In this document: piece after piece, positions 1 through 56,250 of the stretch
How positions within the stretch are numbered: position 1 is the stretch's first letter
Layout: every line of letters starts with the position of its first letter
Origin: Halorussus litoreus
GTDB taxonomy: Archaea > Halobacteriota > Halobacteria > Halobacteriales > Haladaptataceae
Reading direction: 5' to 3'
Length of the DNA stretch: 56,250 nucleotides
NCBI RefSeq assembly: GCF_003382685.1
Contig: NZ_QLVG01000047.1
Coordinates: 1-56,250 of the forward strand
Position numbers and translations under genes: made by a program
Notes under the pieces: model-generated
What the model was told of the DNA's origin: nothing
The model's database searches: none
What the model saw: only the letters and a program-made list of their open reading frames with translations

Positions 1-24
1 GAGCGCGGCGTCGACGCCGCGCTC
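1..24. repeat. Perfect 24-bp palindrome at the window edge
   Basis: Bases 1-12 are the exact reverse complement of bases 13-24. The palindrome lies in the charged insert of the partial receiver-like gene and may extend further left, outside the window. It resembles the longer palindromes inside the importer ATPase, dapB and lysA. Confidence 0.7.
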
Positions 25-273
25 GCCAGCACCACGCTCGCGAACGTCGCGTTCGCATTCGTCGCGCTCGGTCGCACCCCAATCGCTCTCCACGAAGCGG
101 TCGCCGACCACGACCTGATCGACGTGTTCGGCGTCGAGAACGGCCAGCGCGGCCTCGACGCTCGTGACGGCCGCCAACTCGACTACCGGGCCGGCGGCCG
201 CGAACGCGCGTTCGAGTTCTCGACCGGTCGCGTCGTCCGGGGTGAGGTAGAGAACGCGTAGCGCTTGGCTCAT
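1..273 (-). CDS. Receiver-like signalling protein, N-terminal part (cut by window edge)
   Basis: Only the first 91 codons are in the window; the gene runs off the left edge. The ATG at 273 opens with SQALRVLYLTPDD, followed by an alternating hydrophobic/acidic pattern (EAALAVLDAEHVDQVVVGD) that resembles the beta1-alpha1-beta2-alpha2-beta3 half of a response-regulator receiver domain, as found at the start of haloarchaeal PAS/histidine-kinase and Bat-type regulators. After the third strand the protein enters a charged Arg/Glu/Asp stretch (ERDECERDVRERGAGERG) that looks like an insertion, and the window begins in a 24-bp palindrome. Receiver homology is inferred from pattern only; the output domain is not visible. 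Confidence 0.5.
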   Translation of the reverse strand, partial: MSQALRVLYLTPDDATGRELERAFAAAGPVVELAAVTSVEAALAVLDAEHVDQVVVGDRFVESDWGATERDECERDVRERGAGERGVDAAL

Positions 274-455
274 CGTCGTGTCGTGGGGGGAGTATTGTTC
301 ATCTCTGGAGTGACACCGAACGTCCGCACGGCCGGAACCGAGCGGTGGCTGTCGGAAGTAATCTATCTTTAGTACGGGACGCGAAATTGAAAAAGGACAC
401 GGCCGAGCGGACGAATCCTGTCAGTTCGTTCGGTGCGATGTTCGTCAGTGAGAAC

Positions 456-1004
456 CTACCCCTGTCCCGTCTCGACCGCCACGTCCTCGAAGGTCACCGC
501 GACCGACTCGCCGTATCGGTCGCCGTTCTCCTCGTCGTGGCGCATGTACTGCGGCGGTTCGACCCGCACGTCGATGTCGTAGCGACCGTCGCCCGGAACT
601 TCGAGATTCTTCCCGTAGTGGTAGAGGCCCGGGTGCCAGACCAGCGGGACGGTTGTCGGCCCGACCTGCTCGCCGTCCTCGGGCCTCAGCGTGGCGACGA
701 CGGTGCAGCCCGGGACGAACCGACCGTCCGCGGCGTCACAGACCGCCACTTCGAGGTGGCAGTTCTCCTCGTCGGGCTCGACCCACTCGAACCGCCCCTC
801 GTCGACGAGCGCGTACATCCCCTCGGCCTCCTCCTGTGCGAATCCGACCACGTAGTCGCCTACCTCCTGCTTGCCGCCGGTCTCGGCGACCTCGTTGGCC
901 ATGTAGTCCAGCGCCTCCCGATACGCCTCGCCAGCCTGTTCGGCGAGATCGAGTTGCTTCTGGTCGACCTCGTCGCTGGTCACTTTCTCCGGATTGTCGG
1001 GCAT
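456..1004 (-). CDS. P19/Tp34-type iron-transport family protein
   Basis: 182 aa. The C-terminal two thirds match the P19/Tp34 periplasmic iron-binding fold: a PGCTVVATL strand, VWHPGLYHYGKNLEVPGDG (His-Tyr-Gly-x-Asn followed by a PGxG turn, the family hallmark) and a terminal strand DIDVRVEPPQYMRHDEE. In bacteria such proteins bind Fe or Cu next to FTR1-type permeases. Here there is no signal peptide or lipobox: the N-terminus is hydrophilic and acidic (PDNPEKVTSDEVDQKQLDLAEQ), so the protein may be cytoplasmic or its export may differ from the family norm. No permease gene is adjacent. ATG at 1004 is the only start that keeps the full domain. Family call likely, function inferred. Confidence 0.65.
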   Translation of the reverse strand: MPDNPEKVTSDEVDQKQLDLAEQAGEAYREALDYMANEVAETGGKQEVGDYVVGFAQEEAEGMYALVDEGRFEWVEPDEENCHLEVAVCDAADGRFVPGCTVVATLRPEDGEQVGPTTVPLVWHPGLYHYGKNLEVPGDGRYDIDVRVEPPQYMRHDEENGDRYGESVAVTFEDVAVETGQG

Positions 1005-1092
1005 GGCATCACAGGGTGGACGGGAGAAACGGGATTAAGGGTTGTGGCGGGGAAATCGAGAATTACGCTGGTCGATTCATTCGCTCGGAGAA

Positions 1093-1163
1093 TGCGCCGG
1101 CCGGGACTTGAACCCGGGTCGATGGCTTGGAAGGCCATAGTCATACCACTAGACCACCGGCGC
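1093..1163 (-). tRNA. tRNA-Gly (anticodon TCC)
   Basis: On the minus strand, acceptor GCGCCGG (1157-1163) pairs with CCGGCGC (1094-1100), with discriminator A at 1093. The anticodon arm is ATGGC-CTTCCAA-GCCAT, giving anticodon TCC. The T arm contains GGTTCAAGTCC. CCA is not encoded, as is usual for haloarchaea. Confidence 0.95.
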
Positions 1164-1199
1164 GCTTCGCTCACTTCGTTCGCTCGCACGCCGAGGCTC

Positions 1200-1218
1200 G
1201 CAAATCCTTCGGATTTGC
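1200..1218. other. Hairpin in the leader region of tRNA-Gly
   Basis: An 8-bp perfect inverted repeat (GCAAATCC / GGATTTGC) with a 3-nt loop lies in the 285-bp gap between tRNA-Gly and the methyltransferase gene. An 11-bp direct copy of the tRNA 5' end (ACCACCGGCGC at 1221-1231, identical to 1153-1163) follows immediately. The rest of the gap has no gene that I can support. Confidence 0.5.
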
Positions 1219-1448
1219 TCACCACCGGCGCACTGCATTTGTTTGTGCGCCGAGCCTTGCCGAGCGGGGCAAGACACCAGCGCGCTGCGTTCGGCGTGAC
1301 GCCGACGCGTACCCTGAAATTTGCTACCCGGCATTAAGGGCCTTACTGTTTCGCTCGGTTCTGGGTGGTGCGGTTATCGTCGGCTCAAGCAGTAGCGAGG
1401 TTCGCAGTCATTCCCCGGACGTTTCCACGGAGACGCGACCACCTCGAA

Positions 1449-2162
1449 CTACGCCCGACTCCGAACCGTCGCGTAGCAGTTCCCGCTCGACAGCTCGAAC
1501 TCGACCAGTTCGAGGTCGCTCGCCGCGATCTCGGCCTCGAACTCCGCGGGCGCGTAGACGTGGTAGAATCGGCCCACCGTCTCGCCGCCCGGCAGCGTCC
1601 AGTCGATGGTCGCGTCGAACCCCGCCTCCGCGTCGCCGTCCTCGTCGAATCTGTCGTGGGCCGTGCTCCACGCGCTCACGAGCGCTCGGCCGTCGGGCGC
1701 GAGGACGCGCGCGAGTTCGTCGAGGCTATCGCGCCGGGTAGCCTCGCTCGGCAGGTGGTGGAGCGTCGCCACGTAGACCGCGAGTCCGACCGTGGCGTCC
1801 CGAAGCGGGAGTCGCGCCGCGTCGGTCTGCACCAGTTCGGCGTCGAATCGCCGGTTGGCGGCGCGCTCGCGCGCGGTGGCGAGCACGCCGCGGCTCGCGT
1901 CCGCAGCCACCACGCGGTCGGCCCGCTCGGCCAGCAGTTCGGCGTGGCGACCGTTGCCGCAGCCGAGGTCGAGCGCGACCGACGCGGGGTCCCCGCCGTC
2001 GACGAACTCCGCGTTTTCGCTGAACTCCGCACTGTCGACGAACGCCTCGACCTCCGGCCACGGGTACTCGCGGGTCTTCGCGAAGTGGTCCGCGATGCGG
2101 TCGTAGGTCGCTCGGACCGCGGCGCGCTCTGGGTGGGGGTCGTCAGCCTCGGCCTCGTCCAT
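1449..2162 (-). CDS. Class I SAM-dependent methyltransferase, Trm9/ALKBH8-like
   Basis: 237 aa. The N-terminus ATYDRIADHFAKTREYPWPEV matches the start of Trm9-type proteins, which methylate carboxymethyl-modified wobble uridines in tRNA. SAM motif I is VALDLGCGNGRHAELLA (about residues 62-78), followed by an acidic residue after beta2 (VAADASRGVL), the motif ELVQTDAARLPL, motif IV VYVATLHHLPS and a C-terminal strand ELVEFELSSGNCY. Length is normal for the family. The gene stands alone, 95 bp downstream of the KaiC-like gene on the same strand. tRNA modification is inferred from family resemblance; class I methyltransferases share this fold widely, so a small-molecule substrate is possible. 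Confidence 0.75.
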   Translation of the reverse strand: MDEAEADDPHPERAAVRATYDRIADHFAKTREYPWPEVEAFVDSAEFSENAEFVDGGDPASVALDLGCGNGRHAELLAERADRVVAADASRGVLATARERAANRRFDAELVQTDAARLPLRDATVGLAVYVATLHHLPSEATRRDSLDELARVLAPDGRALVSAWSTAHDRFDEDGDAEAGFDATIDWTLPGGETVGRFYHVYAPAEFEAEIAASDLELVEFELSSGNCYATVRSRA

Positions 2163-2257
2163 ACCTGTCGGGGTTGCGGTCCCGGCGACAAAACGGCACC
2201 GTTCACCATCGCTGTCGAAGGTAGAACGGAAAACGACGATTCGGAACTTGCCCTCTG

Positions 2258-2908
2258 CTACGGCACCGGTCGCCAGTCGGTCGTCTCGCCCACGCCCTGC
2301 ACGCGGAGCTGGGTCTCGCCGCCGTCGTCCTCGCGGACCTCGATCTGGGCGTCGAACAGCTGCTGGAGGGTGCTCATCGTCTGCTGGTCGTGGGTGGTCG
2401 AGTCGATGACGAACACGCCGAGCGCGTCCGCGCTCTGGACCCGGCCGGTGAACACGTGGAGGAAGCGGAACACCGTCTGGAGGTTCGAGTACATCAGCAG
2501 CGTCGACAGCGAGTGGAGCAGGATGCGGTTGCGCTGGACGCCGCCCTCCTTGTAGAACGCTTCGAGGAACTCCGAGAGCTGGATTCCGATGCCGGTCATG
2601 TCCTTCGGCGAGGAGACGTAGGCGATATCGGCGGTGTCGACGGGACTGGTTCCCTGCTGTTTGGAGACGCAGTCGACGACCCCGAGCGGGCCACTCTCGT
2701 CGCGGCCCAGCGACTCCCGGAGAGCCTCGCGCACGTCCTCGCCACCGTCCTTCGTGGTGACGACGATCGATCCCTCACCGTGGCGACTACCGTGTGCGAG
2801 AATCTCGATTGCGAGTTCGCGTTTGCCCGTCATCGGCGGCCCGGCCACCAGGAGGTTCGTCCCCGGCTCGACCTCGACCCCCGAACAGACGTCACCCAGT
2901 CCGTACAT
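2258..2908 (-). CDS. KaiC/RAD55-like RecA-superfamily ATPase
   Basis: 216 aa. A Walker A motif GPPMTGKRE (about residues 23-31) follows the short N-terminal strand PGTNLLVAG, which is the layout of haloarchaeal RAD55/KaiC-like single-domain ATPases. A Walker B-like strand ALGVFVIDSTTHD lies near residue 170, and a Thr/Gln segment QQTMSTLQQL follows it. These proteins are usually assigned to signal transduction, often beside HTH or receiver proteins; no such partner is adjacent here. A short Shine-Dalgarno-like GAGG lies about 10 bases before the ATG. A TATA-like AATATAA at about 2996-3003 suggests a leadered transcript. The ligand is unknown. Confidence 0.7.
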   Translation of the reverse strand: MYGLGDVCSGVEVEPGTNLLVAGPPMTGKRELAIEILAHGSRHGEGSIVVTTKDGGEDVREALRESLGRDESGPLGVVDCVSKQQGTSPVDTADIAYVSSPKDMTGIGIQLSEFLEAFYKEGGVQRNRILLHSLSTLLMYSNLQTVFRFLHVFTGRVQSADALGVFVIDSTTHDQQTMSTLQQLFDAQIEVREDDGGETQLRVQGVGETTDWRPVP

Positions 2909-3050
2909 GGCGGTTCCTCGCGGTGAAATCGTCGCCGGGACGCGACCGACCCGAAGGGTGTCCCGGTTTCGTCTGCCAGCAAAATCTCCTGTTTAGCTTA
3001 TATTCTTTTTGATTACTGTTGGCTTTTCGGGGAGGGATGCTCGGCCGCGA

Positions 3051-3170
3051 CGAATCGAGACGAATGCCGTGAAATTGAGACGAATGCCGTGAAATTGAGA
3101 CGAATGCCGTGAAATCGAGGCGAATAGCGCGAAATCGAGGCGAATAGCGCGAAATCGAGACGATACGCGT
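3051..3170. repeat. Tandem repeat, 20-bp unit, about 5.5 copies
   Basis: Complete units run at 3061, 3081, 3101, 3121 and 3141, with partial units on each side. The first three begin CGAATGCCGTGAAAT; the next two carry CGAATAGCGCGAAAT. The array sits between the stop of the 386-aa gene (3176) and the promoter of the KaiC-like gene. No coding use is evident, because 20 bp is not a multiple of three. Confidence 0.95.
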
Positions 3171-3175
3171 GAGTA

Positions 3176-4336
3176 TCAATACGACGATTCGAGGCGGTCG
3201 ATGCGGTCGAGCGACTGTTGGCGGACGTACTCGATCGCGATGCGGGTGAGGTGGTCGCCCGAGTCGGCCCAGCCGTCGGCCCGGTCGAGGTACGTGTTCA
3301 CGATGCGGCGCAGGCGCTCGACGCCGGCCGCTCTGTCGTTCGCGAGATTCAGCTCCGCGGTCACGGGCGTGAGCTGGGTGCCCCTGTCCTCGGGGTAGTC
3401 GTCGGTGTCGTCGAGGCCGATCTGCGCGCCGACCACCAGCAACACGATGGCGCGCTTGAACCCCTCGCCCAGCTCCACCCCGAGGTCGGCCTCGTACATG
3501 TTGAGCATGTCCTCGTAGAGGATGCCCACCCGGGCGTACTGGGTGGCGAAGTACGGCAGGTCGGCGTCGGCCTCGAACAGGTCGGCCCCGTCGGGGTCTG
3601 GGAACTTGTACCGCTCCCGGATGGCTTCGGCGGCAGCCTCGCGTTCGGAGGGGTCGTCGGTCCCCTCCGCGTTGCGGAATCGGTCGAGCAGGTCGCGGAA
3701 CTCCCGGTCGGCCTCCTGATGGCGCTCGGAGACGGAGACGGCGTGTTCGTAGTGCTCGCGGACCGCCTCCGGCGTCTCGTCGGCGCCGAGCCACGCCTCG
3801 ACGCTCTCCTGCAAACTCGCCTGCGCGAGTTCGGCCACGCGCTCGCGTGGGCGCAGGTTCGTTTCGAAGTCCTCGTACTCGTCGTCGTTGACCGCGTCGC
3901 GCATGTCGCCGTCGAGCAGCGCCCGGACGACGTTGCGAGTCGTCTCGCGCCCGCGCGCCGCGAAGTCGCGGTCGACCTCGCTGCCGATCCGGCCGAGTGG
4001 CACGTCCCCGGCGAGAACGTGGATGCGGCCGAGGGTCAACATCGCGGGCAGGACGAGTCTGGTGTCGTAATCGAATCGCGCTTGCTGGTCCGCCGCGCCC
4101 GGTGCGGCATCGAGGTCGCCGGCCTCGCGCGCCCGCTGGAGGTCGCGCTCGACGCTCAAAAACAGCCGCTCGGTCATCGACTCGATCTCGGACTCCACTT
4201 CGTTGCGGAGCAACACCATCGCGACCACCCGCGGGTCGCGGCTCTCCGCGAGGTGGCTCGCCAGCGCCCGAACCGTCGCCGGAACTCGTGACCGAACGCG
4301 ACCCATGTGTCGGCCGAAACTCTCGGGCCACTGCAT
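3176..4336 (-). CDS. Conserved-looking haloarchaeal protein of unknown function
   Basis: 386 aa from ATG at 4336 (QWPESFGRHMGRVRSRV). An open frame continues upstream on this strand, but that part crosses the promoter and start of the divergent GGGPS-like gene, so I reject it. The protein is soluble, almost all helical and acidic. Recognisable stretches are RDPRVVAMVLLRNEVESEIESM near residue 30, a helix LTLGRIHVLAGDVPLGRIGSEVDRDF near 120, and FATQYARVGILYEDMLNMYEADLGVELGEGFKRAIVLLVVGAQIGLDDTDDYPEDRG near 260-320. I do not recognise a family. It is divergent from the GGGPS-like gene (123-bp gap), so the two may be co-regulated. Confidence 0.7.
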   Translation of the reverse strand: MQWPESFGRHMGRVRSRVPATVRALASHLAESRDPRVVAMVLLRNEVESEIESMTERLFLSVERDLQRAREAGDLDAAPGAADQQARFDYDTRLVLPAMLTLGRIHVLAGDVPLGRIGSEVDRDFAARGRETTRNVVRALLDGDMRDAVNDDEYEDFETNLRPRERVAELAQASLQESVEAWLGADETPEAVREHYEHAVSVSERHQEADREFRDLLDRFRNAEGTDDPSEREAAAEAIRERYKFPDPDGADLFEADADLPYFATQYARVGILYEDMLNMYEADLGVELGEGFKRAIVLLVVGAQIGLDDTDDYPEDRGTQLTPVTAELNLANDRAAGVERLRRIVNTYLDRADGWADSGDHLTRIAIEYVRQQSLDRIDRLESSY

Positions 4337-4421
4337 ATCAGGGTTGTGGAAGGCGTCGCGTCGCGGCTCGACGGAGGTCGGCGTGACGGCGGAAACACTC
4401 GCCGGAGCGGGCAGGAGAAGC

Positions 4422-4431
4422 GAGCTTTTTA
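4422..4431 (+). promoter_or_regulatory. TATA box for the GGGPS-like gene
   Basis: The AT-rich run GCTTTTTATC lies about 30-38 bp before the ATG at 4460 in otherwise GC-rich DNA, as expected for a leaderless haloarchaeal transcript. Confidence 0.55.
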
Positions 4432-4459
4432 TCACCGCTCCGTCGGGTTTTGAGCCTAT

Positions 4460-5722
4460 ATGACTACTTTCGACGGGGTCGCGCGCGGGCTCGGCCGCCT
4501 CGGTCGCGGCGTCTCCGTGGCGGCGCGGACGGTGCTCCCGCTCGACACGAATCCGGTTCCGGCCGAGTGGAGCCACGTCACCAAGGTCGATCCCGAGGAC
4601 GAGAAGAAGCTCCCGCTGCTGTACCCGCTGTACCTTCGCCACACAGACGCCGTTTCCGTCGGCGGATCCGCTCACGTGACGCCTCGGAACACCGAGGAGA
4701 CGTTCGACCTGCTCGCGCCGGCGTCGATTCCGGTGTTTCACGAGCCGAGCGGTCCCCGGCAGGTCACCCGGCAAGCGCGCGAGCGGGCCGACCTGTTGGC
4801 CGTCCCGGAGGTGCTGAACGGGGACGTCGAATCGCTGGTCGGCGATCTGGGCGAGGCCACCGAGTACGCCCGCGAGGAACTCGTGCCGGACCTGCTGGCC
4901 GACGAACTCCCGTGGCTCCCCGACGCCATCGCCGACCCGCTCGCGAGCGTCGCCACGTCGTGGCTGCTCGCCGAGGCCGTCTTCGAGGCGTACGTCGTCC
5001 AGAACCCCGACAGCGCCGCGGCGCGCGAGGCCGGCGTCTCGGCCGACGACCTGCTGTCGCCCCGTGAGGCGAAACAGCGAGCGATGGCCGCCGAGCGCCA
5101 CCTCGGAAGCGAACTCGTCTACCTCGAGTACTCGGGCACCTACGGCGGTGACGAGGCGGCCGAGATTCTGGACCGCGTTTCGGACGCGCTGTCGTGGTCC
5201 CGACTCTGGTACGGCGGCGGCCTCGATTCGCGCGAGCACGCCGCGCGGATGCTCGACGCGGGCGCGGACGCGGTCGTCGTCGGCGACGCGTTCCACCGGG
5301 TCGCCGACGAGGAGTCAGAGGTGTGCGAACGCGCGGAGCGGGAACTCGGTACGGGAGCAGAGGCCGCTGCGGTCGACGCGTGGGTCCGCGAGCACGTCTC
5401 GGTCGCCGACTCGAACGCGGCCGCCTATCTCGCCACGATTCCCTCGGTTTCCGACCCAGAGCGGTTCGCACAGCGGTACCTGACCGCGGCTGTTCGGACG
5501 TGGCTCGGTCTGCGGGACCGCGTCGCTGACGAGCGATCCGTGACCGCAGCGTCGAGTCTCGACGCCGAGCGGCTTCTGGGGAGGACTGTAGCTGGGCTGA
5601 GTGAGGCCGACCTCGCGCTCGTCGACTGCTATCTTCACGCGCTTTTCGCCGACGGGAGAGCTTCGGGACGGTCGGCAGCGCTACCGACGAACCACTTCGC
5701 CGTCTCGCTCAGTCCGGAGTAG
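4460..5722 (+). CDS. GGGP-synthase-family protein with a long C-terminal extension
   Basis: 420 aa. Residues about 20-275 carry geranylgeranylglyceryl-phosphate synthase (PcrB/GGGPS) signatures: SHVTKVDP at the first strand (Asp of the Mg site), VSVGGSAHVT, IPVFHEPSG, the catalytic-loop-like YLEYSG near 217, and the phosphate site YGGGLDSREHAARMLDAGADAVVVGDAFH. The true enzyme makes the first ether bond of archaeal lipids and is usually about 220-250 aa. Here a further 130 aa of helices follow (WVREHVSVADSNAAAYLATI... to the end), and the middle is also expanded. The gene stands alone with its own TATA box. It may be a second, diverged GGGPS-family member with another substrate; that is inference. 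Confidence 0.65.
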   Translation: MTTFDGVARGLGRLGRGVSVAARTVLPLDTNPVPAEWSHVTKVDPEDEKKLPLLYPLYLRHTDAVSVGGSAHVTPRNTEETFDLLAPASIPVFHEPSGPRQVTRQARERADLLAVPEVLNGDVESLVGDLGEATEYAREELVPDLLADELPWLPDAIADPLASVATSWLLAEAVFEAYVVQNPDSAAAREAGVSADDLLSPREAKQRAMAAERHLGSELVYLEYSGTYGGDEAAEILDRVSDALSWSRLWYGGGLDSREHAARMLDAGADAVVVGDAFHRVADEESEVCERAERELGTGAEAAAVDAWVREHVSVADSNAAAYLATIPSVSDPERFAQRYLTAAVRTWLGLRDRVADERSVTAASSLDAERLLGRTVAGLSEADLALVDCYLHALFADGRASGRSAALPTNHFAVSLSPE

Positions 5723-5829
5723 CGACGCCGCGCGCTTCGGTACCGGTCGGTCGATGGGTTTCACGGGCGGGGTGCAAGCTCGGTGAGAATCGCGGCGTTT
5801 AAACCGGCGGGTCGAATACATTCGGTCGC

Positions 5830-5904
5830 GGGCGCTTAGCTCAGTCTGGACAGAGTACTTGGCTTCGGACCAAGCTGTCGCGGGTTCAAATCCTGCAGCG
5901 CCCA
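5830..5904 (+). tRNA. tRNA-Arg (anticodon TCG)
   Basis: Acceptor GGGCGCT (5830-5836) pairs with AGCGCCC (5897-5903), with discriminator A at 5904. The anticodon arm is CTTGG-CTTCGGA-CCAAG, giving anticodon TCG. The T arm holds GGTTCAAATCC. Its 3' end is the attachment site of the integrated element: the last bases recur at 38817 and 39733. Confidence 0.95.
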
Positions 5905-5908
5905 TTCG
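5892..5908 (+). other. attL: left attachment site in tRNA-Arg
   Basis: The 17-bp string CCTGCAGCGCCCATTCG covers the T-stem/acceptor 3' end of tRNA-Arg and recurs exactly at 38817-38833. Similarity continues imperfectly for about 35 bp into the element (TTTCGAGCGG, then CACATTCGCACGA). The core AGCGCCCATTCGTTTT (5897-5912) recurs exactly at 39733-39748. Confidence 0.9.
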
Positions 5909-6252
5909 TTTTTCGAGCGGTCCACATTCGCACGACGGAAACGGGGCGTTTATAAATCACCCGTCTATTCCGCGTTTGATTCCATTCGACATCCGAACGG
6001 GGGTGGCCGTCGTCCCGCGATTCACTAGGATTTACTTCTTGCCCCTTCGACATAAGGTCTTCGAGCAAATCCGCTCTATTGGAGGCTTTAAACACTGATA
6101 GTAACGGTCTGCAAGATACAGAGGATAAGTTTAGCGATCGGTCTCAGAAACCGTCGTCGTCATCGCCGACGAACAAAGTTACCTCGCGGCCAATGTCTGC
6201 GAAACGGCGACAGAACGGTTATCTCGGCAAATGTTGTACGCCAACTCGTACC
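5909..6252. other. Non-coding left end of element A
   Basis: About 340 bp without a gene I can support. The first 35 bp are the conserved element end also found at 38834-38867. A TATA-like TTTATAAA lies at about 5950-5957 with no convincing ORF behind it. A TTG-initiated extension of the next gene (from 6079) is basic and Ser-rich, unlike the protein it would extend, and is rejected. Confidence 0.5.
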
Positions 6253-6633
6253 ATGGAGTTCGCCTGGAAGTCCTTCGATGAACCTGACCCGGAATCCGAA
6301 CTCCGGGGGGTCGTCGGGTATCTGAACGCGTCGGAGTCCCGGACTGTGCCGAAAATCTTCTGGTATACTCGGAAGATAGAAGCCCAGCTTGCAGAGTCGG
6401 ACGGGTTGGTCGGTTATGCCCTGCGCGCCAAATTATCCCAGAAGAAGTTCTGGGCGGTTGCTGCTTGGGAGAATGACGACTTGCTCCAAAATTATGTGGA
6501 GAGCGATCCACATGCGGGGATCAGAAGAGCGCTCAAACCAGAGATGGAGGAGAGTTGGTTCGTACGGTTCGACGTGACCAGCGAGGAGGTCCCGCTGGAC
6601 GTCGATAGTGCTCTCAAGCGAGTCCGAACGTAG
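6253..6633 (+). CDS. DUF3291 / antibiotic-monooxygenase-like small protein
   Basis: 126 aa from the ATG at 6253 (EFAWKSFDEPDPESE). The pattern RTVPKIFWYTRKIEAQL, DGLVGYALRAKLSQKKFWAVAAWEN and SWFVRFDVTSEEVPL matches the dimeric ferredoxin-like alpha/beta-barrel proteins of the DUF3291/ABM group, which in haloarchaea often occur as stand-alone genes. The catalytic role of this subgroup is not established. Length is normal for the group. It is the first gene inside the element after attL and stands alone; whether it is cargo or part of the element's basic set cannot be decided from the sequence. Confidence 0.6.
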   Translation: MEFAWKSFDEPDPESELRGVVGYLNASESRTVPKIFWYTRKIEAQLAESDGLVGYALRAKLSQKKFWAVAAWENDDLLQNYVESDPHAGIRRALKPEMEESWFVRFDVTSEEVPLDVDSALKRVRT

Positions 6634-6783
6634 CGTTGCGGGGTGTATTTTGGGTGGAAAAGCCGTGATTGCGCTCGGAGCCGCAGAAGACATTGTTCAA
6701 GGTTCGGTGCTGCATTCGCGCCCTGTATTCAGTAAGACGGTTAGAACCTATCACAGGATTTGGGTTTCAGCAGAGCCGACAAA

Positions 6784-7587
6784 TCATAAACCGAGTTCAT
6801 CGCGTCTTACGGGATGACCGGCGTCCTCGTCGAGATGGGGTGGGAGCGAGTAATCCGGATCTGGAATGAAATATGGGACTGACTTGACACCGGGGTTTAT
6901 CGAGTACGCATCACTGAAAGTCAGGTCCTCGTCAACATTTATTTCTCGCGGTGTCTGGAAAAGCGGGATGGCGTAGCGATCTTCGGTCCGAGTTGAGTAA
7001 CGGACAAACAGTTGGTACGCGACGTTCTCAACTCCCTCCGATTCCAGCATGCTGATGCTCAAACTGAAACCGCCGCGTTCCTGATCTCTATGCGTTACGA
7101 GTCCTGGACTCGCAGTGAATTTGACGCGCTCGTCGTGAGGGCGGATAGATCGTTCGTAGTTATGCCGAACGTCGTCGGTTGCTCTCACTAACGGTTCTGG
7201 CGAAGTTCCTGCCTCAAGGAGTTCCGAGTCAGCATCGAAATGGGAAACGGTTACGAGTTCAAGGTTAGTGGCGGTACCGTTGCCGTAATTCGAGAGGTAC
7301 ACTATGATATCGTCGCCCTCTACTTCGTAGCCTGAAATCTCTACGAGTGGTGTTCGCTCGATTTCGGCGAGGGTAGCTTGCTTCTCTTGTACGTTCGCCA
7401 TTTTCAAATAGAGCACTACGAGCGCAAGGGTAAGACCACTATTGATGACGATATTCAGGAGTTCCAAATTCTGAACTCCTTGCCCCGTCGAGAGAAGATA
7501 GGTTGTGAAGGCAAGAATGCCAACAACTCCCCCCACGAGTAGCAGCGTCACTTTTTCCGCTAAGGATGGAAGTTCGGTATTGGTCAC
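6784..7587 (-). CDS. Membrane-anchored protein of unknown function (two N-terminal TM helices)
   Basis: 267 aa. Two hydrophobic helices lie at about residues 11-32 (VTLLLVGGVVGILAFTTYLL) and 43-62 (LLNIVINSGLTLALVVLYL). A coiled linker (KMANVQEKQATLAEIERTP) leads to a beta-rich soluble domain (EISGYEVEGDDIIVYLSNYGNGTATNLELVTV), which resembles small conserved archaeal membrane-anchored beta-sandwich proteins but matches no family I can name. It starts 64 bp downstream of the helicase stop on the same strand, so it could be a late member of the Hma transcript. However, a 35-bp piece of the same gene (one mismatch) survives in the tandem remnant at 38877-38911, which suggests it belongs to the element family rather than to Hma. 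Confidence 0.7.
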   Translation of the reverse strand: MTNTELPSLAEKVTLLLVGGVVGILAFTTYLLSTGQGVQNLELLNIVINSGLTLALVVLYLKMANVQEKQATLAEIERTPLVEISGYEVEGDDIIVYLSNYGNGTATNLELVTVSHFDADSELLEAGTSPEPLVRATDDVRHNYERSIRPHDERVKFTASPGLVTHRDQERGGFSLSISMLESEGVENVAYQLFVRYSTRTEDRYAIPLFQTPREINVDEDLTFSDAYSINPGVKSVPYFIPDPDYSLPPHLDEDAGHPVRRDELGL

Positions 7588-7651
7588 TAGGAGTGAGGTT
7601 AGATACTAAGCACTTAATTTCCCGGGGTCAAATCGACTCCTTTTACCTCGT

Positions 7652-10600
7652 TCATTCACGGACTCTCAGGAAGGCAGTAGACCACTGTCGAAGGAGTTCG
7701 CTATCTACATCCTCCTCAACAGATCCGTCTTCAGTAATCGACCCAATATCGCCATGGCGACCCCATCCGCATACGATCGGCGTTTCGATGCTCGTATTAC
7801 GCGATTCGGTTACTCTACTCAGCCGCTCCGATTTCGTACTTTCGGTCGAGAGAACATCGACAATCTGTTCAAGCACGGGACTTCCGGGAGCGAGATGGTG
7901 GATCGAGGGGAACTGGTCAGCACAGTCTGCAGAGAACGTTATGGCGAGCGTCTCCTCGTCGAGCGCGATCATTTTCGCGAGCGTTCCCTCGAAGTTCGAA
8001 TTTGGTAACTCGATATCGTTGCTTTGCTCGATAGTGAGACGGTAGGTGCTCTCTTCGAAGGTAAACTCATCGAGAGATGCTCCGCCCAACTGGTCGATAT
8101 TTAACTCGTCTATTGAGATGAACTCGATTCCAATATCCGCCAAGGTCTCGTTCCCGACGAGAACAGTCTCAAGCCCAGCTGTGACGAATGGTGGAGCGTA
8201 CTCGTACTCGTCAGCACCAACGTCTTCGATATCTGGATGTCTGAAGGATTGCCAGGCTCCGAGTTTTGCCATGTCGATAACTTCTTGTTCGAAAGTCGTA
8301 TCCACCGATTCCAGCGACTCACCGACGTCCACCCGGTCCATCTGCTCCTGTTTGTCGAGTCGTTCGGACAGTTCTCGATCGGCACGCTCGACTGCTTCTT
8401 GACTCTCTTCCTCGCCGGCTTCGAGGGTTGCAGACCGAATCTGACCGCTCACACTCGAAAGGATCGGTTGCATCTCTCCGACGACGTTTTCGAACAACCC
8501 GATTCGATCGTCCAGTCGGTCGTAAATGTCCGTCTCGACGGTGTCCGCGTAGCTGTAGTTGAAAATCGTGATGTCCTCGTGTTCCTGCCCGATACGGTCG
8601 ATGCGTCCGATGCGCTGTTCGACCCGCATAGGGTTCCACGGAAGGTCGTAGTTAATGAGTGCGCCACACTCCTGCAGATTCAGCCCTTCGCTCGCCGAGT
8701 CCGTACAGACGAGGATGTCCACGGTTCCGTCGTCAGCGGCGAATTCCTGCTTGACGCGTTCCTTGCTGACCCCAGTCCATGTCTTCGAGTCGCTGTCGTA
8801 CATCTCCCCGCCGCGTCCGGAGTAGCAAGCGACCGTCTCACCGTGAGTGGATAGGAGACTGTCGCGGATGAAGTCCATCGTGTCCGTATACTGCGTGAAC
8901 ACGATAATCCGGTTGTGACCCTCTCTATCGAGTTCGTCAAGATCCTCTTTGAGCTGGTCGATCTTCGGGTCCTGGTCGATGCGACGGAGGTCGTCAACGA
9001 ACGATTCGAGTTCGTCGATTTCCTGTTCGAGCAGGTGGAGCCCTTCGTCGGTGACGCTCGGGATGATCTCCGAAAGGTCGGCGTCCTCTAGATCGTCTTC
9101 TAGTTCGTCGAGGTCGTCCATGTCGTCCAGATCGTATTCGGAGAGCGTGTCGAGGACTATCTGCTGTGAATCACCGTACTTTCGTTCGGCGGCCCGCTGT
9201 TTTCCTTTGAGAACTGCTTGCTGTCCACGGAGTTTTTCGAGGCGATTCTGGAGACTCTGGGAGATAGCGTAGACGCTGCTGGTGAGCCGTTGACGGTAGG
9301 TCGTCATCACGAACCCTATCGCCTGTGTTTCGGTGTCTGAGGACTGCTGCGCGCGCTTATAGAATTCGCGCGTGTACTCCCGAATGTGGTCGTAGACCTG
9401 CCGCGTCTCGTCCGTCAGGTCGATCTGCCGCTGCTGTGGGTTCCGGTCGGGAACGGTCGCATCGAGGATATCCGCTTGCTCGTACTTGCGCAGCGTGTCG
9501 CGGGTGTTGCGGTGGATAAGTGCGTCCACTGGGGTCGACTCTGCGAGTACGTCCCGAACGACGCGCCACCCGTCCTCGCTAAGCTCGTCCAAGGCGACGA
9601 AGCGCTCCCTCGGCGAGAAGGTCAGCCACTCCTCGTCGACCTTCCACTCCGGATACAGCAGGTACTTGAGCTTCTCCCCCTCGGAGACGGAATCGTCTAT
9701 CTCGTATCGGTCTGTGGCATTTCGGAACACCTCGATATAGCCGTCGTACGTTTCGCCGTAATCGGCCGCAAGATCACACGCGTCGAGGACGCGCTCCTTG
9801 GCGACAGCTCGGGCCTGTTCGTCGTCGCCGATCTCGAGTTCGGCCGCGATCTCGTCGAACACGCGGTCGGAGAGGTTCCTGTTGGCCGAGAGCCGATCCT
9901 GATACCGGCTGTCGAGGGTCGCCTGCGACGACCACGAGTCCGAGCCGCCGGAGTCGTCACCGTCGATGACCGACTGGATAGCCTGATTCGTGGCCTGTCG
10001 CGTCTCGAAGAACTCCACGAACGCGTCTTTGTCGCCCCATCCGCCGGGGAGGTCGAGCAGCGATATCAGGTCGTAGAGTTCGCCCGAGTGGAGTTGCATC
10101 GGGGTCGCCGTCAGCAGGTAGTAGCACTGAGTGTGCTCCCGCAGCCGCTCCAGAAGGCTGTAGAAGTTGCTTCCCTTCCGTGCGTTGTGAGCTTCGTCGA
10201 CGACGACTGCGTCCCAGACTCCCTCGCGGTCGTCTGTCGGGCGGCCACGGCAACTAGCGGGGACTTCGGTTCGCGTTCTGGCAATTCCTTCATCAGATGG
10301 GGCAACCTGATCCCAGCGGTCCTCCAGTCGAGCCGTGTGCCAAGACATGATGACGATAGTCGGCCCGTCCAGATTGGTCCCGCTCTCGCGCTGTTGCTGT
10401 TGGTGGAGGAACCGCCAGATCGGGCTCTCGACCCACGCCTGCTCTCGCTGGTCGGCGTCGAGATCGAGGTCGTCGGAATCGGGAGGTACGTGGTCGCTGC
10501 CGAAGGCGTCGATGAAGGTGTACTCGTAGTTGCTCCCGCGGTCGAAGCGGTAGGCGTTCAGGTTGAACTTCTCCCAAAGTTCCTCCTGCCACTGGATGGT

Positions 10601-11578
10601 CAGACTCGCCGGGACGAGCAAGAGTCCAGTTTCGAGTTCGTCGGTGAACCCAAGACGCGAGAGAGTCAGTCCGGCTTCGATGGTCTTCCCGAGGCCGACC
10701 TCGTCGCAGAGCAGAAAGCTGTTCGGATAGGTGTTGACGAGCGTGTCCGAGACGACGCGCTGGTGAGGCCACGGTTCGATGGTGCTCCCTTCCTCGGCGA
10801 GTGCGAGGCCACCCGGCGAGAGCGGGCCGTCGGCGATGATGTTGGCCTTGTCCCGCTCGGTCGGCGGTGCTTCACCGCGCGCAATCTGGACTGCCTCTTC
10901 GAGTTCGGACTCGGAGTCGGGGTCCTTCCAGTCGATGATCTCTTCCTCGATGGCCGTCGGCAGGTCGTACACCTCGACGTAGGGGTGTTCGTTCGTCCAG
11001 AGCTGTTCGAACGTGTCGACGTCGCTCTCGACGTAGTCCGCCTGTTCGTCGATCCACGAGCAGTGGACTTTGAACCGCTCGTAGTTCTTCTTCCACCCGC
11101 CGACCGTCTCGTTGAGGCTCCCCTCGAACGAGAGGGCGTTGTCATCCTCGTCGTGGAAGACGCCCATCTTCGGGTGGAACGTTCGCCAGTTGCCCTCGCG
11201 CGGGACGGCGACCTTGATGTGAAGGCGGTCCTCGCGGAGGAGATGGGCGAGTATCTGGAGTTGGGCGTCGAGTTGCTCGTCGTTGAGGTCGTCGAGCGAC
11301 TCGCTGAGTTCGTCAGTGAGGGCTTCGAGGACCGGCCGGTCGGTCTCGTAGAGTTCGGTTCCGACGATCAGGCGCATCTCGCCGTCGTTCTCGACGAGTG
11401 CGTCGATGCCTCGCGTGGCGACTGCGAGTGCGCTACTGGAGAAGTAGCCCGCGATGCGGTCGTAGCGGACGCTTCGTTCGAGGGCGGGGACGTAGAACTC
11501 GTCGACGAGGTAGACGGACGTGTTGGTGGGTCTGCTCTCGTAGATCGAGTTCCAACTCCGTGTAGCGAAACTAGTCAT
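7652..11578 (-). CDS. PLD-SNF2 helicase, Hma-type defence component
   Basis: 1308 aa. The N-terminus (about 20-190) is a phospholipase-D-like domain: the single HxK motif FHPKMGVFHD is followed by SFEGSLNETVGG. A SNF2/SF2 helicase core follows: DEVGLGKTIEAG near 288, DEAH near 459, LLTATPMQLHSGELYDL, and in the C-terminal lobe IIVFTQYTDTMDFI, SASEGLNLQECG and the arginine-finger motif QRIGRIDRIGQ near 990. A coiled, Asp/Glu-rich insert lies around 800-880. PLD-SNF2 proteins accompany DUF1156 methylases and DUF499 ATPases in the Hma (helicase-methylase-ATPase) system, where they are the presumed DNA-acting effector. Here it is separated from the methylase by three unrelated genes and has its own TATA-like element near 11604. 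Confidence 0.88.
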   Translation of the reverse strand: MTSFATRSWNSIYESRPTNTSVYLVDEFYVPALERSVRYDRIAGYFSSSALAVATRGIDALVENDGEMRLIVGTELYETDRPVLEALTDELSESLDDLNDEQLDAQLQILAHLLREDRLHIKVAVPREGNWRTFHPKMGVFHDEDDNALSFEGSLNETVGGWKKNYERFKVHCSWIDEQADYVESDVDTFEQLWTNEHPYVEVYDLPTAIEEEIIDWKDPDSESELEEAVQIARGEAPPTERDKANIIADGPLSPGGLALAEEGSTIEPWPHQRVVSDTLVNTYPNSFLLCDEVGLGKTIEAGLTLSRLGFTDELETGLLLVPASLTIQWQEELWEKFNLNAYRFDRGSNYEYTFIDAFGSDHVPPDSDDLDLDADQREQAWVESPIWRFLHQQQQRESGTNLDGPTIVIMSWHTARLEDRWDQVAPSDEGIARTRTEVPASCRGRPTDDREGVWDAVVVDEAHNARKGSNFYSLLERLREHTQCYYLLTATPMQLHSGELYDLISLLDLPGGWGDKDAFVEFFETRQATNQAIQSVIDGDDSGGSDSWSSQATLDSRYQDRLSANRNLSDRVFDEIAAELEIGDDEQARAVAKERVLDACDLAADYGETYDGYIEVFRNATDRYEIDDSVSEGEKLKYLLYPEWKVDEEWLTFSPRERFVALDELSEDGWRVVRDVLAESTPVDALIHRNTRDTLRKYEQADILDATVPDRNPQQRQIDLTDETRQVYDHIREYTREFYKRAQQSSDTETQAIGFVMTTYRQRLTSSVYAISQSLQNRLEKLRGQQAVLKGKQRAAERKYGDSQQIVLDTLSEYDLDDMDDLDELEDDLEDADLSEIIPSVTDEGLHLLEQEIDELESFVDDLRRIDQDPKIDQLKEDLDELDREGHNRIIVFTQYTDTMDFIRDSLLSTHGETVACYSGRGGEMYDSDSKTWTGVSKERVKQEFAADDGTVDILVCTDSASEGLNLQECGALINYDLPWNPMRVEQRIGRIDRIGQEHEDITIFNYSYADTVETDIYDRLDDRIGLFENVVGEMQPILSSVSGQIRSATLEAGEEESQEAVERADRELSERLDKQEQMDRVDVGESLESVDTTFEQEVIDMAKLGAWQSFRHPDIEDVGADEYEYAPPFVTAGLETVLVGNETLADIGIEFISIDELNIDQLGGASLDEFTFEESTYRLTIEQSNDIELPNSNFEGTLAKMIALDEETLAITFSADCADQFPSIHHLAPGSPVLEQIVDVLSTESTKSERLSRVTESRNTSIETPIVCGWGRHGDIGSITEDGSVEEDVDSELLRQWSTAFLRVRE

Positions 11579-11602
11579 TGTTATAGGAAGCTCGGAAGCA
11601 GC

Positions 11603-11612
11603 GTTTATTTTC
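11603..11612 (-). promoter_or_regulatory. TATA-like element for the PLD-SNF2 helicase
   Basis: On the minus strand GAAAATAAAC lies about 26-34 bp before the helicase ATG (11578), the normal distance for a leaderless archaeal transcript. It would let the helicase be made independently of the methylase operon. Confidence 0.45.
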
Positions 11613-11645
11613 TAGTTCCATTGTTAGCTAAGGGTGTGACCACCG

Positions 11646-12059
11646 TTAGTAAAAAATGTACACATAAGAGAGATTGATAGCTATCATTATGACTTCTGGT
11701 ACACGAAGGCCGAGGATACCAGCAGTCGCATCTATTGAATAATCATCCGGTCGTAATTGACGGTGTGCCACTACCCCAACTACGATGAATGAAGCCCAGA
11801 GAATTGAATACCTTGATTGCAGAGATATAACAAGGACAGTGACAAGCGTCAAGAACAGTCCAGTCCAAAACGAATGTTCCAATAAGTAATAAACTGCAGC
11901 ATCGGTTATCCATTCTGTATCAGTTCGACGTCCACTATTGTCTTCTACGATATCCTCAAATTTGTTTGTCCACCTGTGAATAAACGGGAGAGAAATAACC
12001 TCAAGGAGAATCGAGAAAAAGAACGGAAATACTCGAAGACCAGATGAAGAGATATCCAT
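11646..12059 (-). CDS. Cassette gene 3: small polytopic membrane protein, unknown
   Basis: 137 aa. About four hydrophobic segments are visible: residues 9-27 (RVFPFFFSILLEVISLPFI), 56-80 (YYLLEHSFWTGLFLTLVTVLV), 86-103 (ILWASFIVVGVVA) and 118-136 (VPEVIMIAINLSYVYIF). A charged loop lies between the first two (RWTNKFEDIVEDNSGRRTDTEW). I recognise no family. It begins 1 bp after the stop of the preceding cassette gene, so it is certainly co-transcribed with it. Composition is AT-rich (one 60-base line, 11881-11940, counts 38% GC). A multi-span membrane protein at the end of a cassette inside a defence locus suggests a membrane-acting effector, but that is inference. Confidence 0.75.
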   Translation of the reverse strand: MDISSSGLRVFPFFFSILLEVISLPFIHRWTNKFEDIVEDNSGRRTDTEWITDAAVYYLLEHSFWTGLFLTLVTVLVISLQSRYSILWASFIVVGVVAHRQLRPDDYSIDATAGILGLRVPEVIMIAINLSYVYIFY

Positions 12060-12060
12060 C

Positions 12061-12507
12061 TTAACTATCGATATCTACGCTAATTGAGAGCCGAACATTT
12101 CCATCGTTCACTGGCTCAAGATCATCGTTTAGGATTGTGGAATCTACTTCGGTGTCGATTTGCTCACTTGTCGGCTCTTCAGCGATGGGTGTTGCGTCAT
12201 TTGGGTATTCCTCAACTGTTGGTTCACGGTTGCTGAAGGGACCACCTGGCTTCGCAGGTTCAAGTCGGTCTTCAATAGCGGTCCCGTTCTCAAGCCGGAG
12301 GTTATTGTTTCCCACGTTGAACTGCGAAAGGAAATCTACTGAGTAAGTTCGGCTGTTCTCTAATTGGAGTACAAGCTCATCATCGTCACCTCCGAGGACA
12401 CAATTGCTTCTTCCTTCAGAGAATGTTGCACAGCACGCTCGCACTCCTTTATCCGTTCCTTCGTCGACACATCTTGCACTATGGTCCATGGTTTCCATAT
12501 CAGTCAT
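12061..12507 (-). CDS. Cassette gene 2: small Cys-rich acidic protein, unknown
   Basis: 148 aa. The N-terminus holds four cysteines in 25 residues (C13, then CC at about 25-26, then C36), suggesting a metal site or disulfides. A single predicted beta segment follows (DELVLQLENSRTYSVDFLSQF), then a long acidic, Pro/Glu-rich, probably disordered tail. There is no membrane helix and no family match. Its ATG overlaps the stop of gene 1 by 8 bp and its stop is 1 bp from the start of gene 3, so it sits tightly in the middle of a three-gene operon. Confidence 0.7.
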   Translation of the reverse strand: MTDMETMDHSARCVDEGTDKGVRACCATFSEGRSNCVLGGDDDELVLQLENSRTYSVDFLSQFNVGNNNLRLENGTAIEDRLEPAKPGGPFSNREPTVEEYPNDATPIAEEPTSEQIDTEVDSTILNDDLEPVNDGNVRLSISVDIDS

Positions 12508-13780
12508 AGTTTTCTCCTGATTTCAGGTTCGTACCTAGCTGTTCCAGCACCGTTACAATTTGATTATCGAATGTAGAGTCGGTGGACTGTTGGTAGAGAT
12601 TGGATAACGGCGTAGCTTCCTCATCTTCGCTCGCTACGCCAACTAGCGTCGTTTCTTCGTGACGTTCCCAGGTAAAGTCCGATTGTTCTCCTTCCTTAGC
12701 AGCAGCATAAACCCGGATAAAAGATATATCATTCGGTAAGTCATCCATGTCTCCAACCGTCATCTGTTCCCGCTCTCCTTCAACCGTGTCTACGATGACT
12801 GGTGCATTCGCCGGTACATTGAGTTCTCCAACAAATTTGACGAAAGCGTCGATACTTGTATCGGCAGACCAGACAGAGGTGTAGTAGGTGTCGTATATTT
12901 CCGTCCGAATTGGTTCGCCATCAGCGAATGTTCGTACGACAGGATAGCCATCCTGAAGATCCAGAATGGCGATAATCTGGTTCGAGGCCTCAAGTATCTC
13001 CTCCTCTTTGGTCTGACCTTGGAATGAAATTCGACCTTCGGACCAGTTGAAGTGGAACTCCGTCTCTGGACTTCCACTGATTCGCGCGTAACCCGCGTAG
13101 AGTTTGTACTTCTCGAAATACTCCGAAACAATCTCGCTATCTCGAAGATCGCCCGACCCTCTGAAATGAATCGTATTTACTTCTTCACCGACCCCCTCAT
13201 GTCGAAACCAAACTTGCGTGTAGGCCTCGGCAAGTCGTTTGCTGAAATCATCCCGGAAGCCATCTCCGAACTCAGGACCGAGTGATTCCGGTGTTTCAAT
13301 TTCCCAGCCAAGAGCTCGCTGACAGAGAGTATAGACCGCTCCAGCACGGTCATCGGTGTCGACCCGAATCGCCACGATGTCACTATACGATCGAAGTACA
13401 GCGACTGCAACAACCTCCGTTTTTTCTCCTTCTTCGTCCTTGAAGTGGCGAGATACTAGGACGTAGAGATAGGGCCCTCGACGTACTAACCCGGCTATCT
13501 GAAGATCCCCCTCTTCAGTGTCAGGAATATTCTCGCTACTTACTGCTACACGACGACCGATTTCATCGAGGGTTTCATTTCTTCGGCCGGGAATCTCGAA
13601 GTAATTCACCCGCTGAAACTGACTGACACCGAACTCACTTCGGAACGTGGCCCATTGGTTGTCCGGTATTCGATACCTGACCCTCTCGCCATCGCTTTCG
13701 CTCTCTAACCCCGCAAACCCCCATTCGAACGAGTCGTGAACGTACGACCCGTCCCGAAGGTAGACATGCGTATCTATCAT
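12500..13780 (-). CDS. Cassette gene 1: 426-aa soluble protein, unknown
   Basis: 426 aa, acidic, no membrane helix. The first part opens IDTHVYLRDGSYVHDSFEWG and continues as a mostly beta domain, with GLVRRGPYLYVLVSRHF and VVAVAVLRSYSDIVAI near 90-140. A charged middle region follows (YFEKYKLYAGYARISGSPETEFHFNW near 225-255), and the end is alpha/beta (FVKFVGELNVPANAPVIVDTVEG near 315-340). No Walker, nuclease, protease or nucleotidyltransferase motif is visible. It is first in the cassette, behind its own AT-rich promoter, and 228 bp from the methylase stop. A sensor or regulatory role is possible but unsupported by motif. Confidence 0.75.
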   Translation of the reverse strand: MIDTHVYLRDGSYVHDSFEWGFAGLESESDGERVRYRIPDNQWATFRSEFGVSQFQRVNYFEIPGRRNETLDEIGRRVAVSSENIPDTEEGDLQIAGLVRRGPYLYVLVSRHFKDEEGEKTEVVAVAVLRSYSDIVAIRVDTDDRAGAVYTLCQRALGWEIETPESLGPEFGDGFRDDFSKRLAEAYTQVWFRHEGVGEEVNTIHFRGSGDLRDSEIVSEYFEKYKLYAGYARISGSPETEFHFNWSEGRISFQGQTKEEEILEASNQIIAILDLQDGYPVVRTFADGEPIRTEIYDTYYTSVWSADTSIDAFVKFVGELNVPANAPVIVDTVEGEREQMTVGDMDDLPNDISFIRVYAAAKEGEQSDFTWERHEETTLVGVASEDEEATPLSNLYQQSTDSTFDNQIVTVLEQLGTNLKSGENYD

Positions 13781-13810
13781 TTTCCATCTACTATTACTCT
13801 GGGTAGATGA

Positions 13811-13820
13811 TTATTAAATA
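13811..13820 (-). promoter_or_regulatory. Promoter of the three-gene cassette
   Basis: The AT-rich TTATTAAATA (plus strand) reads as TATTTAATAA on the minus strand, 31-40 bp before the cassette ATG at 13780. It is the strongest TATA-like stretch in the 228-bp gap after the methylase gene and indicates transcription independent of the methylase operon. Confidence 0.6.
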
Positions 13821-14008
13821 TTGCCATGCAGAATTAACGCAGATAGTATTTGTTTGCTGGAGGAACGACGATGCCCATTGACTTTGATGTGAATAGATAG
13901 AGTGAATTACATATGGCATAGAGAAAGTAGACAACTGCATTTAGAAACCGTCACCTAGGCCTTTCCAAGTAGATACCTTTCAGAAAATCAAATACGGGAT
14001 TTATTATC

Positions 14009-16933
14009 TCAGTAGTCGTCCAACCCCTGCTGGGTCGGCCCTTCACTATCCTCGGCGAACACATTAGGACTGAAGTCCAGGTCCAGCACGTCCCGCGTCC
14101 GACCCACGGCCAGATCCCGCGCGAGTTCCCAGTCGTCGTGGTCGTGGGGCAGCACCTGCAATAGCGCCTTCAGCGTGGCCTTGAAGTCCGAGTCGGTGTC
14201 GAAGTTGCGCTCCCGCAACCAGTCGCAGCACGCGCTCTCGCCCTTCACGTCGTAGACGTGCATCGCGGCGTGAACCCCGTCCAGCGCGCGGCCGAACGAC
14301 AGGTCGTCGGGGTTCACCGGAATCCGGCTCGACCGGTCCTCGGGCTTCTCGTTGACGTTCTGCACGCGGCCGTCGTGACTCCGGAGCTTGATATCGCCGC
14401 GGTTCTTCCGCCAGACCTTCGTCTCGCGCTTGATCGCGTCGATGTCCACCCCGATGCCGTGGCCGAGCTGGTTGCCCTCGTCGTAGGAGAACGTCTGGGA
14501 CTCGTGGACCAGCCAGCAGAGGACGTACCACTTCGTGATATCGTCGAGGTCGTCGATGCCCTCGCCGTCGAGGAACTCCTCGACCAGCACCTGCGTCACG
14601 GCCTCGCGGGCCTCTTCGAGCGCCTTCCGCGGTGCGACCTCCTCGTCCTCGTCGTCTACCACGGGGTAGGCGTCGGCGAACACCCGGAGCGTCGGACCGA
14701 ACGCGCTGATGATGACGTCGGTCTTGGTGAGGCTGATTCCGGAGTCGAGCAGGTCGCGCGCGGCCTCCGTCGCGGCCGCGCGGGTGTCGGCCTTCACGTC
14801 GCTCCACAGCGAGGGCGTCGCGTTCTCGGGGTCGCGCTCCTCGTGGGGTTTGCGGCCGGTGAGCAAGAGAGTGCTGTCGGCGGAGGCGCTACTTCGCATC
14901 CCGGCGCGCTGGGGCATCTCGCTCGTGATGGGGTGGGTCGAGGTGATGACGAACCCGGAGTTGATGAGCGACATGGTGAGGGTGTCCCACGCGTCGGTCT
15001 CTTTGTGGGTGAACATGACCGTCATGACCCCGCCGGGTTCGAGGACGCGATAGAGTTCAGAGAAGATGTCGCTCATCTTCTGCTCGTAGGAGCGGTTGGC
15101 GAGTTCGCGTTTCGAGGAGTTGTCGCCCGCGACGGAATCAAAGCGGTCGGGATTTGCTACCGCTTCGTTATCTTTGTCGGTTAACTCCGGTTGGAAGATG
15201 TCGGGGAAGACGTCTTGCAAGCACTCTCGCATCCAAACGTAGAATACATCGGAGAGTTCGCTATACATGATGCTGCTGTAGTAGGGTGGATCCACAACAA
15301 TCGCGCTGACACTATCGTCACTATTCGGAAGGGTCGCAGCATCTCCAATTGAGACTTCCGCAGACTTTGAGTTCTGTGGGAGGTATCCAGATAACTTCTG
15401 GTAGTAACTATACATCTTATCCACATATGACAGAAAGTCGATTCCTCCAATAGAGATATTATTCTCCACAAAAACACGTTTAAATGCAAAATTCTTGCCT
15501 TTAAACATACGGCTTGGGTATCCCTTACTTGTATCCCAGTCTGCTAGCCTGCTATTACGATCAATTAGCTTACTGAATGAGAGGGTGAGTAGAACGAGAA
15601 TAGCTTCTGATGTTTTTTCACTATGCTCATTTCTGATTTGAGGACGGAAATGGTTGATAGCATCAACGTATTCGTAATTAGAAACTAATTGACGAGGCGA
15701 AAAGAGATCCCTCCATTCGTCAATACCGAAGTTCCGGGGTTCAGTTGTTTTGTTCCCTTCTGGGATTGGAGTAGATAAGAATGTCGAAAGTTCGAAATCA
15801 GATTTGACTCTCTCACGTGCTTTTTCAATTGCTTCTCTGTCCTTTTCAGTAGGTGAGCGAAAGTCTTGACTTCGATCTTTCTTTAGATACCTGACGCAGT
15901 AAACGTCGTAATCGAAATTGTCATCCTTCAGTTGCTTCCGAACCTCATCATCCTCTGTGACGACTCCGCAATTTAGGCACTCAGCATCTCCTCCCCGAGA
16001 AATAGGACCGTCATCAGGATCAAAGTCTTCTAGATCCTCGTCGTCTGGATTTACGATGACCTCGTAATCAACAGATCCATCATCTAGTATGTTAGGTCGT
16101 ACAACTACTCGGATTCCATCGCTCCGGGTTCGGATCCACCACTTGGGTACTAACGGGATATCCGCACCGCATGATTTGCACTGGATGTGATACGTGGAGA
16201 CGTAGTTATCTGGAATTGGTCTTCGCTTGCCATCCGCGTCTGAGTCTTCATCAGAATCTTCTTCTGACGGGTCAGTCTCACTCGGAAAGTATTCTTGAAC
16301 TTGTGGTGCGGCCCGGTCGTCAATTTTCTCGGCCCATTTCTTGACCTCTGATTCAATATCGCCAACCTCGGGAGCGTACTCCAACATCACTTTTAGAATC
16401 AGCGATGGGACGGGGTTCAATTCGTTCGCGTGTGTCGGTAGTCCGTATCGAAGTGACTCGTACGGGATTACCCCACCGCCTGCAGTAGGGTCAAGAACCG
16501 AAGGAAGGTCACCGTCCCAGTGGTCTCGAAGGGCCTCGTGGAGTTCGTCACGTTGCGGTTCGGTTAATGATTGGGTGAATGGCCGGGGATAGCCGTAGTG
16601 GCTTTCGAGATTTCCAGTCCGCTCATCTTCGGTCGCTTTCATCCGCTCCACGAACTCGCTGATGGTCTCATCTTCGACCCCCTCTTTCGGCCCGATTTGC
16701 ATCCAGCGAAGCAGGTCGTCTGAATCGGTATCCTCCGGGAGTACGGAGGCAAGAATAGCTAGACGAGAGGCCGGAGTCGGACGACGAGCGAACCACGGGT
16801 GGAGATACCGGTGCGGGGGAAGATACTGTGGATTCGCTTCCCGAAGATTCTCGATACCGACAGCCTTCAGGGGCAATTTTCCTTCGATGGCGAGCGGCTT
16901 GAGGTCGTCCGTCGAGTCGAATTGGTCACTCAT
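14009..16933 (-). CDS. DUF1156 DNA methylase, Hma-type defence component
   Basis: 974 aa. The N-terminal DUF1156 segment is ENLREANPQYLPPHRYLHPWFARRP. Methyltransferase motif I DPTAGGGVIPYESL is near residue 145, two CxxC zinc knuckles (CKSCG near 252, CLNCG near 318) lie in between, and the catalytic DPPYYSSIMY is near 549, an amino-methyltransferase arrangement. In Hma loci this enzyme is thought to mark host DNA. It starts 4 bp after the stop of the small partner gene and is last in the DUF499 operon. The gene is a mosaic by composition: the first 585 codons (15181-16933) are AT-rich (one 60-base line, 15421-15480, counts 37% GC), while the last 390 codons are GC-rich (line 14641-14700 counts 70%). 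Confidence 0.88.
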   Translation of the reverse strand: MSDQFDSTDDLKPLAIEGKLPLKAVGIENLREANPQYLPPHRYLHPWFARRPTPASRLAILASVLPEDTDSDDLLRWMQIGPKEGVEDETISEFVERMKATEDERTGNLESHYGYPRPFTQSLTEPQRDELHEALRDHWDGDLPSVLDPTAGGGVIPYESLRYGLPTHANELNPVPSLILKVMLEYAPEVGDIESEVKKWAEKIDDRAAPQVQEYFPSETDPSEEDSDEDSDADGKRRPIPDNYVSTYHIQCKSCGADIPLVPKWWIRTRSDGIRVVVRPNILDDGSVDYEVIVNPDDEDLEDFDPDDGPISRGGDAECLNCGVVTEDDEVRKQLKDDNFDYDVYCVRYLKKDRSQDFRSPTEKDREAIEKARERVKSDFELSTFLSTPIPEGNKTTEPRNFGIDEWRDLFSPRQLVSNYEYVDAINHFRPQIRNEHSEKTSEAILVLLTLSFSKLIDRNSRLADWDTSKGYPSRMFKGKNFAFKRVFVENNISIGGIDFLSYVDKMYSYYQKLSGYLPQNSKSAEVSIGDAATLPNSDDSVSAIVVDPPYYSSIMYSELSDVFYVWMRECLQDVFPDIFQPELTDKDNEAVANPDRFDSVAGDNSSKRELANRSYEQKMSDIFSELYRVLEPGGVMTVMFTHKETDAWDTLTMSLINSGFVITSTHPITSEMPQRAGMRSSASADSTLLLTGRKPHEERDPENATPSLWSDVKADTRAAATEAARDLLDSGISLTKTDVIISAFGPTLRVFADAYPVVDDEDEEVAPRKALEEAREAVTQVLVEEFLDGEGIDDLDDITKWYVLCWLVHESQTFSYDEGNQLGHGIGVDIDAIKRETKVWRKNRGDIKLRSHDGRVQNVNEKPEDRSSRIPVNPDDLSFGRALDGVHAAMHVYDVKGESACCDWLRERNFDTDSDFKATLKALLQVLPHDHDDWELARDLAVGRTRDVLDLDFSPNVFAEDSEGPTQQGLDDY

Positions 16934-16937
16934 GAGT

Positions 16938-17561
16938 TTACTTCACGTGGTCGGTCAACAGCGTTCGCAGGGCCTTTGCACCGTTCGGCGAAGACGGGGA
17001 CCGACACTTCGCGTGCCAGTAGTAGCACTCCTCGTCGCTCATCCGGGCGACGCCGCGGGCGAACGCCCGCATGCGGTCCACGCGCTGGATGGGCTTGACG
17101 CCCGTGAACGCCAGCGCGAGGCGGACCCCGACCGCCTCCGGGAGGAACACGTCGCCGTTGCCCGTGCCCGTCGCGGGACCGGGGTCGACGTCGGCGGTTT
17201 CGAGGGACTCCCGGATCAGCGGGAGGATCGAGCGCAGGCGACTCTCGGCGAGTCGCGCGACCTTCACCGCGGACCAGTCGGTCCACGACCAGCTCTCGGC
17301 CTCCACGACCGACGAGTCACCGAACACCGAGGCGAAGGGCTCGACAGCGAGGCGGCGGTTCGCGCGTTCGAGGCGCTCGCGGCGGGCCGCGGCCTGCTCG
17401 TCCGGCAGGAGTTCGTACAGCGCGAGGGTCGCGCCCTCGGCGTCCTCCCGGCGCGCGAGCGCGAAGTTCGGCCGCCCGCCGTACACGCTACTCCCGAAGC
17501 TACGCGCGTCGAGGCCGTCCTTCTCCGAGGCTCGCGACGCCCCGCCCGGTCGCGCCGTCAT
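16938..17561 (-). CDS. Small Hma-associated protein (DUF7680/DUF3780-like position)
   Basis: 207 aa from ATG at 17561, which overlaps the DUF499 stop by ATGA. It begins with a short Gly/Arg-rich lead (TARPGGASRASEKDG), then RPNFALARREDAEGATLALYELLPDEQ, a WSWTDWSAVKVARLAESRLRSILPLIRESLE helix and a C-terminal block MSDEECYYWHAKCRS...GAKALRTLLTD. Hma-type loci normally carry a protein of about 200 aa in this place (DUF3780 or, in haloarchaea, DUF7680); the block EECYYWHAKC fits that kind of protein, but I assign it mainly by position. Enzymatic motifs are absent. Tight coupling on both sides suggests a stoichiometric subunit of the ATPase/methylase complex. Confidence 0.65.
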   Translation of the reverse strand: MTARPGGASRASEKDGLDARSFGSSVYGGRPNFALARREDAEGATLALYELLPDEQAAARRERLERANRRLAVEPFASVFGDSSVVEAESWSWTDWSAVKVARLAESRLRSILPLIRESLETADVDPGPATGTGNGDVFLPEAVGVRLALAFTGVKPIQRVDRMRAFARGVARMSDEECYYWHAKCRSPSSPNGAKALRTLLTDHVK

Positions 17562-20500
17562 TGTGTCGCCTCTGTTGGTATCTCCACCGGCCCTCTCCCT
17601 TGAACCTTCACGTCGATGTTGGTGTCGCCGAGCGCCTCGCGCAACTCCGCGAGCACGTCGTCCTCGCCGTCGGTCAGCGGCTCCGGCCCCGGCAGGTCGA
17701 TGCGGAACTTCACGTCCGTGTTCGTCGTCTCGCCGAACGATTCGGGCTGGTTCGTCACGCGCGAGAACTCCTCGACGCCGCCCTTGAACTCCGCCGAGTA
17801 CGATGCGTTCGACGACGACTGCGCCTCGTACTCCATCCGGACCTTGACGTGCTCGGCTCGATCCTTGATGGCCTGCTGCTGGGCGACGAACGACCCCTTC
17901 GAGAGCTGGTCCTCGCCGCCGACCGTGATCGTCACCTGCGAGACGCCGGGCGTCCCCCCGGACGATGCCGCCGAGAGTCCCTCGGTCCGCACCTCGTTGA
18001 ACGCCCGCGAGGATGCCATCAGGCTCGTCGCGTGGTCCCACGTACTCGGAGGAGTGGGAGTACACTCGAGACAGCGCCCGTGCTCGTCGAGTTCGCTCTC
18101 GTCTTCGACCTTCCTCCCGCAGTTGCTACACTTCGCTTTCGTTGTCGGTTCGTGCTCCTCACAGTAGTGCGGAGGTGACCCCTCCCCTTCGACCTCCGCT
18201 CCGCAGACCTTGCACTCGGCGTCTTCGATCTCCGGCGGCTCGATATCGTCCGCGTGAACGTCCAGCAGGGCCTCGATGTCCGTGTAGACCACGTAGTCGG
18301 ACCCGATCTTCACGTCCGAGTCTTGGATGGACGTCCGGACGTCCGGCGACTCCGACAGCGGGTCTGCCTTCTCCCAGTTGTCCGGGCTATCGTCCTCGTC
18401 GCCGTCCCAGTACGCGATTCTGCTCTCGCCGTCCCAGTAAGTGTAGCCCGCCTCCGAGACCATCCGTTCCACGGTCTTCCGGAGCGGTTTCGTGCTCAGG
18501 AGGTACGGTAGACCCGGCTTCTTGGCGAACTGCGTGACCAACTGCTCGGTCGTCATGCTGTCTTGGGTCTGCTGCCAGAGCTTCTGCTTGAAGAACGCCG
18601 ACCCCTTCGCGCTCGCGTCCGCTCGGATCAGCCGGTCCTCCAACGTCTCCTCGACCGCGTCGACCAGCGACGTCCCGCCGTTGGCTTCGGTGGCGTTGAT
18701 GGTGAGATGGGTCAGTCCATCCCGATCGACGTAGTAGAGGTGACGGTAGACGCCACGGACCAATTCTCCGAGTAGCCCGTAGGCTTGATCGCGCCGCTCT
18801 CTGAGTTCCTCCATTTGCTCCGACGAGAGGTCAGCCGTCTGCTGGGAGTCGTCCCGTAACGCTTCGAGTGCCTCCAGGGTCCGCGCTTCTTCGATTGCAC
18901 TTTTGACGCGCTCCTCGTCAGGCGCGAGGAAAAGTACGTAGTTCTTGTAGACACGGCTTTGGACCTCTCCACCGTGCTTCGAGGCCGATTTCCGGTACAG
19001 CGTCTCGATTTTGTCAGGGATCTCGCTCCCACCGTCGGACACCGGCGCAGTGTCCTTGTGCATAATCGCGAGCTGAGGCGTTCCTGCGTTATCGGGGAGA
19101 TCGGCCGGTGACTCCGGGAACGTTTCCGTCTCAAAACCCCCCGTGCCGACCTCTGATTCAAGGCGGCTATTGAATCTAGACCGTGCCTGCGCGTCGGGTG
19201 TGTTGTCCACGCGCCGGTCGATGATGCGGATGAGGTTCGGGTCGGACTTGAACCGGACGCGCTCCTCGTCGTAGAGGTAGTAGCACGCGACGCTCATGTC
19301 GTCGCCCGCGAGTGCCGCCAGGGCCGAGTCGTAGTTGTCGAACCGGATGTCCGGATGGCCGAGCGTCTCGTTGAGTTCTGCGCGAGTGAGCCCCGTCGCT
19401 CTCTCTCCATAGGCGAGACTGTGCCACAGAATCGTCGTGGTCAGGTGACTTCCGAGCGCAGGAACGCCCTTCTCCGTCCAATTCCGGTCCTCCAACTGGG
19501 CGTGGGCTGTCCCGTCGTCGCTGTAGATGTCCGCGGAGACGGCGGAACTCAGGTCGACGAACTCGAAGAGCGACTCCCGGAGCGTCGAGTCGATGCTCCC
19601 GTCCGGGGCGTTGTCCGCGGGGGTCAGGTCGTACAGCCGAATCCAGTGGCGCTCGTAGTGGTCGGGCTGGTAGTTCCAGCGGTAGTACACGGCGCGCGCG
19701 AGGAGCTTGAGAGCACCTCGCGTCCGCTGGAAGTTCGGGATCGTATCGATCTTCTCGGTGAGCGCCTGCACGACGGTCGGGTGGAAGGGATACTCGCGTT
19801 CGAGGCGTCCGACGTAGCTCGCGTCAGTCGCATTTTGCGGGAACTGCCGGTCAGATCCCGTGTAGAACTGGAAGTATGACTCGGCCGCCTGCGCTGCAGC
19901 ATCCGAATCGATCTCCTCAAAGAGGCGATGTTGCAGAACCTTCCCAACCTCGGTCTCGTCGGTCGGCGTGATCGTCTTGTGCTGTCGCCGACCGATCTGG
20001 TTCAGTTGGTCGACCAGCGTCCGGACCTCCTCGGCTTCGTCCTCGAACGCGGTGTCCGCGACGCTGTAGACGACCGTGACGTTGTCCACCTCCGACGCGG
20101 TCTCGAGAAGCGACAGGAGGAAGCTGAGCGTCTGGTCCGCGAGCGTCGTCTCTCCGACTTCCACACCGGACGCACCTTCGAGATACGCCGCGAGTTCGTC
20201 GATGAGGATGAGTGCCGGTCCGTCGCCGAGGTCGAAGAGGTCCTTGAGCGTGTTACTCCCCGGAGCGTTTCGATCCTGGTCGTACTCCTTGAGCAGTTCG
20301 TAGCCGTCGAGCCCGTAGAGCTGGTAGGCGATCTCGCCCCACGCTGTGCGACTATTCGGAGCATCGGGGTCCGAACGGTCGCTTCGAGCGTTTCGGGCGT
20401 CGACGTGTCCACCGACGAAGACGGCCGTGTCGACACCGAGTCCCTCGTCGACGGCTTCCCGATAGCTCGACGCGAGTTCGTCTTCATCAAGGAGATGTCG

Positions 20501-20863
20501 GTCAAGTCCTCCGATATCGCTCGGGTTCGTTGCGAGGTGATACGAAGCGATAAGGTCGTGGGTCTTCCCGCCACCGAACCGCGTGTCGAGACAGAGGATA
20601 CTGCTGGAGTATCCGCCGCTGTCGTAGCCACCACTTGCGAGGAAACGCCCCGTGAGATTACTGAGGAGTGTTTGAAGGCCCTCTGTCGGATAGGTCATAT
20701 CGAAGAACTGGTCTGCCTCCCGATAGACGGGGGCTGCGTCCGCCGGCGAATGGGCTACGGTGGCTAGACTCGCCGCGAACTGGTCCTCCTGAAGCGTTCC
20801 GTCGAGAACGTCTCCTCTGGGTGTACAACTCTCGAACACGTTGGGATAATCTTTGTCACTCAT
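17558..20863 (-). CDS. DUF499 ATPase, Hma-type defence component
   Basis: 1101 aa. The N-terminus (NVFESCTPRGDVLDGTLQEDQFAASL) is typical of DUF499 proteins. Walker A is RFGGGKTHDLIASYHLA near residue 98 and Walker B is ALILIDELAAYLEG near 219; a sensor-like VTVVYSVADTAFE follows. Two zinc ribbons lie near 880-935 (CKVCGAEV...CEEHEP, then CSNCGRK...CLEC). The C-terminus is beta-rich. In the Hma system this large ATPase works with the methylase and helicase. It is the first gene of the DUF499-small partner-methylase operon. A lower-GC patch around 18760-19180 suggests recombination within the gene. Confidence 0.87.
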   Translation of the reverse strand: MSDKDYPNVFESCTPRGDVLDGTLQEDQFAASLATVAHSPADAAPVYREADQFFDMTYPTEGLQTLLSNLTGRFLASGGYDSGGYSSSILCLDTRFGGGKTHDLIASYHLATNPSDIGGLDRHLLDEDELASSYREAVDEGLGVDTAVFVGGHVDARNARSDRSDPDAPNSRTAWGEIAYQLYGLDGYELLKEYDQDRNAPGSNTLKDLFDLGDGPALILIDELAAYLEGASGVEVGETTLADQTLSFLLSLLETASEVDNVTVVYSVADTAFEDEAEEVRTLVDQLNQIGRRQHKTITPTDETEVGKVLQHRLFEEIDSDAAAQAAESYFQFYTGSDRQFPQNATDASYVGRLEREYPFHPTVVQALTEKIDTIPNFQRTRGALKLLARAVYYRWNYQPDHYERHWIRLYDLTPADNAPDGSIDSTLRESLFEFVDLSSAVSADIYSDDGTAHAQLEDRNWTEKGVPALGSHLTTTILWHSLAYGERATGLTRAELNETLGHPDIRFDNYDSALAALAGDDMSVACYYLYDEERVRFKSDPNLIRIIDRRVDNTPDAQARSRFNSRLESEVGTGGFETETFPESPADLPDNAGTPQLAIMHKDTAPVSDGGSEIPDKIETLYRKSASKHGGEVQSRVYKNYVLFLAPDEERVKSAIEEARTLEALEALRDDSQQTADLSSEQMEELRERRDQAYGLLGELVRGVYRHLYYVDRDGLTHLTINATEANGGTSLVDAVEETLEDRLIRADASAKGSAFFKQKLWQQTQDSMTTEQLVTQFAKKPGLPYLLSTKPLRKTVERMVSEAGYTYWDGESRIAYWDGDEDDSPDNWEKADPLSESPDVRTSIQDSDVKIGSDYVVYTDIEALLDVHADDIEPPEIEDAECKVCGAEVEGEGSPPHYCEEHEPTTKAKCSNCGRKVEDESELDEHGRCLECTPTPPSTWDHATSLMASSRAFNEVRTEGLSAASSGGTPGVSQVTITVGGEDQLSKGSFVAQQQAIKDRAEHVKVRMEYEAQSSSNASYSAEFKGGVEEFSRVTNQPESFGETTNTDVKFRIDLPGPEPLTDGEDDVLAELREALGDTNIDVKVQGRGPVEIPTEATQ

Positions 20864-21334
20864 ATTTTCTCATTTGTATTAGCGTCTGATGCAGTCTTGG
20901 AGAGTATGATGGATTCATCTCGTAAACTACCGTCGATAACTGCCCAGGTAATACGTTTCGACCTGCCCGTTTCTGCTTGGTTTGCGTCCTTTGGTTTCTC
21001 CGTAGCCGCTTCGACACAGAAAGAAGGCGTCTGAAATGTCGTCGGTCCTTCCACACTCGTTCTTGGGCCATCGAGACGCACTAATCAGCGAAACGAAACG
21101 TTATGATCTTTACTCAGTCAATCAGGTCAGACCTTGACTCTTCACAATTTAATGCTCGTCTTTCGCATAAGGATCAACTTGAGTCATCGTCAGAGTATCA
21201 AAAATATAGTGGCGAGGAGATCATGTTCTACCGTCCTATAATTTACATCAGGGCCGTGACACACTGCTCCTGAGAGTGCCGCAGGGGAAACTCTTACTCT
21301 GCACTTCTCGGAAATATCCAGGAAATTGGCGATG
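20864..21334. other. AT-richer spacer between the DUF4011 helicase and the Hma operon
   Basis: About 470 bp. It contains the promoter region of the DUF499 operon, although no clean TATA box is visible, and the 3' flank of the DUF4011 gene. Short open frames here are basic and unlike haloarchaeal proteins, so none is called. I see no repeat or RNA gene. Confidence 0.5.
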
Positions 21335-24300
21335 TTAGTCGTAAACATCGTCGAGCAGAACCGTATCGATTTCCTTCTCTACGTATTCGAGATTCTCCTC
21401 TTGAGTCGCCCCGCCCGCTTCGACGAGTTTCGTAACGGCATAGTCGAGGTACGACTTGATGTTCTTCCCGGTGCGTTGGTAATCGTAAAGTCGAGCAGTT
21501 TCGAGAATCAGGTCCTCGCGGGTCATTTCACGACCGTGACGGAGGATGTGGTGCTGTACCACGACTAACTCTTCGGGCGGAACCTTCTCGATGTCTCGAC
21601 GATGGACGTCGTGGTTACGAAGTAGAATCGATTTGGGGCGAGGTGTTGGCCAGAGAAAATCGTCGTGGCGTGCTAATTCATCTTGACGAATGAGTCGGCG
21701 TTCGATACTACCGAAGGTATCACGCATATTCTGCGTTAATCGACTGAGTTGCCAGCGCTCGATGACGGTGCGATACGCAACCTCCGCCCTAACCGGGCCG
21801 ACTGCATCGACCACGGCAACCAGATACTTTGCCTTCAACTGGTCCGATATCTCGTCGAAGTCTTTGGAGACAGTGTGTGACAAGCGAGGCGGTTCGTACG
21901 GCGTCATCTCGCTCTCGATGGTGTCTCGCTCTGCTTCGGGAATCGCATCGATCTCGACAGAATCGACCTCCGTCGTCGACGCTTGCTGAAGTGTGCTCCC
22001 TCCATCAGTCTGGACCACCTCGATTTTCTCCTCGATATCGGCCAGTTCCTCCTCCTTGTTGGCGACCCAATCCGGAGACCAGATCCGGTGGATCCGCCAG
22101 CCGAGGTCCTCTAGGACAGCTTGACGGGTACGGTCGCGATCCCGAGCCGTCTTGGACGAGTGATACGCAGCCCCGTCACACTCGATGCCCAAGAGATACT
22201 CGCCTGGTCGTTCGGGATGGCGGATGGCGAGGTCGATACTATAGCCGGAACTGGAAACCTGAGATGCCACGTCGTATCCTCGCTCTTCGAATTCAGTGTA
22301 CACGGCCTCCTCGAAACCGGAATCGAACTGAAGCGTCTCGGGCTCCGTGTCCTCACGGTCCAAGGCGTGCTGGCCGTGCTTGGCGTATTCGAGATAGTGT
22401 TTGAAGTCCTCGACCCCGCGATGTTTGACGTTGCTGGGGTCGATTTCCCCGGGTTGTAACGACGAAACGACCGTCACCTTCTCCTTCGCGCGGGTGACCG
22501 CGACGTTGAGCCGCCGATGCCCGCCAGACTGACTCAACGGTCCGAAGTTCATTGAGATCTTCCCGGACGAGTCCGGCCCATAGCCGACGCTGAAGATGAG
22601 CCGGTCCCGTTCGTCACCCTGCACGTTCTCGAGGCTCTTGATGAAGAACCCTTCAAGCGCATCGTCTTCACTGACGAACGTGTCTAGTGCAGGATTCTTG
22701 TCCCGGCGTACTTCGAGCTGGTCCCGAATCTCACGGGTCTGCGCCTGACTGAAGGCAATGACGCCGAGACTTTTGTCCGGGGCCTCTTCGACGTGTTCCT
22801 CGACACGGTCGATTACATGGTTCGCTTCGGGCGTATTCGTGCTCGACCCTCCCCGGTCGTAGACGCCGTCTGGGACGTAGTCGAACTCAACGCCTGTCTC
22901 GACAGACGGGTTATTCTCGGGGAACGTCTGCAACCGTCCGTCGTAGTACTTGAGGTTGGAGAATTCGATGAGTTCGTCCGTCCGACTCCGGTAGTGCCAC
23001 TGGAGGTACTTCTCCGGAAGAACTGTTCCAGCTTCGTCGAGGATACTTTCGAGGTCCTCACGGACGCCTTCGTCGGTTTCCACATCCGCGTCGAAGAAGG
23101 AGGTCGGCGGTAGCTGCTTCGAGTCCCCCGCGATAACGACCTGATCGCCGCGAATGATGCTACTCACCGCGTCTTGGGGCATGATCTGAGATGCCTCGTC
23201 GAAGATGACGCAGTCGAATTCTAATTCTCCGTATTCGAGGTACTGTGCCACGGAGAGCGGGCTCATCATGAAGCAGGGCTTGAGGTCCGTAACGAGGTCT
23301 GCAGCTCTCGCGAATATCGTCCGGAGAGGTTCGTGCATCCGAGATTTCTTGATTTCCCGCCGGAGAAACGCCTGTGCAGAGCTGTCGGCGTGTTCGAGCG
23401 TCATCGTCGGCCGCCGATTGGTCACGCGATGCTGAATCTCGGCCTTCGCGTACTCCCGCTGTTGCTCGTCCAACTTTCGGAACCTATCTACCAACCGGGA
23501 GTATTCGGTCGCGCTAAACTCGCTGAGCGGCGTCTTTCGGTACATTCCGTTCAACCACTGCGTATAGAACGACCGCTTGAACGCGCTCACCAGCGTCGTC
23601 GCTGGATGACCAGAGTCGAGGAACGTATCGACGAAGTCACCTGCAGGTCCCGTCTGGACCGTCTCAAGCCGGTGTTTGAACTGCACCCACTCCTGTAGCG
23701 ACCCAAGGTCGTCCTCCAGTTCTGCTACGAATCCGGAGATAGCCTTCGGCGGTTCAGTCTCCCAGTCCGCGAGCAATTCGTCCGTATCGACGTACGCATC
23801 GAAGTCGTCGATGGCGTCGTCCCACTCACTCAAGGCCTTTCGGGTGGATTCCGCAAGTTCTTCGGCATCGATATCGAGACCGCCGTCATCAACGAGTCCA
23901 TTCGCTATGGAGTCAACGTCGAAGGTATCGATAGCTTCGAACTCCGCTATCCACGCTCGATACTCGAGGACGGTCTCCCAGTCTGTATCCCGCCCGTCGA
24001 ACAGTTGCCCGAGAAGTCGTCGGAGATCCCCATATTGGTCTAGCTCGTCGTCGAGACGTTGCAAGTCACGGAGCAGTTTTGCGTCGTCTTTGAGTTGCTC
24101 GAATCCTGGGTCGTACTCTCCCGTCGCTTCTTCCTGAAGACGACCTTTTAGTCGGTAATAGGAGGGTTGAAGGAACCGAAGTAGGCCGTAGTTTGTCAGC
24201 TCATCGTAAAGACTTGCGCCGTCTTCTCCGAGGAACGTCTCGCTGTACTTCTCCACGAGTTCCTCGCGCTCGTCATGGTACTCTCGATGGGTGGTTGCGA

Positions 24301-26095
24301 ACTCTTCGAACCGCCCCTCGCGGTCGTAAAAGTCGGACGTGAAGTACTCTTCCCGATGCACCACATCAGGACACTCGGCGAGTAACTCGACAAACTCGGC
24401 AGCTTCGCGGAGCGATTTCACCGAATCAACGTCGACATCGAGTGCAGTCTCGATTCGCGTTCTGGCGTCGTCGAGTTGATTCCCGGTTCGACGAAGGTTG
24501 CCAAGGGCGTCCTCGACTCGATCGCGCGTATCGACGCCCCAATCCGAGATCGTGGTGTGACGCCAGGGACTCTCCTCGTAATTGTCGACTTGTTCGTCGT
24601 ACTCCGCGAGCCCCGAGAGATGCTGTTCGAGCGAATCTATCGTCTGCTGGTCGAGTTCGAGCGGGTTCGGCCCGGACCACTCGATACGGGGTGCGTCGTC
24701 GTTGTTGGCGACGATTCCGAAGACGTCGTACGTCGTCCGGTCCTGTCCGGCCGGACTTTCGAAGAGATAGTCACTGTACGCGTTGAGTTCGGCTTTGGTC
24801 CGGTCGAGTTCCTCGACGACGTCAGACCGATCAGACGGTCTTTCGAGCGGGTCCGAGCGAAGTTCCTGACCGAGACTCTCCAGTACGCGCTTCTTGTTCG
24901 CGTACTCTCCGTGAGCGTTCAAGCAGAACCGCCCGAGACCGACATCAGCGAGGCGACTCCGGACGACGTCCAGTGCCGCCTGCTTCTCGCTCACGAAGAG
25001 TACGGTCTCGTCGTCCGCCATCTTCTCGGCGATGATGTTCGCAATTGTTTGACTTTTGCCGGTCCCCGGTGGTCCCTGCAGCACGAAACTCAGCCCGTTC
25101 TTCGCTGCTTCGATGGCCTCTTGTTGACTTGAGTCTGCATCTAGCACCTGAAAAACGTCGCCAGCGGAGACGGTTTCGTCGAGTTGGTCTGCAGTCGGTG
25201 TCTCGACGTCCTGCTTGACGGCGTCCAGGTCGCCGTTCATCGCCTGCACCAAGGGATTCCCTTTTATCGCCTCGCGGTTCTCTTCGAGATCAGCGTAGAG
25301 GCTGTACTTCGCGAAATCGAAGATTCCGAGTACGCAGTCAGGGACGACACTCCAGCGGTCGAATCCGGCGATCTTCGTCTCGATGTGGGCGAAGCCATTT
25401 GTCAGATTGTCGACCGTAAATGCGTCGTCGTCTGGGAGCGTGATTCCGCGCTCGACGGCTAACTTCTTCCGGAGTGCCGGATTGAACAGGAGTTCGGGTT
25501 CGTCGGTCGAGATCGCGTAGTCGTGGCGGCCTTTCTCTCGAGTCGATTCCTCAGAAAGCGTGACGGGAACGAGAAAGAGCGGGCTTCGCAACTGCTCGTC
25601 ACTGTGCTCGGCCTCGTACCAGCGGAGTGAGCCCAAAGCGATGAACAGGGAGTCAACGCCTTTCTCCTGCTGGAAACGGGTCTCCTTCAACTTCAGTTGC
25701 GAGAGGCTGTTGGCGGTGGCTTCGCGGTCTCTCGTCGACGCAAGTTCGTCTTCGTCCAGATCCTCCGGGTCCGGTGGATTTCCTCCATCCTCCTCGGAAG
25801 CAGACCGTCGCACGTAGAAGGAGTCCCCGTCGGCGAGCGTGTTCACGATAGTGCGCGGATCGGCACGATAGAGCGGAAGAGACTTCGACTTCGTCGTGGT
25901 GAAGTTGACTAAATGATTTCGCCGCGTGAGGTCTATGAGTTGGTTTCGCCAACTGTCGATCTTCTTGTCGAGCGGAGTTTCTTTGCTCCCCTCGGACGAT
26001 TGGTCGGCAGTGAGCGTAGATGATGTCGCATCGTCGAACTCAGTCGTATCTGTCGTTTCGTCCCAGAACGTAGTTATCGCGTTCGTGTACGTCAT
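21335..26095 (-). CDS. DUF4011 - SF1 helicase - Vsr-like nuclease - DUF3320 protein (Hhe-like)
   Basis: 1586 aa. The DUF4011 start is KKIDSWRNQLIDLTRRNHLV near residue 45. An Upf1/COG1112-type helicase core follows: QGPPGTGKSQTIANII near 340, VLFVSEKQAALDVV, DEASQ near 965, VIAGDSKQLPP and RRLNVAVTRAKEKV. A Vsr/MTES_1575-like nuclease lies near 1285-1345 (IDLAIRH, GIECDGAAYH, ARDRDR, GWRIHRIWSPDW), and DUF3320-like helices near 1405-1470. This domain order matches the single-gene defence protein described as Hhe (DUF4011-helicase-Vsr). It is transcribed away from the AddAB-like pair across a 275-bp gap, and the downstream Hma genes are on the same strand but 470 bp away, so it is probably its own unit. 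Confidence 0.85.
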   Translation of the reverse strand: MTYTNAITTFWDETTDTTEFDDATSSTLTADQSSEGSKETPLDKKIDSWRNQLIDLTRRNHLVNFTTTKSKSLPLYRADPRTIVNTLADGDSFYVRRSASEEDGGNPPDPEDLDEDELASTRDREATANSLSQLKLKETRFQQEKGVDSLFIALGSLRWYEAEHSDEQLRSPLFLVPVTLSEESTREKGRHDYAISTDEPELLFNPALRKKLAVERGITLPDDDAFTVDNLTNGFAHIETKIAGFDRWSVVPDCVLGIFDFAKYSLYADLEENREAIKGNPLVQAMNGDLDAVKQDVETPTADQLDETVSAGDVFQVLDADSSQQEAIEAAKNGLSFVLQGPPGTGKSQTIANIIAEKMADDETVLFVSEKQAALDVVRSRLADVGLGRFCLNAHGEYANKKRVLESLGQELRSDPLERPSDRSDVVEELDRTKAELNAYSDYLFESPAGQDRTTYDVFGIVANNDDAPRIEWSGPNPLELDQQTIDSLEQHLSGLAEYDEQVDNYEESPWRHTTISDWGVDTRDRVEDALGNLRRTGNQLDDARTRIETALDVDVDSVKSLREAAEFVELLAECPDVVHREEYFTSDFYDREGRFEEFATTHREYHDEREELVEKYSETFLGEDGASLYDELTNYGLLRFLQPSYYRLKGRLQEEATGEYDPGFEQLKDDAKLLRDLQRLDDELDQYGDLRRLLGQLFDGRDTDWETVLEYRAWIAEFEAIDTFDVDSIANGLVDDGGLDIDAEELAESTRKALSEWDDAIDDFDAYVDTDELLADWETEPPKAISGFVAELEDDLGSLQEWVQFKHRLETVQTGPAGDFVDTFLDSGHPATTLVSAFKRSFYTQWLNGMYRKTPLSEFSATEYSRLVDRFRKLDEQQREYAKAEIQHRVTNRRPTMTLEHADSSAQAFLRREIKKSRMHEPLRTIFARAADLVTDLKPCFMMSPLSVAQYLEYGELEFDCVIFDEASQIMPQDAVSSIIRGDQVVIAGDSKQLPPTSFFDADVETDEGVREDLESILDEAGTVLPEKYLQWHYRSRTDELIEFSNLKYYDGRLQTFPENNPSVETGVEFDYVPDGVYDRGGSSTNTPEANHVIDRVEEHVEEAPDKSLGVIAFSQAQTREIRDQLEVRRDKNPALDTFVSEDDALEGFFIKSLENVQGDERDRLIFSVGYGPDSSGKISMNFGPLSQSGGHRRLNVAVTRAKEKVTVVSSLQPGEIDPSNVKHRGVEDFKHYLEYAKHGQHALDREDTEPETLQFDSGFEEAVYTEFEERGYDVASQVSSSGYSIDLAIRHPERPGEYLLGIECDGAAYHSSKTARDRDRTRQAVLEDLGWRIHRIWSPDWVANKEEELADIEEKIEVVQTDGGSTLQQASTTEVDSVEIDAIPEAERDTIESEMTPYEPPRLSHTVSKDFDEISDQLKAKYLVAVVDAVGPVRAEVAYRTVIERWQLSRLTQNMRDTFGSIERRLIRQDELARHDDFLWPTPRPKSILLRNHDVHRRDIEKVPPEELVVVQHHILRHGREMTREDLILETARLYDYQRTGKNIKSYLDYAVTKLVEAGGATQEENLEYVEKEIDTVLLDDVYD

Positions 26096-26370
26096 GGAGG
26101 ATCACGCGCCTGAGTGCAAACCGGGGGCGAGAAAGTTCCCTCGGTTTCTAGCAGATCGGGGTCCGTTTGGGATCGTACCATCTATATCAACGTATCGTTC
26201 ACCTTTCAAAACCAACGTTTAATCTTTTCGAATCACTACTCCCTCGTCGATTATCCACCAAAATAGAGCCGCGTCTTACGTCGGCGTTTTTGCTCCGAAA
26301 GCAGAACAGTCATGTCCGAACTCTATCGAACGTCGATACCTTTTTGTCGTAAACTGCTCATGCGTTCCGC

Positions 26371-28941
26371 GTGTCAATTAGACGAGCAAAATCAGTCGAT
26401 TCTCTCTACGAAGACTGCGAGGACTACGATCTCGTCGTCGTTCCAGAGGCACCGCTCGCGAGAGCGCTGAACCGTCGATTGGACGAACCCCGCCTGGGAG
26501 CGTTCGCAGCCACGCCTCGCCGACTCGCGGTGAGTCGAGAAACGAGGCCCGACGATAGACAGCTCTTCCTCGAAGTCGTCGACCGAACGGAACTCGGCTG
26601 GAAACGGGCCTCGCACCTCGTCAGCGCCGTCCTCAACTGCTGGGAGAAGTCGGGCGACGTCGAGGCCATCCTCGGCTACGACCGCTTCGACGACGAAGCG
26701 ACGCGAACGGTCGTCGACATAGCAAAGCGAACCGAGACTCGCCATCGACGACTTGCAGAGTACAGCGTCGAAGACGACCAATCCATCGCAGTCGTCGGTC
26801 CCGAGTTCTTCACGGAATTGGAGCTCTCCGTCCTCCCCGACGAGTACGACGAAATTTCGCCGTTCGCCGAAGACGCCTTCGACAGGCCGCCGTTCCACGT
26901 CTTCGACTCGACGGCCGCCATCGTCGATACACTGCTTGACACGGTGTCCGCCGAGAACGCGGAGGACGTCGCGGTCGTGATGAATCAGGGAGGCACGTTC
27001 CCCGCGCTGGTCGAATCCGCGCTCGAAGCAGAAGACGTCCCGTTCCACGGCGGACCGGGCTTCGCGGACGAATCCTTCCACCGGCTCTTCGTCCAGTCGC
27101 TCCGCGCGGGATTTGCCGGAAGCGACCTCCGGGTGAAGGACGTCAAGCCGATACTCGCCGAACTCGACGAGTCGCCGAGTATCGACCACGACGAAAAGCG
27201 GCTCTCGGCCGTGGACCTCCGAGAAGTCGACTGGCTCGACTCCTTCTGCGACTCGCTCGACGACTGCACGTTCAGGACCGCGCTCGAACAGTTCGAGCAG
27301 CGAGCAGACAGCCCACTCACCCGCTTCGAGGAGGAACTGGAAACGCTCAGCATCGCGGACGAGCCCGTGACGGAGACCGCCGTGGACGAACTCGCGTTCT
27401 ATCTCCAAAGCTACGACGTGCCGGTCGACCGCGAGGACGAGGGCGTCCTACTCGCCGCCGCGAAGTCCTCTGCGTACGTCGACCGCCCGGTGGTGTTCTA
27501 CCTCGGTCTCGACCAGGACTGGACGTACTCCCCGCCCGTCTGGCCGTGGGTCGACGAGGAAAGCGAGTTCGAGCGCCATCTCGACCAGTTCCAGTTACTC
27601 ATCCAGAACGGCGTCGATCAGTACTACCTCGTCCGAGACGAAGCGGGTGGGTCCCCCGTAACCCCCTGCCTCTACTTCGAGGAGCTACTCGACGAGGAGT
27701 TCGACCGCTTCAGAGACCTCGATTCGATTCCACACGGCCACGTCAGGTACGCGACCGAGGACGGATTCCAGCGAGAACCCCGTGACGTCGAACCGGAGTC
27801 GGTCGAGACCATCAGCCAGTCGAGCCTGAACACGTACGCCAACTGCCCGCGAGACTACTTCTTCAGTCGCATCGTCGACTCGCCCGACCAGGATTACTTC
27901 CGCGAAGGCAACCTGTTCCACGACTTCGCCGAATTCTACGTCCACCATCCCGAGTTCGTGGATGGCGAGACCATCAACGACGTAGTCGAGGCGATGCTCG
28001 ACGAGATGTCGCAGTTCGTCGGCGACGTCGACCGACCGGTCCTGGAAACCAAGTATCGAATTGGCATCCAGAACGTCGTCGAGTACCTCGACGAGAATCC
28101 GCCCGACGTCGACTCGTTCGTCACGCCCGACGGCGGACGATGGACGAACACCTTCGCGGACCACTTCGACCGATCCGTCGATTCAGACGCCACCGAGCGC
28201 TGGTTCGAGAACGACCACCTCGGACTCAAGGGGAAGATCGACCTCGTACACGGTCCAAACCGCCTCCTTGACTACAAGAGCGGGAGCAAGAAGTCGGCGT
28301 ACTCCATCGTGAAGCACTCGTCGTTCGATCCAATGACCGACGAGCCGAACTTCCAGGCCCTGCTCTACCTCGCGCACCGCCGGAGCGAACGTCCGGGCGA
28401 GCGACTGGAATTCACCTTCTTCCACTTCTTCGAGACCCTCGACGAGGTCGTCGCCGGTGAGGCAGACGTCGAGGACACGCTTACGAAGGTCACCTACTTC
28501 CCGATGCCATTCGACGAGTACGTGGCTTCCCGAGATGCCTTCGAGAAGCTATGCGACGGGTACAAGGACTGTCGACAGACGTTCGAGGACCTCGGCTACG
28601 AGCGCTATCGGGAGATAATGCAACGTCACTCGTTCCCCGATACGACCGACAAGAGCGAACTCCGCGAGTCGGCTTTCTCGGAGGCGTTCGCCGTGGACGT
28701 GGCGGCTGCTGTCTCGGAAGACGTAGATGCCGAGAAAGGCTGTGATCAAGCGATTCGGGAACTCAATGGGGTCCGGAAGCGGAACTTCTTCGAGGAAGAA
28801 GTGGACGCCTTCGAGGAGTTCGTCGACGAACGCTTGGACGAGTTGAACCGCTACCGCGCAGGCGACGCCCGCTTCCCCGTGGGTGAACCGAACTTCGACC
28901 GCGTGGACAACCGCGACCTCGTCCTCACCGACGATGACTGA
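26371..28941 (+). CDS. AddB/RecC-like protein with PD-(D/E)XK nuclease
   Basis: 856 aa from GTG at 26371; the nearby ATG at 26360 is out of frame. The N-terminal half has the layout of an inactivated SF1 helicase: it starts YDLVVVPEAPLARALNRRL without a Walker A Lys, and later has VVFYLGLDQDW and YYLVRDEAGG in the positions of late helicase motifs. The C-terminal nuclease begins SQSSLNTYANCPRDYFF (near 482-497), with GKIDLV near 620 and LLDYKSGSKK near 632 as the D...(D/E)xK residues. Unlike bacterial AddB, no second cysteine cluster is present near the C-terminus, so an iron-sulfur cluster is unlikely. The helicase partner follows 37 bp downstream. Confidence 0.8.
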   Translation: MSIRRAKSVDSLYEDCEDYDLVVVPEAPLARALNRRLDEPRLGAFAATPRRLAVSRETRPDDRQLFLEVVDRTELGWKRASHLVSAVLNCWEKSGDVEAILGYDRFDDEATRTVVDIAKRTETRHRRLAEYSVEDDQSIAVVGPEFFTELELSVLPDEYDEISPFAEDAFDRPPFHVFDSTAAIVDTLLDTVSAENAEDVAVVMNQGGTFPALVESALEAEDVPFHGGPGFADESFHRLFVQSLRAGFAGSDLRVKDVKPILAELDESPSIDHDEKRLSAVDLREVDWLDSFCDSLDDCTFRTALEQFEQRADSPLTRFEEELETLSIADEPVTETAVDELAFYLQSYDVPVDREDEGVLLAAAKSSAYVDRPVVFYLGLDQDWTYSPPVWPWVDEESEFERHLDQFQLLIQNGVDQYYLVRDEAGGSPVTPCLYFEELLDEEFDRFRDLDSIPHGHVRYATEDGFQREPRDVEPESVETISQSSLNTYANCPRDYFFSRIVDSPDQDYFREGNLFHDFAEFYVHHPEFVDGETINDVVEAMLDEMSQFVGDVDRPVLETKYRIGIQNVVEYLDENPPDVDSFVTPDGGRWTNTFADHFDRSVDSDATERWFENDHLGLKGKIDLVHGPNRLLDYKSGSKKSAYSIVKHSSFDPMTDEPNFQALLYLAHRRSERPGERLEFTFFHFFETLDEVVAGEADVEDTLTKVTYFPMPFDEYVASRDAFEKLCDGYKDCRQTFEDLGYERYREIMQRHSFPDTTDKSELRESAFSEAFAVDVAAAVSEDVDAEKGCDQAIRELNGVRKRNFFEEEVDAFEEFVDERLDELNRYRAGDARFPVGEPNFDRVDNRDLVLTDDD

Positions 28942-28977
28942 ACAAGCCCTACCGACGACCCATCCGGCTCACCCACA

Positions 28978-31869
28978 ATGACCGACCCTACACCCAACGA
29001 CCGACAGCGCAAACTCATCCAGAACACCGACGGCATCTATCTCGTCGACGCCGGGGCTGGCACCGGGAAGACGTTCACCGTCACCCGGCGGTACGCGAAC
29101 ATCTTGGCGCAGGATGGCGTCGAACCGGACGACATCCTCCTCATCACGTTCACGGACAACGCGGCGACCGAGATGCGCGAGCGCATCGTCTCCCACTGCG
29201 ACTACGAAATGCGACAGCTGGCGGACGCGCCGATCCAGACGTTCCACAGTCTCTGTCACGACATTCTCCGCGAGTACGGCGTCGACGCGCCGACGCACCT
29301 CGACATCGACGACCGGATCACCGAATCGACCAGCATCGTGAGCGACGACATCGTCGAGGAGGCACTCTTCCGGGAATTCGTCGACCGATTCGGTGACGAC
29401 CATCCGGAGTACGCCGACTTCCTTCGCGTCGTCCGCGACCGGACGAACCTCCTCGACCTCGTCAATCAACTCGCCGCGAAAGGCGTCTTCCCCACCGAAG
29501 ACGGCTGGTATCGAAACGGCGAACGGTACCTCGACGGCGACTTCGAGGCGTTCGAGGAGTTGTTCGACGAGGTGAATCGTCCTCGGAACGGGGGACGCAA
29601 GCAGTCGGCGCTCCGGAAGAAGCTCGGTCGGTACGGACGCAACAAGTGCTACCTCCCCGACGCGCCGGAAAAAGGGGAACTTCGCGGTGGCCGAGGGACC
29701 AAGCAGGTACCCCGCGAGGTCGCCGAGCGAGTCTTCGACGACGACCGCGAGGCGCTCAAGGAGTTCGTCCACGACGTATACTACGAGTACGTCGAGTTCG
29801 CACTCCGAAGGAACTACCTCAACTTCGGCTTCCTCCAGTTGTTCGCGTTCGTACTGCTCTGCGAGGACCATCGCGTTCGAGAGGAAGTCTCGTTCGAGTA
29901 CGCGATGGTCGACGAGTTCCAGGACTCCAGCGAGATCCAGTTCAAGCTCGCGCTCCTGCTCGCCAATACTGACAATCTCTGCGTGGTCGGCGACTGGAAG
30001 CAGAGCATCTACTCGTTCCAATACGCGGCGGTCGAGAACATCCAGCAGTTCCGCGAGCGCCTGACCTGCTTCGCCGACGAACTGAACGAGGACGCCGAGG
30101 ACCACGAGCGAGTGGGGTTCCCGACTGACGACGTGACCGACATCGCGCTGGTCGAGAACTACCGCTCGACCCAGGATATCCTCGACTTCTCCGAACACAG
30201 CCTCATCACGCCCGCGACGAGTACGGACGAGATCGACGAGCAAGCGATGCGCGACCGAATCGTCTCGCTCGAATCGAACGCCGACCGTGAAAACTCGAAT
30301 ATCGAGGCGATTCAGAGCGACGATGAGTACGAATCCGTTCTCACGAAGATTCAGGAAATCGTCGGCAACGAGGCGTACGCGGTCGAACCAACTGAGGGGG
30401 AGGGGAAGGAGGTGAGGAAGGATTCCGACGAACTCCGAGCGCCGCGCTACGAGGACGTCGCAGTCCTCACTCGAACGCGGGACTTCGGCCGCGAACTCCA
30501 GCAGATTGCCGACGAGTACGGGCTGCCGATGGCCTACGAGGGCGGCGTCGAGTTGTTCCGAACCGACGAGGCGAAGCTCCTGCTGGCGTGGCTCCGCATC
30601 CTCGAATCCGATGCCGACCGGGGCTGGGCGACGGTCCTCGAAAGAGCGGGCTACGGTCTCGATGAGGTCAAGCACGCTGTCAAGCGCAACGAATATCCAT
30701 CTGACATGCTCGCCTTCCGCGACGAACTGGCGAGTATCGACACCATCGGTGGCGTCGTACGTCGGGTGTTCTCGAAGTACGGATTCGACGACGCGTACGC
30801 CGACGTGCTGTTAGAAACGCTTCAGTCGGCATTCGACGCGACAACCATGACGCGTGGCGACCTCGTCCAGTTCATCGAGCGTGGAATCGAAGCGGGGAGT
30901 ACCCACGAGGTGAACGACAGCGCCGGGACGAATTCCGTGACGGTCCAGACGATCCACGCCGCGAAGGGGCTCGAACACCCCATCGTGATCCTGGCGAACG
31001 TGAACGAGAACCGGTTCCCACCGACCGGCGTCGACGCGACTGCGATCACCTACGAGGACCCGGTAGGTCTGCGCCAGCGCAAGCAGTACGCCGAGGCGCA
31101 CGGCCACCCCTACGTTTACGACAACTGGCGCGTGGACGTACTGCGGAAATGTCTACCGCAGGAGTATGACGAGGAGCGACGACTCCTGTACGTGGCGATG
31201 ACTCGCGCGGAGAGCCATCTCGTCCTCTCGGCTGGCGAGTCGCCCAGCGGCCTGTTCGAGAATCTGCCCATCGAGCCCCAGAGAGTCGAACCAGACGTCG
31301 CGGTGGACGACTCGACGCAGACCGAACAGGCTCACCTCCAGATCTCCGTCTCGACTCGTGATGGCCCGGAAGGCTACACGCCGCACACGCTGATGCGCGA
31401 CGACGTGTTCGAGGAGGTGGAGGAGGGTGAGGGAATCGAGTTCGGGTCGCGGACACACGCGTTCGCGGAGCGGTACGCGCTCGGCGAAAACGTCGACCTG
31501 TCGAACGAGGACGAACGGAACGTTCGAGCGCTTATCGACTCGCTCGACGGCGAGCTCCGCGTCGAGGAGAAGGCATATCTCCCGCTCACGGTGGAGGGCG
31601 AACGGGTCACCATCTCGGGCATCGTGGACCTGCTCCACGTCACTCCCCAGACGGTCGAGGTTATCGACTATAAGACGGACAGGAGTCGGCACGCGCGCTC
31701 GGAGTATCGGAAACAGTTGAGCGTGTACTACCACGTCGTACGGGAGTGTTATCCCGAACGGGAGATTTCTGCAAGCTTGTTTTATACGCTCGATGGGGTG
31801 CGTGACGAAGTAACGCCAATGTCGAGGGAGGAGATCGAAGCGCTGGTTCAGGGGCAAGAGGACGGATAG
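28978..31869 (+). CDS. AddA/UvrD-like helicase-nuclease
   Basis: 963 aa. All SF1A helicase motifs are present: DAGAGTGKTFTVTRRY near 25, ITFTDNAATEMRERI, the Q/S motif QTFHSLCHDIL, DEFQD near 311, VVGDWKQSIYSFQ near 338, NYRSTQDIL, TIHAAKGLEHPIVIL near 657 and LYVAMTRAESHLVL near 737. The C-terminal PD-(D/E)XK nuclease is complete (ISGIVDLL, VEVIDYKTD near 892, YRKQLSVYYHV). With the upstream AddB-like subunit it should form a two-nuclease DNA-end-processing machine, as AddAB does in bacteria. Here it is element cargo beside defence genes, so degradation of invading DNA ends is more likely than chromosomal recombination repair; that part is inference. Confidence 0.87.
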   Translation: MTDPTPNDRQRKLIQNTDGIYLVDAGAGTGKTFTVTRRYANILAQDGVEPDDILLITFTDNAATEMRERIVSHCDYEMRQLADAPIQTFHSLCHDILREYGVDAPTHLDIDDRITESTSIVSDDIVEEALFREFVDRFGDDHPEYADFLRVVRDRTNLLDLVNQLAAKGVFPTEDGWYRNGERYLDGDFEAFEELFDEVNRPRNGGRKQSALRKKLGRYGRNKCYLPDAPEKGELRGGRGTKQVPREVAERVFDDDREALKEFVHDVYYEYVEFALRRNYLNFGFLQLFAFVLLCEDHRVREEVSFEYAMVDEFQDSSEIQFKLALLLANTDNLCVVGDWKQSIYSFQYAAVENIQQFRERLTCFADELNEDAEDHERVGFPTDDVTDIALVENYRSTQDILDFSEHSLITPATSTDEIDEQAMRDRIVSLESNADRENSNIEAIQSDDEYESVLTKIQEIVGNEAYAVEPTEGEGKEVRKDSDELRAPRYEDVAVLTRTRDFGRELQQIADEYGLPMAYEGGVELFRTDEAKLLLAWLRILESDADRGWATVLERAGYGLDEVKHAVKRNEYPSDMLAFRDELASIDTIGGVVRRVFSKYGFDDAYADVLLETLQSAFDATTMTRGDLVQFIERGIEAGSTHEVNDSAGTNSVTVQTIHAAKGLEHPIVILANVNENRFPPTGVDATAITYEDPVGLRQRKQYAEAHGHPYVYDNWRVDVLRKCLPQEYDEERRLLYVAMTRAESHLVLSAGESPSGLFENLPIEPQRVEPDVAVDDSTQTEQAHLQISVSTRDGPEGYTPHTLMRDDVFEEVEEGEGIEFGSRTHAFAERYALGENVDLSNEDERNVRALIDSLDGELRVEEKAYLPLTVEGERVTISGIVDLLHVTPQTVEVIDYKTDRSRHARSEYRKQLSVYYHVVRECYPEREISASLFYTLDGVRDEVTPMSREEIEALVQGQEDG

Positions 31870-32204
31870 GAAGACAAACGTCGAGCCTGGTTTCGTTTCT
31901 GGTGATAACCAAAGATCGACGGTCCGTTGTGATCGACCACTATGATGTGTGACAGTCGTTCTCTAGGGTACGCAGGTGGGTGGCGAGTTTCCTTAGTTTA
32001 CATTCCTCGTCGGTGTGACCTCTTGCCAGAAGTATACGCACTCCCAAATCAACACCTCGTGGTAGCTACGCAGCCTCGGTGACGGTTCATCGTCATAGCC
32101 GAAATCCAAATTAGCACCTATAATCGTACTCGGCGATCCGTCCGTTATCTCCGATAGCTGCTAGCGGGCCGAGCCCCCTATTCGGGGATTCGGTGGGGAT
32201 CGAA

Positions 32205-32378
32205 GCGCGGTCGGAGCACGGTCAGGGGGCGGTCGGAGCGCGGTCGGAGCGCGGTCGAGGCGCGGTCGGGGTGCGGTGATGACCGCGGTGATCGCGGTTA
32301 TTCGCGGTCGTTCGCGGTCAGTCGCGGTGGATTCGCGGTCAGGGCGCGGTCCCACCGCGGTACCGGCGCGGTACCGCG
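32205..32378. repeat. Helically phased GCGGT array (16 copies) ending in a perfect inverted repeat
   Basis: The motif CGGT, preceded by G in all but one copy, starts at 32208, 32219, 32230, 32241, 32252, 32263, 32274, 32286, 32295, 32305, 32315, 32325, 32336, 32347, 32358 and 32369. Spacings are 11 bp (six times), 12, 9, 10, 10, 10, then 11 bp (four times), so all copies face the same side of the helix. The first part has the unit GCGCGGTCGGA and the middle ATTCGCGGTC. The array closes with CGCGGTACCG-GCG-CGGTACCGCG (32356-32378), a perfect 10-bp inverted repeat. Confidence 0.95.
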
Positions 32379-32705
32379 ACCGCCCCTGCCAGAATCGTTC
32401 AAAACCCCGCGAGAGCCAATTTCGATCTATAATTACCGCCAGCTAGGGTGCGAGTGACCCGGAAATCGGCGGCTCACGAGTAAACAACCCTTGAAGCTCT
32501 CCGCCGTCGTCGTTTTTCTGGTTGAAGACAATCGGAATGAATGTAGATCGCAGAGGGACAAAACCCTCGATAGCCGAGAGTTCGCGGTCAGTATGGCTTC
32601 TACCGGCTATTTCCCGATCGAATCCCCGTTTTATTCCCAGTTTATAGAGCGTTCGCGGCCAAAATCGGCTCTACCGTCGATATTCGGAATTTGAACGAAG
32701 ACGCC

Positions 32706-32714
32706 TTTTTATTC
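32706..32714 (+). promoter_or_regulatory. TATA box upstream of the recombinase operon
   Basis: TTTTTATTC lies 24-32 bp before the ATG of the leader ORF and about 160 bp before the recombinase ATG. No other TATA-like stretch lies nearer the recombinase start. Confidence 0.5.
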
Positions 32715-32737
32715 TCTCGACTATTGCCGACACTCCT

Positions 32738-32881
32738 ATGCACGCCCTAGCCCCTACAGTCTCTGCAGCTCCACCGTTTGCGGGAGCGCGGAGGTCCCCT
32801 TCGAGCACGAAACAGGCAAACCACTCGGTACTCGCGAACTGTAACTTCTCGCCCTCAATACGGGGTGGAAACGATGAGTGA
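32738..32881 (+). CDS. Possible 47-aa leader ORF overlapping the recombinase start
   Basis: ATG at 32738 lies 24-32 bp behind the TATA-like TTTTTATTC (32706-32714), the best promoter in this region and correctly placed for a leaderless mRNA starting at this ATG. The frame stays open for 47 codons and ends with TGA at 32879-32881, overlapping the recombinase ATG (32874) by 8 bp. The peptide is Ala/Pro/Ser-rich and not acidic, so it may work by translation coupling rather than as a protein. It could also be chance. Confidence 0.35.
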   Translation: MHALAPTVSAAPPFAGARRSPSSTKQANHSVLANCNFSPSIRGGNDE

Positions 32882-33992
32882 CTTCGAGGGCGAGGACAAA
32901 CTCGACGAGATCCTCCGACACGTTGATCCGCGCTCGGATCTCGACTCGGTTCCGGCTACAGAAGCCGTAGACAAGTACCTCGAATCACGCTCGTCCGAGG
33001 TCACGGGCAATACCCGCTCGGAATACGAGGCCAAACTCGGCAATTTCATAGAATTCTGTGACCAGCGCGACATCGAACAGGTAAAGAATCTCGATGGAGC
33101 GGCGTTGGACGACCTCAAAGTCTGGATCAGAGAGGAAGTTCCAGAAGTAACCAAAGAGTACAGTCCGAAGACGATGCGGGACCAGATGTACCTGCTACGG
33201 AACTTCCTCAGGTACCTCGAACAGATCGAGGCCGTCCCGGCCGGACTCCATGAGAAGGTCGACGTTCCAGAACTCGAAAGCGACGACGGCGTTAGCGACG
33301 AGTTCCTCGAAGCAGAACGCGTTCGGTCGATCCTCGACCACCTCTCAACCTTCGAGTACGCGTCGCGAGAGCACGTCGTGTGGCTCCTTCTCTCCCTGAC
33401 TGGTGGCCGGAAAGGAGCCATCCACAGTCTCGACGTGGACGACTGCCACGTGGACGGTGAGAACTACATCGAATTCAGACACCGCCCGGAACAGGGGACG
33501 AGATTGAAGAACGGGATGAAGAGCGAACGCGAGGTCAGCATTCCCGCGTCTGCAGCTGAGGCCTTCAGCGATTACGTCGAGACCACCCGAATCGGCGTCA
33601 CTGACGACTACGAACGCCGTCCACTTCTCACGACCAAGTACGGTCGCGTCTCGAAGTCGACGCTCACGAAGGACGTCTACAAGTGGTCCCGACCGTGCAT
33701 GATCTCGGACGACTGTCCACACGAGCGCAGTGTCGACGAATGTTCTGCGGCTACGAACTTGGACGTCGCGTCGAAATGCCCGTCAAGTGCGTCTCCGCAT
33801 CGAGTTCGGACGGGCTATCTGACGACGGAGCGGAAGAACGGCGCCCCGAAGGAGGTGCTCAGTGAGCGGTGCGACGTGAGCGAATCGATCCTCGAAAAGC
33901 ACTACGAGTTCCTCTCCGAAGAGGAACAGCGGAAGATGCGTCAGCGTATTTTGAAGGAGGTCCGCGGCGATAGTGACGGATACGCAGGATGA
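32874..33992 (+). CDS. Tyrosine recombinase (phage-integrase family), internal copy
   Basis: 372 aa from ATG at 32874 (SDFEGEDKLDEILRHVD). It has a SAM-like N-terminal DNA-binding domain (VDKYLESRSSEVTGNTRSEYEAKLGNF...) and a catalytic domain with Arg in TGGRKGA near 176, HRVR near 308 and the nucleophile Tyr in HYEFLS near 343. Four cysteines between the catalytic motifs (MISDDCPHERSVDECSA... region) resemble the zinc-like insert of haloarchaeal integrases. It is only distantly similar to the recombinase at 37692, is 5 kb from any att site and lies behind the phased array, so it may act on a different target such as that array. All catalytic residues appear intact. Confidence 0.85.
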   Translation: MSDFEGEDKLDEILRHVDPRSDLDSVPATEAVDKYLESRSSEVTGNTRSEYEAKLGNFIEFCDQRDIEQVKNLDGAALDDLKVWIREEVPEVTKEYSPKTMRDQMYLLRNFLRYLEQIEAVPAGLHEKVDVPELESDDGVSDEFLEAERVRSILDHLSTFEYASREHVVWLLLSLTGGRKGAIHSLDVDDCHVDGENYIEFRHRPEQGTRLKNGMKSEREVSIPASAAEAFSDYVETTRIGVTDDYERRPLLTTKYGRVSKSTLTKDVYKWSRPCMISDDCPHERSVDECSAATNLDVASKCPSSASPHRVRTGYLTTERKNGAPKEVLSERCDVSESILEKHYEFLSEEEQRKMRQRILKEVRGDSDGYAG

Positions 33993-34086
33993 GATTGCTG
34001 TTATTTGCCCATAGAGTTGGACAGGTTGAGATTCGTAATGTATGCCACGTGTCATGGAAGGAGGCCAGTTGCGCAAGGCAACCTGC

Positions 34087-35901
34087 TTACGAACAGATAC
34101 GATCTATTAGTTGCTGCTTGATTTCCGCCTCTCGTTCCATGATGAAGCTGTCAAAGTCGTCGTTCTTCAGGTGGTCATAGGCCGCATCCGAAATGAAGTG
34201 ACCTTTCATCAACTCACGGACAGTCTCTTCGTCCCCGTGAATCTCTTCCATCTCGGCCAGATACTCAGAGGGCTTCTGATTCTGGATCTTCTGGTTCGTC
34301 TCATCAACGATGAGCGTTCGATTCAGGATCGAATCCTTGAACCGATCAAAATTGGTCGCACGCTCCGGCGGGAGGTCACTCACCTTCTTCGGAAAGATGT
34401 GATGATCGTTGATCGCCTGTTCGGTGAAGTCACCAGTTCCGAGGATACGCTCGTTATAGAAGTCTCGTACCCCGTTCAACGCCAACAGACAGATGATCGC
34501 GTTGTACCGGCCAGAACCCTTGTCCTCTGTAGCGAGGTCCATCTCTGTGATGAATTCCTCATCTACTTTCCGCAGTTGTTCAATCTCTCCACCTCCAGAG
34601 AACCAAGTCTTCCAGTCCCGGAAATCTTTCCCCATCGCAGTGTCTGAAGACCCGCTGTAGTCCTGCGAAAACACTGCAGACCAGTACCATCGCTGGAGCG
34701 TGTCGCTGAACTGGTTCTCAGTGACGCTAGAGTGGCCCTCATTATACTGCCATAAGACAGCAGCCAACACCGGGAGGATGGGATTGTACGGGATGAACTC
34801 CCCGCGGATTGCACCGAAGTCTGTCCGCCCTGTGTTCATAATCCTCTCTCGGGCGTCCTCAGCATAGTCTACCGCTGACCACCACAAATCCTTGAACTCC
34901 TCACCTGACTCGATCAATACCTCTTCGTAGCGGGTTCCATCTGGTTCCTCACGAACTGTCTCTTCACCGGGGATTAGGTTGTAGAGATACTTGGACGAAC
35001 AGTAGTTCTGTCTCCGAAGAGAGATGATTTTCAGCAGGTTCTCATCCATGTTCGAGTCGATGCGCTTCAGTTGGTCGTTCGGAAGTCCCTCCCACAGTTC
35101 TTTCCGTAGTTGTACATCGTATGGATAGAGAAATGCATTCATGAGGTCGAACGTAGAGAGCTTCATCCCAGTATCGTTGACCTTGGCAAAGATATTGCAA
35201 ATATCTGGCATACTCCGTTCGCTCGCCAGCAAATACACCACGAAATTGTAGTTCAGAATGTTAGTAAACACTTCCCGTACTTCCCACATCTGTGTGTTAT
35301 CTGGTAGATCTTCTGACCGCTGTTCAACGAACTGAGTTGCCCACTTATTGAATTCTTCTGAGTCAATGTAATCTCGCCTGGGTTGGTCTGGATCTTCAGC
35401 TGAGAGGATACACAACGGAACTTGGCCGCTCTCGATCCACTTGCCGCGATTGCTTCGAAGCTCCGACCAACTTTGGTAATTCTCCGTCTTCCATGTGTAG
35501 TCTACCGCTTCGTCGTAGTCGTCGTTGAGAACCCTGATGAGATCTACATAGAACACATAGTAGGATTTCCGATTTGGAAACCGCTTCTCAGGATTGTGGA
35601 TTGCGTAATAGAGAGAGGACAGTCGCTGTTGCCCGTCTAAAACAGCCTTATTGGGCCTATAAGCCGCTGTTGCTCCCCATACAGGATCCCATTCCTCCTG
35701 TTCTGCTCTGTGGTTGTCCAGTTCCCAGAACAACAGTAAACCGGTGTAGTAGTCTTGTAGAATTGAAATGAACAACTCCGATACCATTGAAGGCTCCCAC
35801 TCGAATCCACGCTGGAAATACGGAATCACATAGTCCCCTGATGCGACATCGCTCATCAACACCCGTACTGGCTTCGTTCCTGGGTCTTCAACCTCGACCA
35901 T
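34087..35901 (-). CDS. DUF262 / HNH (DUF1524-like) GmrSD-type protein
   Basis: 604 aa. The N-terminal DUF262 (ParB/sulfiredoxin-like nucleotidase) has VIPYFQRGFEWEPSMVSELF and the hallmark AVLDGQQRLSSLYYAI near 83-98, followed by IFAKVNDTGMKLSTFDLMNAF. The C-terminal DUF1524 HNH-like nuclease has AINDHHIFPKK near 495-505 and ILNRTLIVDETNQK. This single-gene arrangement is that of GmrSD-family type IV enzymes, which use a nucleotide to cut modified (for example glucosylated) phage DNA; related DUF262 proteins also sense other modifications. A TATA-like AATATT lies about 30 bp before the ATG. It is flanked by recombinase genes and stands alone, consistent with a self-contained defence gene. Confidence 0.82.
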   Translation of the reverse strand: MVEVEDPGTKPVRVLMSDVASGDYVIPYFQRGFEWEPSMVSELFISILQDYYTGLLLFWELDNHRAEQEEWDPVWGATAAYRPNKAVLDGQQRLSSLYYAIHNPEKRFPNRKSYYVFYVDLIRVLNDDYDEAVDYTWKTENYQSWSELRSNRGKWIESGQVPLCILSAEDPDQPRRDYIDSEEFNKWATQFVEQRSEDLPDNTQMWEVREVFTNILNYNFVVYLLASERSMPDICNIFAKVNDTGMKLSTFDLMNAFLYPYDVQLRKELWEGLPNDQLKRIDSNMDENLLKIISLRRQNYCSSKYLYNLIPGEETVREEPDGTRYEEVLIESGEEFKDLWWSAVDYAEDARERIMNTGRTDFGAIRGEFIPYNPILPVLAAVLWQYNEGHSSVTENQFSDTLQRWYWSAVFSQDYSGSSDTAMGKDFRDWKTWFSGGGEIEQLRKVDEEFITEMDLATEDKGSGRYNAIICLLALNGVRDFYNERILGTGDFTEQAINDHHIFPKKVSDLPPERATNFDRFKDSILNRTLIVDETNQKIQNQKPSEYLAEMEEIHGDEETVRELMKGHFISDAAYDHLKNDDFDSFIMEREAEIKQQLIDRICS

Positions 35902-35992
35902 ACTGGTTCCTCACACATACACAGCACTTGAATATTCCCCACCGACAGGCTCTTCAAAGAACGGACTAGGTCGGACCCCGTTTGGGCTATGT

Positions 35993-36465
35993 CTATAGAT
36001 TGTTCAGATACTCCCGCCGCTGTTCCATCTTCTCACGCTCCGACCGCCTGTCGTAGTGATGTTCGATCACTTCAGTACTCACGTTCGCCCGGTCACTAAC
36101 CACCTTATCCGGCATGTCGTTGTTCAAACTGTGCGTGATGCTCCCCTGCCGGATCGCATGAGGATTCAGCGACGACGGACACTTTGAGGTCTGATTCCGC
36201 GACCGCGCTTCACAGGTCAACGGGTCGGGGTCGTGCGGGTACTCATCCGCGTACCGCAGGGCTGATTCCACTTGTAAACGTAGAACCGGAGCGTAGACTT
36301 GCTCGCTCGTCCCTGCAAGGTCGTCAGCAACGGTTCACGTCCATAGTCGTGGGTAACGTCCGAACACTGGTCGACGATTCAGTCATCGAGGCGGTCGCAC
36401 ACCCGGTCGAAAAGCGCGATCAACCGTTCTCCGTCTTCCTTGTTCTTGATTGGTAGCCCCTGATT
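35993..36465 (-). pseudogene. Decayed tyrosine recombinase (C-terminal part)
   Basis: The last 92 codons (35993-36271) are open and keep HAIRQGS and the nucleophile in HHYDRRSEREKM. Upstream, nucleotide similarity to the intact recombinase at 37692-38702 continues to about 36465 (for example the shared strings GGTCGTCAG and CGTTCTCCGTCTTC-like segment) but the frame is broken near 36265 and the N-terminal half is missing. It is a truncated paralogue of the live integrase in the same orientation; the two bracket the toxin-antitoxin pair. It is the scar of an earlier element or of a duplication. Confidence 0.85.
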
Positions 36466-36543
36466 CAGCCGGTACCGCCCTCACCGTACTGTCTATCCAA
36501 ATCGTAGTCAAACCCCCAAGCGTTATTACTCAATACACGAATT

Positions 36544-37137
36544 ATGAATTGTATGTCGGAAGCCGCCGGGGATCCCGAGCGAGCCGTCAACGGCCTCCTG
36601 TCGGTCGCCCAGCTCTTGGAAGAGCCGCGGCTGGCGCGACTCTACACGTTCGTGCTCCGCGAAGGGGAAGTCACCATCGACGACATCGTCGACGCACTGG
36701 AGACGGCACGGACGACTGCGTATTCAGACATGGGAACGCTTGTTGATCTCGGGGTGCTGACGCGAGACGAAGAACAGAAGACGCACACGTATTCCGCGGT
36801 TCCGATTACTCTCACCGCCAACCTTGACGGCAACGAGTACACAGTCACTCCGACGCTCGTCGACGCGTTTGGACGCTCGCCCCAAGACCAGGACCTCAAC
36901 CTCCTGCTCGAAAAGCACGGCCTGGGAAAACTCGCTGCCGCACTCACGTACGCAGTTCCATACGCCGAAGGTGAGATGTCCGAGCGGGTGGCTGCTCGGG
37001 AACTCGATCTCCAGCATGCCTTCGCCATCGCCGTATTGCAAGCCCTCAGGGAGATCGTGCTCGACATGAAGACGGTCGATCCGTATTTCGATAATATCCG
37101 AAGCGCCCGCGAGGAACCGCCTGAAACAGAGGACTGA
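36544..37137 (+). CDS. HTH transcription factor / antitoxin candidate (DUF7437-like)
   Basis: 197 aa from ATG at 36544; a second ATG at 36553 is possible. A winged-helix domain occupies residues 20-85: LAQLLEEPRLARLYTFVLREGEVTIDDIVDALETARTTAYSDMGTLVDLGVL, a typical haloarchaeal wHTH followed by a beta wing (THTYSAVPITL). A helical C-terminal half follows. A TATA-like GTTATTAC lies about 20-26 bp upstream. The PIN-like gene starts 12 bp after its stop. In haloarchaea this HTH family regularly precedes a PIN-like nuclease, and I read the pair as a type II toxin-antitoxin-like module in which this protein represses the operon; the antitoxin role is inference. Confidence 0.7.
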   Translation: MNCMSEAAGDPERAVNGLLSVAQLLEEPRLARLYTFVLREGEVTIDDIVDALETARTTAYSDMGTLVDLGVLTRDEEQKTHTYSAVPITLTANLDGNEYTVTPTLVDAFGRSPQDQDLNLLLEKHGLGKLAAALTYAVPYAEGEMSERVAARELDLQHAFAIAVLQALREIVLDMKTVDPYFDNIRSAREEPPETED

Positions 37138-37149
37138 CAGGTGGCACAG

Positions 37150-37680
37150 ATGAGTGGATCTTTCTATCCGATGCAGGAGGACGTCATCTGGGTCGCGGAC
37201 ACTGGGCTGTTCGTCGCCTGTGGCCGCCAGCAGAACAACAAGTATACCGCACTAGAGCGGTTCGCCCAGCGGAACGACCTCTCGTTCGTGATTCCGCAGC
37301 GCGTGTACGACGAACTCGGTGGCGCTCCAGATCGAAGTACGCCGGGTCAAACCCCGATCAATAGTGCAATCGATGCAGGCTGGGTGACTGTCGCCGAAGA
37401 ACCGGACTACACGAACAGCACTGTGTCGCAAGTCATGGACGACGTTCGGACGTTCATCGCGCAGTCATCAAACCGGCGAGAAGACCAGATCGAGAAGGCA
37501 GATACCGCACTCGCGGCCGTTGCGGCGGAGCATCTCGATGTCGGTGATGCTGAATTCACGTGTGTCGTGACGACCGATATCGACGCTGGCGAGGCTATCG
37601 TCTCCGCACTGTCGAAGAATGGGTTCGACAACCGGGTTCAATTCAAAAATGGATTCGAGTTGTTCGAAGATATTACCTGA
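37150..37680 (+). CDS. PIN-like nuclease, toxin candidate
   Basis: 176 aa from ATG at 37150; GTG at 37141 would add three residues. The acidic residues of a PIN active site are present in order: Asp in WVADTGLFVAC, Glu in RVYDELGG, Asp in EKADTALAAVAAEH and Asp in VVTTDIDAGEAIVSAL. PIN toxins cut RNA, often tRNA or rRNA. It is cotranscribed with the HTH gene. The operon is squeezed between the decayed and intact recombinases, a common place for addiction modules that stabilise integrated elements. Confidence 0.75.
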   Translation: MSGSFYPMQEDVIWVADTGLFVACGRQQNNKYTALERFAQRNDLSFVIPQRVYDELGGAPDRSTPGQTPINSAIDAGWVTVAEEPDYTNSTVSQVMDDVRTFIAQSSNRREDQIEKADTALAAVAAEHLDVGDAEFTCVVTTDIDAGEAIVSALSKNGFDNRVQFKNGFELFEDIT

Positions 37681-37691
37681 ACCGCATTCCG

Positions 37692-38702
37692 TTACAGGTC
37701 GTCAAGGTAGTCTCTCCGCTGCTCCATCTTCTCTCGTTCCGACCGTCTATCGTAGTGCTGTTCAATGACCGCAGGACTCACGTTGGCCCGGTCACTAACG
37801 ACTTTTTCAGGCATGTCATTGTGCAGATTATGCGTGATGCTACCCCGTCGAATCGCGTGGGGATTCAGAGACGAGGGACATTTCGACAGGTGATTCCGTG
37901 ACCGCGCTTTGCAATCCACTATTTCACGGTCGTGCGGACACTCACCCTCGTATCGGCACGGTTGCGTCCACCTGTAGACGCAGTGTCGGAGCGTGGCCTT
38001 GCTCGCACGTCCCTGAACGGTCGTCAGTAGCGGTTCACGCCCATAGTCGTCGGTGACGTCGGGACGCTGGTCAACAAGCCAATCGTCGAGGAGTCTGCAC
38101 AAGCGGTTAGAGAGCGCGACCAGCCGTTCACCGTCTTCTTTGTTTTTTATTGGTGTCCCCTGCTCCGCACGATGGCGAACCTCAATGTATTGTTCGTCGG
38201 AGTGATAGTCCTCGACGTCCAGTGCGTGGACCCCTCCGATGCGCATCATTGTGTGCCACATCAGCGCGACTGACACGTGGTCGATGGTCGCGTACTCGTA
38301 CTTCTCCAAGTGCGCCAAGACTTTCTCCGCTCGCTCCGACTTCAGTATCTCGTGGCGCGTGTTCTGCTCGGGTGTAATCGACGGTGACAGCACCTTCTCG
38401 CTGAGGTCCTGTTCGACGCCGTCGACGCTCTCCACCCAGCGGACGAACACGCGGAGTGTGTCCATTTGGGTCTTCTCGGTGACGGGTGAGAGGTCACCCT
38501 CGTTGCGCCGCCACAGCCGATACTGGTGGAGCTGGCGACCCCTCAGCGTATTCAGGTTCTCGATGTCCTGCTCGTCGCACCACCGGATGAAGTGGTTGAG
38601 CCGGTACTTGTGGGCCTTCAACGAGGCCTTGGCGAGTTCGTTTTCCTTGTCTGCAAGGTACAGTTCGAGCGCGGTCTCGGGTTCGATTGGTTCCAGACTC
38701 AT
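37692..38702 (-). CDS. Tyrosine recombinase (integrase of element A)
   Basis: 336 aa. The N-terminal core-binding domain has ETALELYLADKENELAKASLKAHKYRLNHFIRWC. The catalytic domain has Arg in MMRIGGVHALD near 153, HAIRRGSITH near 281 and the nucleophile in HYDRRSEREKM near 316. Two Cys pairs (CRYEGECPHD...DCKARS) lie before the HxxR motif, as in other haloarchaeal integrases. Its start is 115 bp from the middle att copy, the normal position for the enzyme that recombines the tRNA site. The gene is not split by the att site, so integration does not disrupt it and excision should remain possible. Confidence 0.9.
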   Translation of the reverse strand: MSLEPIEPETALELYLADKENELAKASLKAHKYRLNHFIRWCDEQDIENLNTLRGRQLHQYRLWRRNEGDLSPVTEKTQMDTLRVFVRWVESVDGVEQDLSEKVLSPSITPEQNTRHEILKSERAEKVLAHLEKYEYATIDHVSVALMWHTMMRIGGVHALDVEDYHSDEQYIEVRHRAEQGTPIKNKEDGERLVALSNRLCRLLDDWLVDQRPDVTDDYGREPLLTTVQGRASKATLRHCVYRWTQPCRYEGECPHDREIVDCKARSRNHLSKCPSSLNPHAIRRGSITHNLHNDMPEKVVSDRANVSPAVIEQHYDRRSEREKMEQRRDYLDDL

Positions 38703-38816
38703 GGATTCGCTTCCTCGGTTGTGTAGCGAATCGCGGTCTGACGGCCACTCGCGAGACGCCGGATTTCGTCTCGCTCACCCGGCGAAAGGTCGCTTTTCCC
38801 GCCCGTCTACATGGAG

Positions 38817-38833
38817 CCTGCAGCGCCCATTCG
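38817..38833 (+). other. attM: middle attachment site
   Basis: An exact copy of the 17-bp tRNA-Arg 3' end CCTGCAGCGCCCATTCG. To its right the next 35 bp resemble the element's left end at 5909-5942 (TTTCGAGCGG, CACATTCGCACGA, GGAA shared), so it is the junction between element A's right end and the left end of a second related element. Confidence 0.85.
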
Positions 38834-38876
38834 AGTTTCGAGCGGCTTCACATTCGCACGAGGGAAGCAGCGCGTA

Positions 38877-38911
38877 GTACCGTTGCCGTAATTCGAGAGG
38901 TGCACTATGAT
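38877..38911 (-). repeat. 35-bp copy of part of the element-A membrane-protein gene
   Basis: 34 of 35 bases are identical to 7274-7308, in the same orientation; the single difference is TAC versus TGC. In element A this stretch encodes IIVYLSNYGNGT. Here the frame is broken and the stretch supplies the TAG stop of the adjacent Thr-rich protein gene. Confidence 0.9.
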
Positions 38912-39495
38912 GTCCCGTCCGGGGATTCCGCTGTTGGGTCCGCATCCGTCGTGGTGGTTTCTCTTGTCGGCGTGTCGGTCGCGGTGGGTTCTGTCGTAGT
39001 CGTCTCTCTGGTCGTGGTGTCTGTCGTCGTGGCGTCGGTCGTGGTAGTCTCAGTTGTGGTTGTCGTGGGTTCCGTCGACGTCGGTGAGTCGGTCATCGTG
39101 GACTCCCGTGTCGGATTACAGGTGGTCGCGTTGGAGAGTCGGACTCGAAAGTTCCCGCATCGGGTTGTGTCCCCTGTCAGACTGAATCGATAGGTCTCAC
39201 CGACTGTCGGGTGCGTCGAGTCAGCCGGGACGAGAAGAAAATAGGTGACGTCAGTGCATGTCCGGCATTTGAATACGTCGCCGTCGTTGCATTGGGTCAT
39301 TCCTCGGTAGAGCCGTTTCTCGATGGTCGCTTCTTGGTCCGTGATGTCGGTCTTGTTCCCCTTTGTAATCCACCCGTAGATTCGTGGCTCGGTCTGGCCG
39401 AGAAGCTTGCCGGGCTTTGTCAGCGGAATACTGCCGACTAATGCGCCAACTCGTTTGAGTACTCGACGACGCGAGTGACGGTCCCCCCTTGCCAT
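38905..39495 (-). CDS. Tat-exported protein with Thr-rich tail, probably truncated
   Basis: 196 aa. The start HSRRRVLKRVGALVGSIPL is a Tat-type twin-arginine signal with a weak hydrophobic core. The middle part has four cysteines (MTQCNDGDVFKCRTC, TRCGNF, TTCNPT) and likely forms a small secreted domain. The last 65 residues are a Thr/Glu/Asp low-complexity tail, as in cell-wall spacer regions of haloarchaeal surface proteins, but no PGF-CTERM anchor follows. The stop codon lies inside the 35-bp foreign fragment, so the original C-terminus was probably removed by the deletion that shaped element B. A TATA-like ATATATAATC lies about 30-40 bp upstream. Confidence 0.65.
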   Translation of the reverse strand: MARGDRHSRRRVLKRVGALVGSIPLTKPGKLLGQTEPRIYGWITKGNKTDITDQEATIEKRLYRGMTQCNDGDVFKCRTCTDVTYFLLVPADSTHPTVGETYRFSLTGDTTRCGNFRVRLSNATTCNPTRESTMTDSPTSTEPTTTTTETTTTDATTTDTTTRETTTTEPTATDTPTRETTTTDADPTAESPDGTS

Positions 39496-39821
39496 CTCCT
39501 ACAGTGTAGTATTGAGCATGGCCTAATAATGATTATATATGGCTTCCTACTACTGTCGGGATGGTATTGTTTGCTGTTCCCCGTGATGCTTTGTCGTCTC
39601 GTCAGCTCCATCCTGGGGACTGGCGAAGTTCTACGTACGCTCGCTGAGGTTGTGGCCCTCCTGTTCTTCAGTGTTGACAACGGTCCGCGTAGTGGAGCCA
39701 GCAGGACTCATAAACTACCGTCCAAACCCGGTAGCGCCCATTCGTTTTCCGACGCTCCGAAGCCGAATCGCGACCTGCCGCTTCGGCCACCTTTAGGAAC
39801 ACCAGTCCCGAAACGTCGTGC
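39496..39821. other. Right junction: non-coding 326 bp with TATA boxes and attR
   Basis: It contains the AT-rich promoter of the Thr-rich protein gene (ATTATATATGG near 39532-39542), the right att copy at 39733, and a CTTTAGG TATA-like box about 30 bp before the aminotransferase ATG. I see no gene in it. Confidence 0.6.
39733..39748 (+). other. attR: right attachment site
   Basis: The 16 bases AGCGCCCATTCGTTTT are identical to 5897-5912 (acceptor stem plus 3' flank of tRNA-Arg). To the right the sequence is uniformly GC-rich backbone leading straight into a metabolic gene. This is the outer boundary of the tandem insertion. Confidence 0.8.
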
Positions 39822-40910
39822 ATGGACGACCGCGACGAACTCCTGATGACGCCCGGCCCGACCGCGCTCCCGCCCGAGGTCCGCGACGCGATGGGTCGCC
39901 CGCTGATCAACCCCGACGTGGAGGCCGAGTTCGCCTCCGAGTACGAGGCGCTGCTCGACAAGTTGGCAGCGGTGTACGGCACCGACGACGACGTGCTGGT
40001 CCTCAGCGGCGAGGGGATGCTCGGACTGGAAGCCAGCGTCGCGTCGCTGGTCTCGCCCGGCGACGACGTGCTCTGTCTCGCGAACGGAATCTTTGGCGAG
40101 GGATTTTCCGACTTCGTGGAGATGCAGGGCGGTAACCCCGTGGTCCACGAAGCCCCGTTCGACGCGGGGTTCGACGTGGAAGCGGTCAAAGACGCCGTCG
40201 AGGAGCACGAGTTCACCGCGGCGACGCTGGTCCACTGCGAGACGCCGACCGGCCTGCTCAACGACTTCGAGGAGATCCTCGGCGTCCTCCAGGACGCGGG
40301 CGTGCTGACCGTCGTCGACGCCGTCTCCTCGCTCGGCGGGACGCCGGTGCCGGTCGAGAACATCGACGTCTGTCTCGGCGCGTCCCAGAAGTGCTTCAGC
40401 TCTCCGCCTGGGCTGACCACGCTGTCGGTCAGCGACCGGGCGTGGGCCGAGGTCGAGGACACCGAGCAGGATAGCTTCTACACCAGTCTCGCGCCGTGGC
40501 GCGACGTGGAGTTCGAGGAGGGCGAGCCGGTGTTCCTGCCGTACACCCACGCGGTGTCGAACCTCTACGCGCTGGACGCGTCGCTCGACCGGCTGCTCGA
40601 CGAGGGCCTCGACAACGTCTACCAGCGCCACGAGGCGGTCGCCGAGCAGTGTCGCGAGCGCGGCCGCGAGCTGGGCCTGGAGCCGTTCCCCGAGTCGGAC
40701 GACCTGTGTTCGCCGACCGTGACCGCGTTCCGCGCCGAGGGGCGCGCGGGCGACCTCAAGCGCCGCCTCGAAACCGACCACGGCATCGTCGTCGCGACCG
40801 GGCTGGGGGAGTTCGCGGACGACGTGCTCAGAGTCGGTCACATGGGCTACAACGCCGACCCCGGCCGCGTCGAGCGCACGATGGACGCCTTGGCCGACGT
40901 GCTCGAATAG
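39822..40910 (+). CDS. Class V aminotransferase (alanine-glyoxylate/serine-type)
   Basis: 362 aa. It starts DELLMTPGPTALPPEVRDAM, the usual opening of this subfamily. The cofactor pocket includes LSGEGMLGLEASVASL, TLVHCETPTGLLND, VVDAVSSLGGTP (the PLP-binding Asp) and the Schiff-base Lys in GASQKCFSSPPGL. The C-terminal RVGHMGY is also typical. Such enzymes transfer amino groups from alanine or serine to glyoxylate or related oxoacids; the exact substrate cannot be told. It is the first backbone gene after the right att copy, so it was the original neighbour of tRNA-Arg. Confidence 0.85.
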   Translation: MDDRDELLMTPGPTALPPEVRDAMGRPLINPDVEAEFASEYEALLDKLAAVYGTDDDVLVLSGEGMLGLEASVASLVSPGDDVLCLANGIFGEGFSDFVEMQGGNPVVHEAPFDAGFDVEAVKDAVEEHEFTAATLVHCETPTGLLNDFEEILGVLQDAGVLTVVDAVSSLGGTPVPVENIDVCLGASQKCFSSPPGLTTLSVSDRAWAEVEDTEQDSFYTSLAPWRDVEFEEGEPVFLPYTHAVSNLYALDASLDRLLDEGLDNVYQRHEAVAEQCRERGRELGLEPFPESDDLCSPTVTAFRAEGRAGDLKRRLETDHGIVVATGLGEFADDVLRVGHMGYNADPGRVERTMDALADVLE

Positions 40911-40994
40911 GGACGGTTCGCGGACCGACCCGATCCTTGCGACACCTTCGCGCGGGAGGACAAGACTTCTACCGCGCGCCCCCGAGCGTCCGTC

Positions 40995-42106
40995 ATGGAC
41001 GAGTTCGACGGCGACGCGGAGTTCGGGGACGATATTCTCGCCGCGATGGTCCGCGAGATCCGTCCGGACTGGTCGCTCCGCGAGGCCGTCCCGGCCGCCG
41101 AGGGCACCGACGAGGTGCACGTTCTGACGGTCGAGACGCCCGCTGGACCCCGCGAGTGCGTGCTGAAAGCCTGCACGTTCCTCGACCCCGCGGAGTTCCG
41201 GACGGAGCCCTACGTCCTCGCCACACTCGACCAGCGGACCTCGATTCCGGTTCCGAGCGCGATCGGCGCGGTCGACGACCACGACGACCTGCCCGCGCCG
41301 TTCTTCCTGATGGAGCGCTGCGACGGCGAGGTCCGCGAGCACGAGATCCGCCAGCTACCGGTCGAGACGATGGAACGGCTCGCCCGCGAGGCCGGGCGCA
41401 ATCTCGGCGAACTCCACCGGCTCGGCGACGTTCGGCGGTTCGGCCCGGTGCGTCTCGCAGCGGACGCCGGGCAAGCGGTCGGACCGGGTGTGGACCAGAA
41501 CGCAGTAAGGGGAGTCGCGGTCCCGGAAGGGGACGACTTCGCAGCCGACGACCGACGTCTCGTGGTCGGCGACGCCGGACAGCAGCCGTGGCGAGCGCAC
41601 GTGGAAGCCATGGCCGACAGCACCCTCGACAACGTCGAGCCGGAGTTCGCCGACCTCGCCGCCGACCTGCGAGCGGTCGTCGACGACCGGCTGGACGCCC
41701 TCGACCGGTCGTTCGAGCCGGTGTTCGGCGACGACGACTACCGACTCGGCAACCTGCTCGTGGACCCCGAAGGCGGACGAACGGAGGCCGTCCTCGACTG
41801 GGGGAACGCCCACACGCTGGAGTCCCAGTACAACCTCGTCCTCACCGAGCAGCACCTCAGCGGGTTCGCGCGCCACGACGACCCGCGGCGCGAGCGCGTC
41901 CGCACGGCACTGCGCGAGGGTACGAAGCGACCAACGAAATCGAGCGCGACGACGACTTCCAGCGCCGCCGGGAGCTCTACCTCGCGGTCACCCGGCTGTT
42001 TCCGCTCGCGTGGTTCTCGCTGTGGTACGCCGACCACACCGAAGACGAGCGTGCGCGCGCCAAGGAGTGGAACCGACAGGCGCTCCGGGACCTCCGTTCC
42101 GCTTAG
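40995..42106 (+). pseudogene. APH-family phosphotransferase, frameshifted
   Basis: The frame from ATG at 40995 carries an aminoglycoside-phosphotransferase-like kinase: CVLKAC (ATP Lys), APFFLMERCDGE hinge, LAREAGRNLGELHRLG, the catalytic-loop equivalent DDDYRLGNLLVD and the metal site AVLDWGNAH. At codon 309 (41919-41921) the conserved reading switches to another frame, which continues YEATNEIERDDDFQRR and LFPLAWFSLWYADH to a stop at 42106. One base appears to be missing after GG at 41920. This is either a real inactivating mutation or a sequencing error. The original product would be about 370 aa with unknown small-molecule substrate. Residues around 150-200 look like an insertion. Confidence 0.75.
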
Positions 42107-42154
42107 TTCGCCCGTGACCGTCGGTCCCTACCGGCACCCCGCGCGAAGACACCG

Positions 42155-42195
42155 TTTATATTCACTCCCAAACCATTTTGTAACCTCGAATGGTT
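42155..42195 (+). promoter_or_regulatory. tupA-like gene promoter with operator-like inverted repeat
   Basis: A TATA box TTTATA (42155-42160) lies 30-35 bp before the ATG. Between it and the coding region is a perfect inverted repeat AACCATT-N11-AATGGTT (42171-42177 and 42189-42195), whose right arm covers the ATG. That position would block transcription start if bound by a dimeric repressor. Confidence 0.55.
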
Positions 42196-43143
42196 ATCTC
42201 GGACATGGACCGGCGACGGTACGTTCAGCTACTGGGGCTCGGGGGAGCGGTCTCACTCGCCGGGTGTAGCGACGACGCCCCGGGGGCCGAACGGAACGAG
42301 TCCAGTACCGTTGGCGACGGGTCCCAGAGCGCATCTCAGACCGACTCCGTCGCCGACGCGCTGACGCTCGCGACTGCGACGACCGCTCACGACAGCGGAC
42401 TGCTCGGCGAACTCACGCCCGGGTTCGAGGACCGATTCGACGTACGACTCAAGACGATCGTGCGCGGGACCGGCGGGGCGCTCAGAACCGCACGCGACGG
42501 CGACTGCGACGTCGTGCTCGTCCACGCCCGACCGCTGGAGGACCCGTTCCTCCGGGAGGGACACGGCGTGAACCGCCGGACCGTCATGGTCAACGACTTC
42601 CTCGTGGTCGGACCGCCCGACGACCCCGCAGGCGCGGCCGGACGGGACCCGGTCGAGTCGTTCGCGGCCATCGCCGAGTCGGAGGCGACCTTCCTCTCGC
42701 GGGGCGACCGCTCGGGGACCCACATCCGCGAACGCCGACTGTGGGACGAGGCGGGCGTCGACCCGTCGGGAGCGTGGTATCGCGAGACCGGACAGGGGAT
42801 GGGTAACACGCTGACCACCGCCGAGCAGTCGGGCGCGTACACGCTGACCGACCGCGGCACCTTCCTGACCGTGAGCGACGGGGACGCGCTTGCGGTCCAC
42901 GTCGAGCGGGGGATCGACGACCCACCGCCGCTCCTCCGCAACGAGTACGCCGTGATTCCCGTCAATCCCGCTCGCCACGACGTCGCACACTCGCTCGCGC
43001 TCGCCTACGTGGGCTACCTCACCGGCGTCGGCCAGTCGCGCATCGAGTCGTTCCGCGTCGGGGGCGAGCGGGCGTTCCGGCCGCTGGGGGCGTCCCCGGA
43101 GCCGGACTTCCAGCAGTACGTCCCGCGCGATTGGCGGGAGTAG
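42190..43143 (+). CDS. tupA: Tungstate ABC transporter substrate-binding lipoprotein, TupA-like
   Basis: 317 aa. The Tat/lipobox signal is MDRRRYVQLLGLGGAVSLAGC, so the protein is lipid-anchored outside the cell. The mature part follows TupA closely: TLATATTAHDSGLLGELTPGFEDRF, VRGTGGALRTARDGDCDVVLVHA, the oxyanion loop GVNRRTVMVNDFLVVGPPDDPAG and the late block FLSRGDRSGTHIRERRLW. Tungstate is the cofactor metal of haloarchaeal aldehyde-type oxidoreductases. ATG at 42190 fits the TATA distance; ATG at 42205 (next to the twin Arg) is an alternative. The permease and ATPase genes tupB and tupC are not adjacent, which is unusual. Confidence 0.8.
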   Translation: MVISDMDRRRYVQLLGLGGAVSLAGCSDDAPGAERNESSTVGDGSQSASQTDSVADALTLATATTAHDSGLLGELTPGFEDRFDVRLKTIVRGTGGALRTARDGDCDVVLVHARPLEDPFLREGHGVNRRTVMVNDFLVVGPPDDPAGAAGRDPVESFAAIAESEATFLSRGDRSGTHIRERRLWDEAGVDPSGAWYRETGQGMGNTLTTAEQSGAYTLTDRGTFLTVSDGDALAVHVERGIDDPPPLLRNEYAVIPVNPARHDVAHSLALAYVGYLTGVGQSRIESFRVGGERAFRPLGASPEPDFQQYVPRDWRE

Positions 43144-43203
43144 TCGCTGGGTCCCCAGAGGAGTCGATGCTCGCCAGCGGAGCCAGATTGCGTCCGTGAC
43201 CGT

Positions 43204-43272
43204 CTCACGTCGGAGTACCGATCCTCACGTCGGAGTACCGATCCTCACGTCGGAGTACCGATCCTCACGTCG
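43204..43272. repeat. Tandem repeat, 20-bp unit, 3.45 copies
   Basis: The unit CTCACGTCGGAGTACCGATC repeats exactly at 43204, 43224 and 43244 and is followed by a 9-base partial copy. The stop codon of the PhzF-like gene lies within the last partial copy. No spacer structure is present, so it is not a CRISPR. Confidence 0.95.
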
Positions 43273-44182
43273 CGTCGATGATGTCGTCCTCGTCCGCTTC
43301 GGGCACCTCGAGTTCCCCGTCGAGCGCCACGGCCGCCTGCCCGCCCACGCGTACCTCCTCGCCCACGCGCACGCGGACGTGACCCGGCCGGTCCACGAAG
43401 TGGCCCTGCTCGAAGGTCATCTCCTCTGGCAACTCCCCATCGAAGGCGTCGAACTCGCGCAGGTACGCCCCGACCGCGCCGCTCGCGGTGCCGGTCACGG
43501 GGTCCTCGGGCACGCCTGCTGCGGGGGCGAACGTCCGGCCGTGGAGCGTCGAGTCGGCCTCCAGCGCGTCGAAGCTGAACGCGTAGATTCCGGTGGCGTC
43601 GACCTCGTCGCTGAGCTCCTCGACCGCGGCGAAGTCGGGGGCCATCCCGCCGACGTGTTCGAGGAAGTTCACCGGCACCACGAGGAACGGCAGACCGGTC
43701 GAGGCGACCGCCAGCGGGAAGTCCGCGCCGATGTCCGCCAGCGCCGCGGGGTCGACCCCGAGCGCCCCGGCCACCCGCTCGCGGTCGAGGTCCACGGTCC
43801 GAATTTCGGGCTCGTCCTGGGTCATCCATACCGTGCCGTCCTCGGTCACGTCGATGTCGAGGACTCCGACGTTGGTTTCGAGGGTGTGGGTACCCGGCTC
43901 GACGACTCCCTCTTCGAGCAGGTGGACGTGCGAGGCGACGGTCGCGTGCCCACAGAGGTCGACCTCGGTCGTGGGCGTGAAGTACCGGACACGGCGGTCG
44001 GCCCGGTCGCTCTCGCTGAAGAAGGCGGTCTCGCTCACGGCGAGTTCGTTCGCGATGGCCTGCATCTGGTCGTCGGCCAGGCCGTCGGCGTCGGGGACCA
44101 CGCCCGCCGCGTTCCCGGCGAACGGGTCGTCCGTGAAGGCGTCTACCAGCCGAGCGCGAATTCGGCGGTCGTCGGCGTCCAT
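43265..44182 (-). CDS. PhzF-family isomerase/epimerase-like protein
   Basis: 305 aa. Family features in order: VDAFTDDPFAGNAAGVVPDADGL at the N-terminus, the catalytic Glu in NELAVSETAFF, VRYFTPTTEVDLCGHATVASHVHL, and in the second half RTFAPAAGVPEDPVTGTASGAVGAYL and a final FEQGHFVDRPGHVRV. PhzF-type proteins have a diaminopimelate-epimerase-like double fold, but here the catalytic Cys pair is absent, as in the family. Most haloarchaeal members are of unknown substrate and phenazine synthesis is not implied. It is convergent with the tupA-like gene; its stop is inside the 20-bp tandem repeat. Confidence 0.85.
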   Translation of the reverse strand: MDADDRRIRARLVDAFTDDPFAGNAAGVVPDADGLADDQMQAIANELAVSETAFFSESDRADRRVRYFTPTTEVDLCGHATVASHVHLLEEGVVEPGTHTLETNVGVLDIDVTEDGTVWMTQDEPEIRTVDLDRERVAGALGVDPAALADIGADFPLAVASTGLPFLVVPVNFLEHVGGMAPDFAAVEELSDEVDATGIYAFSFDALEADSTLHGRTFAPAAGVPEDPVTGTASGAVGAYLREFDAFDGELPEEMTFEQGHFVDRPGHVRVRVGEEVRVGGQAAVALDGELEVPEADEDDIIDAT

Positions 44183-44335
44183 GACTCACACCACGCGGGC
44201 CCGTCCCCATTAGCGTTGGCGTTTCGACTCCTCCGCTGAGGGGTCGCCGGGTTCGGCTGCGTTCGTGTCACGAATCGAAGTTCTGCCGTTACTCCCCGGT
44301 TGAATCCCTGATACCCGATTAAACTCTCCTAGGTA

Positions 44336-44376
44336 ATTATTTATGCGAGGACCAGTAAATATGCTCAGGGGAGCAT
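44336..44376 (+). promoter_or_regulatory. Promoter and inverted repeat before the BMP lipoprotein gene
   Basis: A TATA box ATTATTTATG (44336-44345) lies 33-42 bp before the GTG start. A perfect inverted repeat ATGCTC-AGGG-GAGCAT (44361-44376) ends one base before the GTG and includes a GGGGAG that could serve as ribosome site. It could be an operator or a start-masking hairpin. The importer ATPase gene has a nearly identical TATA core (TTATTTATG). Confidence 0.55.
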
Positions 44377-44377
44377 T

Positions 44378-45592
44378 GTGACAGACGATACCGGCGCAGA
44401 CGGCGGATCTTCAGATACGTACAGACAACAACTGACAGCGAGCGGGGTGAATCGTCGCTCGGTCCTCCGTTCGGGGGCGGCTCTCGCTGGCGGGATCGCC
44501 CTCGCCGGATGTACCGGCGGTCAGGACGGCGACACCACGACCGAGGAGACCACCGAGAGCGGTGGCTCGGGCGACGACACCACGACCGACGACTCGGGTG
44601 GCGGCGGTAGTGGCGGAACCACGAACATCGCCATCATCTCCAGTCCGGCTGGCTTCGGCGACGGAGCGTTCAACGACCTCGCGCTGCAGGGACTCGAGAG
44701 CGCCGCCGAGGACAACGACATCCAGATCCAGCAGGTCGAGGAGACCGACCAGTCCCAGTACGGGACGGTCCAGTCGCGACTCGCCGAGAGCACCAACCCG
44801 GACTACGACCTCATCGTGATGGTCGGGTACAACCACACGCAGGCGCTCGAGACGAACGCCGCGGACTACGCCGACCAGAACTGGATGCTCATCAACGACC
44901 ACGTCGACCAGCCCAACGTCGCGGGCTACACGTGGGCCAACCACGAGATGTCGTTCCAGGCGGGCGTGCTCGCCGGAACGATGACGACCCGGGAGTTCTC
45001 CCACGACGACAACTCGACCGACCCGGGTACCAGCACGGTCGGCTTCGTGGGCGGCGTCGACGGCGCGCTCATCAACGCCTTCGAGCGGGCGTACGCGGCG
45101 GGTGTCGAGTGGGTAAACGAGGACGTCGAGGTCCGAACCGGGTACATCGGCAACTACTCGGACACCCAGACCGCGAACAACATCGCTACCTCGCAGTACG
45201 ACGCCGGGGCGGACATCGTCTACCACGCCGCCGCGGCGGCCGGACAGGGCGTCTTCGACGCCGCCCAGAGCGCGAGTCGGTTCGCCATCGGCGTCGACTC
45301 CGACCAGTCGAAGACGCTGCCCGACTACCAGGACGTTATCATGGGGTCGGCGGTGAAGTTCATCAACGAGGGGACCCGCGAGGTCGCCACTGCCGTCGTG
45401 AACGACGACTGGGACAGCGTCAACGGCAACAACGTCATCGGCCTCGAAGAGGAGGCGGTCGAAGTCGTCCTCGGACAGGCGATGGCAGACAGCCTCCCGG
45501 ACGTGGTGACCGAGAACCTCGAAGAGTCGCGACAGGCCATCATCGACGGCGACGTGACGGTGCCGTGTAGCGCGTCGGGCTGTCAGAACTGA
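44378..45592 (+). CDS. BMP/PnrA-family nucleoside-binding lipoprotein
   Basis: 404 aa from GTG at 44378; the upstream ATG at 44361 hits a stop after six codons. The Tat/lipobox NRRSVLRSGAALAGGIALAGC (about 24-44) is followed by a Thr/Asp/Gly linker. The mature domain is BMP type: IAIISSPAGFGDGAFNDLALQGLESAAED, LIVMVGYNHTQALE, the block VAGYTWANHEMSFQAGVLAGTM, TVGFVGGVDGALINAFERAYAAGVEWV and IVYHAAAAAGQGVFDAAQ. These proteins bind purine nucleosides or related ligands for the ABC importer encoded just downstream. The 46-bp gap to the ATPase gene holds a second promoter, allowing the binding protein to be made in excess. Confidence 0.88.
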   Translation: MTDDTGADGGSSDTYRQQLTASGVNRRSVLRSGAALAGGIALAGCTGGQDGDTTTEETTESGGSGDDTTTDDSGGGGSGGTTNIAIISSPAGFGDGAFNDLALQGLESAAEDNDIQIQQVEETDQSQYGTVQSRLAESTNPDYDLIVMVGYNHTQALETNAADYADQNWMLINDHVDQPNVAGYTWANHEMSFQAGVLAGTMTTREFSHDDNSTDPGTSTVGFVGGVDGALINAFERAYAAGVEWVNEDVEVRTGYIGNYSDTQTANNIATSQYDAGADIVYHAAAAAGQGVFDAAQSASRFAIGVDSDQSKTLPDYQDVIMGSAVKFINEGTREVATAVVNDDWDSVNGNNVIGLEEEAVEVVLGQAMADSLPDVVTENLEESRQAIIDGDVTVPCSASGCQN

Positions 45593-45606
45593 TCGGCCCC
45601 CCGTCG

Positions 45607-45618
45607 TTATTTATGATA
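45607..45618 (+). promoter_or_regulatory. TATA box of the importer ATPase operon
   Basis: GTTATTTATGAT lies 21-32 bp before the ATPase ATG (45639) and shares its core with the TATA box of the upstream lipoprotein gene. Confidence 0.55.
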
Positions 45619-45638
45619 CGCACCCACCACCCACAGCT

Positions 45639-47261
45639 ATGAGCGACACACAGGTACCCGCCGTCGACCTCGACGGGATCACCAAGCGGTTCGGTGACGT
45701 CGTCGCCAACGACGGGGTCGACCTCTCGCTGGAGAAGGGGTCGGTCCACGCGCTCGTCGGCGAGAACGGCGCAGGCAAGACCACGCTGATGAGCGTGCTG
45801 TACGGCCTCTACGAGCCGGACGGCGGCACCATCTCGGTCGACGGCGAGCCCCGCGAGTTCGACTCCCCGCGGGACGCCATCGACGCCGGCGTGGGCATGA
45901 TCCACCAGCACTTCCAGCTGGTCGACACCATGACCGTCGTCCAGAACGTCGTCCTCGGCCACGAGCCCGCCGAGCGCGGGCTGGTCGACGAGGGGAGCGC
46001 CCGGCGTGACATCGAGGAGATCTGCGCGACCTACGGCTTCGACGTGGACGAGCACCTCGACACCCGGGTCGAGGACCTCGGCGTCGGCGTCCAGCAGCGC
46101 GTCGAGATCGTCAAGAGCCTCTATCGCGGCGCGGACGTGCTCGTCCTCGACGAGCCGACCGCGGTGCTCACCCCACAGGAGGTCGAGGGGCTGTTCGACG
46201 TGATGACCGAACTCACCGAGCGCGGGCGCTCGCTCATCTTCATCACGCACAAGCTCGACGAAGCCCTGGCGGTCGCCGACCACATCACCGTGCTCCGCGA
46301 CGGCGAGTCGGTCGGCACGGTCGAGGCGAGCGAGACCACCCGCGAGGAACTCGCCCGGATGATGGTCGGCCGGGACGTGCTGTTCGACTACCCCGCGCGC
46401 GAGACCTCGCCCGGCGCAGTCACGCTCGGCGTCGACGACCTCCGGGTCGAGGACGACCGCGGCCTCGAACAGGTCGGCGGCGTCGACTTGGAAGTGCGCG
46501 AAGGCGAGGTGTTCGGCGTCGCGGGCGTCGACGGCAACGGACAGGCCGAACTCGTGGAGGCGCTCACGGGCCTCCGGAGCGCGGAATCGGGCACCGTCAC
46601 CTTCGACGGCCGGGACGTGACCGACGCGAGCCGCCGCGAGCGCATCGACGCGGGCATCGCCTACGTACCCGAGGACCGCCAGGAGGAGGGGCTCGTTCAG
46701 GACTACGACCTCGTGCGCAACGCCTTGCTCGGCAACCAGACCGTCGCGCCGTACGTCGAAAACGGCTTCGTCGACTGGGGCGCGGTCCGCACCCACGCCG
46801 AGGACATCGTCGAGCAGTACGACGTGCAACCGCCGAACGCCGAGGCCGAGGCCGGATCGCTGTCGGGCGGCAACCAGCAGAAGTTCGTGGTCGGGCGCGA
46901 ACTCGAACACCAGCCCGACCTCGTGGTCGCATCCCACCCGACCCGCGGGGTCGACATCGGCTCCATCGAGTTCATCCACGAGCGGCTGTTCGAGATGCGC
47001 GACGCGGGGATGGCGGTCCTGCTGGTCTCCTCGAAGCTCGACGAGGTCCAGAAGCTCTCGGACCGCATCGCGGTGATGTACGAGGGCGAGTTCGTCGGCA
47101 TGGTCGACCCCGACGAGGTGACCGAGGAGGAACTCGGCCTGCTGATGGCGGGCCGCAGCCCCGACTCGGGCGGGGCGTCGGCCGAGGCCTCGGCCGACGC
47201 CCCGCCCGAGTCGGTTGTCGATGACGGAGAATCCACCTCGGACGGAGGTGTCGAGTCGTGA
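45639..47261 (+). CDS. Nucleoside ABC importer ATPase with two nucleotide-binding domains
   Basis: 540 aa. The first ATPase domain has GENGAGKTTLMSVLYG, the Q-loop in MIHQHFQLVD, the signature-like LGVGVQQRVEIVKSLYRGADVLVLDEPTAVLTP and the switch His in FITHK. The second has a degenerate Walker A (GVDGNGQAELVEAL), the signature LSGGNQQKFVVGRELEHQPDLVVASHPTRGVD and VLLVSSKLDEV. This is the RbsA/NupO arrangement used by BMP-dependent nucleoside importers; asymmetry with one degenerate site is normal. The last 35 residues are an Ala/Glu/Ser/Asp tail encoded in part by a 54-bp perfect palindrome. Its stop overlaps the first permease start by GTGA. Confidence 0.9.
   Translation: MSDTQVPAVDLDGITKRFGDVVANDGVDLSLEKGSVHALVGENGAGKTTLMSVLYGLYEPDGGTISVDGEPREFDSPRDAIDAGVGMIHQHFQLVDTMTVVQNVVLGHEPAERGLVDEGSARRDIEEICATYGFDVDEHLDTRVEDLGVGVQQRVEIVKSLYRGADVLVLDEPTAVLTPQEVEGLFDVMTELTERGRSLIFITHKLDEALAVADHITVLRDGESVGTVEASETTREELARMMVGRDVLFDYPARETSPGAVTLGVDDLRVEDDRGLEQVGGVDLEVREGEVFGVAGVDGNGQAELVEALTGLRSAESGTVTFDGRDVTDASRRERIDAGIAYVPEDRQEEGLVQDYDLVRNALLGNQTVAPYVENGFVDWGAVRTHAEDIVEQYDVQPPNAEAEAGSLSGGNQQKFVVGRELEHQPDLVVASHPTRGVDIGSIEFIHERLFEMRDAGMAVLLVSSKLDEVQKLSDRIAVMYEGEFVGMVDPDEVTEEELGLLMAGRSPDSGGASAEASADAPPESVVDDGESTSDGGVES
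47161..47214. repeat. 54-bp perfect palindrome inside the importer ATPase gene
   Basis: Bases 47161-47187 are the exact reverse complement of 47188-47214, with no spacer; symmetry breaks on both sides. It encodes about residues 508-526 (DSGGASAEA-SADAPPES), the start of the protein's variable tail, and ends 43 bp before the permease start. As RNA it could form a stem of about 25 bp ahead of that start codon. Confidence 0.97.
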
Positions 47262-48382
47262 GCGGGAACGGAGCCCGCGCGGTCCTCGACCGGACGGCCG
47301 ACCGGATGGTGCACGCGACCGCGGTCGAGCGGCTCGCCATCGCGGTGGCCTCGACCCTGCTCGCACTCGCGCTCGGGGCAGTCGTCGTGGCCGCGTCGGG
47401 CTACGACGCGGTCGAGTTCGTCTCCTCGCTGGCGTACGGCGCGTTCGGGAGCAAGTCGAACGTCGCGTTCACGCTCCGCCAGTCCACGATGCTCATCATC
47501 GCGGGCGTGGCAGTCGCCGTGGCGTTCCGGGCGGGCGTGTTCAACATCGGCGTGCAGGGCCAGTTCGTCGTCGGCGGGTTCGCGACGTCCGTGACGATCC
47601 TCTTTCTCGCGCCGTACCTGCCGACCGGAACGGTCGGCGGCGTGTTGCTCATCGTCTTCGGGACGATTGCGGCCATCCTCGCCGGGGGCGCGTACGCCGC
47701 GCTGCCCGGGCTGATGAAGGCGTACGCCGACGCCAACGAGGTCATCACGACCATCATGCTCAACTTCATCGCGTCGGGCGTGGTGTTCTACCTCGTGGAC
47801 AGCCAGCTCCGGCCTTCGGGCGCAGCCGCGCCCAACACCGAGCAGTTCCCCGACTACGTCGAACTGCCGTCGCTCGTGTTCGACAGCAGTTCGTTCTCGG
47901 TGGTCGGTCTGGGCGTGGCGCTCGCCACCGTCATCGTCGTCGCGGTCGTGATGTCTCGGACCAGATTCGGCTACGACCTCGTCACGAGCGGCTATCAGGA
48001 GTCGGCGGCCGCCTACTCGGGCGTCGACCCCAAGCGGACCGTCGTCACGACGATGACGTTCTCCGGGATGGTCGCCGGGCTGACCGGCGCGATGTTCGCC
48101 ATCATGATCCTGGGTTACTACTCGGACCCGGCGACGTTCCCGCGCTTTGGCTTCGACGCCATCGCGGTGAGCCTGCTCGCGGCGAACAACCCGCTGGGCG
48201 TCGTGCCCGCGGGGATCCTGTTCGGCGGGCTCGACGCCGGCGGGCAGTACATCGGGTTCACGCTCGACGTGCCGTCGGAGCTGGTCGACGGCGTGGTCGG
48301 GCTGGTCGTGCTGTTCGTCGCCACGCCGGAGCTGTTCCGGATGGCCGGTCGCCGGACCGGACTCGGAGGTGACCGCAAATGA
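47258..48382 (+). CDS. Nucleoside ABC importer permease 1 (NupP-type)
   Basis: 374 aa from GTG at 47258. About nine membrane segments are visible, including LAIAVASTLLALALGAVVVAA, MLIIAGVAVAVAFRAGVFNIGVQGQF (the BPD_transp_2 hallmark), GVLLIVFGTIAAILAGGAYAALPGLMKAYADANEVITTIMLNFIA (the EAA-like coupling loop) and GVALATVIVVAVVMSRT. The fold and the paired paralogous permeases are those of RbsC/NupPQ transporters. It overlaps both neighbours by 4 bp, so the three cytoplasmic-side subunits are translationally coupled. Confidence 0.88.
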   Translation: MSGNGARAVLDRTADRMVHATAVERLAIAVASTLLALALGAVVVAASGYDAVEFVSSLAYGAFGSKSNVAFTLRQSTMLIIAGVAVAVAFRAGVFNIGVQGQFVVGGFATSVTILFLAPYLPTGTVGGVLLIVFGTIAAILAGGAYAALPGLMKAYADANEVITTIMLNFIASGVVFYLVDSQLRPSGAAAPNTEQFPDYVELPSLVFDSSSFSVVGLGVALATVIVVAVVMSRTRFGYDLVTSGYQESAAAYSGVDPKRTVVTTMTFSGMVAGLTGAMFAIMILGYYSDPATFPRFGFDAIAVSLLAANNPLGVVPAGILFGGLDAGGQYIGFTLDVPSELVDGVVGLVVLFVATPELFRMAGRRTGLGGDRK

Positions 48383-49434
48383 GTGTGGGCGACTACGCGG
48401 CGCGGAATCGGACGGCCATCGGCGGCGGGGCAATCGCGGTCGTCCTGCTGGCGGTCGTCGCGGCCGTCTTCGACCTTCCGGTGGGCGAACTGCTCACGGT
48501 CGGCATGGCCGAGCGCTCACTCCGGGCCGCGACGCCCATCGCGCTGGCGGCCATCGGCGGGCTCTACGCCGAGAAAAGCGGCGTGTTCAACATCGGCCTC
48601 GAAGGCTTCATGATCCTCGGTGCGCTGACCGCGGCGGCCGGGACGTGGATCGTCTCCGGCGAGGGGTCGATCACGCAGGTCGACCTCTGGTTCGGCGTCC
48701 TCGCGGCGATCGTGGTCTGCGCGCTGCTGACCGTGATATTTGCAGTCCTCACGATCCGCTACGAGGCCGACCAGATCGTGGCCGGACTGGCGGTCTGGTT
48801 CATCGGTCTCGGCTTCGGCCCGTTCACCGCGACCGTCATCTGGGGCGGCGTCTCCAGCCCCTCGCTGCCGAACATCGACAACGTGACGGTGCCCCTGCTG
48901 GCCGAGATTCCGGTCCTGGGTCGCGTGCTGTTCGACGCCTCGCCGCTAGTGCTGTTCACCATCCTGATAACTGCGGTCGCGTGGGTCGTGCTCTACCGAA
49001 CCCGGTACGGTTATTGGGTACAGGCGGCGGGCGAGAACCCCGAAGCGCTCGACACCGCGGGCGTGGACGTGAACCGCGTCCGCTACGCGACGGTGATCTT
49101 CTCCGGCGCGATGGCGGGCCTCGCTGGCGCGGTGCTCTCCATCGGCATCGGGAGCGGGTTCACCGGCACGGGCGTCACGATGGTCGACGGCCGGGGCTGG
49201 ATCGCCATCGTCGCGTACCTGTTCGGCAACTACAACCCGGTCGGCGCGTTCGCGGCGTCGCTGCTGTTCGGCGCGACCGACATGCTGCAGGTCCAGTTCC
49301 AGACGGTCGGCATCTCGCTGCCTGGCAGCATCGTGGGGCTGTTCCCCTACGCGGCGGTGCTCGTGGTGCTCACGCTGGTCGGCTACACGCGCGTTCCGGC
49401 GGCCGTGGGCGAACCCTACGACACCGAGGAGTAA
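48379..49434 (+). CDS. Nucleoside ABC importer permease 2 (NupQ-type)
   Basis: 351 aa, ATG overlapping the previous stop by ATGA. Membrane segments include AIGGGAIAVVLLAVVAAVFDL, RAATPIALAAIGGLYAEKSGVFNIGLEGFMILGALTAAAG (hallmark of the family), VLAAIVVCALLTVIFAVLTIRY and FTILITAVAWVVLYRTRYGYWVQAAGENPEALDTAGVDV (coupling loop). It ends with VVLTLVGYTRVPAAVG. It completes the importer: lipoprotein, double ATPase and two permeases in the order usual for BMP-type systems. A GC hairpin (GGCGCGAC/GTCGCGCC near 49549-49570), about 115 bp after the stop, may end the transcript. Confidence 0.88.
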   Translation: MSVGDYAARNRTAIGGGAIAVVLLAVVAAVFDLPVGELLTVGMAERSLRAATPIALAAIGGLYAEKSGVFNIGLEGFMILGALTAAAGTWIVSGEGSITQVDLWFGVLAAIVVCALLTVIFAVLTIRYEADQIVAGLAVWFIGLGFGPFTATVIWGGVSSPSLPNIDNVTVPLLAEIPVLGRVLFDASPLVLFTILITAVAWVVLYRTRYGYWVQAAGENPEALDTAGVDVNRVRYATVIFSGAMAGLAGAVLSIGIGSGFTGTGVTMVDGRGWIAIVAYLFGNYNPVGAFAASLLFGATDMLQVQFQTVGISLPGSIVGLFPYAAVLVVLTLVGYTRVPAAVGEPYDTEE

Positions 49435-50033
49435 CGCGATTCTCGGGTCGAGTTTTCGTTTCGGGCGTTTTGATTTCTCCGTCTGCTCGACTTCTACTCG
49501 ATTTTCCTTGGCTCACGCTGGCTTTCACGTTCCAGACCGGCGCGTGCAGGCGCGACCTTGTGTCGCGCCACAGCGCGCGAGGGACGAGTAGCGCAGGCCG
49601 GAGGCCGAGCAACGCAGGAGGCTGGGGAGGTGTGAGGCCTGCGGTGGCGGTGCAGGGCAGTGCGGTCGCGGTGCTGCTGCGGTGGCGGTGCAGGGCAGTG
49701 CGGTCGCGGTGCTGCTGCGGTGGCGGTGCGGTCACGCCTCGGCTCAAGCAGTAGCTAGCTTCCTAGACTCTCACGCCACAGGATTTCGTGCTAAAGAAGC
49801 TAGCTTCTGCCGAGGCATATGAGAAACCGCAACCGCACCCCGCTGCACCGCACCTCGTCCTCCCCAACCGCTTGCGGTCCTCGCTTCGCTGCGGTCCTCA
49901 GCCCTCGCGCGCGCCGTACTTCCATAGAATTTCGTTCGCTCCAATTCTGAAAGTAGAATACCGTTCGCACCGAGTCTGAAAGTTGAGAAAAACTGAGAAG
50001 ACACGCCGACTCAAATCCAAAACAGAGAAACGC
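49435..50033. other. 600-bp repeat-rich intergenic region
   Basis: Between convergent permease and phosphoesterase genes. It has a terminator-like hairpin near 49549-49570, the 38-bp tandem repeat at 49641, an imperfect inverted repeat around 49753-49807 that includes the 12-bp palindrome GAAGCTAGCTTC (49796-49807), and several CTCGCTTCGCT-type runs common in haloarchaeal spacers. The 15-mer CGGCTCAAGCAGTAG at about 49740 also occurs near 1380. No gene is supported. Confidence 0.6.
49641..49736. repeat. 38-bp tandem repeat, about 2.4 copies
   Basis: Units at 49641 and 49679 are identical (starting GCGGTGGCGGTGCAGGGCAG); a partial third unit begins at 49717 and diverges after about 13 bases. 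It lies between two convergent genes. Confidence 0.9.
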
Positions 50034-50675
50034 TCACACCGGCGGCGTCTCGAACCGGTCGAGTGCCAACGTCCCCGGGTCCAGCCGGTAGTAGTGCTCC
50101 CACGCGGGCGCGAGGCTCACGACCCGAGTGTCGCCGTAGGTCGTCTCGGCGTGCTCGTGGTGGTGGCCGACGAGACAGAGCCGGGGTTCGACCGCCTCCA
50201 GCAGTTCGTCCACGTACTCACAGCCCACCTCGTAGTCCTCGGTGACGGGGAGTCCGTGCGGGGCCTCGTGGGTGAGCAGCACGTCCACGTCCGACAGTTG
50301 CTTGACGGCTTCGACGTCCTCCCGGACGAAGTGTCGCCTGCGCTCGCCCCGCAGGTTGGCCCGGGCGCGGTCGAACTGCGTCGGCGCGAAGTTGCCACAC
50401 AGGCCGGCGACGCGTAGGCCGTCGACCTCGACTGCCTCGTTGCCGAGCAGGACGGCGTTGTGAACGTCCGAACTCTCGACCCGGCCGTGGCGCAGCGCCT
50501 CGACGACGTCGAAGTCCTCGTTGTTACCCGAGATGAAGTAGGTCGGAATCGGCAGGTCGTAGTAGAGCAGGTCGCCGAGCTGGAGCGCGACGTCCGCGTC
50601 GGCGTCCCGGTAGGCCGCGAACAGCGCCCGCTGCCGGGCGGCGTCGTCGGCGTGGGCGTCTCCCAGAACGAGCAT
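50034..50675 (-). CDS. Metallophosphoesterase, calcineurin-like
   Basis: 213 aa from ATG at 50675 (MLVLGDAHAD); an upstream in-frame start at 50711 would add 12 residues without family support. Metal-binding motifs are in order: GDAHAD, LQLGDLLYYD, FISGNNEDFD (GNxE/D), LLTHEAP and LVGHHHEHAE (GHTH-type). The compact size fits the YfcE/MJ0936-like group of phosphodiesterases. Substrate unknown. It is convergent with the importer operon and divergent from dapA. Confidence 0.85.
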   Translation of the reverse strand: MLVLGDAHADDAARQRALFAAYRDADADVALQLGDLLYYDLPIPTYFISGNNEDFDVVEALRHGRVESSDVHNAVLLGNEAVEVDGLRVAGLCGNFAPTQFDRARANLRGERRRHFVREDVEAVKQLSDVDVLLTHEAPHGLPVTEDYEVGCEYVDELLEAVEPRLCLVGHHHEHAETTYGDTRVVSLAPAWEHYYRLDPGTLALDRFETPPV

Positions 50676-51094
50676 TAATCCCGGCTTCGCGGGGCGAAAA
50701 GATAAAACCACCTTTCGCGCGACGCGATTTCGGGGTCCTGCAGTCGATTCGTCTCCAATCTATCGTCCGGTCCGTTGCAGCACGACGGTATCGCGACGAG
50801 GCTCGGATTCGGCCGAAAAACTGCCGGAATTAGCTGTCTCTCGGTCACGTATCGTCGGAGCAACTACTGCTTCAAAGCCAAAGGTTAAGTTCGGAGGGAC
50901 TTCATCTGGTGGTATGCATTCCGACGCCACCGCTGTCGGTCGCGCTCACGCGACCAGCGGTGGGTCGGTCGGTTTTGCGGGGCTGAAACGCACGAAAACA
51001 CGGTAGTCGCAGGTTTTCGGCGGAGGTGGCACATCCGTCGTGGGCCGTACTCGTTCTGTACCGCACTTCGACCAGCCCCACCAACCACAACCCA
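50676..51094. other. Leader region of the lysine operon
   Basis: 420 bp between divergent phosphoesterase and dapA genes. Its main structure is the hairpin at 50928-50962. No clear TATA box is visible near dapA; an AT-rich stretch (AAAGGTTAAGTTCGG near 50880) could be a distant promoter, giving a leader of about 190 bases that would contain the hairpin. No gene is supported. Confidence 0.45.
50928..50962. promoter_or_regulatory. Strong hairpin upstream of dapA
   Basis: CACCGCTG pairs with CAGCGGTG and, after a 3-base bulge, GTCGCG pairs with CGCGAC around a CTCA loop: 14 bp of perfect pairing in 35 bases, about 130 bp before dapA. No U-run follows. It could be an attenuator-like leader structure or another palindromic insertion like those inside the operon. 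Confidence 0.5.
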
Positions 51095-52003
51095 ATGACA
51101 ACATCCGACGAACCCTTCGAAGGGGTCTACCCCGCGATGACGACCCCGTTCCTGACCGACGACAGCATCGACTTCGAACAGCTCCGCGACGACGCCCAGC
51201 GCCTCGAAGACGCCGGGGTCGACGGCCTCGTGCCGGTCGGCTCGACCGGCGAGAGCGCGACCCTCTCGCACGACGAACACGTCGAGGTGGTCGAAGCCGT
51301 CACCGACGTCGTGGACGTGCCGGTGATCGCGGGCGCAGGGAGCAACAACACTCGCGAGGCGCTCGAACTCGCTCGCCGGTCGGCCGACGCCGGGGCCGAC
51401 GCCCTGCTGCTCATCTCGCCGTACTACAACAAGCCCGAACCCGAGGGGATGGAGCGCCACTACCGGACCATCGCCGACGAGGTCGACCTGCCCCAGATCG
51501 TCTACAACGTCCCCTCCCGGACGGGACGAAACATCGCGCTCGAGACCGCCGAGTCGCTGGCCCGCCACGAGAACGTCGTGGGCTACAAGGCCGCCAGCGG
51601 CGACCTCGGTCGGATCGGCGAGGTAATCGAGCGCACCCGCGACGAGGACTTTTCGGTGCTGTCGGGCGACGACTACCTCACGCTCCCGCTGCTCTCGCTC
51701 GGCGCGACCGGAGCCATCAGCGTTGCCGCGAACGTCGAACCCGAGCGCGTGGTCGCGATGGTCGAGGCCGCCCGGTCGGGCGACTTCGAGGCGGCCCGCG
51801 AGCGCCACGAGGAACTCGGGCCGCTGGTGCGCGCGCTGTTCGCCGAGACCAACCCCATCCCCGTGAAGGAGGCGATGGCGATCCGGGGCCACGGCCCCGG
51901 CAACCTCCGGTCGCCGCTGACCCGACTGTCCGAGAACCACCGCGCAGAACTTGCGGGTATCCTCGGGGAGTTATCGGGGGAACCGACTGAGGTACGACCA
52001 TGA
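51095..52003 (+). CDS. dapA: 4-hydroxy-tetrahydrodipicolinate synthase
   Basis: 302 aa from ATG at 51095; an in-frame ATG at 51026 would add an unlikely 23-residue lead. It condenses pyruvate with aspartate semialdehyde, the first committed step to diaminopimelate and lysine. Family motifs: GVYPAMTTPF, GSTGESATLSHDEH (substrate loop), AGAGSNNTREALELAR, YYNKPEPEGMERHY, the catalytic Tyr in YNVPSRTGRNI and the Schiff-base Lys in VVGYKAASGDLG. Length is normal. First gene of the dap operon; its TGA overlaps the ATG of the first mini-ORF. Confidence 0.95.
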   Translation: MTTSDEPFEGVYPAMTTPFLTDDSIDFEQLRDDAQRLEDAGVDGLVPVGSTGESATLSHDEHVEVVEAVTDVVDVPVIAGAGSNNTREALELARRSADAGADALLLISPYYNKPEPEGMERHYRTIADEVDLPQIVYNVPSRTGRNIALETAESLARHENVVGYKAASGDLGRIGEVIERTRDEDFSVLSGDDYLTLPLLSLGATGAISVAANVEPERVVAMVEAARSGDFEAARERHEELGPLVRALFAETNPIPVKEAMAIRGHGPGNLRSPLTRLSENHRAELAGILGELSGEPTEVRP

Positions 52004-52114
52004 ACGCGGACCGAATCGAGGGACGACCATGAACCGAAGTCGAACCAAACGACAGCCATGAACCGAGGACGCGCCGAACGACACCCCAAGAGCGGGCACG
52101 AACTACACCGATGA
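52000..52114 (+). other. Relay of three mini-ORFs bridging dapA and dapB
   Basis: Mini-ORFs start at 52000, 52029 and 52058, exactly 29 bp apart, and end at 52032, 52061 and 52114. They encode MNADRIEGRP, MNRSRTKRQP and MNRGRAERHPKSGHELHR. Every junction is an ATGA overlap: dapA stop/mini 1, mini 1/mini 2, mini 2/mini 3 and mini 3/dapB start. The peptides are basic, unlike haloarchaeal proteins, so the structure probably matters for coupling rather than for product. The units look like degenerate tandem copies of one stop-start junction. Confidence 0.8.
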
Positions 52115-52929
52115 GTCGAGACGGTGCCGCTGACGACGGCGTACGCGTCGCGATCACGGGAGCGACCGGCCAGATGGGCCGTGCAGTCCTCGACGCGGCG
52201 AACGGACGCGAAGACGTGACCGTCGCGTTCGCGGTCGCTCGAAGCGCCGCTTCGGGCGACCGCGAACGCGACCGCGACGGCAAGTCCGGAGTCCGACCCG
52301 CGAGCGAACTCGACCGGTTGCTCGCCGAGCGCGACCCCGAAGCGTTGGTTGACTTCACCGGCCCGGAGAGCAGCGTCGAGTACGTCGCGACCGCCGCTGA
52401 AGCGGGCGTCGCCAGCGTGGTCGGCACCACGGGATTCGACGACGAGGGCGAACGCGCGCTCCGCGAGTCGGCCGAGCGTGCGCCGGTGCTGAAGGCCTCG
52501 AACTTCGGCCGCGGGATTCAGGCGCTGCTCTCGGCGGTCGAGTCTGCGGTCGCAGACCTCCCGGGCTACGACGTGGAGGTGACCGAGACCCACCACGAAC
52601 GGAAGCGCGACGCGCCGAGCGGCACCGCGAAGACGATTCTGGAGAGCATCGAGGACGCTCGCGCGGAAAATACCACCGAGCGCGTCCACGGCCGCGAGGG
52701 CGAGGCCCCGCGCGACCCCGGCGAGATTGGCGTCCACGCGCGGCGGGCCGGGACCATCACCGGCGAACACGAGGTCCTACTGGCGGGAAATCACGAGGAG
52801 ATCCGGCTCACCCACCGCGCCGAGGACCGCGGCGTGTTCGCCGAGGGCGCGCTCGACGCCGCAGTCTGGCTCGCGGGGAGAGAGCCGGGCTGGTACGACT
52901 TCGCGGACGTGGTGGAGGGCGACCGATGA
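52111..52929 (+). CDS. dapB: 4-hydroxy-tetrahydrodipicolinate reductase
   Basis: 272 aa. The Rossmann motif VRVAITGATGQMGRAV binds NAD(P)H; LVDFTGPESSVEYV and VGTTGFDDEGE line the active site; VTETHHERKRDAPSGTA is the family signature with the catalytic His and Lys; GEIGVHARRAGTITGEHEV and LTHRAEDRGVFAEGAL complete the C-terminal domain. It reduces the DapA product. Residues 38-54 (VAFAVARSAASGDRERD) coincide with a 51-bp near-perfect palindrome, and the stretch SGDRERDRDGKSG is longer and more charged than in usual DapB, suggesting an in-frame insertion in a surface loop. Stop and start overlap mini-ORFs on both sides. Confidence 0.94.
   Translation: MSRDGAADDGVRVAITGATGQMGRAVLDAANGREDVTVAFAVARSAASGDRERDRDGKSGVRPASELDRLLAERDPEALVDFTGPESSVEYVATAAEAGVASVVGTTGFDDEGERALRESAERAPVLKASNFGRGIQALLSAVESAVADLPGYDVEVTETHHERKRDAPSGTAKTILESIEDARAENTTERVHGREGEAPRDPGEIGVHARRAGTITGEHEVLLAGNHEEIRLTHRAEDRGVFAEGALDAAVWLAGREPGWYDFADVVEGDR
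52222..52272. repeat. 51-bp near-perfect palindrome inside dapB
   Basis: Two 25-base arms (52222-52246 and 52248-52272) are reverse complements with one mismatch and a 1-base centre. Both strands translate to a similar peptide (FAVARS...DRERD). It falls in a variable loop after the second Rossmann strand. Confidence 0.95.
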
Positions 52930-53018
52930 ACGCGGAAGCGAGAGGAGCGAACGACGACAGAATCGGCGCGAGCGATGACGGAAGGGGAGCGAACGGAACT
53001 GCGGAGGGCAACCGATGA
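52926..53018 (+). other. 30-codon mini-ORF bridging dapB and dapD
   Basis: ATG at 52926 overlaps the dapB stop as ATGA, the frame stays open for 30 codons, and its TGA at 53016 overlaps the dapD ATG (53015) as ATGA. The peptide is Gly/Ala/Asp/Asn-rich with two similar halves (EARGAND and GRGANGT), reflecting a degenerate duplication of the DNA (GGAGCGAACG occurs twice). Confidence 0.7.
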
Positions 53019-53848
53019 GTCTGGAATCAGAGATCACCGAACTGTGGCATCGATACGACGACGGACGGCTGACCGCCGAGAGCGCGGGCCGCGAGGAACG
53101 CGACGCGCTCGACGCCTTCCTCGACGCGCTCGAGACCGGCGAGGTCAGGGCCGCCGAGCACCGCGACGGGTCGTGGGAGTCCAACGAGTGGGTCAAGCAC
53201 GGCATCCTGCTCAACTTCGGCCTGCGCGAGATTTCGGGCCGGAAGTACGGCGACGTGACCTACCACGACGTACTCGCCCTGCGCGAGACGGCCGACCTAC
53301 CCGAGCGCGGGACCCGAAACACGCCCGATGGCACGGTCCTCCGCCGGGGAGCCTACGTCGGCGCGGACGCCATCCTGATGAGCCCGAGCTTCGTCAATAT
53401 CGGCGCGCACGTCGGCGACGGCACGCTCGTCGACTCCTGTGACACGGTGGGGTCGTGCGCCCAGATCGGCGCGGACGTGAAGCTCGGCGCGAACACGCTC
53501 ATCGGTGGGGTGCTCGAACCCGTGGAGGACGCGCCGGTCGTCGTGGAGGACGGCGCGTCGCTCGGCGCGGGCTGTCGGGTCACCTCCGGATTCGTCGTGG
53601 GCGAGAACAGCGTCGTCGCGGAGAACACGCTGCTGACCCCCCGCATCCCGGTCTACGACCTCGTGGAGGAGGAAGTCGTCTACGGCCACCTGCCGCCCGA
53701 GCGCCGGGCGTTCACCCGGTTCGTGGAGTCGTCGGTCGGCGACCACGACCTGTTCGACGGCGGGGCGTACAAGCCCGCCGTCGTGGCGATGGACGTCGAG
53801 GAGACCACCCTCGAAGGCGTAGAGCGAGAGGAGGCGCTCCGAGAATGA
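53015..53848 (+). CDS. dapD: Tetrahydrodipicolinate N-succinyltransferase
   Basis: 277 aa. The helical N-terminal domain (SLESEITELWHRYDDG) precedes a left-handed beta-helix of hexapeptide repeats: VLRRGAYVGADAILMSPSFVNIGAHVGDGTLVDSCDTVGSCAQIGADVKLGANTLIGG, then PVVVEDGASLGAGCRVTSGFVVGENSVVAENTLL. It transfers succinyl from succinyl-CoA to tetrahydrodipicolinate, which defines the succinylase branch of lysine synthesis; haloarchaea lack murein, so the product serves lysine only. Starts in an ATGA overlap with the mini-ORF and ends in an ATGA overlap with lysA. The succinyl-DAP aminotransferase gene is not in the cluster. Confidence 0.93.
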   Translation: MSLESEITELWHRYDDGRLTAESAGREERDALDAFLDALETGEVRAAEHRDGSWESNEWVKHGILLNFGLREISGRKYGDVTYHDVLALRETADLPERGTRNTPDGTVLRRGAYVGADAILMSPSFVNIGAHVGDGTLVDSCDTVGSCAQIGADVKLGANTLIGGVLEPVEDAPVVVEDGASLGAGCRVTSGFVVGENSVVAENTLLTPRIPVYDLVEEEVVYGHLPPERRAFTRFVESSVGDHDLFDGGAYKPAVVAMDVEETTLEGVEREEALRE

Positions 53849-55212
53849 GCGTCCTCATCGAAAACGACGACAGCGACTCCGGAGCCGTCCAAAACCCGCC
53901 CGTCCGCCGACTCGCGGACTGGCCTGCCCACCGACTCGACGACCTCGCCGACGAGCACGGGACGCCCCTCTACGTCCTCGACATCGACCGCGTGCGGGAG
54001 AACTACCGCCGGATGGCCGACGCGTTCCCCGACGCGGAGATATTCTACGCCGCGAAGGCCAACACCGTGCGGCCGGTCCTGCAAGCGCTCGCCGAGGAAG
54101 GCGCGGGCATCGAGTGCGCCTCGGCCGGCGAACTCGCACGAGCCCTCAACGCCTGCTCGCGAGCAGGCGGCGGGGGCTCGCACGTCCACTACACCGCCGT
54201 GAATCCACCAGCCCGCGACCTCGACGTGGCGGTCGAACTCGCCGAGGACTACCCGGACCTCACCGTCACCGCTGGCGCGGTCGACACCCTCGACCGGCTC
54301 GCCGAGCGCGGGTACGACGGCCGGGTCTGCATCCGCGTGAATCCGGGCGTGGGCGCGGGCCACCACGAGAAGGTCTCGACCGGCGCGGACGCCAAGTTCG
54401 GCGTCCCGTACGACCGCGCCGCGGCCGTCGTCGCGGACGCCAGCGAGCGCTTCGAGGTCGTCGGCCTCCACGCCCACGCCGGGAGCGGCATCTCGGGCGA
54501 GGACCTCTCGGCCCACCGGGAGCTGGTCTCGCGGCTGGGCGACCTCGCGCGCGAGGTCGCCCAGCCGCGAGACGAAGGTGGGAGCGTCGACAGTTCCGAA
54601 GGCATTTCGCTCGAATTCGTCGATGTCGGCGGCGGCTTCGGCGTCCCGTACCGGCCGGACGAGGAACCGCTCGACCTCGACGCGGTCGCCGACGCGACCC
54701 GCGAGGCGCTGGGCGAAGTCGACGCCGCGCTCGCCGTGGAACCCGGCCGCTATCTGGTGGCCGACGCGGGGGTCCTGCTCACCCGGGTCAACACCGTCAA
54801 GGACGCGCTGAGTGCGACGGTCGTCGGCGTGGGCGCGGGGATGACGACCCTCGCGCGGCCCGCGATCTACGACGCCCACCACGAGACCCGGAACGTCTCG
54901 GCGGACGCAGAGAGCGGTGGTTCGCCCGAGTCCGAGGGCGAGGGCGAAGGTCGCCCGGAGCGCGAGGTGACCGTCGCCGGACCGGTCTGCGAGAGCGGCG
55001 ACACCCTCGGCGACCACCGGCTGTCCGACCCCGAGCGCGGCGACCTGCTCGCGGTGGGCAACGCCGGCGCGTACGGCTACGAGATGGCGAGCCAGTACAA
55101 CTCCCGACCGCGGCCGGCGTCGGTCGTCCTCGAAGACGGGGCGGCCTCGCTGGCGCGACGCCGCGAGACCGTTGCGGACGTGACCGCGGTCGAACCGGAG
55201 GTGGACCGATGA
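53845..55212 (+). CDS. lysA: Diaminopimelate decarboxylase
   Basis: 455 aa, overlapping dapD by ATGA. PLP Lys in IFYAAKANTVRPVL near 75, then VCIRVNPGVGAGHHEKVSTGADAKFG, HAHAGSGIS, VDVGGGFGVPY, AVEPGRYLVADAG and GPVCESGDTLG with the catalytic Cys. It makes lysine from meso-diaminopimelate. The enzyme is longer than most (about 415-440 aa) because of three low-complexity inserts: SRAGGGGS near 105 (18-bp palindrome in DNA), REVAQPRDEGG near 235 (48-bp palindrome) and SGGSPESEGEGEG near 355. All three lie between core elements, so activity is probably kept. Confidence 0.94.
   Translation: MSVLIENDDSDSGAVQNPPVRRLADWPAHRLDDLADEHGTPLYVLDIDRVRENYRRMADAFPDAEIFYAAKANTVRPVLQALAEEGAGIECASAGELARALNACSRAGGGGSHVHYTAVNPPARDLDVAVELAEDYPDLTVTAGAVDTLDRLAERGYDGRVCIRVNPGVGAGHHEKVSTGADAKFGVPYDRAAAVVADASERFEVVGLHAHAGSGISGEDLSAHRELVSRLGDLAREVAQPRDEGGSVDSSEGISLEFVDVGGGFGVPYRPDEEPLDLDAVADATREALGEVDAALAVEPGRYLVADAGVLLTRVNTVKDALSATVVGVGAGMTTLARPAIYDAHHETRNVSADAESGGSPESEGEGEGRPEREVTVAGPVCESGDTLGDHRLSDPERGDLLAVGNAGAYGYEMASQYNSRPRPASVVLEDGAASLARRRETVADVTAVEPEVDR
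54151..54168. repeat. 18-bp perfect palindrome inside lysA
   Basis: GCCTGCTCG is followed directly by its reverse complement CGAGCAGGC. It encodes ACSRAG at the start of a Gly-rich insert near residue 103-108. Confidence 0.9.
54526..54573. repeat. 48-bp perfect palindrome inside lysA
   Basis: Bases 54526-54549 are the exact reverse complement of 54550-54573 with no spacer. The first half encodes the conserved VSRLGDLA helix; the second half is its inverted copy and encodes REVAQPRD, which is where the protein departs from the usual family length. Confidence 0.97.
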
Positions 55213-56066
55213 CGATCAGCTTCGAGACGTACCACGGCACCGGCAACGACTTCGTGATCGTCGACGCCGACGAGTACGTCCCCGACCGCGCGGCGTTCGC
55301 CTGCGAGGTGTGCGACCCCACCGACGGCGTGGGCGTCGACGGCGTGCTCTTCCTGGCGCTCGAACCCGAGTTCTCGCCGCCCCGCGCGGTGATGACGCTG
55401 GTCCAGCCCGACGGCTCGACCGCCGCGATGTGCGGCAACGGCGCGCGCTGCGCCGCAAAGTGGACCGCCGAGCGCACCGACGCGGACGCCGTCATGCTCG
55501 ACACGCAGGCGGGCACCCGCCGGGCGGAGATCCACGGCGACGACGTGACCATCGAGATGGGCCGGCCCTCGTTCGCACCCGAAGACGTCCCGCTCGCGCC
55601 CGAGCGCGCCGAGCCCATGATCGAAGAGGTCGTCGCGGAACAGGACTCGGAACTTGAGTTTACTGCGGTGAACACCGGCGTCCCGCACGCGGTCGCGTTC
55701 GTCGAGGACGTGGCCGAGGTTTCGCTGGCGGAGGTCACACCGCCGATCCGCCACGCCGACGTGTTCCCCGAGGGCGCGAACGTCACGCTCGCGTCCTCGC
55801 GCGAGGACGGCGGGTTCGACCAGCGCACCTTCGAGCGCGGCGTCGAGGGCGAGACGCGCTCGTGTGGCACCGGCGCGGTGGCCATCGGAGTGGCCGCGAG
55901 ACGGCTGGGACGCACCGACGAGGACGCGGTCGCGGTCCATCCGCCGGGCGGCCGCCTCGACGTGAGCTTCCGGGAAGGCCGTGCGACCCTGCGCGGGCCG
56001 ACGGTCCGGGAGTTCTCGGGCGAACTCGACTCGACTCCGGACCCGCGCCGCATCAGCCACGCGTGA
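55209..56066 (+). CDS. dapF: Diaminopimelate epimerase
   Basis: 285 aa, overlapping lysA by ATGA. The two catalytic cysteines sit in CGNGARCAAKW and SCGTGAVAIGVAA, one per half of the pseudo-symmetric fold; FETYHGTGNDFVIVDADE is the family opening and TGVPHAVAFVEDV precedes the second half. It converts LL- to meso-diaminopimelate, so in pathway order it acts just before LysA. Length normal. Its stop overlaps a possible GTG start of the next gene. Confidence 0.95.
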   Translation: MTISFETYHGTGNDFVIVDADEYVPDRAAFACEVCDPTDGVGVDGVLFLALEPEFSPPRAVMTLVQPDGSTAAMCGNGARCAAKWTAERTDADAVMLDTQAGTRRAEIHGDDVTIEMGRPSFAPEDVPLAPERAEPMIEEVVAEQDSELEFTAVNTGVPHAVAFVEDVAEVSLAEVTPPIRHADVFPEGANVTLASSREDGGFDQRTFERGVEGETRSCGTGAVAIGVAARRLGRTDEDAVAVHPPGGRLDVSFREGRATLRGPTVREFSGELDSTPDPRRISHA

Positions 56067-56250
56067 AGACAGACAGTACGATGACTTTCGACCCCATCGA
56101 CTTTCTCGAAACCGCAGTTCGGACCGAGTCCCACCAGGACGTGACCGAGATGCGCGACCTGCTCGTGGCGACGCTGGAGTCCGCGGAGTTGGGGGAAGCA
56201 GAAAAATCGGCGGAGTCGGCGGTGGCGTCGCCGCCCGCGGAATCCGCGGG
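56063..56250 (+). CDS. dapE: Succinyl-diaminopimelate desuccinylase-like (M20), start of gene only
   Basis: The gene is cut by the right window edge. GTG at 56063 overlaps the dapF stop as GTGA and is in frame with the ATG at 56081, so either may be the start; the GTG keeps the operon's unbroken 4-bp overlap pattern. The visible part, MTFDPIDFLETAVRTESHQDVTEMRDLLVATLES, matches the N-terminus of haloarchaeal M20 peptidase/DapE proteins. Metal-binding motifs lie beyond the window. The position in the dap operon supports DapE, the step missing between DapD and DapF. A low-complexity Ala/Glu/Ser insert (GEAEKSAESAVASPPAES) begins at the edge. Confidence 0.7.
   Translation, partial: MKTDSTMTFDPIDFLETAVRTESHQDVTEMRDLLVATLESAELGEAEKSAESAVASPPAESA

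Follow-up and report, generated by a model that had tools for sequence, protein, structure and literature searches.

The question raised by this locus is what a run of sixteen short GCGGT-type repeats does in the noncoding DNA of an integrated defense element of Halorussus litoreus, and whether it serves that element at all. The window, i.e., the whole 56,250-nucleotide stretch of DNA that we analyzed, carries this array between a helicase gene and a tyrosine recombinase gene. An earlier note had taken it for a cooperative protein-binding array, such as a partition or nucleation site, an accessory recombination site, or an iteron-like origin of the element. The features that bear on the question are collected in Table 1.

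Table 1. Positions of the array, its parts, and related features in the window
Feature	Position	Strand	Description
att repeat, left element end	5892..5940	+	tRNA-Arg 3' end; matches 38817-38866 at 90% over 50 bp
UvrD helicase with C-terminal PD-(D/E)XK nuclease (AddA-like)	28978..31869	+	Pfam UvrD-helicase 1.2e-51, PDDEXK_1; upstream neighbor of the array
Imperfect hairpin CCGAGCCCC / CGGGGATTCGG	32169..32193	+	directly 5' of the array; paired in RNA fold
First sub-array	32205..32277	+	seven strict 11-bp units, GCGGTCGGAGC type; TRF 11 bp x 6.6
Core starts 1-8	32207, 32218 (ACGGT), 32229, 32240, 32251, 32262, 32273, 32285	+	
Middle sub-array	32284..32341	+	10-bp units, spacers varied; TRF 10 bp x 5.8
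Core starts 9-16	32294, 32304, 32314, 32324, 32335, 32346, 32357, 32368	+	
Last sub-array	32343..32378	+	11-bp units, closes on the CGCGGTACCGCG palindrome; TRF block
Outlying single GCGGT core	32584..32588	+	TTCGCGGTCAGT context, like the middle sub-array
Tyrosine recombinase	32874..33992	+	SAM-like core-binding and catalytic domains; downstream neighbor of the array
att repeat, right element end	38817..38866	+	adjoins integrase 37692-38702 (-)
Dispersed-family member in the window	49605..49759	+	carries 5' box GGCTGGGGAGG and 3' box GGCTCAAGCAGTAGCTAGC

The att repeats at tRNA-Arg bound a 33-kb integrated element, whose own integrase is likely the protein encoded at 37692-38702 (-) at the right end; the recombinase that follows the array is a different protein and lies far from either att repeat, as the earlier note had observed. 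The cargo comprises an SNF2/PLD-type helicase, an HmaB-like methylase, an HmaC/DUF499 ATPase, a large DUF4011 helicase-nuclease, a PD-(D/E)XK protein, a UvrD-PD-(D/E)XK protein, the second recombinase, and a GmrSD-type protein. A Pfam scan of the element proteins returned helicases, nucleases, DUF499, recombinases, and a TrmB-like HTH, with several open reading frames (ORFs) matchless, and none of the proteins scanned belonged to the Rep, Orc/Cdc6, or Par families. The genes for the UvrD protein and the second recombinase flank the array, which starts 337 bp past the helicase stop codon and lies ~500 bp upstream of the recombinase. The region is noncoding, as had been claimed, with no ORF of at least 80 aa across the array; its reported length of 870 bp fits an ATG at 32739, which opens a short ORF overlapping the recombinase start, while the gap from the helicase stop (31869) to the recombinase ATG (32874) measures 1004 bp.

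The short ORF (32739-32880, ~46 codons) ends in a TGA that overlaps the recombinase ATG (ATGAGTGA), and the recombinase may be translationally coupled to this leader peptide. On the other side of the array, the PD-(D/E)XK protein followed by the UvrD-PD-(D/E)XK protein (26371-31869) forms an AddB/AddA-like pair. A third, weaker tRNA-Arg 3'-end repeat was found at 39728-39752, 911 bp beyond the second att repeat, and the three repeats suggest successive integrations at the same tRNA. The segment 35994-36256, which matches 37693-37955 within the integrase gene at 76% identity, is probably a remnant of a second, related integrase.

The array itself spans 32207..32372 on the plus strand. The count of sixteen cores given in the earlier note was correct, although one of them is ACGGT (32218) and the other 15 are GCGGT. 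The spacings were exactly as had been listed (11, 11, 11, 11, 11, 11, 12, 9, 10, 10, 10, 11, 11, 11, and 11 bp), with a range of 9 to 12 bp and a mean of 10.7 bp, and the closing perfect inverted repeat was likewise recovered as the 12-bp palindrome CGCGGTACCGCG at 32367-32378, with a longer palindrome (24 nt, 79%) also at the array end. The density of GCGGT is far above chance, i.e., 15 copies in 180 bp compared to a maximum of 2 to 5 in 100 Markov-simulated windows, and a chain of 16 copies of a 4-mer at 9- to 12-bp steps occurs in the array only, the longest elsewhere in the window being 5. TRF resolved the array into three tandem blocks, with periods of 11 bp, then 10 bp, and then 11 bp. 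Inverted cores are present within the array (ACCGCGGT, GCGGTACCGC), and besides the outlying core of Table 1 there is a second outlying, partial site, GCGGC at 32655. A CRISPR array, with repeats of ~24 to 40 bp and unique spacers of similar length, is ruled out by the unit of 9 to 12 bp, in agreement with the earlier note, and an Rfam search of the array region gave no match, even at E up to 1. We also considered a 10-bp inverted match between 32183 and 32612-32628 as the ends of a small insertion and rejected it, as no target duplication was seen.

The proposal that the array is phased with the DNA turn holds approximately: the phasing is good, not exact. Phase coherence of the cores was 0.80 for a period of 10.5 bp and peaked at 0.875 for 10.65 bp, but the first seven units are exactly 11.0 bp long, which gives a drift of ~3 bp against B-DNA. 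When the order of the spacings was shuffled, coherence was equal or better in 86% of trials. Because shuffled spacings phase equally well, the phase of the array follows from unit lengths of 9 to 12 bp, and it adds no separate evidence that phase has been selected.

Cores and spacers differ in how well they are kept. Differences from consensus were found at 1 of 80 core positions versus 26 of 64 positions in the flanking spacer columns, and a minimum spanning tree required at least 26 spacer edits versus 1 core edit (binomial P ~1e-6), with the GCGGT core picked post hoc from the sequence itself. Of 1000 arrays simulated under neutral tandem growth, 0 retained a block of five columns with at most one change; the simulation allowed for the best 5-column block and used a simple growth model. 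The C and T of GCGGT were kept in 16 of 16 cores. This contrast is the strongest sign of function in the array, and a conserved core among diverged spacers favors sequence-specific recognition of GCGGT over a decaying simple repeat.

A search of haloarchaeal genomes for phased arrays, which the earlier note had recommended, revealed that the window array is far from alone. Four-copy 11-bp GCGGT arrays occur in 70 of 392 haloarchaeal genomes and 27 of 95 genera, with ~445 matches for GCGGT versus ~50 for the reversed motif (about ninefold, overlapping matches being included in both totals), and the window array is among the exact four-copy matches (G000:C28:32229-32266, intergenic). Most of the arrays examined (62/68) lie between genes, and overall they favor neither strand relative to the neighboring genes, whose orientation was taken from a simple home-made gene caller. 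Of 56 arrays, 11 start no more than 50 bp from the stop codon of a co-directional gene, versus 2 beside a divergent start. A 3'-UTR signal as a general rule was rejected, since there is no overall gene-orientation bias around the arrays, though a subset starts at stops. In two species of another family (L273, ~3009; L274, minus, ~2979), arrays begin in a gene's last codons, with the stop codon within CGGTGA or GCGATAA; the position is equal in both species and the units differ. Altogether, the window array is a member of a broad, apparently undescribed class of intergenic 11-bp GCGGT arrays of haloarchaea, and no description of such arrays was found in the open-access literature (subscription papers lay outside this search).

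The host genome carries many GCGGT arrays, most of them within one dispersed element family. In its members, GCGGT cores spaced 5, 6, or 11 bp apart are preceded by a GC-rich hairpin and a 5' box (GGCTGGGGAGG..GAGGC) and followed by a 3' box (GGCTCAAGCAGTAGCTAGC). By pattern searches, from which the genome-wide counts derive, the 3' box has 117 copies in the host genome (53 plus, 64 minus) compared to 1 for the control, fewer copies in sister species, and 0 in the sister genus g2. Among 32 elements selected by the 3' box alone, GCGGT was the top 5-mer (90 copies), and the distances between GCGGT pairs in these elements were 5-6, 10-11, 16, 22, 27-28, 33, and 44 bp, with few between, i.e., clustered at multiples of 5.5 bp. 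REP/BIME-type elements consist of palindromic units and have associated transposases (PMC2817692); the host GCGGT family resembles them in having >100 dispersed intergenic copies within a single genome in both orientations, and differs from them in that palindromic units with transposases were not identified.

The copy number of the dispersed family varies across the genus. In the window, the family occupies 49540-49760 (+) and 49800-49890 (-), and such converging pairs occur sometimes; in three of them the 3' boxes are exactly 57 bp apart (C6:107314/107371, C36:3432/3489, and C64:4757/4814). At L154, L167, L174, and L183, some copies of the 3' box come after another repeat, GGATGAAGGGCGAGCGA..GAGCGAGGGCTTCT, and not directly after GCGGT cores; thus, the 3' box is common to two element kinds.

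We tentatively favor the reading that the array is a cluster of sites for a sequence-specific, probably host-encoded, putative factor that binds cooperatively. In this respect the protein-binding array of the earlier note stands as the best reading, whereas its element-specific versions found no support. The ~16 GCGGT sites, with about one to each turn of the helix, would be read in cis by a sequence-specific DNA-binding factor, most likely a haloarchaeal nucleoid or regulatory protein encoded by the host and cooperative along one face of the DNA, and its binding might lead to compaction, insulation, or silencing between the two genes, or to termination. The binding, the host encoding of the factor, and the effect are inferred, and several lines of evidence speak for the reading as a whole. 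The cores are nearly uniform among diverged spacers; their C and T are kept throughout and are not required by GG pairing alone; GCGGT is the top 5-mer, at clustered distances, in the 3'-box-selected elements; 11-bp arrays of GCGGT far outnumber those of the reversed motif; and inverted cores are present, as in a dimer site. The reading is weakened because the first seven units are strictly spaced, as tandem duplication gives, because the spacing order phases no better than shuffled orders, and because the core was chosen post hoc and the simulation is a simple growth model.

A credible though somewhat unlikely alternative is a nonfunctional minisatellite, in which G-rich 10- to 11-bp units were multiplied by slippage or unequal exchange and the helical phase is a by-product of unit length. 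The strict 11.0-bp units and the three TRF blocks are what such growth would leave behind, elsewhere in the host genome there are arrays that come close to perfect simple repeats, such as the 24 GCGGT at C6:41164, and the mostly intergenic placement of arrays with no overall strand preference is consistent with it. However, a minisatellite leaves the protection of the core amid diverged spacers unexplained, many genera have GCGGT combined with unrelated spacers, which is far less the case for the reversed motif, and the unit GCGGTCGGAGC is present elsewhere in the dispersed family only at background level, not amplified.

Distinctly unlikely is a role of nucleic acid structure, i.e., that two-tier G-quadruplexes or a strongly folded transcript affect transcription or RNA stability. 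The first sub-array has the strongest G-skew of the window (0.39 at 32199-32278) and a G4Hunter score of 0.91, the window's top score of 1.05 lies at 32181-32260, and there are 15 G2-type quadruplex motif starts. RNA folds of both strands beat 200 of 200 shuffles (z of -3.3 and -3.0), and such structures would be favored by the molar potassium of haloarchaeal cells; the 11 arrays close to co-directional stops can be compared with the repeats of Rehm 2015 (PMC4692102). Yet the array has no G3 motif (four tracts of at least three G), the core C and T, which a quadruplex does not need, are invariant, the second half of the array is low in skew with longer loops, and the window array starts well past the helicase stop codon. 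Among published repeats, the closest to these arrays are the G-rich GGGNATC repeats scattered through intergenic DNA of Xanthomonas and Nostoc, which are found preferentially on the sense strand no more than 50 bp from a stop codon (PMC4692102). The haloarchaeal arrays share with these repeats short G-rich units, a genome-wide intergenic distribution, variable copy number, and a subset near stops; unlike the 7-bp units with G3 tracts (PMC4692102), they have an 11-bp (5+6) period, a GCGGT core, variable spacers, and mostly GG tracts. Archaeal G-quadruplexes have been treated elsewhere (PMC12873603).

That the array is a dedicated site of the mobile element, whether for partition, for replication as an iteron origin, or for recombination as accessory arm sites of the 32874 recombinase, is very unlikely. 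Its place upstream of a recombinase gene inside a tRNA-Arg-bounded element speaks for such a role, as do the terminal palindrome and the 16 direct repeats, iteron- or arm-site-like in form. Plasmid iteron origins and partition sites have direct repeats near one helical turn apart, and the array is like them in this; unlike them, it has no cognate Rep or Par protein that we found, nor Orc/Cdc6, among the element proteins scanned, and it is not kept with the element genes. Lambda-type attP arm sites comprise multiple Int, Xis, and IHF sites (PMC8371274), to which the multiple repeated sites near a tyrosine recombinase gene are similar, but the array is not at an att site, where the adjacent integrase is a different protein. 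In addition, the 32874 recombinase showed core-binding and catalytic domains only, with no arm-binding domain found.

Comparison with relatives of both neighboring genes bears on the same point. The closest relatives of the 32874 recombinase are 49 to 51% identical to it, and in all 58 relatives examined the ~1.5 kb upstream is free of comparable phased arrays, one relative having a chance chain of 5 TCGT, far upstream; no relative was confirmed in viral contigs. Relatives of the UvrD helicase are present in 147 of 392 genomes of the order, with roughly 50 to 71% identity among the matches listed, and the array was absent downstream of all 30 examined, including one from the same genus, as was a 32874-type recombinase downstream of the 29 tested. 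No orthologous copy of the window array was found among the genomes sampled, nor any DNA similarity of the array region to plasmids. Exact 18-mer searches of genome and viral collections gave scattered single matches, none within a comparable array, and a DNA search of 392 genomes with the 1.2-kb region returned only helicase-gene fragments, coding or low-identity repeats, and one sister-species array. The array is probably not reserved for the element as an att accessory site, an origin, or a centromere, against what the earlier note had proposed. Since arrays are common in the intergenic DNA of the genome and the order, the window array is no hallmark of the defense element.

It is highly improbable that the array derives, by truncation or divergence, from the dispersed family of the genus (~117 copies in the host genome). 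The GCGGT core and 11-bp step are common to both, the first core comes after a hairpin and a TGGGGA..TCGA.GC stretch, an arrangement also seen in family members, and the sister-species member G013:C1:2606648 has the same CGGAG spacers, but the window array has no 5- or 6-bp steps, the 3' box is absent from 31870-32874 (best match, 8/19 mismatches), and the 5' flank bears a weak likeness to the 5' box (among the top 4% of GCGGT sites, with no significance versus shuffles). The window array appears to have private spacers and to be without the 3' end of the family. A Chi-like site for the AddA/AddB-like neighbors was rejected as a main idea: the helicase relatives are without the array, and outside arrays in the window GCGGT is not clearly enriched or strand-biased (133 versus 118 expected; ACCGC, 121 versus 115).

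The reading that a host-encoded factor binds GCGGT has a broader form, which we consider doubtful. The 11-bp GCGGT array would be an order-wide haloarchaeal cis-signal, read by one conserved putative array-binding protein (a chromatin, insulator, or termination factor), multiplied in dispersed elements, and also carried or acquired by mobile defense elements. If the core is read by a protein, the arrays would be the footprint of a new, widely used haloarchaeal DNA-binding system, and the window array, with 16 sites and private spacers, would be a clean bait for the binding protein. Even if the arrays are neutral, >100 GCGGT elements in a single genome, with relatives across the genus, bear on the evolution of haloarchaeal intergenic DNA.
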